DNA from: a bacterium
Lineage (GTDB): Bacteria; Cyanobacteriota; Vampirovibrionia; Gastranaerophilales; Gastranaerophilaceae
Assembly: GCA_017559905.1 (NCBI GenBank)
Contig: JAFYQF010000015.1
Coordinates: forward strand, 62,001 to 126,000
DNA: 64,000 bases
Direction: 5' to 3'
Shown here: positions 1 to 64,000 of the stretch, piece by piece
Position numbering within the stretch: the stretch's first letter is position 1
Layout of the letters: every line of letters begins with the position of its first letter
Notes under the pieces: model-generated
What the model was told of the DNA's origin: nothing
Seen by the model: only the letters and a program-made list of their open reading frames with translations
Database searches by the model: none
Program-made: the position numbers and the translations under genes

Positions 1-2
1 CG

Positions 3-947
3 TTTATTCCTGTAATTATTCCGCCATTGATTTCATTAATGAATAAGTTAAAGTTAGACAGACGCTCTGTTGCTTGTGCATTAGCGTTTGGTTTGGTAAC
101 TCCTTATATAATTTTCCCTGCAGGTTTTGGGTTGATATTCCAAAGATTACTTGCAGACAATATGACTTTAAATGGTATGCAAGTTAATGTTGCAGATGTT
201 TGGAAGTCGGTTTGGATATTAGGTTTAGGGTTGCTATGCGGTTTGATGTGGGCTGTTTTTATTTCTTATCGTAAGCCAAGAGAATATGCTGAAATTCCTT
301 TTAGGGATGAAAAAAGACGCTCTTTGCGCTTTACTGGAAGTCACTATATAACCTTCTTTGCGGCAGTTGCAACATTGCTTGTGCAGTTGTGGACAAAGTC
401 TTTGCCGTTAGGTGCTTTGATTGGTTTGAGTATAATCTTTGGGACAAGGGCTATTAATCCTGAAAAGATGGATGCATTGATTAATGAAGGCATTGGGTTA
501 ATGGGGTATGTTGCTTTTGTTATGCTTGTGGCTGCTGGCTTTGCAGGAGTTTTGAATGCAACTGGTGGTATAGAAGTGTTGGTTCAAAGTTTTATTCCTT
601 TAATGATGGGTTCAAAAGTTTTGGCGGCATTTTTGATGCTTGTTTTGGGTTTGTTTATAACTATTGGGATAGGAACTTCATTTGGTACAATTCCAATTTT
701 GGCTGTGTTGTTTGTTCCTGTGTTTATTAGTTTGAATTTTAACCCAATGGAAGCGATTGCGGTTTTTGCTGCAGCAGCGGCATTGGGAGATGCTGGTTCT
801 CCAGCTTCAGGAACTACGCTCGGGCCTACTGCCGGATTAAATGTTGATGGTCAACATGAACACATAAAAGATACTTGTGTGCCAACGTTTTTGCACTACA
901 ATATTCCGTTAATAATATTTGCTATTTTAGCTGTGTTAATTTTTTAA
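3..947 (+). CDS. Na+/H+ antiporter family protein, NhaC/YuiF-like (5' end outside window)
   Basis: The frame is open to the left edge, so only the C-terminal ~315 residues are seen; the first in-frame TTG at 27 is not a convincing start because hydrophobic coding sequence continues upstream of it. At least seven hydrophobic segments are visible, separated by a basic cytoplasmic loop around the RKPREYAE stretch. Near the C-terminus the segment GDAGSPASGTTLGPTAGLN is the conserved signature I associate with the YuiF/HI1107 branch of the NhaC-type Na+/H+ antiporters. Expected role: exchange of Na+ (or a small solute) for protons across the inner membrane. The substrate cannot be read from the sequence; related proteins are sometimes annotated as amino-acid transporters. 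The family call is good, the ion specificity is inference. Confidence 0.8.
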   Translation, partial: FIPVIIPPLISLMNKLKLDRRSVACALAFGLVTPYIIFPAGFGLIFQRLLADNMTLNGMQVNVADVWKSVWILGLGLLCGLMWAVFISYRKPREYAEIPFRDEKRRSLRFTGSHYITFFAAVATLLVQLWTKSLPLGALIGLSIIFGTRAINPEKMDALINEGIGLMGYVAFVMLVAAGFAGVLNATGGIEVLVQSFIPLMMGSKVLAAFLMLVLGLFITIGIGTSFGTIPILAVLFVPVFISLNFNPMEAIAVFAAAAALGDAGSPASGTTLGPTAGLNVDGQHEHIKDTCVPTFLHYNIPLIIFAILAVLIF

Positions 948-967
948 CGAAAAATTTTTATTTGTAA

Positions 968-973
968 TATAAT
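968..973 (+). promoter_or_regulatory. Probable -10 box (TATAAT) of mgtE
   Basis: A consensus TATAAT lies nine bases before the first ATG of mgtE. A transcript starting seven bases downstream would carry only about two untranslated bases. No clear -35 or ribosome binding site is seen. Confidence 0.45.
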
Positions 974-982
974 AAAACTGTT

Positions 983-2350
983 ATGATGAATCTTGCAAAC
1001 ATAATAGAACGAATAAGAGAAATTTTAGACGATGAAACTCTTGATCAGTTGAGAGAGGAATTGGCAAGTTTCCATAGTGCGGATTTGGCGGATATCCTTC
1101 AAGAATTAAGGCCAGAGGAAAGACTGGATTGTTTTAGGCTTTTAGATATTGAAAAAGCTGCTGAAATGTTAGAATACGTTTCTCCGCAGATGCAAGTTGA
1201 ATTGTTGGGTGATATAGACCAAGAAGTAGCTTCAAAAATTCTTTTGAAATTGCCTCACGACGCAGCTGCTGACGTTTTGGGTGATATGGAAGAAGACGAG
1301 AGTGAAACTTATCTTGATAAATTGCCACACAAATTTTCTGAAGAAGTAAGAGAATTGCTTACTTATAATGAGGATACCGCAGGTGGTATCATGAACCCGA
1401 TAGTATTGACTGTAAATTCAGATATGTCAGTGCAAGAAGTGTTGAATTACGTTAGAGTAAAGGCTGAAAAGGATAACTTTGAGCTTTATTATATTTATGT
1501 TGTAGATAAGCAAAATCACTTGTTAGGTGTTGTTTCTTTGCGTAAACTTTTGACTTCACCTGCAAGTAAAAAGATTGAAGATATCATGATTTCTGATATC
1601 GTTAAACTTCATGTTGATGATTATAGTGATTATGTCACAGATGAGTTCATGAAATACCAATATAACGCATTGCCTGTAGTCGATTTGTACAATAGGTTGA
1701 AAGGTATGATTACTTGGGATGACGTTCATGATTTGTTTGAAGAAGAAACTACTGAAGAAATCTACCAATCTTCAGGTATTTCGACTGAAGTTGTCGATGA
1801 AGATGAAATCCTTTCAGGTAATATTTTTAATGCAATCAGGGCAAGAACTCCGTGGCTTTTTATCACGCTATTGGGAGAGTTTGTAGCGGTTAATGTTGCG
1901 CACCATTTTGATCATACAATTGCAGCATTACCTATTGTTGCGATATTTATGCCATTATTGGCAGGTTTAGGTGGTAATATTGGTACTCAAAGTATTACCT
2001 TGATGGTTCGTGGTTTGTCGACTGGACAAGTTACTATGAGCTCTGCAATGTACCATATTGTAAGAGAAATGTTTGTTGGTTTAATTATTGGTAGTATTTT
2101 TGGCTTGATGGTTACTTTTGCTACTTTTGGCTGGCAGCATAGTATCGAGTTGGGTATTGTAGTTGGTATTGCGATGATGATTAATATGACTATGGCTACA
2201 ATAATTGGAACGTTTACTCCATTTGCGCTTAAATCTATGAAAATAGATCCGGCAGTTGCGTCAGGTCCTGTTATTGCAACAACTATTGACGTTGTGGGAC
2301 TTGTTGTTTATTTTACATTAGTTTCGACTTTTTTGGTGAAAGTTTTTTAG
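983..2350 (+). CDS. mgtE: Magnesium transporter MgtE
   Basis: Mg2+ channel/transporter of the inner membrane, 455 residues, the normal length for the family. Order: an N-terminal helical superhelix domain (about 1-130), two CBS domains (about 135-255) that sense intracellular Mg2+, then a five-helix pore domain (about 285-455). The pore segment PLLAGLGGNIGTQ and the later DPAVASGPVIATTIDVVG correspond to the two conserved family signatures, including the Asp expected at the pore. Two ATGs stand in tandem at 983 and 986 and neither has a Shine-Dalgarno; a TATAAT box ends ten bases upstream, so the message may be nearly leaderless. The gene stands alone between the antiporter and the LCP protein gene. 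Confidence 0.95.
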   Translation: MMNLANIIERIREILDDETLDQLREELASFHSADLADILQELRPEERLDCFRLLDIEKAAEMLEYVSPQMQVELLGDIDQEVASKILLKLPHDAAADVLGDMEEDESETYLDKLPHKFSEEVRELLTYNEDTAGGIMNPIVLTVNSDMSVQEVLNYVRVKAEKDNFELYYIYVVDKQNHLLGVVSLRKLLTSPASKKIEDIMISDIVKLHVDDYSDYVTDEFMKYQYNALPVVDLYNRLKGMITWDDVHDLFEEETTEEIYQSSGISTEVVDEDEILSGNIFNAIRARTPWLFITLLGEFVAVNVAHHFDHTIAALPIVAIFMPLLAGLGGNIGTQSITLMVRGLSTGQVTMSSAMYHIVREMFVGLIIGSIFGLMVTFATFGWQHSIELGIVVGIAMMINMTMATIIGTFTPFALKSMKIDPAVASGPVIATTIDVVGLVVYFTLVSTFLVKVF

Positions 2351-2432
2351 TGTAAAATCATTAAATTATAGTATTTGAAATGTATAAATATGTTATATGA
2401 TATTATTACGTGATTAACCTAGGATATTAATA

Positions 2433-3779
2433 ATGAGAACAGATACGCCCAAAGGACCTAAAAGAAGTCAATTTAGCAGCAGTGATGATAAATATTTAAA
2501 AAGAGCCAAGTTGTTGAAAAGGGAAAGTTCTACTTTTTTAAGAACAATGGCGGTAATAACAATTTTTCTAATTGGTGCAGCATTGAGCTTTTTGGTGTTG
2601 GCAGATAATCACGAGTTTTTTGAAAAACATTTAGGTAAAGATAATATTTTAACCAAGTTTTCTGTTAATATGTCAAAAGATAATGATACAAAACAGAAAG
2701 CTGATTTTTCATTGCCTTTTGGGAATAAAAGAAAGAATATTTTATTATTGGGTGTAGATTCAAATGGTGAAGATACAAACCCTTTTGAGGGAACTCGTAC
2801 TGATACCATAATTTTAATGAACGTTGACCCAAAAACAAAATCTGTAAATGCAATTTCTATTCCAAGAGATAGTAAAGTTTATTTGCCAGATGATCACGGA
2901 GTTCAAAAAATTAATGCTGCGCACGCTATTGGCGGTGTTGGTATGACAATTAGGACTGTAGAAGAAACATTAGGTGTAAAAATTGACCGCTATGTAATGG
3001 TTCATGATGGTGCTGTAAGGGAAATTGTTGACGCTATTGGCGGAATTGATATTTATGTTGAAAAAAATATGCACTATAACGATTATAGCGGAAAGCTATT
3101 TATCAATTTGCAAAAAGGTAAAAATCATTTGAATGGCAAACAAGTGGTTGGATATTTAAGATTTAGACACGATGCTTTGGGGGATATAGGCAGAACTCAA
3201 CGTCAACAATGGTTCTTAAGAGGTTTTATGGAAGCACTTAAGAAACCTGAAACGTTAGCAAAATTGCCTGAAATCCTTACCGTTGCAAACAAATATATAA
3301 AAACTAATATGACTTTCTATGAATTATCTCAATATGCTAGTCTTGTAAAACATTTGGATATGGATAAAGTTGAAGTTGCAATGTTGCCTGGTGCGCCGAA
3401 TAAAAAAGGATATGTTAGTTATTGGATTTTAGATCCTGAACAAACTCAAGAAGTTGTTAATAGATTAATATATAGAGAAAAAATCAACCCTGAAAGTTTA
3501 ACTGATGTGAAGGCTAGCATTATGTATTCAGCAGGTTACGAAGATGAAGTTCAGCTTGTGAAAGAACAGTTGCAAACTTTGGGTATTGAGGTTGTTTGTG
3601 TTGGACAGGTTAATAAAACTCATACGCAATTTATTGCTCACTCTAAAAATATTACAAATGATTATTACAATTGGTTGAAAAAGAAAACTCCGTCTATAAT
3701 TGGATATCAGTTTGTTTATGAGCCTACTGATTTCTATTGTAATGGTACAGATTTCACTATTGTAATAGCTGGTAAATAG
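2433..3779 (+). CDS. LytR-CpsA-Psr (LCP) family cell-wall glycopolymer transferase with LytR_C domain
   Basis: Membrane-anchored enzyme, 448 residues. A basic cytoplasmic N-terminus (1-36) is followed by one transmembrane helix (about 37-56), an LCP catalytic domain (about 100-270) and a C-terminal LytR_C domain (about 355-448). LCP hallmarks seen: the RTDTIILMNVDP strand, SIPRDSKVYLP with its arginine, the INAAHAIGG stretch, and FRHDALGDIGRTQRQQ with its arginine pair for lipid-pyrophosphate binding. LCP proteins move glycopolymers from a polyprenyl carrier to peptidoglycan or other acceptors at the outer face of the membrane. An AGGA sits eight bases before the ATG. In a bacterium with an outer membrane, as implied here, the acceptor is uncertain. 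Confidence 0.92.
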   Translation: MRTDTPKGPKRSQFSSSDDKYLKRAKLLKRESSTFLRTMAVITIFLIGAALSFLVLADNHEFFEKHLGKDNILTKFSVNMSKDNDTKQKADFSLPFGNKRKNILLLGVDSNGEDTNPFEGTRTDTIILMNVDPKTKSVNAISIPRDSKVYLPDDHGVQKINAAHAIGGVGMTIRTVEETLGVKIDRYVMVHDGAVREIVDAIGGIDIYVEKNMHYNDYSGKLFINLQKGKNHLNGKQVVGYLRFRHDALGDIGRTQRQQWFLRGFMEALKKPETLAKLPEILTVANKYIKTNMTFYELSQYASLVKHLDMDKVEVAMLPGAPNKKGYVSYWILDPEQTQEVVNRLIYREKINPESLTDVKASIMYSAGYEDEVQLVKEQLQTLGIEVVCVGQVNKTHTQFIAHSKNITNDYYNWLKKKTPSIIGYQFVYEPTDFYCNGTDFTIVIAGK

Positions 3780-3790
3780 GAGAAATTATA

Positions 3791-4447
3791 ATGGTCTTAA
3801 ATGCAATCGCAAACAGAAAAAGTGTTAGAGTTTATTCAAACAAAGTTGTTGATGATTTTACTGTGAAATCTATAATTGAGGCTGGTATTATGGCGCCAAG
3901 TTGGGTGAATGTTCAGCCGTGGCATTTTATTGTAGTTAGAGATGATGCTAAAAAAGAACTTTTAAGTCAGGCTTCAGGCGGACAGCAACAGGTTAAGAAT
4001 GCCTCTGCGTTAATTTGTTGTGTGGCTGATATGACAGCGTGGGAAGATGAAAAATTCTCTAAAGTTATGGAAAAACAAGGACGCAATGAGGCTGTTAGAA
4101 ATTATATTTTAAATAGTGAAATGTTGAATCCGTCTAGATTGGGTGCTGTAGAAACTTTGTTGAGAACTGTGGAACAAATAACTTATGCGATAGGTTATAT
4201 GACTTTAAGGGCAGAAGAACTTGGAGTAGGATGCTGTATAGTAGGTGCAGTTGCAAATGAATTAACTCAAGCGCAGGGTAGTGATATTGGTTCTTCTGTG
4301 AAAGAAATATTGGGATTGAATGACAAACAAGTTTTGCATTCGATTTTGACTTTAGGATACGAAGATGAGAAAAAGCCTACTGTTAAGAGCCGAAAAGACT
4401 TTGATGAGGTTGTGTCTTATGAAGTATTAGGACAAAGGTTTCAATAA
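3791..4447 (+). CDS. Nitroreductase family protein
   Basis: FMN-dependent NAD(P)H oxidoreductase fold, 218 residues. The N-terminal RKSVRVYSNKVVDD contains the arginine and serine that contact FMN phosphate in this family, and PSWVNVQPWHFIVV matches the conserved P-S-x-x-N-x-Q-P-W segment. The C-terminal half has the expected GIGYMTLRAEELGVGCC-like helix. The starting ATG is preceded by AGGAGAAATTATA, a good ribosome binding site, only 11 bases after the LCP gene, so the two are probably co-transcribed. The physiological substrate (nitro compound, quinone or flavin) cannot be told. Confidence 0.88.
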   Translation: MVLNAIANRKSVRVYSNKVVDDFTVKSIIEAGIMAPSWVNVQPWHFIVVRDDAKKELLSQASGGQQQVKNASALICCVADMTAWEDEKFSKVMEKQGRNEAVRNYILNSEMLNPSRLGAVETLLRTVEQITYAIGYMTLRAEELGVGCCIVGAVANELTQAQGSDIGSSVKEILGLNDKQVLHSILTLGYEDEKKPTVKSRKDFDEVVSYEVLGQRFQ

Positions 4448-4547
4448 AAAAAATAGACAAATGTAATGTAATATGTTAGTATAAGATGGAAGAGAGATTA
4501 TTATGAGTAATTTGGTAACTGGAAAACAATTTTTAGGAGGTGGCGGA

Positions 4548-5123
4548 ATGTCATTTGAATTGATTGCGTTAATCGTATTAGTTGTATTTATAATCGGCTG
4601 TATTATAATGTATAACTCTTTGGTTTTAAAAAGAAATAAAGTTAAAGAATCTTTTGCTAGTATAGATGTTCAATTGAAAAAAAGATATGATTTAATTCCA
4701 AACATTTTAACTATTGCACAAAAATATATGGAACACGAAAGAGAATTGTTGGAAAATATTACAGCATTAAGAGCACAAGCTATTCAAATTCCTGACAAGG
4801 TTGAAAATATTGGAAATAAACTTCAATTGGATGGTCAAATTTCAAAACAAATGGGTCAATTGATGGTTAATATGGAAAATTATCCACAGATTAAAGCTGA
4901 CCAAACAATGATACAAGCTATGCAAACTTACAACGAAGTTGAGGAACACATTGCTGCAGCAAGAAGATTCTACAACTCTGCTGTATTGGATATGAATAAT
5001 GCTTGTGAATTATTCCCAAGTTCAATATTTGCATTAATCTTTAACTTCAAACAAGTTCCATTCTTCAAAGTTGAAAATGAAGCAGAACGTGAAAGAATTG
5101 ATGCAGGTCAGTTTTTTAAATAG
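4548..5123 (+). CDS. lemA: LemA family protein
   Basis: Single-pass membrane protein with a long helical cytoplasmic or periplasmic domain; function unknown, often found with proteases or stress proteins. From 4548 it is 191 residues: one transmembrane helix at the N-terminus (about 3-24), then the typical VKESFASIDVQLKKRYDLIPNIL stretch of LemA and the late AARRFYNSAVLDMNN and FPSSIFA motifs. An in-frame ATG exists at 4503, but a perfect AGGAGG at 4535-4540, seven bases before the ATG at 4548, decides for the shorter form, which also places the membrane helix at the very N-terminus as in relatives. The gene is followed by a terminator. Confidence 0.9.
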   Translation: MSFELIALIVLVVFIIGCIIMYNSLVLKRNKVKESFASIDVQLKKRYDLIPNILTIAQKYMEHERELLENITALRAQAIQIPDKVENIGNKLQLDGQISKQMGQLMVNMENYPQIKADQTMIQAMQTYNEVEEHIAAARRFYNSAVLDMNNACELFPSSIFALIFNFKQVPFFKVENEAERERIDAGQFFK

Positions 5124-5136
5124 TATATTTAAAAAT

Positions 5137-5170
5137 AAAAAGGGTCGCTTGATAAAAAGCGACTCTTTTT
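5137..5170 (+). terminator. Rho-independent terminator after lemA
   Basis: Ten-base stem (5141-5150 with 5157-5166, one G-U pair) with a short loop, followed by a T run. It separates lemA from the tRNA gene. Confidence 0.85.
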
Positions 5171-5203
5171 GTATGATTGGATAAATTTAATAGATTATTA
5201 AGT

Positions 5204-5277
5204 GTGCTTGTAGCTCAGTTGGATAGAGCGTTTCCCTCCGAAGGAAAAGGTCGTGCGTTCGAATCGCATCAGGCACG
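5204..5277 (+). tRNA. tRNA-Arg (anticodon CCG)
   Basis: A complete cloverleaf can be drawn: acceptor GTGCTTG pairs with CAGGCAC; D stem GCTC/GAGC; anticodon stem TTTCC/GGAAA with loop CTCCGAA, giving anticodon CCG (reads CGG); T stem GTGCG/CGCAT with loop TTCGAAT; discriminator G. The CCA end is not encoded. It reads a codon that is rare in this A+T-rich genome. Confidence 0.95.
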
Positions 5278-5372
5278 CTTTATTTATTGTCAAAAGTTGA
5301 AAAAGTTAATTAGCAAAAAAATAAATTTTTGGTTTTTGGTTGAATATGTAATAATTATCAAAGGAAATATAA

Positions 5373-6083
5373 ATGCAGGTAAATCAATACAATAATTCCC
5401 CACAGTTTAAAGGCTCATTTTTAATTAATTATAAAAAAGCGCTTCCAGAAATGCGTAATGCGTTTGAAAATGTTTTAGGTGCTCATAAAGGTTTAATATA
5501 CGATAACTATAATGGTAAAGAGCACCAAGTTATGTATGTAGTGAAGAATTCAAAAGATTTTGATGCTGCGAATTTCATTATTAAAAATGAGTTAAATTTT
5601 AGATATTATCCTGATGTTAGTACCAAACAACAATTTTGGATTGATAAACCGCAAGAAGTTGTTGATTACATAAAAAAAACAAAAGCAAAACTAATTCAAC
5701 GACATAATGAGTTGGGTGAATATGTAGCGAAGTATAGAGAAAATTGTAGGCAAATTAAAGATTCTCACTTGTCTGTTGTTGATAAGATTTTGGGTGCATT
5801 GCATTTTAATAAAGATTGTGGAAAAAAGGCAAAAGATTGTAGAGCAATAACAACATTTACTGAAAATGGAACAGGTAATAAGGTTTTTGTTTCACCTAAA
5901 AATAAAAATGGTACGTTTTTTGTATTAGTAAACCCAAATAATGGTTATGATAAAGTTTGTCGTTATGCTTTTGATGAAAAAGGAAATTTACTAAAAACTT
6001 TTGAACCTCCAAATGGTATAAAACTATTTAAAGAAAAATTTAATGAAGCCATAAGGTTTAAGTGTAACCATGATGAAAAATAA
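5373..6083 (+). CDS. Hypothetical protein with N-terminal F-x-G motif
   Basis: No family recognised. The product has 236 residues, is lysine-rich and soluble-looking, with no signal peptide and no membrane segment. The start is supported by AAAGGA nine bases before the ATG. The N-terminus NNSPQFKGSF resembles that of three other unknown proteins in this window (NNSRNSFTGAL, INNQVFGARL, SKINFTGVE), a possible shared motif. A central hydrophilic helix-rich part (about 90-140) is followed by a basic KKAKDC stretch and a beta-rich C-terminal third. The gene sits alone between two tRNA-Arg genes. Function unknown. Confidence 0.75.
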   Translation: MQVNQYNNSPQFKGSFLINYKKALPEMRNAFENVLGAHKGLIYDNYNGKEHQVMYVVKNSKDFDAANFIIKNELNFRYYPDVSTKQQFWIDKPQEVVDYIKKTKAKLIQRHNELGEYVAKYRENCRQIKDSHLSVVDKILGALHFNKDCGKKAKDCRAITTFTENGTGNKVFVSPKNKNGTFFVLVNPNNGYDKVCRYAFDEKGNLLKTFEPPNGIKLFKEKFNEAIRFKCNHDEK

Positions 6084-6085
6084 TA

Positions 6086-6114
6086 TTATATTACATTTTA
6101 GTTTGTGTTATACT
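6086..6114 (+). promoter_or_regulatory. Probable promoter of tRNA-Arg(CCT) and argS
   Basis: TTATAT and TATACT separated by 17 bases, the -10 box ending 11 bases before the tRNA. No terminator lies between this tRNA and argS, so the same transcript may run into argS. Confidence 0.5.
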
Positions 6115-6125
6115 TTAGCTGTTAA

Positions 6126-6202
6126 GGCTTCGTAGCTCAGTAGGATAGAGCAGTGGTTTCCTAAACCAAAGATCGCGCGTTCGAATCGCGCCGGGGCCAC
6201 CA
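6126..6202 (+). tRNA. tRNA-Arg (anticodon CCT)
   Basis: Cloverleaf: acceptor GGCTTCG with CGGGGCC; D stem GCTC/GAGC; anticodon stem GTGGT with ACCAA (a G-A mismatch at the 27-43 pair) and loop TTCCTAA, giving anticodon CCT (reads AGG); T stem GCGCG/CGCGC with loop TTCGAAT; discriminator A and an encoded CCA at 6200-6202. It lies 32 bases upstream of argS. Confidence 0.93.
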
Positions 6203-6234
6203 TTATAGGTATATATATTAATGGAGAGAAAAGT

Positions 6235-7974
6235 ATGATTAAAGATTATTTTATAGAACAAATTGAAAACGCTATATTAAAAGCGATAGATGCAAAAACT
6301 CTAGGACAGATGAGTGAATACACAAGAGGTTCGCTAGTTGTAGAAAAACCTAAAAATCCTGATTTTGGGGATTTTGCAGTAAATGTTTCATCTTTAGCTC
6401 GTGGCGCTAAAATTGCACCACCTATGATCGCAAATGCAATTGTAGAACAAGTTGAAAAAGGTGATAATGAATATTCCGTAATAGGTGGGTTTATAAATTT
6501 CAAATCAGGTAAAACTGTTTTGATTAATTCTATCGAAGAAATCTTTAAAAAAGGTGAAAATTTTGGTCGTCCTGAAAATATTGAAAAAGAAAAAATTCTT
6601 CTTGAATATATTTCTGCAAACCCAACAGGACCTTTCCACATTGGACATGGAAGATGGGCCGCAATGGGTTCTGCGTTGGCTAATCTTTTGAAGTTTTATG
6701 GACACGAAGTTTATCAAGAATTTTATATCAATGACGCTGGTTCTCAAATTCAAAAATTAGGAAATTCTTTGAAAATAAGAATTCGTCAAGAATTAGGTGA
6801 AGATGTTGATTTCCCAACTGATGAAGTTGAAAGAAAAAATTTCTATCCAGGTGATTATCTAGTGCCAGTTGCAAAGAAATTTGTTGCTGAAAAAGCTGAT
6901 GAGTTAAAGAAAGTTGATAATGATGCTTCAAAATTAGATGTTCAATTACTTTCAGATTATGCAAAATTTGAAATGGAAGATTTGCAAAAAGCATTGTTAG
7001 ATAATTTCAGAGTACATTTTGATAATTTCTATTCAGAATTAACTTTGCATAATTCTGGAAAAGTTGATGAATGTGTTGGAATGCTTAAAAAAAGTGGTAA
7101 AATTTACCAAAAAGATGGCGCAGATTGGTTTAAATCTTCTGATTACGGTGATGACCAAGACCGTGTTATCAAAAAAGCGGATGGTTCTAATACTTATTTG
7201 ACAGCGGATGTTGCTTACCACGTAGACAAGGTTCAAAGAGGCTTCGACCGATTGATTAATATTTGGGGGGCAGACCACCACGGTTATGTCGCTCGTGTAA
7301 AAGCGTCTATGGAAGCTTTAGGTTATGACCCAAATAAATTGGAAGTACTTTTAGGTCAATTGGTTAACCTTGTAATTGATGGTAACGAAGTTAGAATGGG
7401 TAAACGTAAAAATATGGTTACTCTTGAAGACTTGATAGATGAAGTTGGAATTGATGCAACTAGATTTTGGATGTCAATGAGAAATATTGACACAACTCTT
7501 GATTTTGACATCGAATTAGCAAAGAAAAATACTGACGAAAACCCTGTTTTCTATGTTCAATATGCTCATGCTAGAGCTTGTTCTATTTTAAGAAATGCTG
7601 TTGAGGCTAAAGTTGATACTGCAACAGGAAAGTCTGTTGAAGCCCCTTTAACAATTTCTGAATTAGAAGACTTGAAAACTAATTATAAAAAAGATGATTT
7701 ACTCCCAACTTTAGATACTGCAAGAAAATTGATTTTAAAATTGGAAGAGTTTAAGTCTATGATTAAGACTTCAGCAGAAACAAGACAGGTTTATACAATT
7801 TGTCGTTATGTACAAGAGTTGGCAGCAGAGTTCCACTCTTTCTATAACGCTAATAGAGTAATTTCTGAAGATAAAGCCTTAATGAAATCAAGATTGGCAT
7901 TGGTTCTTTCTGTTAAACAAGTATTAAACAATGCTTTAAATATCTTGGCTGTTTCAGCGCCTGAAAGAATGTAG
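6235..7974 (+). CDS. argS: Arginyl-tRNA synthetase
   Basis: Class I aminoacyl-tRNA synthetase charging tRNA-Arg in the cytoplasm; 579 residues, normal for the family. An N-terminal additional domain (about 1-115) precedes the Rossmann catalytic core, with ANPTGPFHIGHGRW carrying the HIGH signature. EVRMGKRKNMVTL stands where KMSKS would be; many ArgRS enzymes lack a true KMSK. The core also shows YLTADVAYHVDKV and WGADHHGYVARV. A helical DALR anticodon-binding domain forms the C-terminus (about 455-579). The ATG has GGAG ten bases upstream. The gene directly follows tRNA-Arg(CCT), probably in one transcript, so the enzyme and one of its substrates are likely co-expressed. A strong terminator follows. 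Confidence 0.97.
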   Translation: MIKDYFIEQIENAILKAIDAKTLGQMSEYTRGSLVVEKPKNPDFGDFAVNVSSLARGAKIAPPMIANAIVEQVEKGDNEYSVIGGFINFKSGKTVLINSIEEIFKKGENFGRPENIEKEKILLEYISANPTGPFHIGHGRWAAMGSALANLLKFYGHEVYQEFYINDAGSQIQKLGNSLKIRIRQELGEDVDFPTDEVERKNFYPGDYLVPVAKKFVAEKADELKKVDNDASKLDVQLLSDYAKFEMEDLQKALLDNFRVHFDNFYSELTLHNSGKVDECVGMLKKSGKIYQKDGADWFKSSDYGDDQDRVIKKADGSNTYLTADVAYHVDKVQRGFDRLINIWGADHHGYVARVKASMEALGYDPNKLEVLLGQLVNLVIDGNEVRMGKRKNMVTLEDLIDEVGIDATRFWMSMRNIDTTLDFDIELAKKNTDENPVFYVQYAHARACSILRNAVEAKVDTATGKSVEAPLTISELEDLKTNYKKDDLLPTLDTARKLILKLEEFKSMIKTSAETRQVYTICRYVQELAAEFHSFYNANRVISEDKALMKSRLALVLSVKQVLNNALNILAVSAPERM

Positions 7975-7991
7975 TAGTATATAATTTCAGT

Positions 7992-8024
7992 AAAAAGCCC
8001 TCTGGATGTCAGAGGGCTTTTTTG
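7992..8024. terminator. Bidirectional terminator between argS and the minus-strand gene at 8025
   Basis: Nine-base G+C-rich stem (7996-8004 with 8010-8018), five-base loop, A run on the left and T run on the right, so it can serve both converging genes. Confidence 0.9.
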
Positions 8025-8417
8025 TTATTTTAAAAATGCTCTTAATTTTTCTGCCATAGCTTCTTTTACATTTTTATATGTCCATTCTGGGCTTAAATTA
8101 TGACAAGCCATTGAGCTTTTAAATTTGATAATTTCACCATAGCGGTTTTTTAAAACTTTTATTGTTTCTTCTGGTAATTTGTAAATTTCAAATTTAGTTC
8201 CATTTTGCGAAGATGTTCTGCTTGAAAATTCTGCATGAACACAAAGAGGGCTTTCTAGTTTGTGCGTTTCAATTTTTAAAGTTCTTGGGCTAATTATTTG
8301 CTCGTAAAACTTCTGGTTAACGACTTTTAAACTATCAACATGAGGAGATGCAAAAGGACTTACCTTTTTTATAAGTTTTGTTGCTGTGTATTTTGCGCTA
8401 TTAACATCAATTGCCAT
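8025..8417 (-). CDS. Hypothetical protein, 130 residues
   Basis: No family recognised. Basic, soluble-looking protein without signal peptide or membrane segment. The ATG at 8417 is preferred over an upstream TTG at 8423 because AAGGA lies eight bases before it. The N-terminus (MAIDVNSAKYTATKLIKK) is polar and the C-terminal half carries a cysteine and a predicted amphipathic helix ending in KAMAEKLRAFLK-like sequence. It converges on argS and shares its terminator. Confidence 0.65.
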   Translation of the reverse strand: MAIDVNSAKYTATKLIKKVSPFASPHVDSLKVVNQKFYEQIISPRTLKIETHKLESPLCVHAEFSSRTSSQNGTKFEIYKLPEETIKVLKNRYGEIIKFKSSMACHNLSPEWTYKNVKEAMAEKLRAFLK

Positions 8418-8491
8418 AATCAAATTCCTTTTTTTGTGGGGTATGTATTATGTTCAATCTAACACACGTAAATTTTTATTTTTGCTATTTT

Positions 8492-9472
8492 TTATATTTT
8501 TATTGCTTTCAAATCGTCTAATAACTTTATTATAGTGTTGTAGTCATCTTCTAGAACTAATTTTGTTCTTAATGTTTTTGCGTTCTGAAACCCAGCTAAA
8601 TAATACGGATAAAATTTTCGCATAAATTTTATTGCAACACTTTCTCCTCGTAACTCTATTTCGTCATCTAGATGTTTCTTTAGCATTTCTGCTCTTATTT
8701 CGAGGTTTGGTTTTTCAAGTTTTTCTCCAGTTTTTAGATAATGGGAAATCCTTCCTAATAATGTAGGGTCACCAATAGCTCCACGACCTACAGCGATGCC
8801 ATCTGCGTGCGACAATTCTAGGCAACGAGCTGCGCTATCAATGTCTATAATATCTCCGTTAGCAAAAACAGGGATATCAACTTCTTTTTTGAGTTCGCTT
8901 ATTCGAGCCCAATCAGCATTGCCTGCGTACATTTGTGAACGAGTTCTGCCGTGTATTGTAATGAAATTAGCTCCGGCTTCTTGCATCTTTACGCCAAACT
9001 CTACAAAATTCATTTCATCAAAAGTGTACCCTAATCTAAATTTTACGCTAACAGGTTTGTCAGTGCCATCTTTTACAGCCTTAACAAGTTCTGTAGCAAG
9101 TTGAGGGTTTCTCATTAATGCACATCCGTCTTGACCTTTGACTACTTTGTTAACTGGACACCCCATATTAATGTCAATCATATCTGCATATTGGGTTAAA
9201 AATTCAGACGCTTTTTTCATCATTTGCGGTTTGTGTCCGCTTATTTGATATGCTATTGGTGAATGGTTGTCGTCTTTCTTGAATATTTCTGTACCAGAAC
9301 GCCCGTTTAGAGTTTGGGCTAAAAACTCTGAACTAATCATTTCTGTTGTGAGCAATACGTCTGGCGAATATCTGCGAATTAAGCTTCTTATCACATAGTC
9401 AGTAATCCCTGCCATTGGAGCTAGGGATACTCGACTTTGTATTAAATTTTGAACTTTAGTTTGTCTTTCCAT
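8492..9472 (-). CDS. dusB: tRNA-dihydrouridine synthase (DusB/NifR3 type)
   Basis: FMN enzyme that reduces specific D-loop uridines of tRNA with NADPH; 326 residues. The TIM barrel begins with SLAPMAGITDYVIRSL; DINMGCPVNKVVKGQDGC carries the catalytic cysteine and the family-specific K-V-x-x-x-x-G-x-G/D pattern; ITIHGRTRSQMY and VFANGDIIDIDSA supply the tRNA- and FMN-phosphate-binding motifs; ADGIAVGRGAIGDP closes the barrel. The C-terminal third is helical. The start overlaps the end of the TPR gene by 17 bases, so the two are translationally linked. Confidence 0.95.
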   Translation of the reverse strand: MERQTKVQNLIQSRVSLAPMAGITDYVIRSLIRRYSPDVLLTTEMISSEFLAQTLNGRSGTEIFKKDDNHSPIAYQISGHKPQMMKKASEFLTQYADMIDINMGCPVNKVVKGQDGCALMRNPQLATELVKAVKDGTDKPVSVKFRLGYTFDEMNFVEFGVKMQEAGANFITIHGRTRSQMYAGNADWARISELKKEVDIPVFANGDIIDIDSAARCLELSHADGIAVGRGAIGDPTLLGRISHYLKTGEKLEKPNLEIRAEMLKKHLDDEIELRGESVAIKFMRKFYPYYLAGFQNAKTLRTKLVLEDDYNTIIKLLDDLKAIKI

Positions 9473-11588
9473 TTGTGTTGAGGTATTCTTTTAATTCTTC
9501 CAGTCTAGATGTTGCGTATTCTTTTAATTCGTCATCAGGGGCGTTAGATGCAATAAACTTTTCGTAATAAGTGATTGCATCTTTGTATTTTTCCATAGAA
9601 TCAAAATCTACTGCGATATTGTAGTTTACAATATATAATTCATTTTCGTTGCCGTACTTGATAGCGTTTTTGAAGTCATTGATTGCTTTTGGTTTATCCT
9701 CATTCATATCAAAAATCATTCCTCTATAATAGAATGCGTATGAATTCATTGGGTCTGTAACTAGTAGTTTGTTTAACGCAATTAGGCTGTTTTCGTAATC
9801 GCCAGCTTCGTACAACTCAATAGCTTTGTTTAGCATGTTTGCGTTGTTTTGTGATAATACAGATTCAAGATAAGCCGACGCTTTTTCGTTGTTTTTGTTT
9901 AGCGTTAGAGCTTTTTTTAGATAGCTTTCAGCAGAATCATTGTCGCCTTCTTCCGAATATAAAACCCCAATGTAATAAGCTATATCAGAGTCTGTAGGTT
10001 TAAGCTTAAACGCTTTTTCGTAAAATTCAATCGCTTTCGGTCTGTTGTTCAAGTTTTGGTATGAAGACGCTATGCCTAGCATAGAATCCGCAGTTGGAGG
10101 TTGAACTTTTGCATATTGTTTTATAGCATCTTCATATTTGCCTTCGTTAAATAATTCTGCCGCTTTGTCAAATTTAGCAGCGATATCTTGTCCTGTAATA
10201 CTTTTGATAGTATCTTTTATTTGTGTATTATCAGGGAATTTAGATTTTGCATTGTTTAATGTCATTAATGCTGTATCGAAATCTTTCATTTGACCTTGTG
10301 CAATAGCAAGGTTTATGAATACTTCAGGGTTTGTTGCTTCTTTTGTAACTTCTGAATAAAGCAGAATTGCATCTGAAAGTTTGTTTTGTTTATGCAAATC
10401 AAGGGCATAGTTGTATAAAATGTTATTTGTATCAACTCCGTTGGCGTTCTTTTTAACATAGTCAATGAATTGTGCTGGAGAAAGCGACGCTTTAGCTGAA
10501 TTAAACATTTCATTTTGAGCTATTTCGTTTCCAGGATCTAGGCTTAAAACTTTTTTGAAATAAGTTTGTGCAGATTTATTTTCCCCTTGAGCCGCTAGAG
10601 ATTGCGCTTTGTACAAGTTTGCCTGAATGTTATCAGGATAAAGTATTAATACGCTGTCATAAGCGACTACGGCTGTTCTGTAATCACCTTTTTGTTGATA
10701 AAGTGTTCCGACGTTGATTCTTGTATTAATGTTTGATGGGTCGATAGACTCAGCTTTTTGGTAATGTTCTAAAGCTTCATCTAGTTTTCCCTGTTTCTGT
10801 AATATTGCGCCTAAATTTGCAATAGCATCTGCATCGTTTTCGTTCTTTTCAAGTTTTTTCTTGTAAATTCTTTCAAGAGCATATAGAACTTCTTTGTTGT
10901 CAACACTTCTTGTTAAAATGTAGTTGTATTCTTCAACAGCAAGATCTTCACTGCCCAATGAATCTAATACTTTTGCGTAAGCTAATCTTAATTGAATATC
11001 GTTAGGGTTCACAGCCACAGCTTTTCTGTAATATTCTGCGCTTTTAGGCTCGTTTCCAAAAAGTTTCATAATGTCGCCGATTTGTTTGAAACTTTCTGCA
11101 ATGTATTCTTTATCGCCCAAAGCTTGTGAAAATTCGTAAGCTGCAGCGGCAAAGTTTCCATCAGCTCTCAATAATTTAGCTTTTTCAAATCTGTTTTTTG
11201 GAGAAAGGTCAAATTTTGTGTATTCTAAACATTTGTCCAAGTTGCCGTTAACTTGCGTAATTGCGTGAGCTGAATTCTTGACGCTGTTTGCATTTGGGTA
11301 CATTGATAAATAAAATAATGCGCTTCTATAATCATCTGCAGCTTTGTTGTAGTTTTTTTCAACGTTAGCATGATGAGTACCTCTTGCAAGGTATGCGTTA
11401 ACTAAACCGATTCTTGCAGAGTTGTCTAAATAATTGATTTTTAGCGCATTTTTAAATTCTGTAATGGCGCTTGAATATTGATAGTTTGATAGGTATTCTT
11501 GCCCCAAATCAAAATGCTCTTTAAACCCTGCGTAAGCAGGCTGGCATAGTGCCAAAATTCCCAACAACGTAATTACTGTTTTTTTCAT
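9456..11588 (-). CDS. Secreted or periplasmic TPR-repeat protein
   Basis: 710 residues from the ATG at 11588, which has GAGGA ten bases upstream; a GTG nine bases further up has no suitable site. The N-terminus KKTVITLLGILALCQPAYA is a Sec signal peptide with an A-Y-A cleavage site. Nearly all the rest is tetratricopeptide repeats: I count at least fourteen units of about 34 residues with the A-x-x-x-Y/F and P-x-N/D spacing (for example EYYRKAVAVNPNDIQLRLAYA, LEHYQKAESIDPSNINTRIN). TPRs are protein-protein scaffolds; in an envelope protein this suggests assembly or export of a partner. The gene is upstream of dusB in the same operon, without an evident functional link. Confidence 0.88.
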   Translation of the reverse strand: MKKTVITLLGILALCQPAYAGFKEHFDLGQEYLSNYQYSSAITEFKNALKINYLDNSARIGLVNAYLARGTHHANVEKNYNKAADDYRSALFYLSMYPNANSVKNSAHAITQVNGNLDKCLEYTKFDLSPKNRFEKAKLLRADGNFAAAAYEFSQALGDKEYIAESFKQIGDIMKLFGNEPKSAEYYRKAVAVNPNDIQLRLAYAKVLDSLGSEDLAVEEYNYILTRSVDNKEVLYALERIYKKKLEKNENDADAIANLGAILQKQGKLDEALEHYQKAESIDPSNINTRINVGTLYQQKGDYRTAVVAYDSVLILYPDNIQANLYKAQSLAAQGENKSAQTYFKKVLSLDPGNEIAQNEMFNSAKASLSPAQFIDYVKKNANGVDTNNILYNYALDLHKQNKLSDAILLYSEVTKEATNPEVFINLAIAQGQMKDFDTALMTLNNAKSKFPDNTQIKDTIKSITGQDIAAKFDKAAELFNEGKYEDAIKQYAKVQPPTADSMLGIASSYQNLNNRPKAIEFYEKAFKLKPTDSDIAYYIGVLYSEEGDNDSAESYLKKALTLNKNNEKASAYLESVLSQNNANMLNKAIELYEAGDYENSLIALNKLLVTDPMNSYAFYYRGMIFDMNEDKPKAINDFKNAIKYGNENELYIVNYNIAVDFDSMEKYKDAITYYEKFIASNAPDDELKEYATSRLEELKEYLNTNGKTN

Positions 11589-11700
11589 GTAATACACATC
11601 CTCATCTTATGCGTTAATTTTAATACAATAATTACTCTGTGTATATATTCAATAAGCTATCTACCTCTACAATTTAATATTTTGTTACGATTTGAATACA

Positions 11701-11727
11701 AAAACCGCCTCAAATATGAGACGGTTT
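11701..11727 (-). terminator. Terminator of the 58-residue protein gene
   Basis: Eleven-base stem with one G-U pair and a five-base loop, followed on the minus strand by a T run. It lies 23 bases after the stop codon at 11750. Confidence 0.85.
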
Positions 11728-11749
11728 TCATCAGCTTGCTTTGTCGGGG

Positions 11750-11926
11750 TTATGCAATTCCTTTAAAATCTCTTTTTGAAATCATAATAGTAAATTGATC
11801 AAATAGGATTTCTAGTGGGATTTCAACAGAGAAGGTTACTTCTTCGTTTATTTTCACTCCATCGATTGGTGCAAGCGTCAAGTTTTCACGTAGGGCTTGC
11901 ATGCTTGCTTTAGATTTTCTTCTCAT
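11750..11926 (-). CDS. Small basic protein, 58 residues
   Basis: Short gene between the TPR gene and infC. It begins MRRKSKASMQALRENL and contains VTFSVEIPLEILFDQF, ending RDFKGIA. The ATG has AGGAG eight bases upstream and the reading frame ends just before a clear terminator, so it looks like an independent monocistronic gene. The first 16 residues are strongly basic and the second half is hydrophobic-amphipathic. No family recognised. The complete expression signals around it are the main support. Confidence 0.65.
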   Translation of the reverse strand: MRRKSKASMQALRENLTLAPIDGVKINEEVTFSVEIPLEILFDQFTIMISKRDFKGIA

Positions 11927-12087
11927 ATTCTATACTCCTATGTTGCTGTAAATCTTACAATATATATAACGACATATCTTTTGGAAACTTTAATTGTTTG
12001 TTTGCTACTAAAACCTTGTAAGATAGGTGGTACAAGCGTTATAAGGATAAAAAATTGTTTTAACAATTCTTAACAAAAGCAAAATAT

Positions 12088-12117
12088 TTGGCTATATGCG
12101 TGCAAAAAATCTATAAT
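12088..12117 (+). promoter_or_regulatory. Probable infC promoter
   Basis: TTGGCT and a consensus TATAAT separated by 18 bases. Transcription would start near 12124, so the in-frame TTG at 12117 would lie before the message. Confidence 0.65.
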
Positions 12118-12161
12118 TGTGCTATGATGCAGATGTAGGTAATAACATAGGAGACACGACA

Positions 12162-12698
12162 ATAGCAAACGATAACAAAACAAAGGATCAGGGCAAAGTT
12201 ATAATGAATGAGCGTATTAGAGCTCGTGAAGTTAGACTTATTGACCAAAATGGAGAGAACCACGGGATTGTGGAAACTTCAAAAGCTTTAAAAATGGCTT
12301 ATGACGCCGATTTAGATTTAGTGTTAATTAATCCAACATCAGAACCCCCTGTAGCGAAGATTTTGGATTATGGAAAATATAAATATGAACAAGAAAAAAG
12401 AGCAAAAGAAGCTAAAAAGAAACAACATACAGTAGAAGTTAAAGAAGTTAAAATCAGATATAAAATTGATACTCATGACTATCAAGTCAGAATTAAGAGT
12501 ATTCAAAAATTTATTGCTCAAGGTAACAAGGTTAAAATTGTTATCATGATGAGAGGTCGCGAAATGCAACACTCTAATTTGGCTTTTGATTTGGCAAATA
12601 GGTTTATTGAAGATTTGAAAAATGAACCATTGACTATTGAGAAAAAGCCAATGATAGAGGGCAGAAACGTAACAATGTATTTAGCTCCTCAAACATAA
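12162..12698 (+). CDS. infC: Translation initiation factor IF-3, probable AUA start
   Basis: IF-3 binds the 30S subunit and rejects wrong start codons. NERIRAREVRLIDQNGENHGI opens the N-terminal domain, PPVAKILDYGKYKYEQEK leads into the lysine-rich linker, and the C-terminal domain runs to GRNVTMYLAP. I place the start at an ATA codon because AGGAG stands eight bases before it, whereas the in-frame TTG at 12117 precedes the expected transcription start. That gives 178 residues with a 14-residue tail before NERIRAREV. An ATG at 12204 would give exactly MNERIRAREV but has only a weak site. Non-standard starts are typical of infC, where IF-3 represses its own synthesis; E. coli uses AUU. A terminator follows. 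Confidence 0.93.
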   Translation: MANDNKTKDQGKVIMNERIRAREVRLIDQNGENHGIVETSKALKMAYDADLDLVLINPTSEPPVAKILDYGKYKYEQEKRAKEAKKKQHTVEVKEVKIRYKIDTHDYQVRIKSIQKFIAQGNKVKIVIMMRGREMQHSNLAFDLANRFIEDLKNEPLTIEKKPMIEGRNVTMYLAPQT

Positions 12699-12712
12699 GA
12701 AAATGAATTTTG

Positions 12713-12745
12713 AAAGGCATTTTTTATATAAAAATGCCTTTTTTA
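12713..12745 (+). terminator. Terminator after infC
   Basis: Long stem around GGCAT/ATGCC with A and T runs on either side, 15 bases after the infC stop. Confidence 0.88.
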
Positions 12746-12764
12746 AATTAATTAAAAATAGTTC

Positions 12765-12792
12765 TTGACTTTTAAGTTTGAGTATATACAAT
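12765..12792 (+). promoter_or_regulatory. Possible distal promoter upstream of tRNA-Phe
   Basis: TTGACT and TACAAT separated by 16 bases, about 90 bases before the tRNA. The 88 bases between hold no supported gene. Confidence 0.45.
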
Positions 12793-12836
12793 AGAAAATG
12801 TGGCTGATAAAGCTACGAAACTTAAAGAGAGAAATC

Positions 12837-12865
12837 TTGATAGTTTTTTGAAAAGTAAATAATAT
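12837..12865 (+). promoter_or_regulatory. Probable proximal promoter of tRNA-Phe
   Basis: TTGATA and TAATAT separated by 17 bases, the -10 box ending 15 bases before the tRNA. Confidence 0.6.
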
Positions 12866-12880
12866 TACTAGAAATGGTAT

Positions 12881-12956
12881 GCCGCGTTAGCTCAGTTGGT
12901 AGAGCAAGGGACTGAAAATCCCTGTGTCCTTGGTTCGATTCCGAGACGCGGCACCA
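12881..12956 (+). tRNA. tRNA-Phe (anticodon GAA)
   Basis: Cloverleaf: acceptor GCCGCGT with ACGCGGC; D stem GCTC/GAGC; anticodon stem AGGGA/TCCCT with loop CTGAAAA, anticodon GAA; T loop TTCGATT; discriminator A and encoded CCA at 12954-12956. A T-rich stretch follows. Confidence 0.96.
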
Positions 12957-13029
12957 TTTTTTTTGATTATTTTTTTCTTGATGGTTCAGCAGAGTGAGAT
13001 GGATACCTTTTTTGATTTATATATCTCGT

Positions 13030-14016
13030 CTAAATTGTTTCGGTGGTATTGTTTATGTTTTGTGTAAGTTTAATTGCTATTGGGTATAAAAATGTCATAA
13101 ATATTCCTGCATAAGCCGATATTATTGCTGATACGTATCTGTATTCAAGAATATTTAGCAATTGATGTTTCAATATTGTAGTGCTTCCAAATAGCAAGAT
13201 TATTCCGAAAGCTAACATCAAAATCTTTTGCCAACTGCATCTGTTAGGTATTTCAAATTTTACAAACTTTCTTTCTAAAAACCAACCGCAAAATAGCCCG
13301 AAGAAAAATCCCATTTTGCCAAAAGTGCTATAATACATTACTTGTGGATTTATTATATCGTTTGAAGCATCATAAGTTTGCATTTGCAAAGAGCATTTTA
13401 TTTTTAAATATAAACATAATAAAATCCCCATAAATAATGTTATAAAATAAAAAATATTTTCTCTTTTAGTTTGGTTTGAGTCTAGCCAATTTTGTATTTT
13501 TTTAGTGCTTAAGATTACGATAATCCCTGCGATTATTGAAACAATAACGTCTTGTGGCGTGTGTACTCCAACGTAATTTCTTGAGAATGCAACAAGACAA
13601 ACTAATAAAATTGTTATCCATCTGATTGCTTTGTTCTTCCAAAAATAAAACGATGTTCCGCCCCACACGCTCATAGCACCTGCCGTGTGTCCACTTGGAA
13701 AAGAATAGCCATCAGCCATTGGCATAACACTTTTTATTGGGCAAACTCTTTCGTCTAAAACCCACGGTCTTGGAATGCAGGCAAACATCTTTAAAAAAAC
13801 ATTGAAATATAAGTTTATTCCAAATACAAGAAATAAAAATTCTCCTGCCTTTTTGTTTATTCCCCAATAAATTATAGATAAAAATGTAAATGGAACTATA
13901 ATTTCGCCTAACCACGTTGAACTAATAAAAAAATAATCGAAAATTCCGTTTGTGATTTCACGGAATTCCTGCAATAAAAGCAGATATTGGATTTGTAGTC
14001 CCAGCCATGTTTCCAT
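13030..14016 (-). CDS. PAP2-superfamily membrane phosphatase
   Basis: Integral membrane phosphatase of the type-2 phosphatidic acid phosphatase superfamily, 328 residues. All three active-site motifs are present: KMFACIPRP (K-x6-R-P), PSGH with the catalytic histidine, and SRNYVGVHTPQD (S-R-x5-H-x3-D). About eight hydrophobic segments are visible, more than the usual six, with two or three extra after the catalytic part. Substrates could be undecaprenyl diphosphate, phosphatidylglycerol phosphate or lipid A phosphate; the sequence does not decide. There is no ribosome binding site; a TTGCGA/TAGAAT promoter places the -10 box six bases before the ATG, suggesting a leaderless transcript. Confidence 0.9.
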   Translation of the reverse strand: METWLGLQIQYLLLLQEFREITNGIFDYFFISSTWLGEIIVPFTFLSIIYWGINKKAGEFLFLVFGINLYFNVFLKMFACIPRPWVLDERVCPIKSVMPMADGYSFPSGHTAGAMSVWGGTSFYFWKNKAIRWITILLVCLVAFSRNYVGVHTPQDVIVSIIAGIIVILSTKKIQNWLDSNQTKRENIFYFITLFMGILLCLYLKIKCSLQMQTYDASNDIINPQVMYYSTFGKMGFFFGLFCGWFLERKFVKFEIPNRCSWQKILMLAFGIILLFGSTTILKHQLLNILEYRYVSAIISAYAGIFMTFLYPIAIKLTQNINNTTETI

Positions 14017-14022
14017 ATCTTT

Positions 14023-14051
14023 ATTCTATTAAAAAAAGCTTTTTATCGCAA
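14023..14051 (-). promoter_or_regulatory. Probable promoter of the PAP2 gene (leaderless geometry)
   Basis: On the minus strand TTGCGA and TAGAAT are separated by 17 bases and the -10 box is followed by exactly six bases and the ATG. Confidence 0.55.
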
Positions 14052-14136
14052 ATTAGTGTTTATTAAATTTTATTAATCATTTTAGTTGTTTTGAAAATAA
14101 GTTTCGTGAAAAGTTTTATAATATATAGAGGTGTCT

Positions 14137-15351
14137 ATGTCTTTTGAAGTGTCAAAAACTAGCAATATTCAATCTGTGAACTCTGTTAAAAAGGCTAATA
14201 CTAGCTCCAAGTCTGATAATAATAGTATTTGGTATGTAGGCAAATATAAATTCGATGGAGTTGTGGATGCTACAAACCAAAGCAAAAAATATGGTAATTG
14301 TTGGTTTTTGACAACAATAAACGCTTTAAGAATTACAAATTGGGGCAGTGAAGCTATTAATGAAGCGATTAAGCCTGATGGTAATGGCGGAGTCGCTGTT
14401 ACTTTGAATTTGCCAGATGGCTCTCAAAAAGCTATTGCCTTTTCTAAATCAGAGGTTGATAAAGCTTATGCTAGTGGGAACTATTCTGATGGTGATCCTG
14501 ATATGTTAGTTTTAGAAATGGCTTTTGAAAAGTATTTTAAAGAAACTTTTGGTATGAACTTGCATGCTGGAACTCCCGCAGAGTCCTCTATGGTCGCAAG
14601 ATTGCTGTGCAAAGACGTCGAAAATACTTATATTTTAGGAGATTGTGATGAAGCCGATTTAGCATTTGAAGAAATTTTGAAAAAACCTGATGAATATGCA
14701 ATTTATTGCTCTTTCAAGACAATTAATGTTTGTAGTAACGGTACTATGATGTTTTCTGGGCACGCTTATTCTATTCACAGCTTTGAAAAAGATGAAAATG
14801 GAGAAGTTATTGCTCTAGTTTCTGACCCTAGAAAATCAGAAGCTTTTCTAAAAATTCCATTAAAAGATTTAAAAGCTAATCTTTTCCACTTAAATATTAT
14901 GCACAAATCATCTGGTGGTGAAAATAAATTGAAAACGAATGAATATTCTCAAAAACATTTTGAAGCATTACAAAAGAGTTTGTTACTATCTCAATTAGCT
15001 GCAAAAGGAGATAAAGCTGGAGTTAAATCCTTAATTAATAGTTTAACGACAGAAAATATTTCTACATTTATGAGTTCTTTTGACGAACCTGTGGTATTAA
15101 TTAAAATTCTTGATGGTTTAGAATTTGGTTGGGGTAATGGAAATGCTAAAAAGGAACTTATTAAACCTATTATAGATAAACTTTGTGATAGAGCTAAAGA
15201 GTTGGGCGTTTCGCAGGAATATATTGAAGAAATAAAATCTAGATGTTATACAGAATTAGATGCAATGTTTTATACAGATGAAAAGGTTATCGGAGAAGAA
15301 ATTGCACGTCTTCTTTATATCGTTTCATCAATTGAATATAAAGACATCTAA
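14137..15351 (+). CDS. Calpain-like (C2 family) cysteine protease
   Basis: 404 residues from the ATG at 14137, which has GAGG five bases upstream; a GTG six bases earlier is possible. KYGNCWFLTTINAL (about 50-63) corresponds to the calpain G-D/N-C-W-F-L catalytic-cysteine motif, with a glutamine seven residues before the cysteine. SGHAYSI (about 207-213) matches the catalytic-histidine G-H-A-Y. PDMLVLEMAFEKYF between them resembles the calpain W-x-x-L-L-E-K-A-Y helix. The third catalytic position, Asn in calpains (N-P-W), appears to be Asp in SDPRK, so activity is not certain. No signal peptide. The last ~150 residues are helical and unrecognised. It is a lone gene; substrate unknown. Confidence 0.72.
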   Translation: MSFEVSKTSNIQSVNSVKKANTSSKSDNNSIWYVGKYKFDGVVDATNQSKKYGNCWFLTTINALRITNWGSEAINEAIKPDGNGGVAVTLNLPDGSQKAIAFSKSEVDKAYASGNYSDGDPDMLVLEMAFEKYFKETFGMNLHAGTPAESSMVARLLCKDVENTYILGDCDEADLAFEEILKKPDEYAIYCSFKTINVCSNGTMMFSGHAYSIHSFEKDENGEVIALVSDPRKSEAFLKIPLKDLKANLFHLNIMHKSSGGENKLKTNEYSQKHFEALQKSLLLSQLAAKGDKAGVKSLINSLTTENISTFMSSFDEPVVLIKILDGLEFGWGNGNAKKELIKPIIDKLCDRAKELGVSQEYIEEIKSRCYTELDAMFYTDEKVIGEEIARLLYIVSSIEYKDI

Positions 15352-15369
15352 ACTGTTTTGTACGTTGCG

Positions 15370-16476
15370 TTATTTTGTTTGAGTTATAAATTTCTTTTTC
15401 AATAATTTTGTAGCAGGTTTTTCAATATAATAGTATGTAAAAATTCCAAATAAAATTGAACATACAAATATTATCAAAATATTTAATTCTGGATAATTCA
15501 TAACTAGTTCTTTGTGATGTTCAAAAAAGTGTTTTTGCCAAATATTTCTAAATATAATGTGTGTGATGTATATAGAATAAGAAAATTGACCCAAAAATAC
15601 GGAGATATTATTTTCTAGCACTTGAGAAATAAATCCTTTTTTTACAATAAATAAAATGAATAAAAGTGCAAAATCAAGTATCAATAATAGTTTGTTATCA
15701 TAGCTCATTGCTTTAAATACGATATTTTTGAATATTGCTAATATAAAGATAAGTTCCAATCCAGTGAAAATTAGCTTATTGATAATTGATGTTTTATTGC
15801 ATCTAATATTTTTTAAATGGTCGTTAAATAATTGCCAAATAAAGTAACCTAATCCTATACCTGCAAGGCCTCTTATCGTCCCATAGTTTAATACATAATA
15901 AATATTTTCGAATGGTTTATGGTCTCCCGTATGTAAGTACAGTGCATATCCTGCGAAAACTAAACCTGCAGTTATTAGGTTAAACCATTTTCTATCAATT
16001 ATTTTAAATAAATAAAAATAGAAACTGGACACCCAAAATAACGTTGAAACAAACCAAATATTTCCAAGTAAAGGTGAAAATGTCGTTAAACCAATGTTCT
16101 GTAACATTAGCACTGCCCATAATTCATGATTAAAAGGTACTCCGTGATGTAATACTACTGACGATACAATATGCCATAATATAATAGCAAATAATACAAC
16201 AGGTAGTAATCTTATAATTTTCTTTTTTGCAAATTCGTAAAAATTTTCATTGAAGTTTGTTGTATTGAATAGGAAAAATCCACTTAAAATAAAGAAACAG
16301 TCAACAGGTATTGTATTGAATTTGCTGTTATTTACTATATGGTGATATAGAGGTACTGATTGTTCTATTTCAACGTTTCCGCACAAAGCATTAGAAATAT
16401 GTGTTAACACAATACAAAGACAAAATAAAAAACGTAAAAAGTTTATGTTTTTGAAATATATTTTTGAATTTCCCAT
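15370..16476 (-). CDS. Acyltransferase 3 family membrane protein (OafA/WecH-like)
   Basis: Integral membrane O-acyltransferase of about ten helices, 368 residues. The N-terminal INFLRFLFCLCIVLTH contains the conserved R...H spacing of the family, followed by PVDCFFILSGFFLFN, where the F-F-x-L-S-G-F motif is diagnostic. SYSIYITHIIFRN near the C-terminus is also conserved. Such enzymes acetylate or otherwise acylate cell-surface sugars from the cytoplasmic acyl-CoA pool. The ATG at 16476 is preferred over a TTG at 16491 because GGGGA precedes it by nine bases. No polysaccharide genes are adjacent; the surface-sugar cluster lies about 12 kb away. Confidence 0.9.
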   Translation of the reverse strand: MGNSKIYFKNINFLRFLFCLCIVLTHISNALCGNVEIEQSVPLYHHIVNNSKFNTIPVDCFFILSGFFLFNTTNFNENFYEFAKKKIIRLLPVVLFAIILWHIVSSVVLHHGVPFNHELWAVLMLQNIGLTTFSPLLGNIWFVSTLFWVSSFYFYLFKIIDRKWFNLITAGLVFAGYALYLHTGDHKPFENIYYVLNYGTIRGLAGIGLGYFIWQLFNDHLKNIRCNKTSIINKLIFTGLELIFILAIFKNIVFKAMSYDNKLLLILDFALLFILFIVKKGFISQVLENNISVFLGQFSYSIYITHIIFRNIWQKHFFEHHKELVMNYPELNILIIFVCSILFGIFTYYYIEKPATKLLKKKFITQTK

Positions 16477-16585
16477 TCTTAATATCCCCAATTAATCAAA
16501 TACATCTTAATCTGATTGTATTATAATAAAGTTTTAAATTCAAGGTTAATGTAGTGATGAGTAATGAGAAACTATATATGTATAT

Positions 16586-17935
16586 TTAAACTGTTTTGTA
16601 CATTGCTGATGTGTCTAATTTTATAAGCCCTTTTGACTGGACATTAATTGTGTTTGCAAAATCTCTTATGTACTGTGGGTGAAGCCCGACTTCTTCAAAA
16701 ATTCCATTTTGGTATAGTTCAATTAATCTATCTACGTATTTTTGGCAATTTTGCGGTGTTTCAGGCCTTCTCTCTAGTTGTTCTGTAAAGTCGATACTTT
16801 TTCTGTCAGAATTTTCTCTTGTAGTTGCCACTCCAAAATTTGCTAACACGTCTTTACCGCCACAAGAGCGTGGAAGTAAGTGTTCAATAGATGCTAACGA
16901 TGGCCAAATTAGCCTGAACCCAATTTTGTCAGGATGTTCTGTTGATATTTTTAAAATGTATGCCGATAAATATTCTTGAGATGTTGGTAATTTTTGTGCT
17001 GTAGCAATTATTTTGTCTTGCATTTCGCTATTTGGATAATCTTCAATAATCCTTACAATATCGTAGATAAAGGATTTTCTCGTGAATGGAACTATAATTT
17101 CTTCGTTGTTAAGTTTTGATTTTGAAATTTCTAGTAGTTCTTTGAGTTGAGTGTGATTTTTTAATATTGATTTTCTCAAAATTTGTTCTAAAAATCGTAT
17201 AATCCTTTTTTGATGTGCTATTGTCTTTTTGTTTGTACTATTTGCTAACCTTTTTGATTCTTTTACAAGTTTGTTCATAACTTTTTTTGCCTTCAAGTTT
17301 TGTCCGCAGGCAATGTCATCTCTGATTTTGCAAAGTTTATATTTGAATTCGTATGATGAAAACGGGATTAATACAGGGCGCTCGTTTAATTTTTTTTCAG
17401 CGTCTTTTATTGTTAATTTAATTCTGTCTTGGTAGCTTTGTGGTAATTCTTCTGATAAGACATACAGTTCATGGAAAATTGGAGATTGAATTTTTCTTAG
17501 GTTTTTGGCATATACAGGTTTTACTTCTTGTAGAAGATCTCGAATATTTTTATTTGGGTGATATTTTGCTCTGTCATACAAAATTTTGAAAGCTTCTGCT
17601 TCCATTGTGCCAGCGCAAAAACAATCTTTATATGGTTCAAGTATTCTAAATACTTCAGGAGCAGGTCTGTTGAAAACTCTGCTTTTTCTCCAACTGCTTA
17701 ATAATTTAGGGTCAAACATCGTTATTCCACAGTACATGCAAGGTAGTCTGTAAGCAAATAATTTACGAAGTTTTCCTGAATTTTGGACTGGTGTATTTTG
17801 TATTGCATACAAATCTGACAGGCAAGATATATTCACTCCAGCAGAATAAAAATTGTCAGAGTAACAATCTCTCCAATCTGGACTGGATTGAATTTCTTTT
17901 TTGTAGCGTTTTATTGTTTCTGCAGAATCCGTCAT
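16586..17935 (-). CDS. HNH-type nuclease-like protein with a ~280-residue insertion
   Basis: 449 residues, AGGAAG just before the ATG. LPCMYCGITMFDP at about 64-75 has the C-x2-C knuckle that opens many HNH nucleases. IEHLLPRSCGGKDVLANFG at about 350-368 looks like the catalytic H-x-x-P-x-S-x-G-G followed by N, and TTRENSDRKS supplies the last N and K. In a normal HNH protein these two parts are 10-20 residues apart; here about 280 residues lie between. The insertion is helical and contains an internal duplication: VLIPFSSYEFKYKLCKIRDDI (from about 188) resembles IIVPFTRKSFIYDIVRIIEDY (from about 280). The second zinc C-x2-C is not seen. Whether it cuts DNA is unknown. Confidence 0.65.
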   Translation of the reverse strand: MTDSAETIKRYKKEIQSSPDWRDCYSDNFYSAGVNISCLSDLYAIQNTPVQNSGKLRKLFAYRLPCMYCGITMFDPKLLSSWRKSRVFNRPAPEVFRILEPYKDCFCAGTMEAEAFKILYDRAKYHPNKNIRDLLQEVKPVYAKNLRKIQSPIFHELYVLSEELPQSYQDRIKLTIKDAEKKLNERPVLIPFSSYEFKYKLCKIRDDIACGQNLKAKKVMNKLVKESKRLANSTNKKTIAHQKRIIRFLEQILRKSILKNHTQLKELLEISKSKLNNEEIIVPFTRKSFIYDIVRIIEDYPNSEMQDKIIATAQKLPTSQEYLSAYILKISTEHPDKIGFRLIWPSLASIEHLLPRSCGGKDVLANFGVATTRENSDRKSIDFTEQLERRPETPQNCQKYVDRLIELYQNGIFEEVGLHPQYIRDFANTINVQSKGLIKLDTSAMYKTV

Positions 17936-17975
17936 AATACTTCCTATTAATATTTTAACTCATTTTGCTAAAATA

Positions 17976-18509
17976 TTAAAGAGTATTACGTCGCAATCCG
18001 TAGAAAAATGCTTTAAATTTTTCGATTATAGAAATTTTGGCTTTTCCAATATCTTCTGGTCGATAGTACATATATCTCGGTGGAGTGGTTTTGTATGATA
18101 ATTGCTTTTTTAGTCTAATATATCTGTCAATTTTTTTTAGTAGTTTTTTATCGTCAGTAGTAAATCCGTATTTTCTATAAAAAATATGTGGTGGATTTAA
18201 TGGATCCGCGTTTGTTGTTGCTGCCAAAAGTTCTAATCTTCCGCCAAGCCCTTTTTCCTTGCTTAAATGTGTTGCAAAATCTAAAAATTTTGTACCAAAC
18301 CCTTTTCTTTGTTGACTGATTATTAATGAGCGGATAAATAATGTGTTTTCTTCTCCAAATCTACTACAAAATGGATGAGCAATCATTCGCCCTACAATTC
18401 TGTTGCTTTTTAAATCATACATTTTATATGTAGGACCGTTCATTGGGTTTGATATTAATATTTGTGGAATTTTTTTGAGAGGTTTTGTAAGTAGGATAGA
18501 TTTGTTCAT
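17976..18509 (-). CDS. GNAT-family N-acetyltransferase
   Basis: 177 residues. FIRSLIISQQRKGFGTKFLDFA is the acetyl-CoA-binding motif A of GNAT enzymes, with QQRKGFG as the pyrophosphate loop, and HIFYRKYGFTT is the usual motif B end. The N-terminal part (YKMYDLKSNRIVGRM) is a beta hairpin typical of the fold. The acceptor substrate is unknown. A basic C-terminal tail of about 40 residues follows. It lies 33 bases after the lysozyme-amidase gene and probably shares its transcript; the ribosome binding site is poor. Confidence 0.8.
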   Translation of the reverse strand: MNKSILLTKPLKKIPQILISNPMNGPTYKMYDLKSNRIVGRMIAHPFCSRFGEENTLFIRSLIISQQRKGFGTKFLDFATHLSKEKGLGGRLELLAATTNADPLNPPHIFYRKYGFTTDDKKLLKKIDRYIRLKKQLSYKTTPPRYMYYRPEDIGKAKISIIEKFKAFFYGLRRNTL

Positions 18510-18542
18510 ATCCTACTTAAAACCCATAAATCAAATTTTTTG

Positions 18543-21233
18543 CTATGCTTTTTTCGGCTTTCTTTCTCTTAAGAATTTTTCGATTGATTCTGCCATTACT
18601 CTGGTATAATCTCTCATAAGATCCTCATCGCCTAATCTGTCTCTGCCTTTGGGTGATGTCATAAATCCAACTTCCCAAAGCACAGATGGCATATTGAATT
18701 TGTTTTGAGGATTGCATAGTACGCTAGTTCTTTCATTTTGCATTTTCAACTGCGTAAAGTCTTGTTTTTTGTTTTTAGAACCTGGCTCATAGAATCTTTC
18801 GTCTGGATTGTCAGGGTTGTCGTTTGCTTTAATCCAAGCATCAAGATTTTTCTCTGCGATTTCGCCAAAAGTCTTTGATTCTTCTATGTTTGCCTTATTT
18901 TTTATTCCTTTGGTTCTATAAATAACTTGTCCACGGTCGATGTCGCCTTCTTTGTTAGCGTTGACGTGTATTGATAAGAATAAATCTCCTTTGTTTTCAG
19001 CTTTTTTCATTGCTCTGTCAATTAGTGCTTTTTGTCCTTGCAAGAATATGACAGTTGCACCTCTTTCGCATAATTCATCTTTTAATTTGATGGCGTTGTC
19101 GTGGTTGATTAGCCATTCGTGTGGGATACCGCCACGACCTTCTGTACCAATGTCTGGTTTGCCGTTAGATTTGTAGCCGTGTCCAGCATTAAGAATTATT
19201 GTATATCCATTTAGGTTACCAGTTGAAGTAGGGGTGAATTTTTTTCTAGTAGCAACAACCCTTCCTTTTTCAGTAGTAGCCTTTTGAAGGAGTGGTCGAT
19301 TTCTTGTTCCTTCAATATCACTCATATCAACTGTTGTTTGAACTGTATTAGTTGCTTTGTCTACTGAAACTTCTTTTTTGTTAGCAGGTTTGTCATAAAA
19401 AGCGTTGTTATATACGATTTTTAGTTCAGTGCCTGCTGGGATTTTATCAGTATTTAAATTGTTTAGTTCTTGCAATTTATTTACGGCAACACCCATTCTT
19501 TCAGCAAGGTTTGTGAATGTATCACCAGGTTTGGATGTGTACATAAAGCCTGGAAGTTCAAGCATTTGTCCGACTTCTATTTTAGTATTGTCCTCAATCC
19601 CGTTTAAGTCTGATATAAACTCAAGGTCAACGCCGAATTTTTGTGAAATTCTAAATAGGTTGTCTCCTTTTTGAATTTCGTACGCCAATTTGGTCATAGA
19701 AAGTTTTTGTCCAATTTGGATTTTATCGCGATCTTTAATTCCGTTATCTTGACAAAATTCTTTTTCGTCAAGGTTGTAGGTCTGTGCTAATCTCCAAACG
19801 CCATCACCTTTTTTAACAACGTGTTCGATTGTAATTATTTTAAAATCTCCGTCAGTTACAACTTTTTTGGTAGGGTGTTCTAATATTCTTTGAAATGGCG
19901 GTCTGTTGTCAACTTGATCTTCAGTAGTCGGAGCCTTTTCTTTTTCAGGTTTTCCGCCGAAAACTCCACCAAAGAATGATTTTACTCCATTCCACATCCT
20001 TTGAAAGAAATTTGGTTTTTTTGTAACTTTTTCTTTTTCAGTAACAACAACTTCATCAAGAACTATTGTATCCATTTGATATTTCGCAGTATCTTGTTTA
20101 AGTGTATCTTCGTAACTTGGTTGAGTTACAGGAGATGTGTTTGTATCGTTTGGTTTTCCTGTTATGTTTCCTAAATATGGTACGTTAATTTCTGTATCTA
20201 ATTTAAAGTGTTTTCCATTGTGGTTAGCCTTTAATAGCTCTGCGTAGAATTTTTTGAAATCACTTTCATCTGTTATTTTTAATTCTTCTTTCAATTTTTG
20301 ACCGACTGCAAAAAATCCTTTGCCTTTAAATGAGTCGTCAATTTTGAATTTGAAGGATTCTGCGCTAACTTCTGCTCCTGTTTGAATTTCTCCAAGTGTA
20401 AATTGTTCGTAAATTTGAGTTAGTTCAGTTGTATCTTTCTTATTTCTTTCGTGGCATTTAAGTGCCTCTTGATAAACTTTTTTAATTTCTTTTTGTGCGT
20501 CATCTAATTCTTGTCCTGTTAAATCTCTGCAAGCTAAAATCATACGGTTTAAGCTTCTTCTGTATAGTCCAGGGTCTTCGGTTTCTTTTTTCTTAACCGC
20601 TTTACTTTTGCCAGAGTGAACATATTTTAATTCAGCAACAACTTCGGAGTAATCACCTTTCTTTAGAGCTTTCATAAGCTTTTTATTGCCTGTTATTTTA
20701 GGTAATCCTTTGTTGTAATTTAAATCAATTAAGGCCTCTTTGATTGATTGAGGTAGTTCATCATAAATTTTGCCCAAGTTGTTTTTTATTTCTTTAGCTC
20801 TGGATTCTAATTGTGCACACATACTCTCGTAAGCTGTTTCTTGCGTGAAATTTTTCTTAACCCATTCTCCAAATCCGCTGGTATAATTGCCGTAGCTATC
20901 TTGGTAGGGGTATGTAAAAGCTTCATAATAGTGATACTTATCGCCTTCATAGTATTTCATAAGGTCGATAAGGTGATTTTGTGCAGCTTTGAGTGCATCG
21001 TGATTGGTTTTTAATAGTGTTGGTGACCAGTCTTTGATGCCAATTTTGCTTGTTGTATTTAATACAATGCCTTTTGTTTCATCGCTCCAAAAGCTTTTTG
21101 TTAATAATGAGTCTGCTGGTGGTGAAACTTGATACTTAAATAGTACAGGCTTGTTTCCTGTTTGTACTTCACTTTTTAATTCACTTCGTTGAGCTCTTTC
21201 AACTGCACGTACACTTTCAACATTAAAGTCCAT
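18543..21233 (-). CDS. Multidomain peptidoglycan hydrolase: lysozyme-like domain, three LysM, amidase_3
   Basis: 896 residues, GAGGA six bases before the ATG. Domains: a phage-type lysozyme-like region (about 85-235), where E96, D112 and T118 match the catalytic E-D-T of T4-type endolysins although E and D are about seven residues further apart than usual; a low-complexity spacer (about 360-465); three LysM peptidoglycan-binding motifs (about 470-513, 518-560, 563-606); and an N-acetylmuramoyl-L-alanine amidase domain (about 676-890). The amidase shows LNAGHG (H685), HEW (E706), SIHVNAN (H756) as zinc ligands and WEVGF (E854) as catalytic glutamate. Two cutting activities in one protein are unusual. 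No signal peptide is visible. No other phage genes surround it. Confidence 0.88.
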   Translation of the reverse strand: MDFNVESVRAVERAQRSELKSEVQTGNKPVLFKYQVSPPADSLLTKSFWSDETKGIVLNTTSKIGIKDWSPTLLKTNHDALKAAQNHLIDLMKYYEGDKYHYYEAFTYPYQDSYGNYTSGFGEWVKKNFTQETAYESMCAQLESRAKEIKNNLGKIYDELPQSIKEALIDLNYNKGLPKITGNKKLMKALKKGDYSEVVAELKYVHSGKSKAVKKKETEDPGLYRRSLNRMILACRDLTGQELDDAQKEIKKVYQEALKCHERNKKDTTELTQIYEQFTLGEIQTGAEVSAESFKFKIDDSFKGKGFFAVGQKLKEELKITDESDFKKFYAELLKANHNGKHFKLDTEINVPYLGNITGKPNDTNTSPVTQPSYEDTLKQDTAKYQMDTIVLDEVVVTEKEKVTKKPNFFQRMWNGVKSFFGGVFGGKPEKEKAPTTEDQVDNRPPFQRILEHPTKKVVTDGDFKIITIEHVVKKGDGVWRLAQTYNLDEKEFCQDNGIKDRDKIQIGQKLSMTKLAYEIQKGDNLFRISQKFGVDLEFISDLNGIEDNTKIEVGQMLELPGFMYTSKPGDTFTNLAERMGVAVNKLQELNNLNTDKIPAGTELKIVYNNAFYDKPANKKEVSVDKATNTVQTTVDMSDIEGTRNRPLLQKATTEKGRVVATRKKFTPTSTGNLNGYTIILNAGHGYKSNGKPDIGTEGRGGIPHEWLINHDNAIKLKDELCERGATVIFLQGQKALIDRAMKKAENKGDLFLSIHVNANKEGDIDRGQVIYRTKGIKNKANIEESKTFGEIAEKNLDAWIKANDNPDNPDERFYEPGSKNKKQDFTQLKMQNERTSVLCNPQNKFNMPSVLWEVGFMTSPKGRDRLGDEDLMRDYTRVMAESIEKFLRERKPKKA

Positions 21234-21412
21234 AATGGTTCCTCAATTTTATTTATACATTAATAAAGTATTTTGATTTTTATTTATTGCATATATATGA
21301 TGTATATATTAATAAATCTTTACAATTCTTAAAGTTTTATCTTATATGTGTAGCAAATTTAAAAAAAATAATAAATAATATTTTAGAGGTGTTAGTGAAA
21401 GGTGGTGTTTTA

Positions 21413-21916
21413 ATGAGAGTATCCGCAATAAATAATCAAGTATTTGGTGCAAGATTGAGTTGTGAGTTGTTGGAAATTGCAAGAAAATCAGCAAAGACTC
21501 CTATGCAACAGGAATATCTTGAAAAAAGAATTGAGGAAATTTCAAATTATGGGGATGATGAAACTATTATTGATTATAAATACAATAGTATTCCAATTGC
21601 TGGAGATGGAGTTTCTATTTATGCTACAAATAGTAAACTTCCAGACAGGTTGTACCCGCCAACAACGCTTCATTTACCAGTTTATAGACGTTGTGAACAT
21701 CATCAATCAAAATTTGATGTACAGGGCCACGATATTGTAAATATGATTACGCCCAATAGGGTGTTTTTAGCTGAAAAAATGCTGTTTAAAGATTCAGTAA
21801 GGGATAATAAATTAAAACCAAAAGAAGTTTTAGCTCAATTGAATGGTGAAGTTGCAAACGATACTTACAGAGCGTTTCAGATGGAAGCAGATAAATTGAC
21901 AAAGGTTGAAAAATAA
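21413..21916 (+). CDS. Hypothetical protein with N-terminal F-G motif
   Basis: 167 residues from the ATG at 21413, which follows AAAGGTGG; the frame is open further upstream but without signals. No family recognised. The N-terminus MRVSAINNQVFGARL resembles that of other unknown proteins here. The rest is polar, with helix-forming segments near both ends and a central stretch rich in Pro, Tyr and His (LYPPTTLHLPVYRRCEHH). No signal peptide or membrane segment. It is followed by a bidirectional terminator shared with the His-rich gene. Confidence 0.7.
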   Translation: MRVSAINNQVFGARLSCELLEIARKSAKTPMQQEYLEKRIEEISNYGDDETIIDYKYNSIPIAGDGVSIYATNSKLPDRLYPPTTLHLPVYRRCEHHQSKFDVQGHDIVNMITPNRVFLAEKMLFKDSVRDNKLKPKEVLAQLNGEVANDTYRAFQMEADKLTKVEK

Positions 21917-21921
21917 AATTT

Positions 21922-21955
21922 AAAAAAAGACCAAGTTGATAGAACTTGGTCTTTC
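21922..21955. terminator. Bidirectional terminator
   Basis: Twelve-base stem (21926-21937 with 21943-21954) with A and T runs on either side, between two converging genes. Confidence 0.9.
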
Positions 21956-21959
21956 ATCA

Positions 21960-22304
21960 CTAGAATCTTATAGGTATACCAACATTTACATATCCAGTGT
22001 TCCTGTAATATGGGCAATGGTGGTAATGGTTGTGTAGACCTAGTCGACAATTGCAGCCGTAATGATTCCTCCAATAGCCAGGCCTGGCAAAAAGTCCTGC
22101 GGCTGAGATGTAACCGCTGTTGTGATAATGGTTGTGAATAACTGGTGCTGGTCTGTGATGCCTGTTTCCATGATGAATTTGGCTGTGGACTGGTCTTCCG
22201 TGTCCGTAGCCGTGTCCACCTCCGTGATGATGTGCTGCAAATGCAGGAGTCGTGGCAAATCCCACTATTGCCACAATGCTTAAAATTGACAGAAATTTTT
22301 TCAT
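21960..22304 (-). CDS. Small secreted histidine- and glycine-rich protein
   Basis: 114 residues. The N-terminus KKFLSILSIVAIVGFATTPAFA is a clear Sec signal peptide with an A-F-A cleavage site. The mature ~90 residues contain about 20 histidines, clustered in AHHHGGGHGYGHG and HNHYHNSG, plus Tyr, Arg, Gly and two cysteines (CNC) in the middle. Such composition suggests binding of Ni2+, Zn2+ or Cu2+ in the periplasm or outside; this is inference from composition only. GGAGG stands eight bases before the ATG. Upstream on the same strand is a TolC-like gene, which may point to a metal-handling pair, but no pump is adjacent. Confidence 0.8.
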   Translation of the reverse strand: MKKFLSILSIVAIVGFATTPAFAAHHHGGGHGYGHGRPVHSQIHHGNRHHRPAPVIHNHYHNSGYISAAGLFARPGYWRNHYGCNCRLGLHNHYHHCPYYRNTGYVNVGIPIRF

Positions 22305-22376
22305 ACACTAAACCTCCATTTCCGATTCCTTTTGTGAAACGGAATTAAGTGTAAAAAAGTTCATTTAAAATTTGAT

Positions 22377-23690
22377 TTACAATTGTTCGGAGTTTGGGTT
22401 TAGGTTTATTTCAAAATCTTCGTCATTAATTTCTCTTAAAAAGTTAGTCCAGCTATTGTAGTAATCAGCAAGCGCCAGCGTATAACCTACGATTATTGAT
22501 TTATAAGATTGTTTCATAATGATTAGTGAAGTCAGGTCAGATTTCCCGTGTTCGTAACTGTCTAAAGAAATATCAATTAATTTTTCAGAACCAGCTACAA
22601 TTTTAGCTTCGTATTGGTTTAGGTTGTCTGCGGCTGTCAAAAATCTTTCGTAGGCAACAGTAATATCTTTAATTGCTTTGTTTTTTGTTGAGGTGTAATT
22701 AAGTTCAGCTTGATGAAGTTTGATTGTAGCATTTTGGATTTCAGGAGAATAGTTGTAGAATAGCGGAATGTTTACCAAACTTGCCCCAGCATATGCTCCG
22801 TTGTGAAATCTGCCATCATCCGAATGTGCACCTATTTGGTACGCATAACCGCCTGAGATTGATAGGTCAGGAATTCTTTGTCTTGAAACAAGTGTTAAAT
22901 TCTTTTCTGCAATATCAATTTGTTGTTTTGCAATTTGAATGTCTAAACGATTTGCTAACGCTTTGTCCATAAGTGTTGATATTGAAGGGAAGTTTAGCGT
23001 TGGATTTGGTGTTAGCATTTCCTTGTAATTGTTTTCTTCAGCAAAAATTTTATCGTTGCTGTCGTAAAGTATAGGTGTTGTTGAGTTTATTACTTTGTTG
23101 AAGTTTGATAATGCTTGCTTGACGTTAACTTTTGCAGTGTTTACTTGTGTTATAAGCTGATTTAGTGCGATTTCAGCTTGAATTGCATCTATTTCAGGAA
23201 CTTTGCCAGCTTTAACGTGATTTTTTGCAATTTGAAGAAGTTCTTCTTGCAAATCTTGTTGTTGTTCAAGTGTGTGTTGGATTGATTTAGAGGCAACAAG
23301 ATTAATATACGCTTCTCTGACATCCATTTTTAGGTCGAAAGTTGTGTAATCGGTGTTTTTTTCTACTAATTTAAGGTTTGATTGCGCAAGTTTTTTTCTG
23401 GCGTTACGTTTTGCAATCTCTATGTTTTGACTTAAGCCCCATTGTTTTGGTTCACTCCAACCTGCAGCTCCTAAAAAATAAAAGCCGTCTATTGATGGGT
23501 TTTGTAGTCTGTTTGCGACTTTTTCTTCGTTTTTTGCTACTTTTATGTTTAATTGTGCCGCTTTTAGGTCAATATTATTTTCTAAAGCAATGTCTATTGC
23601 TTCGTCAAGGTTTACTTTTTTTATGTCTTCAATCGCTTGGGTAGGGTTGTTTAAAAGTAATATCGCTAAAATAAGTAGTAGTTTTTTCAT
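22377..23690 (-). CDS. TolC-family outer membrane efflux protein
   Basis: 437 residues. The signal peptide KKLLLILAILLLNNPTQA is followed by the duplicated outer membrane efflux protein repeat: VNLDEAIDIALENNIDLKAAQLN in the first half and LMDKALANRLDIQIAKQQIDIAEKN in the second, each followed by long coiled helices. Length fits TolC/CusC-type channels, which form trimeric tunnels across the outer membrane and periplasm for tripartite pumps or type I export. No inner membrane pump or adaptor gene is adjacent, so its partner must be elsewhere. AAGGA precedes the ATG by seven bases. This gene is direct evidence for an outer membrane. Confidence 0.93.
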   Translation of the reverse strand: MKKLLLILAILLLNNPTQAIEDIKKVNLDEAIDIALENNIDLKAAQLNIKVAKNEEKVANRLQNPSIDGFYFLGAAGWSEPKQWGLSQNIEIAKRNARKKLAQSNLKLVEKNTDYTTFDLKMDVREAYINLVASKSIQHTLEQQQDLQEELLQIAKNHVKAGKVPEIDAIQAEIALNQLITQVNTAKVNVKQALSNFNKVINSTTPILYDSNDKIFAEENNYKEMLTPNPTLNFPSISTLMDKALANRLDIQIAKQQIDIAEKNLTLVSRQRIPDLSISGGYAYQIGAHSDDGRFHNGAYAGASLVNIPLFYNYSPEIQNATIKLHQAELNYTSTKNKAIKDITVAYERFLTAADNLNQYEAKIVAGSEKLIDISLDSYEHGKSDLTSLIIMKQSYKSIIVGYTLALADYYNSWTNFLREINDEDFEINLNPNSEQL

Positions 23691-23851
23691 TAAATAATCC
23701 TTTGTATAGCTCTCTTTTCATGTGTGTGAATGTTATTTAAGTTTTTATATTACCATAGAAAATATTTATAATAAAATTGTTAAATAACTAGCAAAAAATA
23801 ATATTTACAAGTTTTCAAATATTGCGACGAAATTAAAATAAAGGGATTTAT

Positions 23852-25066
23852 ATGAAAATTTTAAAAATTCAACCTAGTCATTTTTTTAATGTTAATACTA
23901 CTTCTGAAAGACGTAACCCGCAGGTAAAAGCTAATAATAATTCTATTAATTTGAATTATGCGACTTTGCCACTAGGTAATATTTATGGTTCAAAAATTAA
24001 TTTTACTGGAGTTGAAGCAACTCCTAAAAAACAAAAGTTTCAAAGTGTTCCAGATATTGATTTTGGCGAATATCAAATGATGTCCCCAGCAAGAAAAAGA
24101 AGATTTCAAAAAAAATATATGGAATTTTCTTACGATAAAGCGATTAATTTGGATGAGTTGGTAGATCATAAGTTTAAGTATTTACCATTGAGAAGCGAAA
24201 AAGATATGGATGATTTCATAAAAATCGCTAAAGTTTATTCAAAATACAAAGATCAACCTATTGTTTGTTTGGGTAGAAGTCCTAAATGGTTCTTGAATGC
24301 ATCTTTGTGGATGAAAGATGGTATTCCAAATTACACGTTTGTAGCTTTTTCAAAATTCTGGTATATGCCTGACAAAGTTGAAGGCTATAGAAGAAGTCCT
24401 TATCTTGCGCCAACAGAAGTTGAAGAAACTGCTTATAGAAACTATTTGAGAAGTATTGAAGCTACTCCATTACATATGGTTAAAAAGTTTGAAGAAACTG
24501 GTAAAAAGACCGTTATAACTGATTACATTTGTTCAGGAAAAGGAGCTTGTTCGTTTCTAGATTTAATGAGTCGTTTTGCAGAGGACCAAGGTCTTTTAGA
24601 ACGATTCTCTAAGTCAATTCAAATTGTTGGTATTGGTTCAAGAGAATATATGGAACAATTGGCTGGAGAAGATGGTGATATTTCGGATCCAACAGTTTTC
24701 ATGCCTGAAAAATTAAGACCATATTCAAAAAATATTAAACAAGAATTTTATAATATGCCGTTCAGAGTTTTTGAGGAAATGTTGTTGAACCAAAATACTA
24801 ACGAATGTCGTTCAACATTCTATCCTCACGATGCTTGGACTATATATAGACCTGACCAATTTAAAACTGGTTTGATTAAAGATATTAAAAAAGTAGAGTT
24901 GATTAAGGCTAAATTCCCTGCTCAATTCTCAAAAACTTTTGGTAAAGAACCTCTATCTTCATTTGCACCTGCAATGAGAGATTTCAGGAACTTGTTAAAT
25001 TTTAGAATTCTAAACGCATTAGATGAAAGAGGTTTGCTAAAAGCTATTCACAAAACTAAAATATAA
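23852..25066 (+). CDS. Hypothetical protein, possibly phosphoribosyltransferase-like fold
   Basis: 404 residues, no signal peptide; AAAGGGA precedes the ATG by seven bases. Not firmly recognised. The first ~60 residues are polar and end in SKINFTGVE, the F-x-G motif shared with other unknowns here. The middle has PIVCLGRSPKWFL (from about 135) and KTVITDYICSGKGACSFLDLM (from about 215). The second resembles the PRPP-binding loop of phosphoribosyltransferases (hydrophobic strand, acidic residue, small residues, helix), but the usual D-D/E pair is replaced by D-Y, so the match is tentative. The C-terminus is helical. A terminator follows. Confidence 0.6.
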   Translation: MKILKIQPSHFFNVNTTSERRNPQVKANNNSINLNYATLPLGNIYGSKINFTGVEATPKKQKFQSVPDIDFGEYQMMSPARKRRFQKKYMEFSYDKAINLDELVDHKFKYLPLRSEKDMDDFIKIAKVYSKYKDQPIVCLGRSPKWFLNASLWMKDGIPNYTFVAFSKFWYMPDKVEGYRRSPYLAPTEVEETAYRNYLRSIEATPLHMVKKFEETGKKTVITDYICSGKGACSFLDLMSRFAEDQGLLERFSKSIQIVGIGSREYMEQLAGEDGDISDPTVFMPEKLRPYSKNIKQEFYNMPFRVFEEMLLNQNTNECRSTFYPHDAWTIYRPDQFKTGLIKDIKKVELIKAKFPAQFSKTFGKEPLSSFAPAMRDFRNLLNFRILNALDERGLLKAIHKTKI

Positions 25067-25070
25067 AATA

Positions 25071-25098
25071 AAAAAGCGAGTTATATAACTCGCTTTTT
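25071..25098. terminator. Bidirectional terminator
   Basis: Nearly perfect palindrome centred at 25084-25085 with A run before and T run after, between two converging genes. Confidence 0.88.
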
Positions 25099-25110
25099 AA
25101 ATTCTATTTT

Positions 25111-26766
25111 CTAGCCGTAAGTCCACCATTTATAATCAGGCTCTGGCTCTAGTCTTACTGGGTCATAATATCTATGAATGTGGTCTTCTATTGTGGCTTT
25201 TTCGTTTGGACCATCAACGGCAGTAGTCATTCTTCCAGCGTCGAATTCATCTCCAGCAATACTGTCCACGTAATTGGCATCTGCTTGGTATGCAGCATAT
25301 TCACCCCAAGCACATGCGGCTAAATACCATAGGTGGTTTATGTCGTCTTGTGAGATTGTTCCAGAATTGATTTTTGAAATAATGGTGTTGTATTCGGTTG
25401 TTGTCATCATGCCAGTATTATACATTTTGGTTACTTGAGTTACAGTCATGCCTATAGTATTAGGATCGCTTGTGTCATACCATAGTGGCGCTGTTGCGTG
25501 AGTAAGTTCGTGAACTAATACATCAACTAGATTGTACCAAGTCCCATTTAATAAGCTGATATCTAGGGTTAAACCTGCATTTTTCTCATCTATTGGACCG
25601 CCAGGTTGATCTTTTTCGTGTCCATATATGCTTACTGGATAAACCTTTCCATTATGTGTGTATTCAACGTTGCCAGCTGGGAAATATGAGTATGCACCAA
25701 GTGTAGTAGGTTCGCCAGGACGTGTATTGGTATTTAAGTCTGCAAATCCGATTTGTCCAATACCAAAATCATTGTATAAATCTGTTCCATTTTTAAGTCT
25801 GTTTAAAGCTGACAATTGGTCTGTTAAACCTGTTGCTCTTAAATATTCTTCTGTTCTTTCTAAAACAAAATTAAGTTTGGCTTGATTGTTTAAAGATGCG
25901 AATTCACTCTGTAATTGGTTTGCGTAGTTTATAACTTTGTTCATATGATTTGCTGCGCTAGAACCAATTTCATCTCCAATAAATGTTTTTATTTCATTAA
26001 AAGAGAGAACTCCATCGCTATCGGTATCCAATACATTGAATACTCTATTAAGTGAACCGAAGAAATCGTAGTTGCTATCTTCCCAATCTTCACGTTGGGT
26101 CAATGCAATAAGTTGAGCTCTTGTTAATCCTTTATTAACATCAACACTGCTGTCAATTGTGCTTATGTACTCAAACATTGATGTTGTATCGTTAAATTCT
26201 TCAATAAAAGAATTTTTTGTAGGATCTGGTTCTTCTAGTTCAGGGTCAACACCTGGAGTTGTTCCGCCACCAGGAGTTGTTCCGCCACCAGGAGTTGTTC
26301 CACCACCAGGAGTTGTTCCGCCACCAGGAGTTGTTCCACCACCAGGAGTTGTTCCGCCACCAGGAGTTGTTCCACCACCAGGAGTTGTTGTTCCGCCTCC
26401 TGGGTTTGTGCTAGCTCCTTTGTGATGCAAATCATAAATAATTTGTTTTATGTTAGAAACAGTGCTTTCAGGCAAGTTTCTGTAAGAACTCATTGTTCTT
26501 ATAACTGTGCCTGTCTTTGGTATAGGGATGCTACCTATGATTTTGTTGTTTTCGTTTAATAATTCTTCGTTAGAAAGTAAGGTGCTAATATTTGTAGCAA
26601 GTGATTCTTCCTGTTTATTAGTATCTTCTGGTTTGTTAACTACATTAATCAATTTGACAATTTCAGTGTCGTTAATATTAACACTACAAATTGTACCGTT
26701 ATTCTCTGCTTCGATATTCTTTTTCGCTATTGTGTATTGTAGTAAATTTGCATTAGATACTTGCAT
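25111..26766 (-). CDS. Putative HExxH metallopeptidase with EF-hand and PGGGTT repeat linker
   Basis: 551 residues; GGAGG lies just before the ATG. Parts in order: a polar N-terminal region (1-120) without signal peptide; a repetitive linker of about eight P-G-G-G-T-T units (about 122-172); an EF-hand calcium loop at about 247-258 (D-T-D-S-D-G-V-L-S-F-N-E, all ligand positions filled); and a C-terminal domain with LVHELTHAT at 417-425, the zinc HExxH motif. WGEYAAYQAD about 65 residues later could give the third ligand. This looks like a calcium-dependent zinc peptidase or wall-associated toxin-like enzyme. The peptidase family was not identified. The flexible linker suggests the N-terminal part acts as an anchor or export signal. 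Confidence 0.7.
   Translation of the reverse strand: MQVSNANLLQYTIAKKNIEAENNGTICSVNINDTEIVKLINVVNKPEDTNKQEESLATNISTLLSNEELLNENNKIIGSIPIPKTGTVIRTMSSYRNLPESTVSNIKQIIYDLHHKGASTNPGGGTTTPGGGTTPGGGTTPGGGTTPGGGTTPGGGTTPGGGTTPGGGTTPGVDPELEEPDPTKNSFIEEFNDTTSMFEYISTIDSSVDVNKGLTRAQLIALTQREDWEDSNYDFFGSLNRVFNVLDTDSDGVLSFNEIKTFIGDEIGSSAANHMNKVINYANQLQSEFASLNNQAKLNFVLERTEEYLRATGLTDQLSALNRLKNGTDLYNDFGIGQIGFADLNTNTRPGEPTTLGAYSYFPAGNVEYTHNGKVYPVSIYGHEKDQPGGPIDEKNAGLTLDISLLNGTWYNLVDVLVHELTHATAPLWYDTSDPNTIGMTVTQVTKMYNTGMMTTTEYNTIISKINSGTISQDDINHLWYLAACAWGEYAAYQADANYVDSIAGDEFDAGRMTTAVDGPNEKATIEDHIHRYYDPVRLEPEPDYKWWTYG
26251..26403. repeat. 18-bp in-frame tandem repeat (PGGGTT coding)
   Basis: About eight copies of an 18-bp unit inside the metallopeptidase gene, differing mainly at one third-codon position (CCG versus CCA on the + strand). 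Unit number can change without breaking the frame. Confidence 0.92.
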
Positions 26767-26849
26767 GGATTATCCTCCAAGCAAGTTTACGGATTTTTTA
26801 GCAATAATCTTTAGGTGTTTTAGTTATTTGTAACGTAATTTTTACAAAT

Positions 26850-27539
26850 TCAGTTTTCGCTGATTTCTTTTTTCCAGTTATGTAGAAAATATATTGCTAA
26901 AATTGTGTAAACTCCCCACATCAAAATTGTAGCGAAACAATTTGACCCGTTAATATAAGCTTCAAGCCACATTATTACAGAAAGTGTGTTTACTACCGCC
27001 CACAAATACCATTGTTCGATTGTGCGTTTTATTGTCAAAATTAACCCTGTTATTGAAAATGTTGTTGTGATAGCATCTATTATTGGGTTTGCGTCGTTTA
27101 GTTTGTATAGAATTAGTGTGAATAAAGTAGTTATAATAGCCGATATTGCAAAATATAATATGCGTTCTTTGGTGTTTAGTTTCGTTTTAATTATTTCCCC
27201 AGTATTTTTGTTAAGATGCTTTTTCCACTTGAATATCCCAAGGATTTGCATCGGAAAATAATAAATTAAATATAGTAACAAATTCCCGAACAATTGATTT
27301 TTCCACGAAATATAGGCATAGCACATTGTGCCCATTAGTCCGAATAGGTAACAAGAAATTTTGCCTTTCCCTGCTAAAATTGTGTAAGAAATTCCACATA
27401 TTGCTGATACTAAAGCTATTTTACTGTCGTTCAATATAAATGATATAGCTATAATGAGCAAAATTACTAATGGGAAAATTATCCGCTCATATTTGCCCCA
27501 GCCTGAAAGTTCTGATTTTATAAATTCTCTTAATTTCAT
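26850..27539 (-). CDS. pnuC: Nicotinamide riboside transporter PnuC
   Basis: Membrane transporter importing nicotinamide riboside (or a related vitamin) for NAD synthesis; 229 residues with about seven or eight hydrophobic helices. Family marks: the early SGWGKYER segment, GNLLLYLIYYFPMQILGIFKWK, the TTTFSITGLILTIKR helix and EQWYLWAVVNTLSV, whose W-x-x-W-x-x-V-N signature is typical of PnuC. The end is basic and cytoplasmic. There is no ribosome binding site; a TATAAT box lies eight bases before the ATG, so the leader is only a few bases long. No riboswitch fits in the space upstream. The vitamin specificity is inferred from the family. Confidence 0.9.
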   Translation of the reverse strand: MKLREFIKSELSGWGKYERIIFPLVILLIIAISFILNDSKIALVSAICGISYTILAGKGKISCYLFGLMGTMCYAYISWKNQLFGNLLLYLIYYFPMQILGIFKWKKHLNKNTGEIIKTKLNTKERILYFAISAIITTLFTLILYKLNDANPIIDAITTTFSITGLILTIKRTIEQWYLWAVVNTLSVIMWLEAYINGSNCFATILMWGVYTILAIYFLHNWKKEISEN

Positions 27540-27627
27540 TAAGCTTTATTATAAACTAAATTAAAATTTAGGGCTAATATTTTACTTTTTGTTGTGTGTG
27601 TAGTCTACTAGTATGTGGCAGGAAGAA

Positions 27628-28641
27628 ATGAAAGTTCAAAATAATAGTCGAAATAGCTTTACAGGAGCGTTAAATAATAAATATTTGCTAAAGGGTTTGG
27701 AAAAAGTTTCTGAACACGGAACATCTTTTGCTGCTGGAACTTCTTTAGTGATGTCTTTAAGCGTTCGACCTCTGTCTATTCATTTGACTCCAAAGACTGA
27801 AAAAGAAAACAAACAGTATGCCAGCGCTAATTCTATTTGTTCTGGGTTAATGAAGTTTGCTGTGGTCGAAGCTATTGCTTTACCTTTAGAAAATGCAGTT
27901 AAAAAGATAGATAAAAATCCTACTAAATATTTGAAAGCTACTACAATCCAAAACTTACAAGGTAATGCGGATAATTTGAATAAGTCAAGAAGTTATAAAT
28001 TCGCAACTCAAATATTAAAGTTAAGTGCAGGATTTATTTCTGCGGTTCCTAAATCAATGCTTACGGTTGCTCTAATACCAGTTGTTATGGATGCGCTTTT
28101 TAAATCATATAACGAGAAAAATAAAGAGTTGTCTGAAAAACCTATTCCAAGAAATGGTATGACTTTTACTGGTGGAGGAAATGAAATTGTTCCAAAAGCC
28201 GTAGGTAAAATTCTTGATTGGGAATGGTTGCAAAAGATAGTTAATAAATACCAAAAAGATGATAAAAATATCGCAAAACATATTACAGCAACCACTGATA
28301 TTTTGTTGACAGGTCTGTCAGCTCATCAGATAAATTCAAGTTCTAAAATAAAAGAAAATCGTAAAAAAGCACTGATTTACAATAATATAATCTCAACAGG
28401 TATAACACTTGCGGGAGGTTATGCTATAGATAAAGCTATTAAATCAAAAACAGCCAAGTTTATTGAAAAATTCTCTCTAGCAAACAAGGGTAATCCTAAA
28501 CTTCCAAAATATATTGAAGGTATCAATATTGTTCGTCCAGCTTTAATTTTTGCTGGTATTTATTATGGTATATTGCCTATCTTTTCAACTTATTTGGCTG
28601 AAAGAGTAGATAAAACCGTTGAAAATAGAAAAATAACTTAA
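27628..28641 (+). CDS. Hypothetical protein with hydrophobic segments and F-x-G motif
   Basis: 337 residues from the ATG at 27628, preceded by AGGAAGAA; an ATG at 27613 has no site. Not recognised. The N-terminus KVQNNSRNSFTGALNN shares the motif of other unknowns here, and a second F-T-G occurs mid-protein (NGMTFTGGGNE). Three or four moderately hydrophobic segments (about 30-55, 135-165, 250-275, 305-325) alternate with lysine-rich stretches, suggesting a membrane-associated protein. In general build it resembles the unknowns at 49728 and 54851. Divergent from pnuC. Confidence 0.7.
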   Translation: MKVQNNSRNSFTGALNNKYLLKGLEKVSEHGTSFAAGTSLVMSLSVRPLSIHLTPKTEKENKQYASANSICSGLMKFAVVEAIALPLENAVKKIDKNPTKYLKATTIQNLQGNADNLNKSRSYKFATQILKLSAGFISAVPKSMLTVALIPVVMDALFKSYNEKNKELSEKPIPRNGMTFTGGGNEIVPKAVGKILDWEWLQKIVNKYQKDDKNIAKHITATTDILLTGLSAHQINSSSKIKENRKKALIYNNIISTGITLAGGYAIDKAIKSKTAKFIEKFSLANKGNPKLPKYIEGINIVRPALIFAGIYYGILPIFSTYLAERVDKTVENRKIT

Positions 28642-28731
28642 CATCTACTTTATTTTAGCCTTTGTTGTGGTATGCTAAAAAGTGCTAAAACCTTTTAGTT
28701 TAAATATTTGACAAGTAATTAAGGAGTGAGT

Positions 28732-30234
28732 ATGAAAATTATAATTCAGGCTGGTGGAAAAGGCACAAGATTAGAAGGGTTAACCAGAAATAAACCCAAG
28801 TGTTTAGTTCCTGTTAACAATTTGCCAATTATTTTTTATGCGTTCCAAAAGTTTAAGGATGCCGATTTTACAATTATTGCGGATTATAAAACTGATGTGC
28901 TTGAAAAATATTTAAAAGCGTTTGGCTCTCAATACAAATTCAAAATTGTAAAAGCCACTAAAAAGGGTACTATTTCTGGCTTAAAAGAAGCTATTGCTGA
29001 TTATAGGGATGATGAACCTTTTATGATTATGTGGTGCGATTTGATTTTATCTAAAGAATTTGAAATCCCAGCTTACAAAGGTAATTATATTGGTATATCA
29101 AAGGATTTTGAATGTAGATGGTCTTACGTTAATGGTAAATTTGTAAAAGAACCGTCTAAAGAAAATGGTGTTGCTGGGTTGTTTGTTTTTGAGAATAAAA
29201 AATGCCTTGCTAATATCACTGAAGAAGGCGCTTTTGTTGGATGGTTAGAAAAACAAGATATTAAATTCAACCGTCTTGATTTGTATGGCTCAAAAGAAAT
29301 CGGTACTTTGCTTTCTTATTCTGATAATAACGATTCAACACCACGTTGCAGACCTTTCAATTCAATGGAATTCAATGGTGATGTGATTATCAAGCGTGGT
29401 ATCAATGAACAAGGACAAAAAATTGCCGTGGATGAAATCGCTTGGTACAAACACGTTAAAGCTTTAGGCTATAATAACATCCCTGAAATCTATGAATATG
29501 AACCTTTGAAGATGAAAAGAGTTCAAGGGAAAAATATTTTTGAATATGATTGTTTAACAAAATCTCAAAAAAGAGAAGTTTTGAGAAAATTGATTGAAGC
29601 GTTGAAAGAATTGCATGAACTAGAACCTGAACAACCTGTGAATATCCAAGATGTTGAAGATAATTTCTTGAATAAAACTTTTGAAAGACTTTCTAAAGTC
29701 CAAGATTTAGTCCCATTTGCAAATGACCAATTTATAAAGATTAATGGTCAGTATTATAAAAATATTTTCTTTAATAAGGATGAATTAAAAGACGCCGTTA
29801 AATCAGTTTATCCGACTGTTTTTAAACTAATTCACGGTGATTGCACTTTCTCAAATCTTATGTTTGATACTTTTGATATGAAAGCTGTATTGATTGACCC
29901 AAGAGGATATTTTGGCAAAACAAAATTCTATGGTGATGTCGATTATGATTGGGCAAAATTGTATTATTCTCTAAAGGGTGATTATGACCAATTCAATCGT
30001 AAAAAATTCACTCTTGATATTAGAGAAAAAGACGTTGAGTTTGCAATCAAACCTAATAACTGGGCTGATATGGAAGATTTCTTCTTTGATTGTTTGCCTA
30101 ATGTAAGTAAGTATAAGATTAAGCTTTTACACGCTATTATTTGGTTATCTTTAACTACTTATGCGTGGGAAGATTATGATTCAATTTGCGGAGCGTTTTA
30201 TAACGGTATTGTTAAATTAGGGGAGGTTCTTTAA
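28732..30234 (+). CDS. Nucleotidyltransferase-kinase fusion (LicC/LicA-like) for surface polysaccharide
   Basis: 500 residues; AAGGAG five bases before the ATG at 28732 (a GTG six bases up is less likely). Residues 1-190 form an NTP-transferase domain: IIQAGGKGTRLEGLT is the nucleotide loop, KPKCLVPV and MIMWCDLI complete it. Residues 215-500 form an aminoglycoside/choline-kinase-like domain: LIHGDCTFSNLMFD (about 366-379) is the catalytic H-x-D-x4-N loop and LIDPRGYFG the metal-binding DFG-like element. The pairing recalls choline kinase plus phosphocholine cytidylyltransferase (LicA, LicC), so it may phosphorylate and nucleotide-activate one small molecule. The substrate is not known. First gene of a tightly packed polysaccharide operon. 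Confidence 0.8.
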   Translation: MKIIIQAGGKGTRLEGLTRNKPKCLVPVNNLPIIFYAFQKFKDADFTIIADYKTDVLEKYLKAFGSQYKFKIVKATKKGTISGLKEAIADYRDDEPFMIMWCDLILSKEFEIPAYKGNYIGISKDFECRWSYVNGKFVKEPSKENGVAGLFVFENKKCLANITEEGAFVGWLEKQDIKFNRLDLYGSKEIGTLLSYSDNNDSTPRCRPFNSMEFNGDVIIKRGINEQGQKIAVDEIAWYKHVKALGYNNIPEIYEYEPLKMKRVQGKNIFEYDCLTKSQKREVLRKLIEALKELHELEPEQPVNIQDVEDNFLNKTFERLSKVQDLVPFANDQFIKINGQYYKNIFFNKDELKDAVKSVYPTVFKLIHGDCTFSNLMFDTFDMKAVLIDPRGYFGKTKFYGDVDYDWAKLYYSLKGDYDQFNRKKFTLDIREKDVEFAIKPNNWADMEDFFFDCLPNVSKYKIKLLHAIIWLSLTTYAWEDYDSICGAFYNGIVKLGEVL

Positions 30235-30602
30235 TGTTGGAATTTTCTCCGCTTAATAAAACTTGGGTTTTAGATGTTGATGGAACTCTTGTTAAGCATA
30301 ACGGTTATAAAATTGACGGGCATGATACTTTGTTAGACGGGGTTGAAGATTTTTTTAAGAAGTTGAATCCTGAAGATAAAGTTGTTTTGTTGACGGCTCG
30401 CAAAGGTGAATATTTAGAGGATTTGAAGTTGTTTTTAAAAGAAAACAATATACGTTATGATTATTTGTTGACGGATATGCCAATGGGTGAGAGAATTTTG
30501 GTAAATGACCGCAAACCTAGTGGTTTGGATATGGCTTATTCTGTTAATAAAAATCGTGATGAAGCTTTTGATGTTAGATATGTGATAAATGAGGGGTTAT
30601 AA
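30234..30602 (+). CDS. Small HAD-family phosphatase, capsule biosynthesis type
   Basis: 122 residues. WVLDVDGTLVKH is HAD motif I with the nucleophile and acid aspartates, VVLLTARK is motif II (Thr), and ILVNDRKPSGLDMA corresponds to the metal-binding motif IV with an N-D in place of D-D. There is no cap domain, as in small sugar-phosphate phosphatases such as KdsC or BcbF-type capsule proteins. It starts inside the stop of the upstream gene (TAATG) and ends in the start of the next (TAATG), so all three are translationally coupled. It may dephosphorylate an intermediate made by its neighbours. Confidence 0.82.
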   Translation: MLEFSPLNKTWVLDVDGTLVKHNGYKIDGHDTLLDGVEDFFKKLNPEDKVVLLTARKGEYLEDLKLFLKENNIRYDYLLTDMPMGERILVNDRKPSGLDMAYSVNKNRDEAFDVRYVINEGL

Positions 30603-31591
30603 TGACAATGTTACTTGAAAATGATGTTGAAATTCAAAGAAATTTAGACAAAAACTGTGCTTATAGAACAATTAATAGCGAAATAGATACTATTATGAAA
30701 TTAAGAGATAGCCTTGATAATTCGCTTACTGATGCGCTGGATGTTATGCAAAAAGCTAAAGGTCGTATCATTATTACTGGTATGGGTAAATCAGGTCATA
30801 TTGGTAAGAAAATTGCAGCTTCGCTAGCGTCTACAGGTACTCCATCATTTTTTGTCCACCCAGCAGAAGCAAGTCATGGTGACTTGGGTATGATTACTGA
30901 AGATGATGTTGTTATTGCTATTTCTAACAGCGGTGAATCAAAAGAATTGGTTGATATTTTAAATTATTGTAAAAGATTTGGTATTAAACTTATTTCGATT
31001 ACTAAAAATGCAAATAGTTCTTTAGGCAAAGCTGGCGATATTGTTCTGTTACTTCCAAATAACGGTGAGGCTTGTCCTTTAGGGTTAGCACCAACAAGTT
31101 CGACTACAGCAACGCTTGTATTGGGCGATATTTTGACAACAGGTTTAATCGAAAGAAACGGATTTACAAAATCTGATTTCAACGCAAGACATCCTGGTGG
31201 CAAATTGGGTTCTATTTTGCAAAAAGTTTCAGATTTGATGCATGTTGGTTCTGATATGCCTATCTTGGAAGAACATTCTGATATGCAAAGAGTTTTATTA
31301 GAAATGACTTCAAAACGTTTGGGTTGTGTTGGGTTTGTAAATTCAACAGGTGATTTGACTGGTATGCTTACAGATGGTGACTTGAGAAGATGCTTGTCTG
31401 CAAAAATTTTAGAAGAAAAAGCTATCAATCTTATGACTAAAAATCCAAAAGTTGTTTCAAAAGATGTAATGGCTTCTGAAGCAATGAAGATTATGCACGA
31501 TAAAAAGATTACAAACTTGTTTGTTGTTGAAAATGGCAAACCTGTTGGTGTGATCCATATCCACGATTTACTTAATAACGGAGTTGTTTAA
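30602..31591 (+). CDS. kdsD: D-arabinose-5-phosphate isomerase (KdsD/KpsF)
   Basis: Converts ribulose-5-phosphate to arabinose-5-phosphate, the first step to Kdo; 329 residues. SIS domain (about 40-175): GKGRIIITGMGKSGHIGKKIAAS, SHGDLGMIT and ISNSGESKELVDIL. Family signature PLGLAPTSSTTATLVLGD and FNARHPGGKLG. Two CBS domains (about 205-329) end in VIHIHDLL. Catalytic Lys, Glu and His positions of KdsD are present. Its place in the polysaccharide operon, like KpsF in group 2 capsule clusters, suggests a copy dedicated to capsule-type sugar supply; whether another copy exists elsewhere cannot be seen. Confidence 0.93.
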   Translation: MTMLLENDVEIQRNLDKNCAYRTINSEIDTIMKLRDSLDNSLTDALDVMQKAKGRIIITGMGKSGHIGKKIAASLASTGTPSFFVHPAEASHGDLGMITEDDVVIAISNSGESKELVDILNYCKRFGIKLISITKNANSSLGKAGDIVLLLPNNGEACPLGLAPTSSTTATLVLGDILTTGLIERNGFTKSDFNARHPGGKLGSILQKVSDLMHVGSDMPILEEHSDMQRVLLEMTSKRLGCVGFVNSTGDLTGMLTDGDLRRCLSAKILEEKAINLMTKNPKVVSKDVMASEAMKIMHDKKITNLFVVENGKPVGVIHIHDLLNNGVV

Positions 31592-31593
31592 TT

Positions 31594-32778
31594 GTGGCGT
31601 TTCTTCAATACATCAAAGGTGAGTCTTCAAGAACTCTTAAACTATTAGGGTTACCTATTTATCAAATTAAAGGAACTCATCGATCTTCTGAAAGAATTCA
31701 AACTTTTTTAGGAGGGTTGGTGTCGACTTTTCGACTTAATGATAATTTGTTTAATAAGGTTGAAAAAGCTATAAAAATATGCGGATTGCCATTGTTCAAT
31801 AGGATTGAAGAAAGTCAGTATGTTCGCTGGTATTTTTGTGGAGTTCTATTTAAAACTATTGATTTGAAAAAACAATTTATTCAGAAATATGAAAATGTTT
31901 TTGGAAAAGAACATGATATAGTTTTTATATTGTCATCTAATAGTGGTGAGGCTTATATATTTTTGTCGCATGTGTTTGATGCTTATGTGAGAAAAAATAA
32001 CTTCAAACGACCACTTATTGTTGCAACTAAAAAATACCATGAGGATATGATAAAGGCGATTTGTCCTGATGTTGAGTATATTAGGATTAAGGCATTGAAA
32101 CATCAATTCAAAGACGATGTATTAGTTAATGGAAAACAAACTTATTTTATGACGTTTTCGCATCAGCATTTCTTGCAGGTTTTGAAAGACGGGAAAACTT
32201 TGCCAATTGAGCATAGTCATTATTACACACCTATTTTAAAACGCTGTGGTATTAATGAGAACGAAATTTCAAGGCGCAAGATTACAGTGTCAGAGAGTGT
32301 TTATCAAAGTATGCTGAAAAAAGTTGGTGAAATTGGTTTAGATTTGAATAAGTTTGTATTTATTGCGCCAGAAGCATTGTCAGCAATCGCTTTACCAAAT
32401 AAGTTTTGGGTAGATTTGATTAATGAGTTTAAAAATCGTGGTTATGATGCTTTTGTGAATTTGATGGGTAATGAAGTCGATTTGACAGGATGTGAATATA
32501 AATCGTGCTTTTTAACTTATCCTGAAGTTTTTGCATTGTGTTGTAATGCTAAAAAGATTATTTCTTTAAGAAGTGGATTAACCGAATTCTTATTGCAGAC
32601 AAATGTTGCTTCTGATGTTTTATATACAAAGTTTCACGATAGAGAATTGACTGTAGAAAGCGGATATAAGACTTTTAGCTTGAGAAAGTTGCCGTTTGCA
32701 GAAAGAAGTAATGTTATAGAATATTATGTTAATAATGACAATATGAATGCTGTGAAAGCTCAAATTTTAGGAGCTTAA
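31594..32778 (+). CDS. Putative glycosyltransferase-like protein in polysaccharide cluster
   Basis: 394 residues starting at GTG two bases after kdsD. Not firmly recognised. The C-terminal half has IAPEALSAIALPNKFW (about 255-270), then a strand-helix series ending in VFALCCNAKKIISLRSGLTEFLLQT (about 310-335). This resembles the donor-binding side of GT-B glycosyltransferases such as heptosyltransferases (GT9), where a small-residue loop follows a strand. The N-terminal half has FILSSNSGEAYIFLSHVFDAY, possibly the acceptor domain. No membrane segments. The context between KdsD and a pyruvyltransferase supports sugar transfer on the cytoplasmic side. Confidence 0.6.
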   Translation: MAFLQYIKGESSRTLKLLGLPIYQIKGTHRSSERIQTFLGGLVSTFRLNDNLFNKVEKAIKICGLPLFNRIEESQYVRWYFCGVLFKTIDLKKQFIQKYENVFGKEHDIVFILSSNSGEAYIFLSHVFDAYVRKNNFKRPLIVATKKYHEDMIKAICPDVEYIRIKALKHQFKDDVLVNGKQTYFMTFSHQHFLQVLKDGKTLPIEHSHYYTPILKRCGINENEISRRKITVSESVYQSMLKKVGEIGLDLNKFVFIAPEALSAIALPNKFWVDLINEFKNRGYDAFVNLMGNEVDLTGCEYKSCFLTYPEVFALCCNAKKIISLRSGLTEFLLQTNVASDVLYTKFHDRELTVESGYKTFSLRKLPFAERSNVIEYYVNNDNMNAVKAQILGA

Positions 32779-32806
32779 ATTTATAATTAATGGAGTTATT
32801 TGTAAA

Positions 32807-35137
32807 ATGAAAAATGATGCTATGTTATTAGGAAACAAGAAAATTATTTGTTCCGGATGTTCAGCGTGTGCGAACGTGTGCCCAGTTAGGGCTATTTCTA
32901 TGGTTGAAAATCAAGATGGATTTTATGTTCCAATGATTGATAAGACCAAATGCACCCAGTGTGGATTATGTGAAAAAACTTGTCCGCAGTGCAATGAGGT
33001 AGTGAAAAATGCTAAAACTCCAGACTGTTATGCTGTAATGGCGGATGATGATGTCCGTTTTAAAAGTTCTTCAGGTGGAGCTTTTACAGTTCTTGCAAAA
33101 GAAATTTTTAATAGAGGTGGAGCAGTTTGCGGTGCTAGTTTTGATGAAAATTGGGTTGTAAAACACGTTCTTATTGATAACGAAAATGATTTAGATAAGC
33201 TTCGTGGTTCAAAGTATGTTCAGAGTTTCGTATCAGAAACTTTATATCGTGAAATAAAAGATTTGTTGAAAGCTGAAAAGTGGGTCTTGTTTTCAGGTAC
33301 CCCTTGCCAAGTTGCTGGGTTGAATAACTTTTTAGGTAAGCAGTATCCAACTTTGTTGACTGTAGATTTGATTTGTTCAAAAGTTCCTTCTAAAAAAGCC
33401 TTTGATAAGTTTATAAACGACAATTATGACAAAAATGAGGTAAAGAGCATTAACTTCCGCAGCAAAGAGGATGGATGGAGCTGTTCTGCAACCAAAATTT
33501 ACACTACTACTACTACTACTACTACGTGGTTTGACATGTTTCTTAACGATTTGTGTATGAACGATTCATGTGCAAATTGCAAATACACAACGGCTGACAG
33601 GGTGAGTGATATCACAATAGGTGATTTTTGGCGTATAAATCGTTTTAAACCTGAATTAGACGATGATAAAGGGACAAGTTGCGTTTTGGTTAATACCGAA
33701 AAAGGTAAAAAATTCTTTGATGTTTTATCTTGGTTTAAAAAAGAGACTATGCCTATAAAAAGCGCAGTAAAGGTGAATAAGGCATTGAATAAAGGTTTTA
33801 CTCATCATCCGAATAGCAAATTGTTTGCAAAACGATTAGAAAGTACAAATTTCAATGAATTGGTTGCAAATTGTTTGTCTAATAAATATGATGTTGGGAT
33901 TTTGAATTGGTGGTGGAATTCAAATCGAGGTGCGATTTTAACTTGCTATGCGATACAAGAATTGGTAAAGGATTTGGGGTACAACCCTTATGTTATTAAA
34001 CATATTCCGTTAGATTATTATAATAATGAGTATAAAAATAGTATTTCAGAAAAGTTTGCAAAGAAATATTTAAGATTGACAGATTTATGCCATACAAGAG
34101 CTGAAATGAGGGCTTTGAATGACAAGTTTGAAACCTTTATGGTTGGTTCAGATCAAGTGTGGAGACACTGTTTGAATAAAAATTTAAAAGATTTTTATTA
34201 TTTGAATTTTGTTAATTTGAACAAAAACAAAATTTCTTGTGCTGCTAGTTTTGGTATTCCTGATTTTACAGGGGATGAAAATGTTGTAACCAGAGTGAAA
34301 CATTATTTTAGTCGATTTAATCATATTTCTGTAAGAGAACAAGATGCTGTAGGTATGCTGAAAGACAAGTTCGATGCGGATGGTACTTTTATTTTAGATC
34401 CAGTATTTCTTATTGATTTTGAAAAGTATTCAAAAATAGCAGAATCTTCTTCTGTAAAAGAAAAAAGTGATTATGTCGCTTATTATTTAATAAAACCTGA
34501 TAAAAAGAAAGTTGACATTTTAAATGCTATTTGCAAAAAATTAGGGCTAAAAGCTGTTAATATTAAAGCTAAAGGCTTGGGTGTTGAAGAATGGTTGTAT
34601 TATATTAAAAATGCGAAATTGGTTGTTTCGGATTCTTTTCATGCTTCAGCGTATAGCGTAATTTTAGGAACAAAATTCCTGACTTTATCACACATTGATA
34701 ATGACTCAAGATTAGTTACTTTAGCAAATATTACAGGATTATATAACAGATTTGTAGTAATTGATAAGTTCTCAATTGATTCTTTGGCTGGTTTGATGGA
34801 AAATGAAAATTGGGAAGACATTGCTAAAAAATTTGAACCGTATAAAGATTTTTCTATAAATTGGTTGAAAAATGCACTTGAAAACGGTAATAATAAGAAA
34901 TTTAGCGATGAACAGACTTGTATTGAGGCTTTTAATGCAACTTTAGATGATAGACTGGATCTTTTAGAAGAAATTGTTTACAAGAAAAAGTATGCTAAAA
35001 AATACAGATTTAATTGCAAGTTCGTTAATGTTATTAAATATCATGTCTATAGAACTTTGGTTAACTTTGTAAAAGGGAATAAAAGAGAAAAATATAAGCT
35101 CAAAAAGCAAAAATATTTTTATTTAATTAATGAATAG
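32807..35137 (+). CDS. Ferredoxin-FrhB domain fused to polysaccharide pyruvyl transferase
   Basis: 776 residues. An N-terminal ferredoxin part has two C-x2-C-x2-C-x3-C clusters (Cys 15/18/21/25 and 49/52/55/59). FrhB-type domains follow (about 70-330), with SSGGAFTVLAKEI, LFSGTPCQVAGL, DLICSKVPS and ITIGDFWR as landmarks. From about 360 a polysaccharide pyruvyl transferase domain runs to about 690 (NRGAILTCYAIQELV, FMVGSDQVWRH, VSDSFHASAYSVIL). The FrhB-pyruvyltransferase fusion recurs in surface-polysaccharide clusters of gut bacteria. The likely job is adding a pyruvyl or related group to a glycan, with the iron-sulfur part as redox partner; the redox step is unproven. GGAG lies about a dozen bases before the ATG. 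Confidence 0.88.
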   Translation: MKNDAMLLGNKKIICSGCSACANVCPVRAISMVENQDGFYVPMIDKTKCTQCGLCEKTCPQCNEVVKNAKTPDCYAVMADDDVRFKSSSGGAFTVLAKEIFNRGGAVCGASFDENWVVKHVLIDNENDLDKLRGSKYVQSFVSETLYREIKDLLKAEKWVLFSGTPCQVAGLNNFLGKQYPTLLTVDLICSKVPSKKAFDKFINDNYDKNEVKSINFRSKEDGWSCSATKIYTTTTTTTTWFDMFLNDLCMNDSCANCKYTTADRVSDITIGDFWRINRFKPELDDDKGTSCVLVNTEKGKKFFDVLSWFKKETMPIKSAVKVNKALNKGFTHHPNSKLFAKRLESTNFNELVANCLSNKYDVGILNWWWNSNRGAILTCYAIQELVKDLGYNPYVIKHIPLDYYNNEYKNSISEKFAKKYLRLTDLCHTRAEMRALNDKFETFMVGSDQVWRHCLNKNLKDFYYLNFVNLNKNKISCAASFGIPDFTGDENVVTRVKHYFSRFNHISVREQDAVGMLKDKFDADGTFILDPVFLIDFEKYSKIAESSSVKEKSDYVAYYLIKPDKKKVDILNAICKKLGLKAVNIKAKGLGVEEWLYYIKNAKLVVSDSFHASAYSVILGTKFLTLSHIDNDSRLVTLANITGLYNRFVVIDKFSIDSLAGLMENENWEDIAKKFEPYKDFSINWLKNALENGNNKKFSDEQTCIEAFNATLDDRLDLLEEIVYKKKYAKKYRFNCKFVNVIKYHVYRTLVNFVKGNKREKYKLKKQKYFYLINE
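33503..33523. repeat. (ACT)7 trinucleotide repeat in coding sequence
   Basis: Seven perfect ACT codons followed by ACG give a run of eight threonines within the FrhB domain. Length changes keep the frame. Confidence 0.95.
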
Positions 35138-35152
35138 ATGAGGGAATATAAA

Positions 35153-36976
35153 ATGAAACTTGAGATGACAAAAGCAAAAAATTCATTCAGATACAAATGG
35201 TTATTGTCAAGGATATATCCATATTTGAAGCCATATTTGTTTAGAATATTTTTAGGGTTTTTAGTGGCGATTCCGCTTGGTTTGTTGGATGGTGTAACTG
35301 CTTTTGCGCTTAAGCCTTACATGGATTATGTAGTTGGAGGAAAAACTTTAGAATTCTCTTTTTTAGGTAAAGATGTTGTAGTTACAAGTATGCAAATGTC
35401 TTTGATATTGCCAGTTGCAGTTGTGTTGTTTGCAGGTTTTCAAGGTGTTTTGAGATATTTGAACGATTATCTTTCAGCATGGACTAGCCAAAGAATTACG
35501 AATGATGTGAAAAAAGGCTTGTTCCACAAGTTGATTAATATGCACCCTCAATTTTTCGATGAAAATTCTTCTGGTGTAATTATTCAACGTTATATGAACG
35601 ACCCACAAACTGCGTCTGCTGGTATTGTAGACCAAATTAAAACAATTACAACCAGCACTTTTGGTGCATTGGGCTTAATTGCAGTAATGCTATATAGCTC
35701 TTGGAAATTGGCGGTTATTGGTGTAATCGTTTTGTGTTTAGCATTTGTGCCAGTGGCTTTAATTAGAAAAAGAATTAAGTCTACTTCAAATAAGAATATG
35801 GTTATTGGCGGTAATTTAACTACAAATGTTAATGAAACTTATTCTGGTAATAAAGTGATGGCGGCTTATGAGTTGCAAGATAGACAAGAAAAATACTTTA
35901 GAGAACAGATTGTTAACGGGTTTAATGTTAATATGTCATTAATAAAACGTTCTGCTTGGATGTCACCATTGATGTATTTGATTGCGTCTGTGGGTATTGC
36001 AACGGTATTGGGGTATGGAACTTATTTGATTAATTCTGGACAAATGACTGCAGGAAGTTTTGCATCTTTTGTTACTTCCTTGTTGCTTTTGTATAAGCCT
36101 GTGAAAACTTTGGGTAATACTTTAACAAATATTCAAAACTTGTTTGTTGCTATGGGTAGGGTGTTTGAGTTGTTTGATTTAGAACCAGAAATCAAAGATT
36201 GTGCAAGACCAAAATCTTTAAATGGTTTGTGTTGTAATATTAGATTTGAAAATGTAACTTTTGAATATTTACCTGATACTCCTGTTTTGAAAAACTTAAA
36301 TTTAACTGTTCAAAAGAATGAAACTTTGGCTGTAGTTGGTAATTCAGGTGGTGGAAAATCAACTCTTGTCAACTTGATTCCTCGCTTTTATGATATAAAA
36401 TCTGGTTCAATCAGAATTGATAGTACAGATATTAGAGATTTTTCATTGAAATCTTTAAGAAGAAATATTTCTATGGTGTTCCAAGATAATTTCTTATTCT
36501 CTGGAACAATTAGAGAGAATATTATGATGGGAAATCCTGAAGCGACAGAAAGAGAACTTACAAAGGCAATTCAATCAGCTCATCTTCAAGATATGTTGCA
36601 AGAGTTGCCTGATGGTTTAGACACAGTTATCGGCGAAAAAGGTTTGACGCTTTCAGGTGGTCAAAGACAGCGTGTTGCAATCGCAAGAGCGATGTTAAGA
36701 AATGCGCCTATTGTTATTCTTGATGAGGCAACTTCCGCTCTAGATAATGAATCAGAAGCTATTGTACAAAAAGCAATGGATAACTTAATGCAAGATAGAA
36801 CTGTGTTTATCATTGCGCATAGACTTTCTACTATCAAAAATGCTGATAGAATTGCAGTAATTAATGAAGGTGAGCTTGTTGAACTTGGAAATCATGAAGA
36901 ATTGATGAATATTCCAAACGGTCAATATAGAGCATTGTACGAAATGCAATTTAAAAAACAAGAAATTAATGCTTAA
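35153..36976 (+). CDS. ABC exporter, MsbA-like lipid/polysaccharide flippase
   Basis: Half-transporter of 607 residues with fused membrane and ATPase domains. Six membrane helices (about 20-320) include PQFFDENSSGVIIQRYMND, a typical ABC exporter coupling region. The nucleotide domain (about 345-595) has Walker A GNSGGGKST, Q-loop SMVFQDNFLFSGT, signature LSGGQRQRVA, Walker B IVILDEATSALD and the switch histidine in IIAHRLS. Such proteins flip lipid A core, undecaprenyl-linked glycans or export lipids. The start is taken at 35153, where AGGGA lies eight bases upstream, rather than an ATG at 35138 without a site. The operon position suggests export of the glycan or lipid made by the cluster. 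Confidence 0.92.
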   Translation: MKLEMTKAKNSFRYKWLLSRIYPYLKPYLFRIFLGFLVAIPLGLLDGVTAFALKPYMDYVVGGKTLEFSFLGKDVVVTSMQMSLILPVAVVLFAGFQGVLRYLNDYLSAWTSQRITNDVKKGLFHKLINMHPQFFDENSSGVIIQRYMNDPQTASAGIVDQIKTITTSTFGALGLIAVMLYSSWKLAVIGVIVLCLAFVPVALIRKRIKSTSNKNMVIGGNLTTNVNETYSGNKVMAAYELQDRQEKYFREQIVNGFNVNMSLIKRSAWMSPLMYLIASVGIATVLGYGTYLINSGQMTAGSFASFVTSLLLLYKPVKTLGNTLTNIQNLFVAMGRVFELFDLEPEIKDCARPKSLNGLCCNIRFENVTFEYLPDTPVLKNLNLTVQKNETLAVVGNSGGGKSTLVNLIPRFYDIKSGSIRIDSTDIRDFSLKSLRRNISMVFQDNFLFSGTIRENIMMGNPEATERELTKAIQSAHLQDMLQELPDGLDTVIGEKGLTLSGGQRQRVAIARAMLRNAPIVILDEATSALDNESEAIVQKAMDNLMQDRTVFIIAHRLSTIKNADRIAVINEGELVELGNHEELMNIPNGQYRALYEMQFKKQEINA

Positions 36977-36995
36977 TTAATAAAGGAATATGTGT

Positions 36996-37919
36996 ATGAA
37001 ATTAGATATGATAAAAAATTGTGCGTTAAAATTCTGGGACTGGTTTAGTCATGGCGGAGTTTGGATGAGTGTATTTTGTGTATATGCTTTGGTTGTAGCT
37101 ATTATGAATTTTGGCGGTTTAATGTCGCCATACCAAATTACAGAAGTTAACATCGCTCTAGGATGGCTTTTGACAGTAGTATTTATATTTAATTGCGGAT
37201 ATTATTTTGCTCTAGGTTGGGGTAAAAAACTGTATTCAAAAAAAGCTGAAAATATTATATTTTATTCAATAATAGCTTTTATTTTGTTGCTGTTGTGTTA
37301 TGTTGTTTATCTTTGTATTCCCGATTTAGTATCTCAATTGCGATTGAAAGCTGGACCTGATGTTCCGCATCATACTTTGTTGATGAACGCTATTATGTTT
37401 GCTTTCATTATATATTTCTTTATTTATTTAATTATTAATATACCATTTATCGTTGCACATTTTGTTTATCAAAAATATTGTGAAACATTTGCTGTTGTTG
37501 AAAAATCGTATTTAAAATTGTTTTTCACTTTTTTAAGTGCAATGCTGATTATCAGTACATTATTTTTACTAATTTTTTCTGATAAATCACAGTTCAAATT
37601 TTGCGATTATTTAATTTTACTTTCAAATATTTTTGATATCTTTGTTCTTGTGAATTATGCGTATGGATTTAAGGTTGGTAAACAGATTGTTTGGAAACCT
37701 TTGTTCGGAGTTTATCTCATCCTAAATCCAATTTTGTACTTGAGTGCAAGCGAACACTTTTTGTATATGTCAAGAATTCAATTGATAGGTGAAAGTTTTG
37801 TTGCATTAGTCGTGGGCGTATTGCTATTTGTTGGCTTTTTCTATGTTATGTATAGATATGCCTTTACAAAAGATATATACGCAGACGAAATAGTCAAAAT
37901 TGAAGAACAAGAAGTCTAA
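36996..37919 (+). CDS. Multi-spanning membrane protein of unknown function
   Basis: 307 residues with about eight hydrophobic helices spread over the whole length and short charged loops; no family recognised. The ATG at 36996 has AAAGGA eight bases upstream, better than an ATG at 36990. It follows the ABC exporter by 19 bases and is the last gene of the polysaccharide operon, so a role in surface glycan or lipid handling is likely by context only. The stop codon overlaps the stop of the converging gene by four bases. Confidence 0.75.
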   Translation: MKLDMIKNCALKFWDWFSHGGVWMSVFCVYALVVAIMNFGGLMSPYQITEVNIALGWLLTVVFIFNCGYYFALGWGKKLYSKKAENIIFYSIIAFILLLLCYVVYLCIPDLVSQLRLKAGPDVPHHTLLMNAIMFAFIIYFFIYLIINIPFIVAHFVYQKYCETFAVVEKSYLKLFFTFLSAMLIISTLFLLIFSDKSQFKFCDYLILLSNIFDIFVLVNYAYGFKVGKQIVWKPLFGVYLILNPILYLSASEHFLYMSRIQLIGESFVALVVGVLLFVGFFYVMYRYAFTKDIYADEIVKIEEQEV

Positions 37920-38161
37920 ACTTCTACAAATAATCTTTGACCGACGATATTTTGTTTGCCGTTGTAATAACCAGCAAAATAACCACCTTTAACAGGTTGG
38001 TTTTTTGCGTACGTAGCTGATGAGAAACGGTTGCCATTGTAGCTAACAAAAGGATTGTTGCTAAATGGGTTTGTTGATACACTTGTTTGCTGTGGAGCAA
38101 CTACAACTTGTGTTTGTTGTGGTGCGAATACATTTGATAAAATACTTACTAAACTTGCCAT
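37916..38161 (-). CDS. Small hypothetical protein, 81 residues
   Basis: No family recognised. The first 40 residues are rich in Val, Gln, Ser, Thr and Asn (VFAPQQTQVVVAPQQTSVST, a duplicated A-P-Q-Q-T element). The second half is rich in Asn, Gly and Tyr, with Y-F-A-G-Y-Y-N-G. No signal peptide. GAGGG lies about nine bases before the ATG. A TATAAT box on the same strand (38222-38227) lies about 60 bases upstream. The two stop codons of this gene and the membrane protein gene overlap. Confidence 0.6.
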   Translation of the reverse strand: MASLVSILSNVFAPQQTQVVVAPQQTSVSTNPFSNNPFVSYNGNRFSSATYAKNQPVKGGYFAGYYNGKQNIVGQRLFVEV

Positions 38162-38294
38162 TTTACGAAACCCTCACTTACTTACTAGAGAAGTTTTAAT
38201 TATTTTTTCTCATCTGTCATGATTATATCATAATTTCTTTCTTTATTTTAAGAAATCTTAACAAAATCATCTTTTTGTATTAATAAATTTTAGC

Positions 38295-38323
38295 TTGCAA
38301 AAGTCCACGAAATTCTTTATAAT
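38295..38323 (+). promoter_or_regulatory. Promoter of the PurD-like gene (leaderless geometry)
   Basis: TTGCAA and a consensus TATAAT are separated by 17 bases; the -10 box is followed by six bases and then the ATG, so transcription would start at or next to the start codon. Confidence 0.7.
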
Positions 38324-38329
38324 TGGTTT

Positions 38330-39586
38330 ATGCAAAATGATAAGAAAAAGATTTTAATAGTTGGAAGCTCTGCAAAAGAACATGCATTGGCAAAAGTTTT
38401 TTCAGAGTATGATTTTGTCGAAAAAATATATGTGGCTTCTGGAAATGATGCTATCGCTGAATTCTGCGAAATAGTTGATATCCGTGTCGATGATGTGTCA
38501 GCTTTATTAGATTTTGCAATGGAAAATGCTATTGATTTGACTATTGCGTCAGATGAAAAAGCTATCAAAGCAGACATATCAACTATTTTTCAACAAAATG
38601 GTCAAATGATTTTTGCGCCTTCTGCGGATAGTGCTCTGGCTTGTGTTTCAAAGTCTGTTGGTAAAAAGTTGTTTTATAAAATGCATATACCAACTCCACG
38701 ATTTGGAATTTATGAGAAATCTCAATTGGCTATTGATTATGCAAATAAATCTTCTTATCCTTTGGTAATTAGAACTGATGAGTCTTCTGCGGGTGCTGAT
38801 AGACAGGTTTGCAATACAATACAAACAGCATCTGTGTTTATTGAGGATTTATTTTTGTCAGGTTTTTCAAAAATTTTGTTAGAAGATTTTGTATATGGCG
38901 AAGAATTTGTGTTTTATGTTGTGACGGATGGTTATCATTTTTTGCCGTTAACAAGTTGTGCTAACTATAAATTTATGTCAGATGGTAATGGTGGAATTTT
39001 AACTCCTGGTATGGGTTGTTTCTGCCCTAATTACAAATTATCAGCGGAAAATCAAAAACGTATTTTGAAAGATGTTGTGGCTCCTGTTATCGCAAATTGT
39101 GAGCGCAGAGGAAATCCTTATTTAGGGATTTTAGGTGTAGAGGGTGTAATTACGCCTGATGGAAATTATTCTATTTTAGAATTGAAATCATTCTTCTCTG
39201 ATCACGATTGTCAGGCTGTATTGAACTTAATCGAAGAAAATCTGTATACCTTGTTTGAAGCTTGTGCGAACGGGTCTTTTGCAGATGATTACGAATGTAT
39301 AAAGGTTTCAGATAAGGCTTCTATTTCTTGTGTTTTATCTAGTGGCAAGTTAACGGATTCTGTTGTTGAAGGTTTAGATTTAGTTGATGATGACATTTTT
39401 ATCAATCATTTTGCTACAAAACGAAATGAATTTTTTGAATATTCTACGACTGGTGGACGTGCAATTGTGTTAACAAAAACATCATCCACTTTGAATCGAG
39501 CTAGAGAATTGTTATATGAAAACGTAGATGTTATATCTTTTAGTGGAAAAAAATACAGATCTGATATCTGTCAATTTTCCGAGTAA
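38330..39586 (+). CDS. PurD-like (phosphoribosylamine-glycine ligase) ATP-grasp protein, divergent
   Basis: 418 residues, normal for PurD, which joins phosphoribosylamine and glycine in purine synthesis. Correspondences: ILIVGSSAKEHALAKVF at the start (PurD has G-G-R-E-H-A), a central ATP-grasp with YPLVIRTDESSAG, then FMSDGNGGILTPGMG (PurD: D-G-D-x-G-P-N-T-G-G-M-G), GILGVEGV and LELKSFFSDHDCQ at the Mg2+-binding site, where PurD has E-x-N-x-R-F-G-D-P-E. The Asn ligand, the Arg and the G-D-P-E are not kept, so this may be a PurD with altered chemistry or a paralogue. No other purine genes are near. A promoter with the -10 six bases before the ATG and no ribosome binding site suggests a leaderless message. 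Confidence 0.75.
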   Translation: MQNDKKKILIVGSSAKEHALAKVFSEYDFVEKIYVASGNDAIAEFCEIVDIRVDDVSALLDFAMENAIDLTIASDEKAIKADISTIFQQNGQMIFAPSADSALACVSKSVGKKLFYKMHIPTPRFGIYEKSQLAIDYANKSSYPLVIRTDESSAGADRQVCNTIQTASVFIEDLFLSGFSKILLEDFVYGEEFVFYVVTDGYHFLPLTSCANYKFMSDGNGGILTPGMGCFCPNYKLSAENQKRILKDVVAPVIANCERRGNPYLGILGVEGVITPDGNYSILELKSFFSDHDCQAVLNLIEENLYTLFEACANGSFADDYECIKVSDKASISCVLSSGKLTDSVVEGLDLVDDDIFINHFATKRNEFFEYSTTGGRAIVLTKTSSTLNRARELLYENVDVISFSGKKYRSDICQFSE

Positions 39587-39621
39587 GTTGATTATTTTTA
39601 ATTAATCATTAATAACATTCT

Positions 39622-40740
39622 ATGTTGAAACAAAATAAAAACTATTATGATATTTTAGGTGTTACTCCTGATGTTGAATTGTCTGAATTGAAGACTGTCT
39701 ATAGACATCTAGTCAGGAAGTTTCACCCTGATATAAATCCTGATGGCGAATTACGTTTCAAAGATATTACAGAAGCGTATGAAGTTCTTTCAGATGAAAA
39801 ATTGCGAAAAAATTATGATACTATAAATGGATTTTTTAAGTCAGCTAAAGCAAGAGGTGCTTCTTCAACTTTTCAAGAAACTTACCGCAAGAGTTACCAA
39901 AAGACAGAAGATGTAAAAAATCAGGATGAAAAATTTAAAGATGAAAACTTGAAAAAAACAAATGCTTCTTCTAATGCACAATCTGCAAGTCAAAAGAAAT
40001 CAAAAACTGATTTTTCTGAAAATAAAAAAGAAGAAAAACCTTTTTCTGAAAAAATTAACGAATTTATAGATGGTTTTTCTCAAGTAAAAAAGACAAAAAA
40101 AGCAACACCAAAACCTGAAAATGGTGGGGATATTTATGTTGATGTTTCGGTTACATTGAGAGAATCTATTAGAGGTACTCACAAAATCGTCAATGTTGTG
40201 CATACAAAAGTTTGTGAGCATTGTAGAGGTAGAAAGTTTATCAATGATGCAAAATGTCCTGTTTGCGATGGTTTAGGTGAATTAACAGAACATCAGAAAA
40301 TTGATGTGACTATTCCTGCAAATGTCAAAAATGGTGCAAAATTACGGTTATCAGGCGAGGGGAAAAAAGGAGTCAATGGTGGGAAAAATGGCGATTTGTA
40401 TTTAAAAATTGCTGTTATTCCAGACTCTTTATTTAAAATTGACGGTAACGATTTGTTATGTGAAGTTCCGATATCTCCGTTCGAAGCGGTTTTAGGCGGA
40501 GATATCATCGTACCGTCGTTGGATGATAGTATTACGTTGTCATTGCCCAAAAATACAAAATCAGGGCAGGTTTTTAGAATTTCTTCAAAAGGTTTGAAGA
40601 AAAATAATCTTGTTGGTGATATAATTATAACTGTGAGGATTCAAATTCCCGACAAGATTAGTAATCAAGAAATTGCTTTGTATAAAGAGTTGCGAAATCT
40701 TTCGGGTGAAAGCTTAAGAAAGAATTTGATAAATGATTAA
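39622..40740 (+). CDS. DnaJ-like J-domain co-chaperone with a shortened zinc finger
   Basis: 372 residues. The J domain (about 6-70) has YYDILGV and the HPD tripeptide at 35-37, the site that stimulates DnaK ATPase. A long Lys/Glu/Ser-rich linker (about 75-165) replaces the usual Gly/Phe region. A zinc-binding element has only two C-x2-C-x-G motifs (C198/C201 and C212/C215) instead of the four of DnaJ. The C-terminal substrate-binding barrels follow (about 217-350), with PANVKNGAKLRLSGEGKKG. It is thus a type I protein with half a zinc domain. Its end overlaps queE by eight bases. Confidence 0.88.
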   Translation: MLKQNKNYYDILGVTPDVELSELKTVYRHLVRKFHPDINPDGELRFKDITEAYEVLSDEKLRKNYDTINGFFKSAKARGASSTFQETYRKSYQKTEDVKNQDEKFKDENLKKTNASSNAQSASQKKSKTDFSENKKEEKPFSEKINEFIDGFSQVKKTKKATPKPENGGDIYVDVSVTLRESIRGTHKIVNVVHTKVCEHCRGRKFINDAKCPVCDGLGELTEHQKIDVTIPANVKNGAKLRLSGEGKKGVNGGKNGDLYLKIAVIPDSLFKIDGNDLLCEVPISPFEAVLGGDIIVPSLDDSITLSLPKNTKSGQVFRISSKGLKKNNLVGDIIITVRIQIPDKISNQEIALYKELRNLSGESLRKNLIND

Positions 40741-41437
40741 TGACGAAAATATTTTAATGAATGACAGTGCTAAAATTAAAGAAATTTTTGCATCAATTCA
40801 AGGTGAAGGCCCTTATATGGGTGCAAAACAGTTGTTTGTAAGATTTTGCGATTGTAATTTGAGATGTCGTTATTGTGATACTGATTTTGAGGGCGATGCA
40901 GAAGAATATACACCAACTGAATTGGCTGACGTTATTAAACAATTCGGCTTGAGAACTATTCATTCTATTTCATTGACTGGTGGAGAGCCTCTCCTTTCAG
41001 TGGACTTTCTTGAGAAATTCTTACCAATATTGAAAAATAATTATCAAAAAGTATATTTGGAAACTAATGCGACTTTACCAGAAGAATTAGCTAGAGTAAT
41101 TGATTATGTTGATTATGTTGCGGCTGATATAAAGTTGCAAAGTGCGACAGGAATGATTAATGCTTTTGAAAAACATGACAAGTTTTTTGCTATTTCTAAA
41201 AAAGCAAATCATTTTGCAAAAATCGTTTTTGATGCAAACATTACGGATGATGAAATTGAAAATTGCATAGCTTTAGCAAAAAAATATGATATTCCTTTGA
41301 TTTTACAACCAAAAATGGACGGTGATAATATGAGTATTACGTCTGTTTTTGCTGTTCAGATAATGGAAAAATTCTTGAAAGAATACCCTAATGTTAGATT
41401 AATACCTCAAGTTCATAAGTTTTTATCTGTAAGATAA
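40733..41437 (+). CDS. queE: 7-carboxy-7-deazaguanine synthase QueE
   Basis: Radical SAM enzyme of the queuosine/preQ0 pathway that contracts 6-carboxytetrahydropterin; 234 residues. KEIFASIQGEGPYMG is the family-specific start, FVRFCDCNLRCRYCDT carries the C-x3-C-x2-C (41/45/48) for the 4Fe-4S cluster, SLTGGEPLL is the SAM-binding GGE motif, and LETNATLP follows. The QueE cluster uses C-x3-C-x2-C or variants, consistent with this. The gene overlaps the DnaJ-like gene by eight bases and ends directly against aroH on the other strand. Other queuosine genes are not in the window. Confidence 0.93.
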   Translation: MINDENILMNDSAKIKEIFASIQGEGPYMGAKQLFVRFCDCNLRCRYCDTDFEGDAEEYTPTELADVIKQFGLRTIHSISLTGGEPLLSVDFLEKFLPILKNNYQKVYLETNATLPEELARVIDYVDYVAADIKLQSATGMINAFEKHDKFFAISKKANHFAKIVFDANITDDEIENCIALAKKYDIPLILQPKMDGDNMSITSVFAVQIMEKFLKEYPNVRLIPQVHKFLSVR

Positions 41438-41788
41438 TTATTTGCGTAAGTTTGAAGCGCCTTTAAGGTATACAAATTTTGGGATAAAGTCCTCTTTGCA
41501 ATTTAGTACAATAAGTACTCTAATGCACATTTGTAGTGAATTTTCTACTTCAAGCTCGTTGAAACACATCATTGCAACGTTTTCAAAACCAAGTTCTGTT
41601 CTTGCGTATTTTGCAGGGAACGCTTTTGTTAAATCGCTTGTTGTCGTAAATATTACGTGCGAAATGTTGTTAATCTCAATTTTGTTTTCTGAAACAAGTT
41701 GAGAAACAAGTTCAATAGTCGCTTCTCTAATAGAATCTTCTGTGTTTTTTGTGACTGTTATCGCGCCACGTATACCTTTTGTTATCAT
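41438..41788 (-). CDS. aroH: Chorismate mutase, AroH type
   Basis: Converts chorismate to prephenate for Phe/Tyr synthesis; 116 residues, the length of the small trimeric AroH enzymes. IRGAITVTKNTEDSI carries the active-site arginine in R-G-A, SHVIFTTTSDLTKAFPAKYAR matches the conserved central segment, and CIRVLIVLN holds the second active-site arginine. It follows fmt by two bases and probably belongs to the def-fmt operon, although the reaction is unrelated. AroH-type mutases are typical of Firmicutes, Cyanobacteria and Thermus, which bears on the taxonomic guess. Confidence 0.92.
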   Translation of the reverse strand: MITKGIRGAITVTKNTEDSIREATIELVSQLVSENKIEINNISHVIFTTTSDLTKAFPAKYARTELGFENVAMMCFNELEVENSLQMCIRVLIVLNCKEDFIPKFVYLKGASNLRK

Positions 41789-41790
41789 AA

Positions 41791-42711
41791 TTACCTATTT
41801 TTTAAGCCGTTATACCAATCTCTAGCAAACATTTCGCCCTTGCCTTCAGGTTTTACTTTTATAAGTAAAATGCTACCTTCTTTGCAAGCAATTTCAACAC
41901 CATCTTTGCTGGCTTTTGTAATTTGTCCGATGTTACCTGTGGAAGTTTGGTCTAGAACTTTAGTTTCTAAAACTTTTATAATTTTGCCATCGTGCATAAA
42001 GTATGCGCAAGGGAATTTGTATATCCCACGAACAAGATTGTGAATGCTTGTTGCTGGATTGTTCCAATCAATCAGCGTTTCTTCTTTAGTTAATTTATTT
42101 GCCATACAAACGCCATCTTCACCTTGAGGAGTTGGCGTAATTTCTTTTGAAACTAGGCCTTTTAGTGTCTTTTCAAGTAATTCAGGCGATAGGTCGCTAA
42201 TTTTTTCAAACAATTCTTCGCAATTCATTGTTTCAGAAATTTGAATTATTTCTTTCAAACAAACATCTCCGCAATCAAGTCCTAATTCTGTAATCATTGT
42301 GCAAATCCCTGTTTCTTTATCACCGTTGATGATTGCACGTTGGATAGGGTTTGCACCTCTGTATTTAGGAAGTAATGATGCGTGAAGATTTATTGTTTCG
42401 TATTTTGGAATGTCTAGTACTTCTTGTGATAAAATTTGCCCAAAAGCAAATGTTACAAAGAAATCAGGTTCAAGTTTCTTTAATTCTTCTTGAATATCGA
42501 ATTCTTTTCTAATTGATTTTGGTTGAAATACAGGTAAATCGTGTTTTAATGCGAATTCCTTAATCGGGGGCATAGTAATTTTATTTCCTCTCCCTGCAGG
42601 CTTGTCGGGTTGAGTAACTACCGCCATTATTTCTATTCCGTCACAATTGTATAAATATTCAAGTGATTTTACTGCTATCTTTGGTGTTCCAAAAAATACA
42701 ACCTTAATCAT
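41791..42711 (-). CDS. fmt: Methionyl-tRNA formyltransferase
   Basis: Formylates initiator Met-tRNA with 10-formyltetrahydrofolate; 306 residues. KVVFFGTPKIAVKSL opens the Rossmann domain, QPDKPAGRGNK is the loop region for tRNA recognition, NLHASLLPKYRGANP carries the catalytic Asn and His, and ELGLDCGDV the catalytic Asp region. A C-terminal OB-like domain (about 205-306) follows. It overlaps def by eight bases, the usual partner that later removes the formyl group. A second formyltransferase paralogue lies at 47271. Confidence 0.95.
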   Translation of the reverse strand: MIKVVFFGTPKIAVKSLEYLYNCDGIEIMAVVTQPDKPAGRGNKITMPPIKEFALKHDLPVFQPKSIRKEFDIQEELKKLEPDFFVTFAFGQILSQEVLDIPKYETINLHASLLPKYRGANPIQRAIINGDKETGICTMITELGLDCGDVCLKEIIQISETMNCEELFEKISDLSPELLEKTLKGLVSKEITPTPQGEDGVCMANKLTKEETLIDWNNPATSIHNLVRGIYKFPCAYFMHDGKIIKVLETKVLDQTSTGNIGQITKASKDGVEIACKEGSILLIKVKPEGKGEMFARDWYNGLKNR

Positions 42712-43279
42712 TTTTCTTTGTTTGCTCCAATTCTTCGTCTAATTCTGGTTCTGATACCAATTTTTCAGGATCAATTGGTGGTAAATTATATTTTGCAAGA
42801 ATTTCGTCTGTTTCAAATCTGTTAGAACAATGATCAATGAACAACACTCCGTTTAGGTGGTCGTTTTCGTGTTGAATTGCTCTAGCCAAAAGCGAACCGT
42901 CATGAGCTTCTAGTACAAATGGTCTTCCTTTATCATCAAGTGCTTTTACCATAACATATTTGTATCTTTTTACTTTTGAGTAGGCTTCAGGAAAACTTAA
43001 GCAACCTTCTTCACTTTCTATAGCACCTGATTTTTTAATAATTTTAGGGTTAATAAATACGATTGGGTTTAATGGTTCGTTGTTTGTTGATACATCTATT
43101 ACAAACACTCTTAAATTAACGCCAATCTGCGGTGCTGCAAGTCCAACTCCGTTTTGCGCATACATTGTATCTAATAAGTCTTGTATTAGGTCAGTAATTT
43201 TCTTTGAAACTTTGTGAACTTCTTTTGATGGTTCACGCAAAGTCTTCTCTCCGTATTTTAAAACTCTTTTTACAGCCAT
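42704..43279 (-). CDS. def: Peptide deformylase
   Basis: Metalloenzyme removing N-formyl groups from nascent proteins; 191 residues. The three motifs are complete: GVGLAAPQIG, EEGCLSFP (metal-binding Cys) and QHENDHLNG (two His ligands and catalytic Glu). An acidic C-terminal tail of about 25 residues, ending in EQTKKND, extends past the normal domain. GAGAGG precedes the ATG by five bases. It is followed by the overlapping fmt. Confidence 0.96.
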   Translation of the reverse strand: MAVKRVLKYGEKTLREPSKEVHKVSKKITDLIQDLLDTMYAQNGVGLAAPQIGVNLRVFVIDVSTNNEPLNPIVFINPKIIKKSGAIESEEGCLSFPEAYSKVKRYKYVMVKALDDKGRPFVLEAHDGSLLARAIQHENDHLNGVLFIDHCSNRFETDEILAKYNLPPIDPEKLVSEPELDEELEQTKKND

Positions 43280-43330
43280 TTTTACCTCTCTTTAGCAAAA
43301 GTATATTATTATTTTTCGAACTAGGCAATG

Positions 43331-45769
43331 TTAGAGAGGTGTTATCTCCGAAATTGCCGGATCAAGAAGTCTTCTAGTGTTAGCGAAAGTTATTGAATAT
43401 AATGTTTTGTCGCCATATTTAACCATTCTTTCAACAACGCCTTCTCCATATTTTGGGTGTGTAACGTGATCGCCCGGCTCAAATCTAACTGTTGTAGTTG
43501 GAGTTTTTGCTGCATATACAGGCAATTCTTCGCCGTCACCATTAGTGCCATTTTGAAGTGGTTCAAATTCTTCATCGCTTTCAAGAAGTTCTTCTTCATT
43601 CAAGCTTATATCGCCAATGAAGTTAAGATCATCTTCTGTTAAAGAATCGTCTTCAATTAGAGTGTCTTCTTCAATTTTGTTGTAGATAAATGCTTGGTCT
43701 ACTTCTCTTGCAACTTGTTCTATTAATTCATCATCATCTGACATTAAAGCTGCTGGCTCTTGAACTAAAGTGTTTTCGTAAGGTGTCACTTCTTCGTCAG
43801 GAGGAAGTTCTTCAAACATTGCTTCAACATCAGGCAAATCTTCATTGATTCTTTCATCAATTGTTGGGTCAGGAAGTGTTAAAACTTCGTCTTCTGTGAA
43901 AGCATCTTCATTTTCTGAAGATTCTTCTACAACTTCTGAATTTTCATATTTTTCAGAAAAATCTTCATTAGTGTCTTTTTCAATATAAGTTTCTTCGGTT
44001 TCAAGTGGTTCAAGGTTCTGTTCTTCAGAACTTATTGAAATATTGTCTATACGAATTTCTTGAGGAATGTCTCTAACAGGTTCTAGTTCAACCGTATCAA
44101 GTTTTTCAGAAGCATCTCTTACTGTGTTAAAACCATCGTTGTTTGAAGCTACTGCTTCAGACGCTTGCTGAAGCTTAGGCTCTAGAAAAAAACTATTAGT
44201 CAATGCCTCTTTGTCTTCTGAATTGTCGCCTTCTAAAGATGATTCGATGTCATTGTCGAGTTCTTTGTCAAAATCATCTTCTTCAGATATTTCATCCAAA
44301 GGTTCTTCTTCTTTCAATGCTGAAAAATCTTCTTCTTCTGTTTTAACTCTTTCTACATCATCTGACAAATCAGTATAAGTGTCTTCATCTTCTGTAAAGT
44401 CAGGTTTTACTTCAGGTAAAGGTGTAACTACATTGCTGTCATTATCATCCTCTGTAGCTTGAAGTTGTTCCTCTACTATAGGTTCTTCAATTGCTTCCGA
44501 AATCTCAACTTCTTCTTGTACTGGTTCAAGAGGTTCGTCCATAGTTATCTTGATAGGTTCTTCTTTCTTGATAACTAGTGGTGAAAGTTCAACTATCAAA
44601 GGTATTCTTTGAGTTGCTCTACCCCAAACGATAAATTCGTCATGATTTAATTTTGTTAAATAAGTGTTGTAAGAAGCAAAATCGTGACGAGTTGTTTCTG
44701 GTACAAACAATATCAAGTTATCTGCTTGTTCTTTTAACTCGTAAACAAATTTGTAATTGTGGTTACAAATAAGGTTTGTGTATACAGAAGTTTCGTTCAA
44801 TATTGTTTTTAAAAGTTTTTTATCACTGTTGTCATCGTTGATTTTAACAAATGTTGTGATAGGTGCACCCATTTCTTCAAGAACTGTGTATACATAAGTA
44901 ATAATTTCTTTTTGAAGTTTTGGTTCAGTTTTTGAAATGTCAAGTATAACAGTGTAGTTGTCTTTGATATATTCTTTTAAACTTGTGATTTCATATTTTG
45001 ATTCAGCAAAAACTTTTTCTTCTTTGTATTTTAAAAGTTTGTTTTTCAATATTGCAAGTTCAGGAATATTTGATTCTTTGTATTGTTGTTCAACAACATT
45101 TATGAAAGTTTCAAATGGAATGAATTTGTCTGGGATTGTTCTTGTGTATTCTTGAACTTCTAAAAATATATCTTGAATAATTGCTTTGCTTGCAGCATCA
45201 ATGTCTTTTAAATCATTGCCATAAATGAAGTTGATGCTTTCAAAGTTTAATGGCATTCTGAAATTTTCACCAAATACAAATCTTTTTTCGGCTTTGTATT
45301 TTCCGTCGATGTCAAATATAACCGAACTTTCTGCATTGTTTTCTAATTGTTTTGCAAAGTTCATAACGATAGTTTTTGTATTTTTAGCACTATCTGAACA
45401 GATTAGAAGATTGTCACGAAGTAAAGAAATGTCTACATTAATCATAAAATCTTGTTGTGCTAGGTTGCCCAACTTAACCGGATTTTCAGAAGGCAAAATG
45501 TCTAACAAATCTGCTGGAGGTAGTAATGAAGCTTCAGCTTCAAGTGCAGGTATTGTTCCATCATAGTTTTTAACAATACCTTCTTCATTGAATGTAAACA
45601 CTAATCTTGCAATAGCATAGCTCATTCCGTTATCGGCTTTAAGGCTGACTATTTGACCTACGTATGGTGTTTTTTCGTCTTCTATTACTACAAATCCACC
45701 AAGGATTAATTTGCTTCCGTTTTCATTTGATATTTTAACTAAATTATTCTTTACTTCCAGTACTTTCAT
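43331..45769 (-). CDS. Degenerate HerA-like ATPase with long acidic linker and CarD/UvrD-tail-like domain
   Basis: 812 residues. Residues 1-85 look like a small beta-barrel (HAS-barrel type). Residues about 105-397 resemble a HerA/FtsK-type ATPase core: ICSDSAKNTKT (123-133) stands where a P-loop would be but lacks its glycines, VIFDIDGK (150-157) resembles Walker B, and VWGRATQRIP resembles the HerA C-terminal part. Residues about 400-745 are a very acidic, Glu/Asp/Ser-rich, probably disordered linker. The last ~50 residues (FEPGDHVTHPKYGEGVVERM) resemble the small barrel at the end of UvrD/PcrA or in CarD, an RNA-polymerase- or DNA-associated fold. Function unknown; a nucleic-acid or transcription role is inference. 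GAGGAA precedes the ATG. Confidence 0.6.
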   Translation of the reverse strand: MKVLEVKNNLVKISNENGSKLILGGFVVIEDEKTPYVGQIVSLKADNGMSYAIARLVFTFNEEGIVKNYDGTIPALEAEASLLPPADLLDILPSENPVKLGNLAQQDFMINVDISLLRDNLLICSDSAKNTKTIVMNFAKQLENNAESSVIFDIDGKYKAEKRFVFGENFRMPLNFESINFIYGNDLKDIDAASKAIIQDIFLEVQEYTRTIPDKFIPFETFINVVEQQYKESNIPELAILKNKLLKYKEEKVFAESKYEITSLKEYIKDNYTVILDISKTEPKLQKEIITYVYTVLEEMGAPITTFVKINDDNSDKKLLKTILNETSVYTNLICNHNYKFVYELKEQADNLILFVPETTRHDFASYNTYLTKLNHDEFIVWGRATQRIPLIVELSPLVIKKEEPIKITMDEPLEPVQEEVEISEAIEEPIVEEQLQATEDDNDSNVVTPLPEVKPDFTEDEDTYTDLSDDVERVKTEEEDFSALKEEEPLDEISEEDDFDKELDNDIESSLEGDNSEDKEALTNSFFLEPKLQQASEAVASNNDGFNTVRDASEKLDTVELEPVRDIPQEIRIDNISISSEEQNLEPLETEETYIEKDTNEDFSEKYENSEVVEESSENEDAFTEDEVLTLPDPTIDERINEDLPDVEAMFEELPPDEEVTPYENTLVQEPAALMSDDDELIEQVAREVDQAFIYNKIEEDTLIEDDSLTEDDLNFIGDISLNEEELLESDEEFEPLQNGTNGDGEELPVYAAKTPTTTVRFEPGDHVTHPKYGEGVVERMVKYGDKTLYSITFANTRRLLDPAISEITPL

Positions 45770-45827
45770 TTAAAAAATTCCTCTTTTACCTGATGATACC
45801 ATGAACATGCCTGTATTTCTAAAAACG

Positions 45828-46427
45828 TTAAGCATCTGAAACATTTTTTAAATCAAGTAAATAATTGTAAATATCTATTGTATTCATACATATTTTTAAT
45901 TCACGTTTTGCAAGGCTCTTGATTGTTTCTTTGTAACATCTCAAAAGAGCCATATTCAAGCCGTTAGGCGTGTTTAATATCTCTAAAATTTCGTTTCTGT
46001 ATTCTTCATCTCTTGTGTTGGGTTCGATTTTGTCTGCAAGGAAAATGATTTTTTCAAATTCGCTCATTTCGATTCTGCCAAGAGTATGCCATCTTATTGC
46101 TGATAATATTTCTTTGTCTTCAACGCCGAAATCTTTTTTTGCAATAAATGCACTGACTGGAGCATGTAGCGTTTTGTAATTTAGCATTTCGCAAGGGTTT
46201 ACTTCTAAATTCGCATCAATAATTTCTTTTAGTTTTTCGTTAGAAAAACATTTTGCACAGTCGTGCAATAGCCCTGCGATATAAGCTTTTTCTTCATCTA
46301 GCTTGAATTTTCGAGCAAGCTCTTTCGCACAATTTGCTGTTCCTATTGAGTGAATAAACCTGTTTTCACTTAAGTTTTGTTTTAGCCAATCAAGTATTTC
46401 TTTTTCGTTAGTTTTTGTATAAATCAT
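45828..46427 (-). CDS. yqeK: HD-domain hydrolase YqeK
   Basis: Predicted symmetrical Ap4A hydrolase of the YqeK family, cleaving dinucleoside tetraphosphates; 199 residues from ATG 46427 (a TTG six bases upstream is possible). RFIHSIGTANCAKELARKF gives the first His, AGLLHDCAK the HD pair, and KTLHAPVSAFIAKKDFG plus IRWHTLGR the further His ligands. It overlaps nadD by about 20 bases, as in the widespread nadD-yqeK pair. The usual third gene, rsfS, is not next; the HerA-like gene is. Confidence 0.92.
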   Translation of the reverse strand: MIYTKTNEKEILDWLKQNLSENRFIHSIGTANCAKELARKFKLDEEKAYIAGLLHDCAKCFSNEKLKEIIDANLEVNPCEMLNYKTLHAPVSAFIAKKDFGVEDKEILSAIRWHTLGRIEMSEFEKIIFLADKIEPNTRDEEYRNEILEILNTPNGLNMALLRCYKETIKSLAKRELKICMNTIDIYNYLLDLKNVSDA

Positions 46428-46998
46428 TTTCAATAATATACCTTTCTATATTAGCAGGCTCGAGGTCTGTTATTGTTTTGCCGTTTTTAATTCTCTCTCT
46501 TATGTCAGTTGAAGATATGTCATTGAATTGCATTTGTGCAAAATCAAAATCATATCCTTTTTCTTTCATGTATTCATAATTCTCTTGTTTAAATTCATTT
46601 TCTCTTGCAAATACTATAAACTTTACTATTTTTCGGAGCTTTTCGCTCTCATACCAAGTATCCAAATTTTTGAAAGCATCTGTTCCTATAACAAAATTTA
46701 TTTTTTCATCTAAATCAAATTCTTTGTACAGTTCAAGCACGGTTAGATAAGAATAAGATTTTCCCCCTAATCGGAATTCTATATCTGAAACCTCAAAGTG
46801 TGGGTTTAACTCCGTCGCAAGTTTAACCATTTCGTATCTGTGTTTTGTTAATTTCGGATTATTCTCTTTTTGTGGCGGAACAAATGCAGGAATGAAAAGT
46901 AGTTTTTCTACTTGGAACGTTTTTATAATATGTTCTGCCATATAAATATGCCCATTGTGTATTGGGTTGAATGTTCCTGAAAAAATGCAAAGTCTCAT
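46408..46998 (-). CDS. nadD: Nicotinate-nucleotide adenylyltransferase
   Basis: Adenylates nicotinate mononucleotide in NAD synthesis; 196 residues. CIFSGTFNPIHNGH is the nucleotidyltransferase G-x-F-x-P-x-H-x-G-H motif, FIPAFVPPQKENN is the NadD-specific loop, VIGTDAFKNLDTWYES the central signature and ISSTDIRERI the C-terminal phosphate-binding motif. There is no ribosome binding site; an extended -10 TGATATAAT ends six bases before the ATG with TTTACT 16 bases further up, so the mRNA is probably leaderless. Confidence 0.95.
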   Translation of the reverse strand: MRLCIFSGTFNPIHNGHIYMAEHIIKTFQVEKLLFIPAFVPPQKENNPKLTKHRYEMVKLATELNPHFEVSDIEFRLGGKSYSYLTVLELYKEFDLDEKINFVIGTDAFKNLDTWYESEKLRKIVKFIVFARENEFKQENYEYMKEKGYDFDFAQMQFNDISSTDIRERIKNGKTITDLEPANIERYIIENDLYKN

Positions 46999-47004
46999 AA
47001 TTAG

Positions 47005-47032
47005 ATTATATCATTATTTTAGTTTTAGTAAA
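47005..47032 (-). promoter_or_regulatory. nadD promoter (leaderless geometry)
   Basis: TTTACT, 16 bases, TATAAT with an extended TG-A element; six bases then separate the -10 box from the nadD ATG. Confidence 0.7.
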
Positions 47033-47037
47033 TATTT

Positions 47038-47069
47038 AAAAAGCACAATCCTATTGAATTGTGCTTTTA
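47038..47069 (-). terminator. Terminator of the structured ncRNA
   Basis: Twelve-base stem around GCACAAT/ATTGTGC with A and T runs, placed directly after the closing stem of the RNA and before the nadD promoter. Confidence 0.85.
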
Positions 47070-47231
47070 GTACGAATGTGATTTTGTTACCTGCTGATCT
47101 CGCAGGTGGGTGAGCGCCTTGACTAATCCGTTTCCCACTGGCGATAAAATCGGTGGGTATACTTCAATGCCATTGAGAGTCAACTCTCCCTATTAATAAA
47201 AATGTAGGAACAAAATTGAACATCCGTACAT
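47070..47231 (-). ncRNA. ssrS: Structured non-coding RNA, probably 6S RNA
   Basis: A rod-like RNA with its own promoter and terminator. The two ends pair over ten bases without a mismatch except G-U (47220-47229 with 47070-47079), then eight more pairs (ATTTTGTT with AACAAAAT) after a small internal loop. A hairpin ACCTGC/GCAGGT lies on the 3' side just inside this stem, next to a single-stranded 5' strand, and an apical arm follows. A long closing stem, a large central bubble with a 3'-side hairpin and a transcript of about 195 bases including the terminator fit 6S RNA, which mimics an open promoter and binds RNA polymerase. I could not align it to a known 6S sequence, so the family is an inference; the structure itself is well supported. 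Confidence 0.55.
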
Positions 47232-47238
47232 TTATTTT

Positions 47239-47266
47239 ATTATAGCATATTTTTTTAACTGTGCAA
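47239..47266 (-). promoter_or_regulatory. Promoter of the structured ncRNA
   Basis: TTGCAC, 16 bases, then consensus TATAAT; the expected start lies at about 47232, at the first base of the closing stem. Confidence 0.65.
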
Positions 47267-47270
47267 TAGG

Positions 47271-48218
47271 TTAGATTTCTATTTTGTTTAAATATTTTTT
47301 AGTGAATGGTTTTTTGAAAATTCCGTATACTTTTAGTTTGTCAGCTTTGATTGCTCGTCCATCTTTGCAGATTATAGTGAGTGAATTTGTTGTTACATCT
47401 TTGTCTACAATTTTGCCTGGAACTTTTCTGTAATTGTGGTTGTTTATTATTTTGAAATTGTATGGGTTGACGGTGTAAAATTCGTTGCCTACCGTTATAT
47501 AACAAGGAAGCCAAGGGTGAAATGCTCTTACGATTGCTGATAATTCTTCTGCCGTTTTTGTTTCAAAGTTTAGCATTTTTAATTCTTCGTTCAAATGCCC
47601 AAAATAGCTTGCTTTTGACTCATTTTGTTGTATCGGGATAATTATTTCTTCTTGTATTCTCTCTAAAAACTCTGTAATCAAGCTTTTCGCTGTTGTTAAG
47701 GTTCTTTCACGTAATTCTTTTCCGGTGTCATTAGAAAGTACGTCAACCTCTTTTTGTAACAGAATTGCTCCAGTATCAAGGTTTTCGTCCATTAAATGCA
47801 GTGTGACTCCACTTTTCTTTTCCCCTCTGATTATAACTTGAGAATAAGGGTTTGGTCCTCTGTATCTTGGTAAAAGTGATGGGTGAATGTTTACCGTTCC
47901 TATTTTTGGCATAGAAAATGTTTCTTTGTGGATTTTTTCTCGCCAAGTGCCGACAAGCATAATATCAATATTACTTTTTAATAGGTATTTTCTGAAATCG
48001 TCACTGTTTGCGGATTTACATTTGATTTCAGGGAGTTTGTGTTGCTTTATTAATGTTAAATCGTGCGAAGTCTTGAATAAATCGTGAAAAAATAATTTTA
48101 ATGGTGATAGTGTGTTTCTTTCATAACGCATAACACCCGCAATCTCAACGTTAGCTTCAATTGCGCATTCAATCATGTGTGCTAAAAGTTCACCTTTACC
48201 TATTAAAATAACTTTCAT
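47271..48218 (-). CDS. Second formyltransferase, Fmt/ArnA-like
   Basis: 315 residues with the formyltransferase fold. KVILIGKGELLAHMIECA opens the Rossmann domain; NIHPSLLPRYRGPNP contains the catalytic Asn and His; MDENLDTGAILLQ contains the catalytic Asp. A C-terminal domain (about 215-315) differs from that of the true Fmt at 41791. The loop that contacts tRNA in Fmt (R-G-x-K) is missing, which suggests a sugar-nucleotide or other small amine as acceptor rather than Met-tRNA. Formyl sugars occur in surface polysaccharides, but the polysaccharide cluster is 10 kb away. It starts six bases after smpB and is probably co-transcribed with it. Confidence 0.82.
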   Translation of the reverse strand: MKVILIGKGELLAHMIECAIEANVEIAGVMRYERNTLSPLKLFFHDLFKTSHDLTLIKQHKLPEIKCKSANSDDFRKYLLKSNIDIMLVGTWREKIHKETFSMPKIGTVNIHPSLLPRYRGPNPYSQVIIRGEKKSGVTLHLMDENLDTGAILLQKEVDVLSNDTGKELRERTLTTAKSLITEFLERIQEEIIIPIQQNESKASYFGHLNEELKMLNFETKTAEELSAIVRAFHPWLPCYITVGNEFYTVNPYNFKIINNHNYRKVPGKIVDKDVTTNSLTIICKDGRAIKADKLKVYGIFKKPFTKKYLNKIEI

Positions 48219-48224
48219 ACTGTT

Positions 48225-48677
48225 TTAATATCTGATTTTGGATGCTCTGTCCATTTCTCTTTTGTGGTCTTTTTTAGCGATGTCATCACGTTTGTCGTAT
48301 AGTTTTTTACCTTTTGCAAGCCCTATTTCAAGCTTTGCAAATCCGTGCGATAAAAATAGCTCTAGTGGAATTATTGAATATCCGTCTTTTTTTACTTTTG
48401 AGTGCATTTTAAGAATTTCTTTTTTTGTTAAAAGAAGCTTTCTTGTGCGCTCTGCGTCGTGATTAAATCTGTTACCTTGTTCGTATGGTGAAATGTGACA
48501 GTTATATAAGAATATTTCATTATCTTCAATTTTACAGAAACTATCTTTTAGGTTAATTGCGTTTTTTCGGATTGATTTAATTTCGGTTCCAGTTAGCACA
48601 ATACCTGCTACATATTTATCAAAAATTGTGTAGTCGTGGAATGCTTTTCTGTTTGTTGTGATAACTTTTTTGTCCAT
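48225..48677 (-). CDS. smpB: SsrA-binding protein SmpB
   Basis: Partner of tmRNA in rescue of stalled ribosomes; 150 residues. NRKAFHDYTIFDKYVAGIVLTGTEIKS is the typical start, then NLKDSFCKIEDNEIFLYNCHISPYEQGN, and LGLAKGKKLYDKRDD-like sequence before the basic C-terminal tail (KKDHKREMDRASKIRY) that enters the mRNA channel. The conserved G-L-A-K-G-K-K-x-Y-D-K-R segment is intact. No usable ribosome binding site; TGATATAAT ends six bases before the ATG. The tmRNA gene itself is not in the window. Confidence 0.96.
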   Translation of the reverse strand: MDKKVITTNRKAFHDYTIFDKYVAGIVLTGTEIKSIRKNAINLKDSFCKIEDNEIFLYNCHISPYEQGNRFNHDAERTRKLLLTKKEILKMHSKVKKDGYSIIPLELFLSHGFAKLEIGLAKGKKLYDKRDDIAKKDHKREMDRASKIRY

Positions 48678-48683
48678 AGCCCT

Positions 48684-48692
48684 ATTATATCA
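48684..48692 (-). promoter_or_regulatory. Extended -10 promoter of smpB (leaderless geometry)
   Basis: TG-A-TATAAT on the minus strand, followed by six bases and the ATG. No good -35 box, as expected for an extended -10 promoter. Confidence 0.55.
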
Positions 48693-48704
48693 TAAAATTA
48701 AAGT

Positions 48705-49667
48705 TTAGTCTTCGTAAAGAAAACATTTTACGGAATGGTTATCATTAAATATTGTTTCATTCGGATTGGTTTCAGAACATTTTGACATACAATGAGAACA
48801 ACGGGTATGGAATTTACATCCTTTTGGTAGCTCCGTTGGTGATGGCAGGTCGCCTTTTAATATTATTTTTTCGGTTTTGTTGTTTAAATCAGGTACGGAG
48901 CTTAATAGTGCTTTTGTGTATGGGTGCTTAGGGTTGTTGAAAATTTCTTCAACATTGCCTATTTCAATGATTTCGCCCAAGTACATTATTGCAACTCTAT
49001 CTGCTAAATACTTTATTACGCCCATATCGTGAGTTATTAACATAAAAGTTAAGTTGAAGTTGTCTCTTAATTCTTTTAATAAGTTTATGATTTGTGCTTG
49101 GATACTAACATCTAAAGCGCTAACAGGCTCATCTGCTAAAATGAATTCTGGACTTAAAACTAATGCTCTTGCGATAGCTATTCTTTGTCTTTGCCCTCCT
49201 GAAAATTCGTGTGGATATAGTGATAGACAATCTTTATCAAGTCCTACTTTCGAAATAGTTTCTTCTATAATTTTGTCGATTTCTGAATTTGATAGTGTTG
49301 TATTAATCTTTAGTGGTTCTTTTAACGTGTCATAAATTTTCATTTTAGGGTCAAGGCTAGAGTATGGGTTTTGAAAAATCATCTGTACATGTTTTCTAAA
49401 TTCTTTAAGTTCAGTTGAAGACATTTTAAGCATGTCTTTCTCTTTAAAAAGTATTTCGCCTTGAATTGGTTCTTCTAATTTGATTATTGCTTTTGCAAGT
49501 GTTGATTTCCCGCAACCAGATTCTCCTGCAATCGCAAGAATTTCTCCACGTTTGATGTCTAAAGATATGCCATTTACGGCTTTGACAACCTGTCTACCGC
49601 CAAGAACGCCCTTGCTGGTTTCGTATTGAACTTGAAGATTCTTTATTTCAATAATGTTATTACCCAT
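48705..49667 (-). CDS. Oligopeptide/dipeptide ABC transporter ATP-binding protein (OppF/DppF type)
   Basis: 320 residues. Walker A GESGCGKST, Q-loop IFQNPYSSLDP, signature FSGGQRQR, Walker B FILADEPVSALDV and the switch His in LITHDMG. The C-terminal extension HPYTKALLSSVPDL and the cysteine cluster FHTRCSHCMSKC are specific for the oligopeptide/nickel subfamily, where the cysteines may bind an iron-sulfur cluster. It would energise uptake of peptides or nickel with a second ATPase, two permeases and a binding protein, none of which is in this window, so it is an orphan here. No clear ribosome binding site. Confidence 0.92.
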   Translation of the reverse strand: MGNNIIEIKNLQVQYETSKGVLGGRQVVKAVNGISLDIKRGEILAIAGESGCGKSTLAKAIIKLEEPIQGEILFKEKDMLKMSSTELKEFRKHVQMIFQNPYSSLDPKMKIYDTLKEPLKINTTLSNSEIDKIIEETISKVGLDKDCLSLYPHEFSGGQRQRIAIARALVLSPEFILADEPVSALDVSIQAQIINLLKELRDNFNLTFMLITHDMGVIKYLADRVAIMYLGEIIEIGNVEEIFNNPKHPYTKALLSSVPDLNNKTEKIILKGDLPSPTELPKGCKFHTRCSHCMSKCSETNPNETIFNDNHSVKCFLYED

Positions 49668-49727
49668 AGAAAGAGTTTAGCTTATTTTTCTATATAATGC
49701 AATTGCTTGGCGGGTAATTTATGATAT

Positions 49728-51845
49728 TTATCTACCTAAAAGTCTCATAGCTTCCATTTCCATTTTGTTTGCACGATTTAAAGCTTGTTCAACAGTGCTT
49801 AAGTCAGGAGCTACTTCCGGTGGAACTTGAGATTGTGGTGATGGAATATATTTTGGTTTTACAACTTCTTGTGGAATACCGCATTCAGGAGATGGGATGT
49901 ATCTTTTTACCTGTTGTTGAGGTAATGTAGCTGATTGAGTTGTTGTAAGTTTATCTGAAGCGTCTTTGACTGTTGGTTTGTTAGGTAATGTTGCGCTTTG
50001 TTGTGGTCTATTTACATATTGATTAAGTAAATTGGTTGGAGATTGAGGAATATGAGTTGGTTGTTGAACTTTTTGAGTTGCTATTTTTGCCGCTTCTGCA
50101 GATTTTATAGCTTCTTCTAAAACTTTTTGTTCACCTGCATTTGGTGCTTTGGGTTCATTTTTTGTTTCTTCAGTGTCTTCATCTAATACAGATTTTGTTG
50201 GTCTGCCAACAAGTTTATGTACGCCTTGAGTTGTTAGTTTTGCTAGGAACGGTGAAATCATCATCATTGGGATTGCAAGTCTTAAAGGGACACCAGCAAG
50301 GTTCTTAAAGAAATTGCCTGATTTTCTTAACAAATTTAAATTCCATTTTGAAGCTGAACGTCTAGCTAATCTTGTTTCGTTACCTATGTTTATAGCTCCG
50401 CCAACTTTTTTCAATAATTTAGTGATTGGGTTTTTAACGTTTGCTTTAAGCATATCTTTAAGCGCTTTTTTACGAACTTTGTAAGTTGCTTTATCCGCAA
50501 GACGTCCAGCTTTAACATCTTCATTAAATTGTTTAAGGGCACTTCTGTATGCTTTTACTTGGTCAGTTGTCATTCCAGCATATTTCAAGCCACCAACTTT
50601 GTGCATAGCCATAATACCAAACGGTAATGCCATAAAGTAAGTGAAGTCATTAACAAATCTTTCAGCTAAAGTTTTGCCTTTTTCTCCAGAAGGAGCTTTG
50701 ATTGTATGAACAATCATATCAGCGAAGATGAAAGCTTGCATAGCTACTGCAATTTTTCCACCACCCCAACGGTTTGTGCAACCTTCCATTAGCCAGCCAA
50801 AACCTTTCGATAAAGTTTTGCCTAAAGTTGTAGAGTTACCTTTTCCTAATGTAGCTTTGTATTTGTTTAGGTATTCTAGTAATGAAACTTCTCTACCAAT
50901 TACGTGGTTGTTAAATTTGCCGTACCAACCGTTTCTTCTGCAGATACCTACTTTAATGTCACCACTTTTAGTAGCATTTTCTAGTGCCTTCATAACATCA
51001 TCTGCATGATCTAAAATGTTGCTTGTGATTTTTTTGTATTCGGCTACAGATTTGAAGCCTAATTTTTTAACTTTAACGTTGTATGCTAGTTTTTCTAACC
51101 CTTTTATGCCTTTTTGAGCTTCTAATTTTGCAATAATATTTTTGTCTACGCCTAATAGTTCTAATTCTTTCTTTTGTAACATTAGGGCTTTTTCTGCGTA
51201 TTTTTTACCTTTAAGAGTTTGAGTAAATGCATCAATATCGCCTTGTTTCATACCGTAGCGTTCAAGTTTTTGGGTGTTAACTTTTTTGCCAGTAATCCAA
51301 GATGCTTTATTAGAGTTGTCGCTAATAGGTTCTAGGTATTCATCAAAAACTTGTTTCATGTCCATTGCTAAATAACCGTGCAAGCCATTTGCTGGAGTCT
51401 TTGCGAATGCCCACTCAGGAGATGTTGAATGGTTTTTGATAGCGTATGCAATATCGCTTTTAGAAACAAGCTTATCCCATCCGTTTTGACCTTTGTTAAA
51501 AATTTTGTTAAAGAATTTGCCAACAGAAGTTCCATTCCATTTTTTAGCAACTCTATCACCCCAAGCTCCAACTTTTCCCATTGTTGTTTTGTCGTATTCT
51601 TTGGCACAATTTCTGTTGAAAACGTCCATTCCTTGTGCAATGCCATACCAAAGAGCTGTTCCTACGCCAGCTTTAAGTAACATATCTTGTTGCTCATTTG
51701 AAGAAGATGCATTAATTCTGTTTGCAACGTAGGTGTTGCCTGCAGATTGTTTAATCTTTTCAACATCAACTTCAATTGGAACTCCTTGTGAGTTCATTGC
51801 TTGCATTGGTATATGAGTTTGTTGTTGATAAATGTTACTAACCAT
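49728..51845 (-). CDS. Large hypothetical protein with hydrophobic segments and Gln/Pro-rich tail
   Basis: 705 residues from the ATG at 51845, which has AGGG just upstream; the frame is open further up without signals. Not recognised. The N-terminal 25 residues are polar and Gln-rich. A mildly hydrophobic segment (about 50-65, GVGTALWYGIAQGMD) is followed by a long basic helical region. Two hydrophobic stretches (about 375-420) and one (about 530-550) may be membrane segments. The last ~130 residues are rich in Pro, Gln, Ala and Thr with repeated elements (Y-I-P-S-P twice, S-A-T-L-P twice), probably disordered. Base composition is like its neighbours. Function unknown. Confidence 0.7.
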   Translation of the reverse strand: MVSNIYQQQTHIPMQAMNSQGVPIEVDVEKIKQSAGNTYVANRINASSSNEQQDMLLKAGVGTALWYGIAQGMDVFNRNCAKEYDKTTMGKVGAWGDRVAKKWNGTSVGKFFNKIFNKGQNGWDKLVSKSDIAYAIKNHSTSPEWAFAKTPANGLHGYLAMDMKQVFDEYLEPISDNSNKASWITGKKVNTQKLERYGMKQGDIDAFTQTLKGKKYAEKALMLQKKELELLGVDKNIIAKLEAQKGIKGLEKLAYNVKVKKLGFKSVAEYKKITSNILDHADDVMKALENATKSGDIKVGICRRNGWYGKFNNHVIGREVSLLEYLNKYKATLGKGNSTTLGKTLSKGFGWLMEGCTNRWGGGKIAVAMQAFIFADMIVHTIKAPSGEKGKTLAERFVNDFTYFMALPFGIMAMHKVGGLKYAGMTTDQVKAYRSALKQFNEDVKAGRLADKATYKVRKKALKDMLKANVKNPITKLLKKVGGAINIGNETRLARRSASKWNLNLLRKSGNFFKNLAGVPLRLAIPMMMISPFLAKLTTQGVHKLVGRPTKSVLDEDTEETKNEPKAPNAGEQKVLEEAIKSAEAAKIATQKVQQPTHIPQSPTNLLNQYVNRPQQSATLPNKPTVKDASDKLTTTQSATLPQQQVKRYIPSPECGIPQEVVKPKYIPSPQSQVPPEVAPDLSTVEQALNRANKMEMEAMRLLGR

Positions 51846-51976
51846 AATTTCCCTACGATTAACCCCTATATATAAATAAAAACATTTATCCTGATTTAAT
51901 TGCCTTTTGTGGGTGCAAAACAACTAAATTGTAAAGAAATGTAACAAAGAAATAATAGTATGAAATTTTAAAACAA

Positions 51977-51995
51977 GTATATACTTTATATATAC
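51977..51995. promoter_or_regulatory. A+T-rich inverted repeat upstream of the 53-residue gene
   Basis: GTATATA and TATATAC separated by five bases, about 35 bases before the small gene at 52030. It may be a promoter element or an operator. The remaining sequence between 51846 and 52029 holds nothing else I can name. Confidence 0.35.
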
Positions 51996-52029
51996 ATAAG
52001 ATGAAAGTTAAGAAGAGAGGCTAAACGAT

Positions 52030-52191
52030 ATGGCAGTTGCAAACTTGCAAAAGATTGATGACAAATTAAAAGACATGTATCAAGACAAAGTTACAACCAA
52101 TCAAGTTGTGTTTGAGGACAGGTCTGATGTTTTGTTAGCTCAAATGAATTTTATTGCAATTGCTAATAAAAGGGCTTTGAAGCTTATTTAA
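52030..52191 (+). CDS. Small protein, 53 residues
   Basis: Short gene beginning MAVANLQKIDDKLKDMYQDK and ending NKRALKLI. GAGAGG lies nine bases before the ATG, and a terminator follows the stop codon after about 70 bases, so the expression signals are complete. The product is helical, with a charged first half and a more hydrophobic end. No family recognised. It lies alone between two genes pointing away from each other. Confidence 0.6.
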   Translation: MAVANLQKIDDKLKDMYQDKVTTNQVVFEDRSDVLLAQMNFIAIANKRALKLI

Positions 52192-52257
52192 TGTGAATTT
52201 TAACCTATACTTACTATAAATTTTAACTCCAATTAATTTTTCCCCTACAAATTTTTG

Positions 52258-52290
52258 TACCTGAATTTATCAAAATTCAGGTTTTTTTTA
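52258..52290 (+). terminator. Terminator after the 53-residue gene
   Basis: Ten-base stem (ACCTGAATTT-type arm with its complement) and a run of eight T. Confidence 0.88.
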
Positions 52291-52294
52291 CTCC

Positions 52295-52358
52295 GAGCAG
52301 AGGCACGAGCGAAGCGAGAGACAAAATAGAAATGGCGTTGGGTCGACAACGGCATTGA
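52295..52358 (+). repeat. 64-bp direct repeat, copy 1
   Basis: Starts GAGCAGAGGCACGAGCGAAG and ends GACAACGGCATTGA. It matches copy 2 at 52397-52460 at 60 of 64 positions and is richer in G+C than its surroundings. It contains the short imperfect repeat CGAGCGAAGCGAG. Confidence 0.9.
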
Positions 52359-52396
52359 AGATTTTGCGGTGCCGTTTAATGCGAGGAGTGTATGGA

Positions 52397-52460
52397 GAGC
52401 AGAGGTACGAGCGAAGCGAGAGACAAAATAGAAATGACGTTGTGCCGACAACGGCATTGA
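52397..52460 (+). repeat. 64-bp direct repeat, copy 2
   Basis: Second copy, 102 bases downstream of copy 1, with four substitutions. The 38 bases between the copies show no further repeat. Confidence 0.9.
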
Positions 52461-52486
52461 TGATGTTTACATTTTGCCCATATTTT

Positions 52487-52514
52487 TTGACTGTGTTAAA
52501 ATGTATGGTATAAG
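52487..52514 (+). promoter_or_regulatory. Promoter of the cpaE-cpaF-like pair
   Basis: TTGACT, 16 bases, TATAAG preceded by TG-G (extended -10). Transcription would start about ten bases before the ATG, leaving room for the AGAGG site. Confidence 0.6.
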
Positions 52515-52527
52515 ATAGAGGCTTTTT

Positions 52528-53730
52528 ATGTGTAATAAAATATCAACAGTAATATTATCAGAGTCAGAACAGACTAAAAATGTTCTTTCTTTGTATTTGC
52601 AAGAGTTTGGGAAGTTTACGTATTTAGAGGATGTTGTTGATTTTTCAGAAATCTTCAATATATTGTCAAGCTTGCCAAAATCAGTGCTGTTGGTAGATGT
52701 ATCTTTAAACCAGCCCAAATATGTTAATTTCATTGAGCATGTAGCATTAGCTTGTCCTTCATGTAAGATTATAGCAATTTCAGATTCCCCATCAGTTGAT
52801 GTGATTGTCAAGACAATGAGAGCTGGTGCAAAAGACTTTTTATCAGCGCCGATAATTAAGAGTGAATTATTTGATATTTTAGAGAAAATTAGTGCTTATT
52901 TTTCTGATGACAAACCAAAAGAAAACAAGTGCCGTGTGATTTCTGTTTTTTCTAATAAGGGCGGTATAGGTAAGACTTCGATTGCATCTAATTTGGCTTT
53001 GGAACTTGCAAGAATTACTAAAGAGAATGTTGCGTTGATTGATTTGAATTTTCAATCGGGTGATATTACTTCATTTTTAGATATGAAACCATCGTTTAAT
53101 ATTTCTTATATGCTTCAAAATTTAGACAAAATCAATGGTGAGTTTCTTTTAAATACATTAGAGAGGTATAAGGATACTAGTTTGTATGTGATAGCAGATC
53201 CACCGTGTTTTGGACAAGCGGGTAATATTACAAAACTTCAGGTGGCAAAATTCTTTGAAGTATTAAAAAATACATTTTCGTATGTGGTTGTTGATACAGA
53301 TTCTACGTTTGGTAGCAAGACTGTAGCGGCATTAGATAATTCTAATTTGATATTTTTACCGACTATTGTTAATTTGCCTGCGTTGCGTAATTGTCAACGA
53401 GTTTTGGACTTATTTGACAAGTTAGGTTATGACAGTGAAAAAACTCAAATAGTCATAAATCGTTTTATGGAAAACGATGAGATAAAAGTTGAAGATGTTG
53501 AAAAAGTTCTAGGAAAAGAAGTTTATTGGAAAATACCAAATAACTATTTTACTATGGTAGCTGCAATTAACAAGGGTGTGTCTGCCGCAGAAATAAATCC
53601 AGAATCAAATGTTGCATTGAGCTATAGAGAGTTTGCAATGTCAGTTTCGGATATGGTTTACAGAAAAAAACTTTTGAAAAAGTATGTAAATGATTCAAGG
53701 GATACTATTGATAACGTATTGAGGGATTAA
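52528..53730 (+). CDS. CpaE/TadZ-like ATPase with receiver-like N-terminal domain
   Basis: 400 residues. Residues 5-125 form a response-regulator-like domain: D57 stands at the phospho-acceptor position, but the N-terminal acidic pair is replaced by S-E-S-E and the conserved Lys-Pro by S-A-P, so it is probably a pseudo-receiver. Residues 135-370 are a ParA/MinD-type ATPase with the deviant Walker A NKGGIGKTS (about 143-151), VALIDLNFQSGDITSFLD and VVVDTDSTF. This is the architecture of CpaE/TadZ, which positions Tad pilus assembly at a pole. AGAGG precedes the ATG by six bases. It is directly followed by a CpaF-like gene; no other tad genes are in the window. Confidence 0.87.
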   Translation: MCNKISTVILSESEQTKNVLSLYLQEFGKFTYLEDVVDFSEIFNILSSLPKSVLLVDVSLNQPKYVNFIEHVALACPSCKIIAISDSPSVDVIVKTMRAGAKDFLSAPIIKSELFDILEKISAYFSDDKPKENKCRVISVFSNKGGIGKTSIASNLALELARITKENVALIDLNFQSGDITSFLDMKPSFNISYMLQNLDKINGEFLLNTLERYKDTSLYVIADPPCFGQAGNITKLQVAKFFEVLKNTFSYVVVDTDSTFGSKTVAALDNSNLIFLPTIVNLPALRNCQRVLDLFDKLGYDSEKTQIVINRFMENDEIKVEDVEKVLGKEVYWKIPNNYFTMVAAINKGVSAAEINPESNVALSYREFAMSVSDMVYRKKLLKKYVNDSRDTIDNVLRD

Positions 53731-54993
53731 ATGACATTAAGTGCCAGATTAAGAAAGATTGATAAAGATTCGAAACACAATGTTGAAATCGTAGAAGAAG
53801 TTCCGTTTTCAGAATATATAATGGAAGCTCTTTCAAAAAAGGTTTCAGCGATACCTGTGTGGAATGAATATGATTATGTTAAGCAATTTGAACTAGTATT
53901 GAGCTTTTTAGAGAACAAGTTAGATACTGAATTTGTTGACGTAAGACTTACTGAAGCTGAAAGAAAAGTTTTAGCAGAGAATTTTTTGAAAACAAATAAT
54001 GGTTTTGGTTTATTAGATAGATTTTTAGCAAAACCTGATGTAAGTGCTGTTATGGTTAATTCCTTTGGGTCTATATATGTCCAAGAATGTGACGAATTTA
54101 AAAAGACTGCAAGCGTTTTAAGTGAAAGTCAATTTTTTGAGATTACTGCAAAATATAGAAGTGACTCACCGATTGTGAGGGTTCGTCAAGGTAAATTGTT
54201 TATTACAATTATGAAACCTCCAGTTTCGGATAATATGATTATTATAAAGAAGATAAAAGATATAAACGAGGACTTAAGTGATTTGCCAGCAATTGGGCAA
54301 ATAACTGCTGGGATTGCATCATTTTTTAGATTTTTGTTAACTCAAAGAAAAAATATTGTAATTTCAGGACTCTCAAACGCAAGTATCTGTGAGTTTGTTC
54401 AAATCCTTCAGAATTCATTGTCTGACAACGCTAGAATTGCTATTATTGAAGATAGCGGATTTTATCGTCCTGCGTTAGATAATGTGTCATCTTTTTCAGT
54501 GTCATCGTTAGATGAGTTGGATTATGAATTTTTGTTGGATTCTGTAAATAGTTTAAGTTCTGATTATGTAATTGCTGATATTTCAGATAATCGTAAGTTT
54601 ATTTCGTATTATTCTCAATTGTCTACGACTGATAAGGGTATTATTACCGCAGTGAAAGCAGAAAATGTAGATGAGGCTTCTGCAAAATTCATTAATGCGT
54701 CTATGGTTTCGTCAAAATGTACTGAAAAACAAGCTAAAACACGATTTGCAGGGATTTATGATTATGTAATACATGTTGAAAACGTAAAAGGTATTGGGTT
54801 TAGAGTTGATTCTGTAATGGAAGTCACTTCATCTAAAACTACTGCACTTGTTATGAATGAGATTGTGAAGTTTGTTGATGGTGTGTTTGTTCTTGATTTG
54901 CCTGAAGAATTCGTGGCTCGGGAACACGAATATCAAGTTTCTTCTGTTCCTGTTCGACCTGCAAGGTCTTTCCGTGCTCGTTTGAAATCTTAA
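53731..54993 (+). CDS. CpaF/VirB11-like secretion ATPase homologue lacking the P-loop
   Basis: 420 residues, starting directly after the stop of the CpaE-like gene. The N-terminal domain fits CpaF: GLLDRFLAKPDVSAVMVNSFGSIYV (about 93-117), then a short version of the P-P segment (MKPPVSDN). In the ATPase domain QRKNIVISGLSNASIC (about 205-220) aligns with R-x-N-I-L-I-S-G-G-T-G-S-G-K-T, but the glycines and the lysine-threonine are gone; IAIIED matches the later E-R-I-V-T-I-E-D. The His box and the G-E-V-R-G arginine region are also unrecognisable. It is therefore probably unable to hydrolyse ATP and may act as a structural subunit or regulator. The last 143 bases overlap a gene on the other strand. 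Confidence 0.78.
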   Translation: MTLSARLRKIDKDSKHNVEIVEEVPFSEYIMEALSKKVSAIPVWNEYDYVKQFELVLSFLENKLDTEFVDVRLTEAERKVLAENFLKTNNGFGLLDRFLAKPDVSAVMVNSFGSIYVQECDEFKKTASVLSESQFFEITAKYRSDSPIVRVRQGKLFITIMKPPVSDNMIIIKKIKDINEDLSDLPAIGQITAGIASFFRFLLTQRKNIVISGLSNASICEFVQILQNSLSDNARIAIIEDSGFYRPALDNVSSFSVSSLDELDYEFLLDSVNSLSSDYVIADISDNRKFISYYSQLSTTDKGIITAVKAENVDEASAKFINASMVSSKCTEKQAKTRFAGIYDYVIHVENVKGIGFRVDSVMEVTSSKTTALVMNEIVKFVDGVFVLDLPEEFVAREHEYQVSSVPVRPARSFRARLKS

Positions 54994-55990
54994 ATGATTT
55001 ATAATTTGAATATTCGTTGAGATGTTTTACGTGTAAACGAAGTAGATTACCGTCTTTGATACGGTTTTCTATTATATCCATTTGGGGATCAATGTATTTG
55101 GGCATAATTATGTTGTTTACCAAATTATTCATTGGCTTGTATAGTACTGCCAATGTAACAATACCGCCTAAAGTTTTGATTAGTTTGTTTTTGAAAATTA
55201 ATTTATTTTGGTGAGTTTCTAATGCTGATTTGAGTGCTTGAAGTGCATAGTCCTCACCATAGATTTCTTTCATTAGTGGCTTCGAATTTTTATATTTGTT
55301 GTAGATGTATTTTGGTATTTTATCAATGTTTTTATTTTGCTCAAGGTTTTCTTTTAGCTCAAAGATCTCTTTAGCGTTTTCTTCTGCAAATAGTAGTAAT
55401 TTGTTTCTATCTGCGTCTGAAGCTGCGTAATAACCTGTCATGTAGCGATATGCTTTTTGAAAAATATTTATATTCCCTTTTTCGTGGTTAAGGCGGTTTA
55501 TATTGTTTCTTAAAGACGTTTTTAATAGCGAAACGAATTTCTCTTTGCTCGATAAGTTGTCACCTACGCATTGAATAATTGCATTTTTGGTGTGTTCATA
55601 AACTGTCTCTCTTGCGTTAATTGAAAGTTTTCCGCTGATTAGTTTTCCTATCGGAGAAGTTATTTTTTGTCCCAAAATGATTGCGCCTGCTGGCATGATA
55701 AATGATGTAAAACCTTGCGCTATCGCTTCATCTAAAGCTCGTCTTCTGCTTGGAGAATATTCTGTTTTGTCGTTTTTATATTTGTCATAAATGTCTGCAC
55801 CCAGATACATAAATGTTGGTATCCAAAGTGCAAATGTGGTTTTGGGAGATATTTCATTCACACAAGCTCCAAGTTCGTTTGAAAATGACAAACTCTTAAG
55901 AACCCAGTTGTTTAAAGGGTCTTTGTATTTTTTCTCTTGAGAATATTTACTTGATGTTTGTGTTTTGACAGGTTCAATCCCTACAGGCAT
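54851..55990 (-). CDS. Hypothetical protein with hydrophobic segments
   Basis: 379 residues from the ATG at 55990; the frame is open upstream to 56092 but that part reads like non-coding sequence. Not recognised. Hydrophobic segments at about 55-75 (TFALWIPTFMYLGAD), 100-120 and 300-325 alternate with Lys/Asn-rich helices. The last ~45 residues are Gln/His-rich (QANQEQTHHQQTSQ). That tail is encoded opposite the last 143 bases of the CpaF-like gene, so either the stop codon was lost and the frame ran on, or both ends are functional. In general build it resembles the unknown at 49728. The ribosome binding site is weak. Confidence 0.62.
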   Translation of the reverse strand: MPVGIEPVKTQTSSKYSQEKKYKDPLNNWVLKSLSFSNELGACVNEISPKTTFALWIPTFMYLGADIYDKYKNDKTEYSPSRRRALDEAIAQGFTSFIMPAGAIILGQKITSPIGKLISGKLSINARETVYEHTKNAIIQCVGDNLSSKEKFVSLLKTSLRNNINRLNHEKGNINIFQKAYRYMTGYYAASDADRNKLLLFAEENAKEIFELKENLEQNKNIDKIPKYIYNKYKNSKPLMKEIYGEDYALQALKSALETHQNKLIFKNKLIKTLGGIVTLAVLYKPMNNLVNNIIMPKYIDPQMDIIENRIKDGNLLRLHVKHLNEYSNYKSFKISNEHGKTLQVEQEQKKLDIRVPEPRILQANQEQTHHQQTSQSHS

Positions 55991-56086
55991 GTTCAATATC
56001 CAATAACTATCTTTCCATTTATATAATGCACGAAAATAATATTTTTTGCTATGGAAAACTAAATAAATTTGATATAAAATTTTGCT

Positions 56087-58084
56087 ATGCAATATCGTGA
56101 GTTCAAAATAAATTCAAAATATTCTCCTGCAGGAGATCAACCAAAAGCAATCGAGGCTTTGGTAAATGGCATTTTAGAAGGGCAAGATACTCAAACTTTG
56201 CTTGGTATTACTGGCTCTGGTAAAACTTTTACAATTGCTAATGTAATAGAAAAAGTTCAAAAGCCAACTCTTATTATTGCGCATAACAAAACTCTTGCGG
56301 CTCAATTGTATAATGAATTTAAAGAACTGTTTCCTGATAATGCTGTTGAATATTTCATCAGTTATTACGATTATTATCAGCCAGAGGCTTATATTCCGAG
56401 AACAGATACTTATATTGAAAAATCTGCATCTATAAACGATGAGATTGATAGATTACGACATAATACAACAAGAAGTCTATATGAGCGTAATGATGTTATT
56501 ATAGTAGCGTCAGTAAGTTGCATTTATGGTTTAGGTTTGCCTGAAAATTATTTCAGAGGTTCTGTTGAATTAAAAGTTGGTGATGAAGTTGAAAGAGATG
56601 ATTTGTTAAGGCATTTGGTGAGTGTTCAATATACTAGAAATGATTTGGTTCTTGAGCGTGCAACTTTTAGAGCTAGAGGCGATATTGTTGAGATAATGCC
56701 GGCTTATGAAAAAACAGTCACAAGAATTTATTTCTTTGGTGATGAGATTGAAAAGATTGTTAGAATAGATAATGTTTCGGGCGAAATTATTGAAACTCCC
56801 GAAAGTGTTGTGATTTATCCTGCAGTACATTATTTGTCTTATGATGATAATACTGAAGAAACTTTAGATTTGATTAGACAAGAACTGTCAGTAAGGTTAG
56901 CTGAATTGAATTCCCAGAATAAAATCGTTGAAGCTCAAAGACTTTCTCAAAGAGTTAAGTACGATATTGAGATGATAAAGGAAATGGGCTATTGTTCTGG
57001 TATTGAAAATTATTCACGAATTATAGAACGCAGAGCTCCAGGTTCTCCTCCTGCAACCTTGTTAGATTATTTTCAGGGAGATTTTTTAACTGTAGTTGAT
57101 GAATCTCACGTTACGCTACCTCAACTTAAAGGAATGTCGCATGGAGATGCTGCTCGTAAAGATACTCTTGTTGAATATGGGTTCAGATTGCCTTGTGCAA
57201 AAGATAATAGACCTTTAACCAGTGAGGAGTTCTATGCAAGAGTAGGTCAGAAAATTTATATTTCCGCTACTCCAGGTGAGTTTGAACGTAAAACTTCAAT
57301 AAATATGGTTGAACAAATTATTCGTCCGACTGGGCTTGTTGACCCTAAAATTAGTGTGCGTCCAATAGATACTCAAATTAATGATTTGAAAGCTGAAATC
57401 AAAAAACGTACTGATAAAGATGAACGTGTATTGATTACTACGCTTACTAAAAAAATGGCTGAAGATTTAACTGATTTCTTCGTTCAAGAAGGTATAAAAG
57501 TTAGATATTTGCATTCGGAAATTCAGTCGCTTGAACGCGTTGAAATATTAAGAGACTTAAGGCTTGGAACATTTGATGTTTTAATCGGTGTAAACTTGCT
57601 TCGTGAGGGGTTGGATATCCCTGAAGTTTCTCTTGTTGCAATTATGGATGCAGACAAGGAAGGCTTTTTGCGCAGTGAAACAAGTTTAATCCAAACAATA
57701 GGACGTGCTGCAAGAAATTCTTGTGGTGAAGTTATAATGTATGCTGATAGAATTACTGATAGTATGCAAAATGCTATTAATGAAACTAATCGTCGTAGAG
57801 AAATTCAAATTGCTCATAATAATAAATACGGAATTGTTCCGCAAACTATTAAAAAGCCTATTGAAAATAATCTTTTGTCACTAGTAGCTAGTTATCGGGA
57901 TTTGGAAGATATTGTTGCAGAAGAAATGGTTGATTTAGGTATTGATAAAAAAGGCTTGCCGAAATTAATCGACAAGCTTGAAAAAGATATGCATAAAGCT
58001 GCAAAAGTTCTTGATTTTGAACGTGCAGCTGAAATTAGAGATCAGCTAAAAAAATTGAGAGAACTTATCGATTCCAATACCTAG
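56087..58084 (+). CDS. uvrB: Excinuclease ABC subunit B
   Basis: DNA-damage-binding helicase subunit of nucleotide excision repair; 665 residues, full length. [16 protein letters not shown] is Walker [16 protein letters not shown] the beta-hairpin region that clamps [15 protein letters not shown] the DEXH box, [16 protein letters not shown] and [12 protein letters not shown] helicase motifs IV-VI, and [22 protein letters not shown] the C-terminal UVR motif that binds UvrC. No ribosome binding site is seen; TGATATAAA ends eight bases before the ATG, suggesting a very short leader. The end overlaps the converging membrane protein gene by 20 bases. Confidence 0.97.
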
Positions 58085-58862
58085 GATCGTTTACGTCTAT
58101 TTTTTCAACTTGTTGCGTTTGTTTTTGTTCTTCTTTAAGCTGTTTTTGAGCTTTTTTGTCTTCAGCTTGGTGAAGAGCTTCGTGGTTAAGTTGACCAAGG
58201 TAGTTCCCAATAAGTGCAACGTTATAAATACCAGCAGTTGCCCAAACATACCACATTAACCAGTTATCAAGTCCTAAAAACATCCAAAATAAATATGTAA
58301 TTGAACCGAATATAATGCCGTTCACAAATACAAGTTGTACCCCTAGCAAAACTAGTTGAATAAGTACGTCTATACAGCTATTTGATATAGCCATAATGTC
58401 AAATGGGTCAGATATTCTAAATCTTTTTGCATATAACATAAATACAGTTAAAACAATTGAAGCGCAAACTGCATAAGTGATATAAATTGCGCCTTTTTGA
58501 ACACCTTCTACTGCAATCATTGGATAGACTTTTGTGACCAGCGCCCATGCAATGCATCCGTTTATGCATACTGCAGGGAGTATTGCAAATGACATTCTGA
58601 TAGCATCAAAAAGAAGAGTAAAAATATTCCAAGTTGGAAGTGTTGTTTCTCTAAAGTTCATTACGTTGTTCGTAACACGTGTCATTGTTCCTAATATAAC
58701 AATAATGCTAGGTATAAGACAAGTATAGAATAGTGTCATCATTTTAGGTTCAGCTTTGAAAGCATAAATACAACCAAAAATTGGAAGTGCAAAAATTATA
58801 AATTTTACGACAAAACCTTTTTCTTGAGTTACCTCATCCATAGCGTCTTTTATTGAAGCCAT
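58065..58862 (-). CDS. Multi-spanning membrane protein, Yip1/DUF-like
   Basis: 265 residues with about six or seven hydrophobic helices (between about 15 and 225), then a hydrophilic tail rich in Lys, Glu and Gln ([18 protein letters not shown]) ending in [10 protein letters not shown]. No enzymatic motif; the helix pattern recalls Yip1-type membrane proteins but I cannot assign a family. GAGAGGA precedes the ATG by eight bases. The stop lies within the last 20 bases of uvrB. Confidence 0.72.
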
Positions 58863-58928
58863 TTCTATAATCCTCTCATTTTAATCAGACACTGTTAATA
58901 TATCATATTTTTCAAATCAGTTCAACAA

Positions 58929-60122
58929 TTAAATAGATGATTTTGGAAGTTTGATTATGAATTCTGCACCTTTATTTATGTCGCTGTTGATTTTTATTTT
59001 CCCGTTATGTAGTTCTAAAAGTTCTTTCGTAATTGTTAGTCCAAGCCCTGTAGAGTTTTGGGTTGAATTTATTTGTTCAAATTTTTTGAATATTTTTTTC
59101 TGATTTGCCTTATCAATACCACAGCCATTGTCTTTTATTGATATTTCAGTATATTTTTTGGTCTGTTTTGTGCTAATTTGTATTACATCATTTTCTGGTG
59201 AAAATTTGATTGCATTGTTTATTATGTTAAAAAATATTTGTTGAAGTTTTTGGTAGTCTGCGCAAATAAGCATAGGAATTTCTGTATATTTAATTTGAAT
59301 ATTTTTTTTATCAGCTAAAGGTTTTAGTATGTTTAGTGTTTCATTGATGCACAAATTAATTTCAAAAGTTCGCAAGTTTAATTTCAAAGTTCCGGATTCT
59401 ATTTTTGAGATATCGAGAATTTCGTTAATCATTCCAAGTAAATTTATTCCTGCTGTTTGGATATCTTTTATGCATTCGGTTTGTTTATCATTTAATGTCC
59501 CAAATTTTGGGTTTTGCAACAGTTCAGAAAAACCAATAATTGATATTAAAGGCGTGCGAAGCTCGTGCGAAACGTGCGATAGAAACTTTGTCTTAATTTT
59601 GTCAGAAGCTATAATCTTTTTGTTCTGTTTTTTTATTATTTCGTTTGTTTTTGCAGTTTCAATGATGCCTTCTTGCAGGGCTTCGGTTTGTAATTTTATG
59701 ATTTTTGTAAGCTCAATTTCTTTTATTATATTTGAAATAATCATTGCGCAAGTTCTGAACAATTCAACCTGTGGGTAAATATCTTTTTCCTCGGTTTCAA
59801 TAAGAATTATTCCGTATACAATATTGTTTACTATTAATCGCTCTGCGATAATGTTTTTATTTTTTAATCCAAATATCACTAGATTTAATTCGGAGTTTAC
59901 ATTAAAAATTTCTTTTATATCGTTGTTTGAAAGCTTAATATCAAGGGGTGTTGTTTTATATGCAAATTCACACCTCAAGCTTTCTGGTGTGGCGTAGTAT
60001 ATATAACCTTTTTTGATATTAAAAATATTATTTAAAGCAGAGAATATATCATCATTGTTTTTTATGTTACCTTTGAAAAATATCTCTAATTTAGCTAATA
60101 TTTTTTGAGTATTTTTATCCAC
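58929..60122 (-). CDS. Soluble sensor histidine kinase with GAF-like input domain
   Basis: 397 residues from a GTG that overlaps the hpt stop (TAGTG). Residues 1-135 look like a GAF-type sensory domain; a coiled-coil helix (about 135-180) leads into HisKA with LSHVSHELRTPLISIIGFSE, phospho-acceptor H186. The ATPase domain (about 280-397) has the N-box FNIINNAIKFSPEN, G1 DNGCGID, F-box KKIFKKFEQ and G2 GLGLTITKEL. There is no transmembrane helix, so it senses a cytoplasmic signal. No response regulator gene is adjacent. It takes the place where ftsH often follows tilS-hpt. Confidence 0.92.
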   Translation of the reverse strand: MDKNTQKILAKLEIFFKGNIKNNDDIFSALNNIFNIKKGYIYYATPESLRCEFAYKTTPLDIKLSNNDIKEIFNVNSELNLVIFGLKNKNIIAERLIVNNIVYGIILIETEEKDIYPQVELFRTCAMIISNIIKEIELTKIIKLQTEALQEGIIETAKTNEIIKKQNKKIIASDKIKTKFLSHVSHELRTPLISIIGFSELLQNPKFGTLNDKQTECIKDIQTAGINLLGMINEILDISKIESGTLKLNLRTFEINLCINETLNILKPLADKKNIQIKYTEIPMLICADYQKLQQIFFNIINNAIKFSPENDVIQISTKQTKKYTEISIKDNGCGIDKANQKKIFKKFEQINSTQNSTGLGLTITKELLELHNGKIKINSDINKGAEFIIKLPKSSI

Positions 60123-60670
60123 TACTGCTCCAATAGTTTTTTGTCTGCAAACCCAATATATCTTAAATTTCTGAAATATCCGTCAAAATCGAGTCCGTAG
60201 CCAATCAAAAATTCATCCCCAACATCAAATCCATAGTAATCAGGTTCGATATCAACACTTCTTGTGCATTTTTTGTCTAGCAATGAACAAAATTTTGTTG
60301 ATTTTGTTTTGAAGTTGCAGTGCATAAAATCTATTAAAAATTTAGCTGTTAAACCCTTGTCTACAATATCTTCTATTATTAAAACATTTTTGTCGTTCAA
60401 ATCTGGTAGTGAGATATCAACGGCATTTACTTTTCCACTAGAAACAGTTCCTGAACCATAGCTTGATAGTCTTATGAATTCCATTTTAACAGGCATTTTT
60501 AAATGTTTCGCTAGGTCGGTTGCAAACATAACAGCGCCTTTTAGAACACAAACGACGTAAACTTCTTCATTTCCATAAAAATCATTCATTTTAGTTGCTA
60601 ATTCTTTTATCTTTGATTGAATTTGTTCTTCGCTAAATAAAACTTTTAAATCACTCTCTTTTATTTTCAT
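60122..60670 (-). CDS. hpt: Hypoxanthine phosphoribosyltransferase
   Basis: Purine salvage enzyme turning hypoxanthine and guanine into IMP and GMP; 182 residues. EFIRLSSYGSGTVSSG is the flexible active-site loop with the S-Y pair, VLIIEDIVDKGLTAKFL the PRPP-binding motif, and YYGFDVGDEFLIGYGLDFDG the base-binding end. AAGGAG precedes the ATG by about six bases. It lies 11 bases after tilS in the same direction, a widespread pairing. Confidence 0.95.
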   Translation of the reverse strand: MKIKESDLKVLFSEEQIQSKIKELATKMNDFYGNEEVYVVCVLKGAVMFATDLAKHLKMPVKMEFIRLSSYGSGTVSSGKVNAVDISLPDLNDKNVLIIEDIVDKGLTAKFLIDFMHCNFKTKSTKFCSLLDKKCTRSVDIEPDYYGFDVGDEFLIGYGLDFDGYFRNLRYIGFADKKLLEQ

Positions 60671-60681
60671 ATAAATTCTCC

Positions 60682-61989
60682 TTAATTATCTGTTAATTTT
60701 AGCATATGTGTTGGGGTTGTGACAACTTTAATTTTATCGCTCATACCCACTGATGGTACCCATAAAATTTCGTTATCTGTAGCTAAAAGTAAAAGTTGAT
60801 TTTTTTCGTGTTGTGGTATCTTTTTTTCGTTTAAATATTTTTTTAATTTTTGAGAACCTTTGCAACCTAGTGGCGTTATTACATCACCATCTTTGCGTGT
60901 TCTAAAATGTAAATTCTGGATGTTTTCTAGATTTACGTATGCGATTTTTTCTTTGTCTTGTGGATATTTGTTAACTTTTTCTCTAAATTCTGTAATGGAA
61001 AATACTAAATCGTTAATTTTATATTCTCCGCACTGGTTAATTAAGATTTCAATGTCTTTTGTGTCTAATTTATGCACAACTTTGATTTCTTTAGTGCTTA
61101 TGAATAGCCATAAATCAGAGTTTAGAGAAATAGTTTTTCCGCTTTTTGAAGTCTTGTTTTGTTCAATGAAATCAATAATTCTGTCAATTTTTTTTCTGTC
61201 GTATTCTAGATTATTTTCTAAAAATAATTTGTATATTAGTCTTGATTTTACAGAATATGGGTACTGGATAAAGTTTTCAGTCTCAAAAGGATTTGTTAGT
61301 GATTTTAAATATAGCTCAACAATTTCATTATCCATTGTTGCGGTTTGAGATAATGAATTGATTGTTTCTACAACTTGTGAATTGATTTTACTTAATTCAG
61401 GCAAAATGTTGTGTCTAATTAAGTTTCTTTTGTATTTTGTATTTAAGTTAGAACTATCATTATTAGGAGTTAGTGAGTTTTCATTACAATATTCTTCAAT
61501 TTCGTCACGTTTGATGTTAATAAGTGGTCGATAATAAATATCTCTATTAGGGTTGATTCCAGCTAATCCGCAAACTCCTGTTCCTTTTGCAATACGATAG
61601 ATTAAGGTTTCAGCATTATCGTTTGCATTGTGCGCCGTTAGGATTATTTTTGAATTGAATTTTTTGGCACAATTTTCAAAGAATTTATATCTAGCTTCTC
61701 TTGCTACTGTTTCTGTTTTTGGAGTGTCCTTTGGTAAGGTTTCTGAATAGAATTTTATATTGTTTTTTCTGCAAAATTCTTCGCACCAATCTTCTTCTTG
61801 TTTGCTTTCTTCTCCACGCCAATTGTGGTTTAAGTGGATTGCAATTACATTCAATCCTAGTTTTGTGCAAATATCAAGTAGACACATCGAATCAAACCCG
61901 CCAGAGAATGCAACCAATAAGGGTTCATTTTCTTTGGTAATGTTATATTCTTTCAAAAAATATTCTACTTTATTAATTAAATTATTCAT
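60682..61989 (-). CDS. tilS: tRNA(Ile)-lysidine synthetase
   Basis: Attaches lysine to C34 of tRNA-Ile(CAU) so that it reads AUA; 435 residues. The N-terminal PP-loop LLVAFSGGFDSMCLLD binds ATP, HLNHNWRGEESKQEEDWCEEFC is the lysine/tRNA part, LTAHNANDNAETLIYRI is conserved, and the C-terminal domain (about 355-435) ends the protein with RTRKDGDVITPLG. The ATG at 61989 overlaps the end of the Clp_N gene by eight bases (ATGAATAA), giving translational coupling; a TTG at 62010 is less likely. This enzyme matters here because AUA may be the infC start codon. Confidence 0.95.
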   Translation of the reverse strand: MNNLINKVEYFLKEYNITKENEPLLVAFSGGFDSMCLLDICTKLGLNVIAIHLNHNWRGEESKQEEDWCEEFCRKNNIKFYSETLPKDTPKTETVAREARYKFFENCAKKFNSKIILTAHNANDNAETLIYRIAKGTGVCGLAGINPNRDIYYRPLINIKRDEIEEYCNENSLTPNNDSSNLNTKYKRNLIRHNILPELSKINSQVVETINSLSQTATMDNEIVELYLKSLTNPFETENFIQYPYSVKSRLIYKLFLENNLEYDRKKIDRIIDFIEQNKTSKSGKTISLNSDLWLFISTKEIKVVHKLDTKDIEILINQCGEYKINDLVFSITEFREKVNKYPQDKEKIAYVNLENIQNLHFRTRKDGDVITPLGCKGSQKLKKYLNEKKIPQHEKNQLLLLATDNEILWVPSVGMSDKIKVVTTPTHMLKLTDN

Positions 61990-63367
61990 TTTGATTGTTT
62001 GCAGAAGCAATTCTGTGTTGAATATTTATGCCTTCTTTGATTTCAACCGCATCAACCCCCAACTGCTCTAATGTTTTCATTGCAAGGCAAGTTGGCTCTG
62101 ATGTTAGCGCTAGTAACATATGCTCGGATTCTATACGTGTTTTGTTTTCGTTTTTTGCAAGTTCCCAAGCTTTTTCTAAAACTCTTTTTGCACGTTTTGT
62201 AAAAACAATTTCTTTATCGAAATATTCGTTTCCAAATCCTATAATTTGCTCAACTTCTTTGCGTGCATCTTTTATATTGATTTCCAGTTCATTCAATACT
62301 TGAGCCCCAAGTCCTTGAGCTTCTCCGATAATGCCAAGTAAAAACATTTCTGTACCGACAATATTTCTGCCAAGCCTTCTTGCTTCTTCTTTTGCTAGTC
62401 GCAATATTGTCAAAGTTTCTGGCATTTGCTTTTCGATAGGCTTGATAATTGAGTGTGCAACATCATCGTCGTTAATTTTCAATTCTTTAAGAATATCGTA
62501 TGCAATGCCTTTTTTTGCTTTAAGTACTCCTAACACAATATGTTCAGGTAATACGACTGAAGAACCAAGTTCTTTTGCTGTTTGAAGCGCCAAATTCATT
62601 GTTCTAAAAGCATTTGGTGTGAAAATTATTTGGCGGTTTTCGTATTCAGCTTGTCTCGATTGGATGCCTGAAAGTTTTTCTTCAAATTTGTCGGCTGTAA
62701 TTCCGTAATCTGATAAAATTTGCGATAGTTGAGAGTTTTTGTCTTCTAAAATAGAAGAAATTATTTGCTCTGTGCCTAAAATTTCGTAATTTGATGCTGA
62801 TAATTTAGCGACAGCACGTTCAAAAACTTTGATGGATTCTTCGCTATCGAAAATTGCATCAGTTTTTGCTGAATTGTTTGGTTCTATTTCTTTGTTGTCG
62901 TCAACTTCAGGGTGATATAACCCTTTTGACTTTCTTTGTACTAACTTTTCAAGAAGAATTTTTGATTTTACAACATCAAAACCTAATTTCTCTAAGATTC
63001 TAACATTGTTCGATTTTCTATCGTTTACGACAGAAAGGAATAAATGTTCGTACAGAATTGTCTGGTTGCCAGATTTGTTAGCCAAATCAAGTGCATTCTT
63101 AAGCAACTCTTTCAAGTGAAGACTGAACACAGGCGTTTTATCAGTGCTGATATTTTTGTTAATATTCAGACTTTCTTTTATTTCTGCTAATAAGTCGTCG
63201 TATTCAATATTGTAGCTTTTGAATATCTTTTGCGGAACACCTTTTGCCTCTATAAATAATGCTAATAACAGGTGCTCTGAAACTATATTCGCAGAATGCA
63301 TTTCATTCGCACATTTTTGCGCTGTACTAACTACATTTATTGCCTTTTCCGTAAACTTTTCTAACAA
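61982..63367 (-). CDS. Clp N-domain repeat protein, six repeats, no AAA+ domain
   Basis: 461 residues beginning at TTG, supported by AGAGG eight bases upstream. The whole protein consists of Clp_N-type repeats at about 5-68, 81-144, 175-236, 249-310, 318-377 and 389-447, i.e. three double modules. The pattern is F-T-x-x-A-x-x-V-L-x-x-A...G-T-E/S-E-H-L-L-L-A-L...L-x-x-L-G-V-D; the best are ILRLAKEEARRLGRNIVGTE and FTKRAKRVLEKAWELAK. ClpC/ClpB N-domains bind substrates and adaptors; without an ATPase part this protein could act as an adaptor, scaffold or decoy for a Clp machine encoded elsewhere, which is inference. Between the second and third repeats is a 30-residue acidic linker. Confidence 0.85.
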   Translation of the reverse strand: MLEKFTEKAINVVSTAQKCANEMHSANIVSEHLLLALFIEAKGVPQKIFKSYNIEYDDLLAEIKESLNINKNISTDKTPVFSLHLKELLKNALDLANKSGNQTILYEHLFLSVVNDRKSNNVRILEKLGFDVVKSKILLEKLVQRKSKGLYHPEVDDNKEIEPNNSAKTDAIFDSEESIKVFERAVAKLSASNYEILGTEQIISSILEDKNSQLSQILSDYGITADKFEEKLSGIQSRQAEYENRQIIFTPNAFRTMNLALQTAKELGSSVVLPEHIVLGVLKAKKGIAYDILKELKINDDDVAHSIIKPIEKQMPETLTILRLAKEEARRLGRNIVGTEMFLLGIIGEAQGLGAQVLNELEINIKDARKEVEQIIGFGNEYFDKEIVFTKRAKRVLEKAWELAKNENKTRIESEHMLLALTSEPTCLAMKTLEQLGVDAVEIKEGINIQHRIASANNQNE

Positions 63368-63393
63368 AATTTCTTCCTCTTTGTTTGTGAATA

Positions 63394-63687
63394 CTAAACT
63401 GTTAAACCGTCATCTTCGTCTTCATCTTCTTCTAAAGATTGGATGTAAGCTTCAACTTTATCGAATTCTTCATCATCTTCGATAGTTTCGAATAGATAGT
63501 CTTCACCATCTTTAGTTAATCTCATAAGAACGATTTCACCATCTTCACTGTTTTCTTCTTCAGCTTCAGCAGGAAGTAATAGTGCGTATTCTTTGCCTTC
63601 AACTTCTACGATGTCATAAAGTTCAAAGTTGATTACGTTCCCGTCTTCGTCAACTGTTTCAATTAATTGTCTTTCTTCGTTTTCCAT
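63394..63687 (-). CDS. DUF1292 family protein
   Basis: 97 residues, very acidic. VDEDGNVINFELYDIVEVEGKEYALLLP is the start typical of DUF1292 (YrzB-like), followed by GEIVLMRLTKDGEDYLFETIEDDEEFDKV. The function is unknown; the family usually lies next to ruvX and upstream of cell-envelope or stress genes, as here. AAGGAG precedes the ATG by about six bases. The Glu/Asp-rich tail DEDEDDGLTV is likely disordered. Confidence 0.88.
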   Translation of the reverse strand: MENEERQLIETVDEDGNVINFELYDIVEVEGKEYALLLPAEAEEENSEDGEIVLMRLTKDGEDYLFETIEDDEEFDKVEAYIQSLEEDEDEDDGLTV

Positions 63688-63710
63688 TGTTTTCTCCTTT
63701 ATGTTTTTGT

Positions 63711-64000
63711 TTATCTTTTACGACTAAGGTATTGTTCCAGTATAATACAAGCACTCTCAATATCAACCAAACCTTTGTTTTTTTTGAAATCAATTTTCTT
63801 ATTTCGTAAATTTTCTTCTGCCGTGTCAGAGGTTAATCTTTCATCTTCAAAAATTATTTCAAATCCTTGAATTTTTGATGCAAAGGTTTTGCAGTCTTCA
63901 GCTTGAGAGCCTTGAGTGCCATCCATGTTGTATGGAACTCCTACAACGATTTTTTCTACACGATTTTCTTTTGCTATTTTTATTATTTCTTCTATAGCTT
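63711..64000 (-). CDS. ruvX: RuvX/YqgF Holliday junction resolvase-like protein (5' end outside window)
   Basis: The C-terminal ~96 residues are seen; the frame continues past the right edge. IVVGVPYNMDGTQGSQAED is the conserved G-x-P-x-x-x-D-G motif region and IIFEDERLTSDTAEENL carries the catalytic D-E-R-L-T. ILEQYLSRKR ends the protein as in the family. RuvX/YqgF is a RNase H-fold nuclease that matures 16S rRNA 5' ends; the Holliday-junction role is less certain. It precedes DUF1292 in the same direction, a common order. Confidence 0.92.
   Translation of the reverse strand, partial: AIEEIIKIAKENRVEKIVVGVPYNMDGTQGSQAEDCKTFASKIQGFEIIFEDERLTSDTAEENLRNKKIDFKKNKGLVDIESACIILEQYLSRKR

Follow-up and report, generated by a model that had tools for sequence, protein, structure and literature searches.

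Two genes on the plus strand lay directly one after the other in the window, the stretch of 64,000 nucleotides analysed in this work: a gene encoding a CpaE/TadZ-like protein of 400 amino acids (52528..53730), composed of a degenerate receiver domain and a ParA/MinD-type ATPase, and a gene encoding a protein of 420 amino acids (53731..54993), here called F, a CpaF-fold pseudo-motor whose P-loop is lost. The TAA stop of cpaE directly abutted the ATG of F, both open reading frames being placed back to back in one frame, and the cpaE-cpaF order at 52528-54993, proposed in an earlier sequence-only reading, was found with both ORFs exactly where that reading had put them. Upstream of cpaE, the intergenic region 52300-52460 contained a stretch of about 60 bases (GAGG.ACGAGCGAAGCGAGAGACAAAATAGAAATG.CGTTG...CGACAACGGCATTGA) twice, around 100 bases apart, with small hairpins. 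On the other side, 143 bases at the 3' end of F were shared with a convergent minus-strand ORF (54851-56092). The product of this ORF and the protein encoded at 49728-51923 were syntenic in relatives and showed no significant Pfam family. These flanking lineage-specific proteins were rejected as obligate partners of the pair, though both were often syntenic, because the first was missing beside most of the loci with a short F (described below) and the second changed orientation.

Profile searches revealed a CbiA/AAA_31 ATPase domain and a REC/TadZ_N-like N-terminus in the first protein, which fits CpaE/TadZ by its domain order (REC-like, then deviant Walker A ATPase) and by being encoded upstream of cpaF, and which shared one tree with the CpaE proteins of complete Tad operons. 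The deviant Walker A motif announced in the sequence-only reading was present as KGGIGKT (residues 144-150, 52957..52977, plus strand), and K144, K149, T150, D172 and D256 were invariant in all pilus-less rows. The deviant Walker A and the catalytic aspartates that characterize A/D ATPases are thus intact, and CpaE is probably still a working ParA/MinD-type ATP switch, a claim that shares the probability given below for the two-protein explanation as a whole. The receiver domain, by contrast, lacked its key lysine, as had also been noticed: the codon at 52846..52848 (plus strand) encodes Ala107 at the switch-lysine position, where 16 of 19 Tad-bearing relatives have Lys and where pilus-less rows have mostly lost it. 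The C-terminal tail was shortened as well, from a mean of about 34 residues to 15-18 in pilus-less rows.

MinD and the actinobacterial Ssd were among the best-scoring families for CpaE, which would fit an action of the pair in cell division or polarity control, like that of the mycobacterial CpaE homologue Ssd, a protein promoting filamentation in M. tuberculosis (PMC3095998). Such a role seems unlikely: the scores were far below the curated cut-offs (34.5 bits vs. 154 for Ssd, CpaE_hom_Actino), no division gene was adjacent, and the genome encodes its own MinC and MinD. The presence of these two proteins also led us to reject CpaE as a simple MinD replacement.

F showed no Pfam match at E≤1, weak NCBIfam matches to VirB11/TadA/TrbB, and, in a phmmer search against solved structures, a match to CpaF only (E 0.02). 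Its AlphaFold2 model, built from 45 sequences (pLDDT 86.8, pTM 0.78), was closest in Foldseek to CpaF (8rkd, 8rjf and 9e24, E 1e-23 to 1e-22), followed by GspE, FlaI and VirB11, and predicted a complete CpaF fold: NTD1, NTD2 and the RecA-like CTD. A good match to a non-VirB11 family, which the sequence-only reading had named as an outcome that would speak against it, was rejected, the best folds being CpaF. The names NTD0 and NTD1 are those of Caulobacter CpaF, in which NTD0 is disordered and NTD1 is a three-helix motif (PMC11300603). The parts of F (all on the plus strand) were as follows: the N-terminal peptide MTLSARLRK (53731..53757; motif M-x-[LFI]-x-x-R-[LFI]-[KR], with R6 invariant in the 45-row alignment and a predicted helix at residues 3-13); the three-helix NTD1 (53806..53994; helices 26-40, 49-66 and 75-88), the part usually kept in short relatives; an NTD2-like alpha/beta domain (54001..54270; residues 91-180); a C-terminal RecA-like domain without catalytic motifs (54271..54915; residues 181-395); and a C-terminal peptide, FRARLK (54970..54987), which resembles the N-terminal motif and has a short predicted helix (414-419).

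The working hexameric ATPase set comprises Walker A, Walker B, Asp box, Arg residues and His box, and F retained the Asp-box Glu-Asp only (E240 D241, invariant in the genus). The P-loop was reduced to the remnant GLSNASIC (residues 213-220, 54367..54390, plus strand), and other residues stood in place of the Walker B Glu, all three Arg of LRMRPDR and the His of the His box. The earlier description of a CpaF homologue with GLSNASIC as its P-loop and with neither Walker B nor His box was accurate, and the loss extended to the Arg residues. Judged by its fold and motifs, F is a CpaF descendant and not a working member of the CpaF/TadA motors.

The Gastranaerophilales genome (1.84 Mb in 26 contigs, about 100% complete) had no Tad genes near the pair, and TadB/TadC and Tad-type CpaC were absent from the whole of it. 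The weaker secretin match was a 625-amino acid PilQ/GspD-type protein. There was no second CpaF, a check that the sequence-only reading had proposed for a copy with an intact P-loop: the other T2SSE-family matches in the genome were the type IVa pilus proteins PilT/PilU and PilB, and a second functional CpaF elsewhere was rejected on these grounds. Two observations were made on PilB-like genes. A 458-amino acid PilB-like protein with a GSPLSGKT loop and a C-terminal part unlike the PilB profile (L003:982-2355; G000:C25, about 62.7-64.0 kb) was encoded directly after a response regulator gene, and is possibly a second degraded secretion ATPase. Near-identical PilB C-terminal pieces with few residue differences were found at two contig ends (L004 and L005; the end of G000:C25 and the start of C10), representing an assembly break or two copies.

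The type IVa pilus still encoded (PilB, PilC, PilT/PilU, PilQ) could be what the pair serves, e.g. through its placement in the cell, CpaE being a pilus-machine component by origin. We consider this improbable, since no type IVa pilus gene was located near the pair, and since families f6 and f7 as well as genera g9 and g10, all without CpaE and F, likewise encoded a PilQ/GspD-type secretin of about 600 amino acids, with one incomplete genome of the two families as the exception. The PilQ-type secretin and CpaE/F do not track each other, which makes this pilus a weak candidate client.

Named relatives of the locus belonged to Candidatus Gastranaerophilales / Melainabacteria, mostly gut metagenome bins. 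Two records carrying this Gastranaerophilales locus had organism names that look wrong: Fusobacterium sp. CAG:439 (L096) and uncultured Brachyspira RUG745 (L082). Intact cpaC-cpaE-cpaF-tadB-tadC operons were found in four genera belonging to the same family (G024, G027, G028, G035), as well as in further families of the order. Upstream of them lay cpaB wherever the contig extended far enough, and the motor P-loop was intact (GGTG[SA]GKT); the descent of the pair from a Tad operon is clear from these full operons. CpaE, scored as present at E≤1e-60, was detected in 301 of 383 family genomes (38 of 41 genera), and TadB/TadC in 33 of 383 (7 of 41 genera), all 33 of which also had CpaE, leaving 268 family genomes with CpaE and no TadB/TadC platform. 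In the tree of 112 CpaE sequences, the states of F were strongly clustered (14 changes vs. 60 in shuffles), and 86 pilus-less rows formed a well supported clade (100), with the Tad-bearing rows of the family outside it. A few further pilus-less genera branched elsewhere with weak support, so that one to several losses of Tad are possible.

The sequence-only reading had stated that no other pilus gene is near, which was true of the locus and, for TadB/TadC and Tad-type CpaC, of the entire genome; its suggestion that the pair is detached from pilus assembly is strongly supported by the genome-wide disappearance of the platform and Tad secretin genes, together with the intact ancestral operon in sister genera.

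F was found downstream of CpaE in 110 of the 112 distinct CpaE rows, counting that of L127, first scored as F-less but having a short F; CpaE stood alone only in L176 and L178. Thirty-eight distinct rows, a class defined by GK[TS], kept this motif in F; the Walker B Glu was missing from all of them, and other residues mostly stood at the Arg and His-box positions. A full-length F with a lost P-loop characterized the genus of the window and a few others. In 33 rows (L127 excluded) F was shorter than 200 amino acids: 98-152 amino acids, save for an 85-amino acid piece at a contig end. Most of these short proteins matched the profile at positions 1-91, which span the N-terminal peptide plus NTD1, and were still encoded directly after cpaE, and in several loci uvrB began about 35 bp further on, too close for the remainder of CpaF to fit in between; the short F is therefore not a frameshift remnant. 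In L177 and L180 it was NTD1 that had gone, the peptides at both ends and a P-loop-like stretch being preserved, so what is retained of F varies. Three loci (L182, L183 and L184, from genera g13, g18 and g21) had a very fast-evolving CpaE and an F of 472-600 amino acids with the N-terminal motif and little else recognisable.

All 13 same-genus relatives that were searched had F, although in G013 just a C-terminal piece of it was present, at the end of a contig. The pair was adjacent and had no internal stops in the window and in the 12 genus-mates whose contig covers it; identity to the proteins of the window was 69-73% for CpaE and 39-50% for F, and the gene order downstream through uvrB was the same wherever the contig reached. 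The dN/dS values are rough, many pairs being close to saturation at synonymous sites. Close pairs within the genus, drawn from L031-L036, gave 0.04-0.05 for CpaE and 0.10-0.14 for F, and a wider pair gave 0.20 for F; over all these pairs the ranges were 0.04-0.06 for CpaE and 0.10-0.20 for F. In the close pairs the first 100 residues of F gave 0.03-0.055 and the ATPase region 0.09-0.19, an order that was reversed in two Tad-bearing pairs (N-terminus 0.10-0.13, ATPase 0.007-0.03). Divergence relative to CpaE told the same parts of F apart: 0.43 in Tad genomes vs. 2.09 in the window's genus for the C-terminal domain, and 1.48 vs. 1.23 for NTD0+1, the ATPase domain of F evolving about 5 times faster, relative to CpaE, than in pilus-bearing relatives. 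The class keeping GKT had values of about 2 in all regions, and the shift of constraint to the N-terminus was thus clearest in the window's genus.

These values indicate that F is under purifying selection in the window's genus. It is very improbable that the pair is a functionless leftover of the Tad operon undergoing slow decay, with the graded loss of F as neutral erosion. A divergence of F around twice that of CpaE, the repeated partial deletions and the lack of CpaE in genera g9 and g10 would be compatible with erosion, but the complete genus copies had no stops or frameshifts, both genes had the low dN/dS given above, the CpaE active site was invariant, the short F of one clade had a dN/dS of about 0.02-0.04, and CpaE persisted in 268 platform-less genomes. 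Random decay or a single broken genome, the latter raised by the sequence-only reading itself as a possible objection, was rejected on the conservation of the pair and on dN/dS.

The N-terminal motif was shared by practically every F in all states, including the CpaF of complete Tad operons: M-x-[LFI]-x-x-R-[LFI], then mostly Lys, Arg or Asn. The real exceptions were a class-level outgroup (L064) and L144. Among other long ORFs its regular expression had a match rate of 3.5%, and it matched no CpaE. A search of the genome for other genes opening with the motif gave five pattern matches, none at a called ORF start, with a pattern that is stricter than the motif and misses the F of the window. 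A motif-like peptide, F-x-x-R-[LF], ended many full-length F proteins.

In character the motif is close to short amphipathic membrane anchors, and its target could be lipid instead of CpaE, in which case F would tether the tail-reduced CpaE to the inner membrane as a membrane-bound switch. The predicted helix 3-13, with Leu3, Leu7 and Ile10 on one face and Arg/Lys between (the face being judged from sequence), and the shortened CpaE tails of pilus-less rows point in this direction; however, the motif is very short, its invariant residue is the Arg and not the hydrophobic ones, and it also occurs in Tad-bearing genomes where the CpaE tail is present. We hold this possibility to be doubtful.

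The partner proteins of ParA/MinD (A/D) ATPases rely for their action on a charged, disordered N-terminus and bind cargo with the remainder of the chain (PMC10241942). F has a conserved basic N-terminal peptide of this kind, and this resemblance favours it as the cognate partner or regulator of CpaE. In the Caulobacter Tad machine, six CpaE dimers have been fitted around the CpaF hexamer, with a predicted contact (PMC13170226). Our preferred explanation, to which we assign a probability of about 0.6, is that two proteins of a lost Tad pilus were retained as a module, CpaE as ATP switch and F as its partner. After the loss of the pilus, CpaE would have stayed a working ParA/MinD-type switch, and the N-terminal arginine peptide of F (M-x-L-x-x-R-L/F-K), usually carried on the three-helix NTD1, would most likely dock on the ATP-bound CpaE dimer and there control the ATPase cycle or link CpaE to a client, as do the charged N-terminal peptides of ParB, MinE and McdB. 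The former motor domain would have lost Walker B, Arg and His-box residues, and in some lineages the P-loop too; it would have been deleted in others and kept in the window's genus as a catalytically dead scaffold, motor activity being dispensable. By analogy with these systems we infer a contact between CpaE and F, control of the ATPase, and a spatial role or cargo; together the two proteins probably have a separate function that has nothing to do with pilus making.

The sequence-only reading had proposed a former motor turned into an adaptor. The first half holds, F being a former CpaF motor with its catalysis lost, but the ATPase domain is not the element generally retained: it evolves fast and is deleted in many lineages, whereas the N-terminal peptide and usually NTD1 are kept, so F looks more like an N-terminal partner or regulator of CpaE. 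Against the partner model stand the absence of NTD1 in L177 and L180 and the CpaE without F in L176 and L178. AlphaFold2 prediction of CpaE and F as one read-through chain (20 sequences, CpaE as a monomer, no ATP) gave a pTM of 0.44, a pLDDT of 30-37 for the motif and no confident interface.

Compared with known systems, the pair is like CpaE/TadZ and CpaF/TadA of the Tad (type IVc) pilus in its gene order, the complete CpaF fold, the REC-ATPase order of CpaE and its descent via the sister-genus operon, and differs in the lost Walker A, Walker B, Arg and His box of F, in the lost receiver Lys and reduced C-terminal tail of CpaE, and in a genome lacking TadB/TadC, CpaB and Tad-type CpaC. It shares with ParA-ParB, MinD-MinE and McdA-McdB a deviant Walker A ATPase beside a partner with a conserved basic N-terminal peptide, but here the putative partner is a former pilus motor. 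In BcsQ-BcsR of cellulose secretion, a MinD-like ATPase is encoded with a very small protein. A CpaE with an F of about 100 amino acids is similar, but no cellulose genes were seen near the pair and the small F derives from CpaF. Ssd of Actinobacteria is CpaE-like too, and a role other than in pilus assembly has been reported for it (PMC3095998), but the CpaE of the window scored far below the cut-off of that family. A description of a pilus-less CpaE-F pair was not found in the open-licence literature searched; the pair is a variant of Tad CpaE/CpaF and of A/D ATPase systems, and not a new class.

It is usually the catalytic core that defines a secretion-motor ATPase. The natural deletion series found here strips this core and leaves the N-terminal region beside CpaE, a pointer to the role that CpaF has for CpaE besides pumping pilins. 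The cooperation of CpaE/TadZ with CpaF, a poorly understood question of Tad biology, becomes directly testable with very small proteins. It is conceivable, though we put it somewhat below even odds, that two parts of a lost pilus, CpaE and the N-terminus of its former motor as a dedicated partner, cut to about 100 residues in parallel lineages, form a self-standing ATPase switch, so that most genera of a Gastranaerophilales family would possess a new system of intracellular positioning or regulation. This would clearly exemplify the survival of a positioning-type ATPase beyond the machine that it served, in a widespread and mostly uncultured gut lineage.
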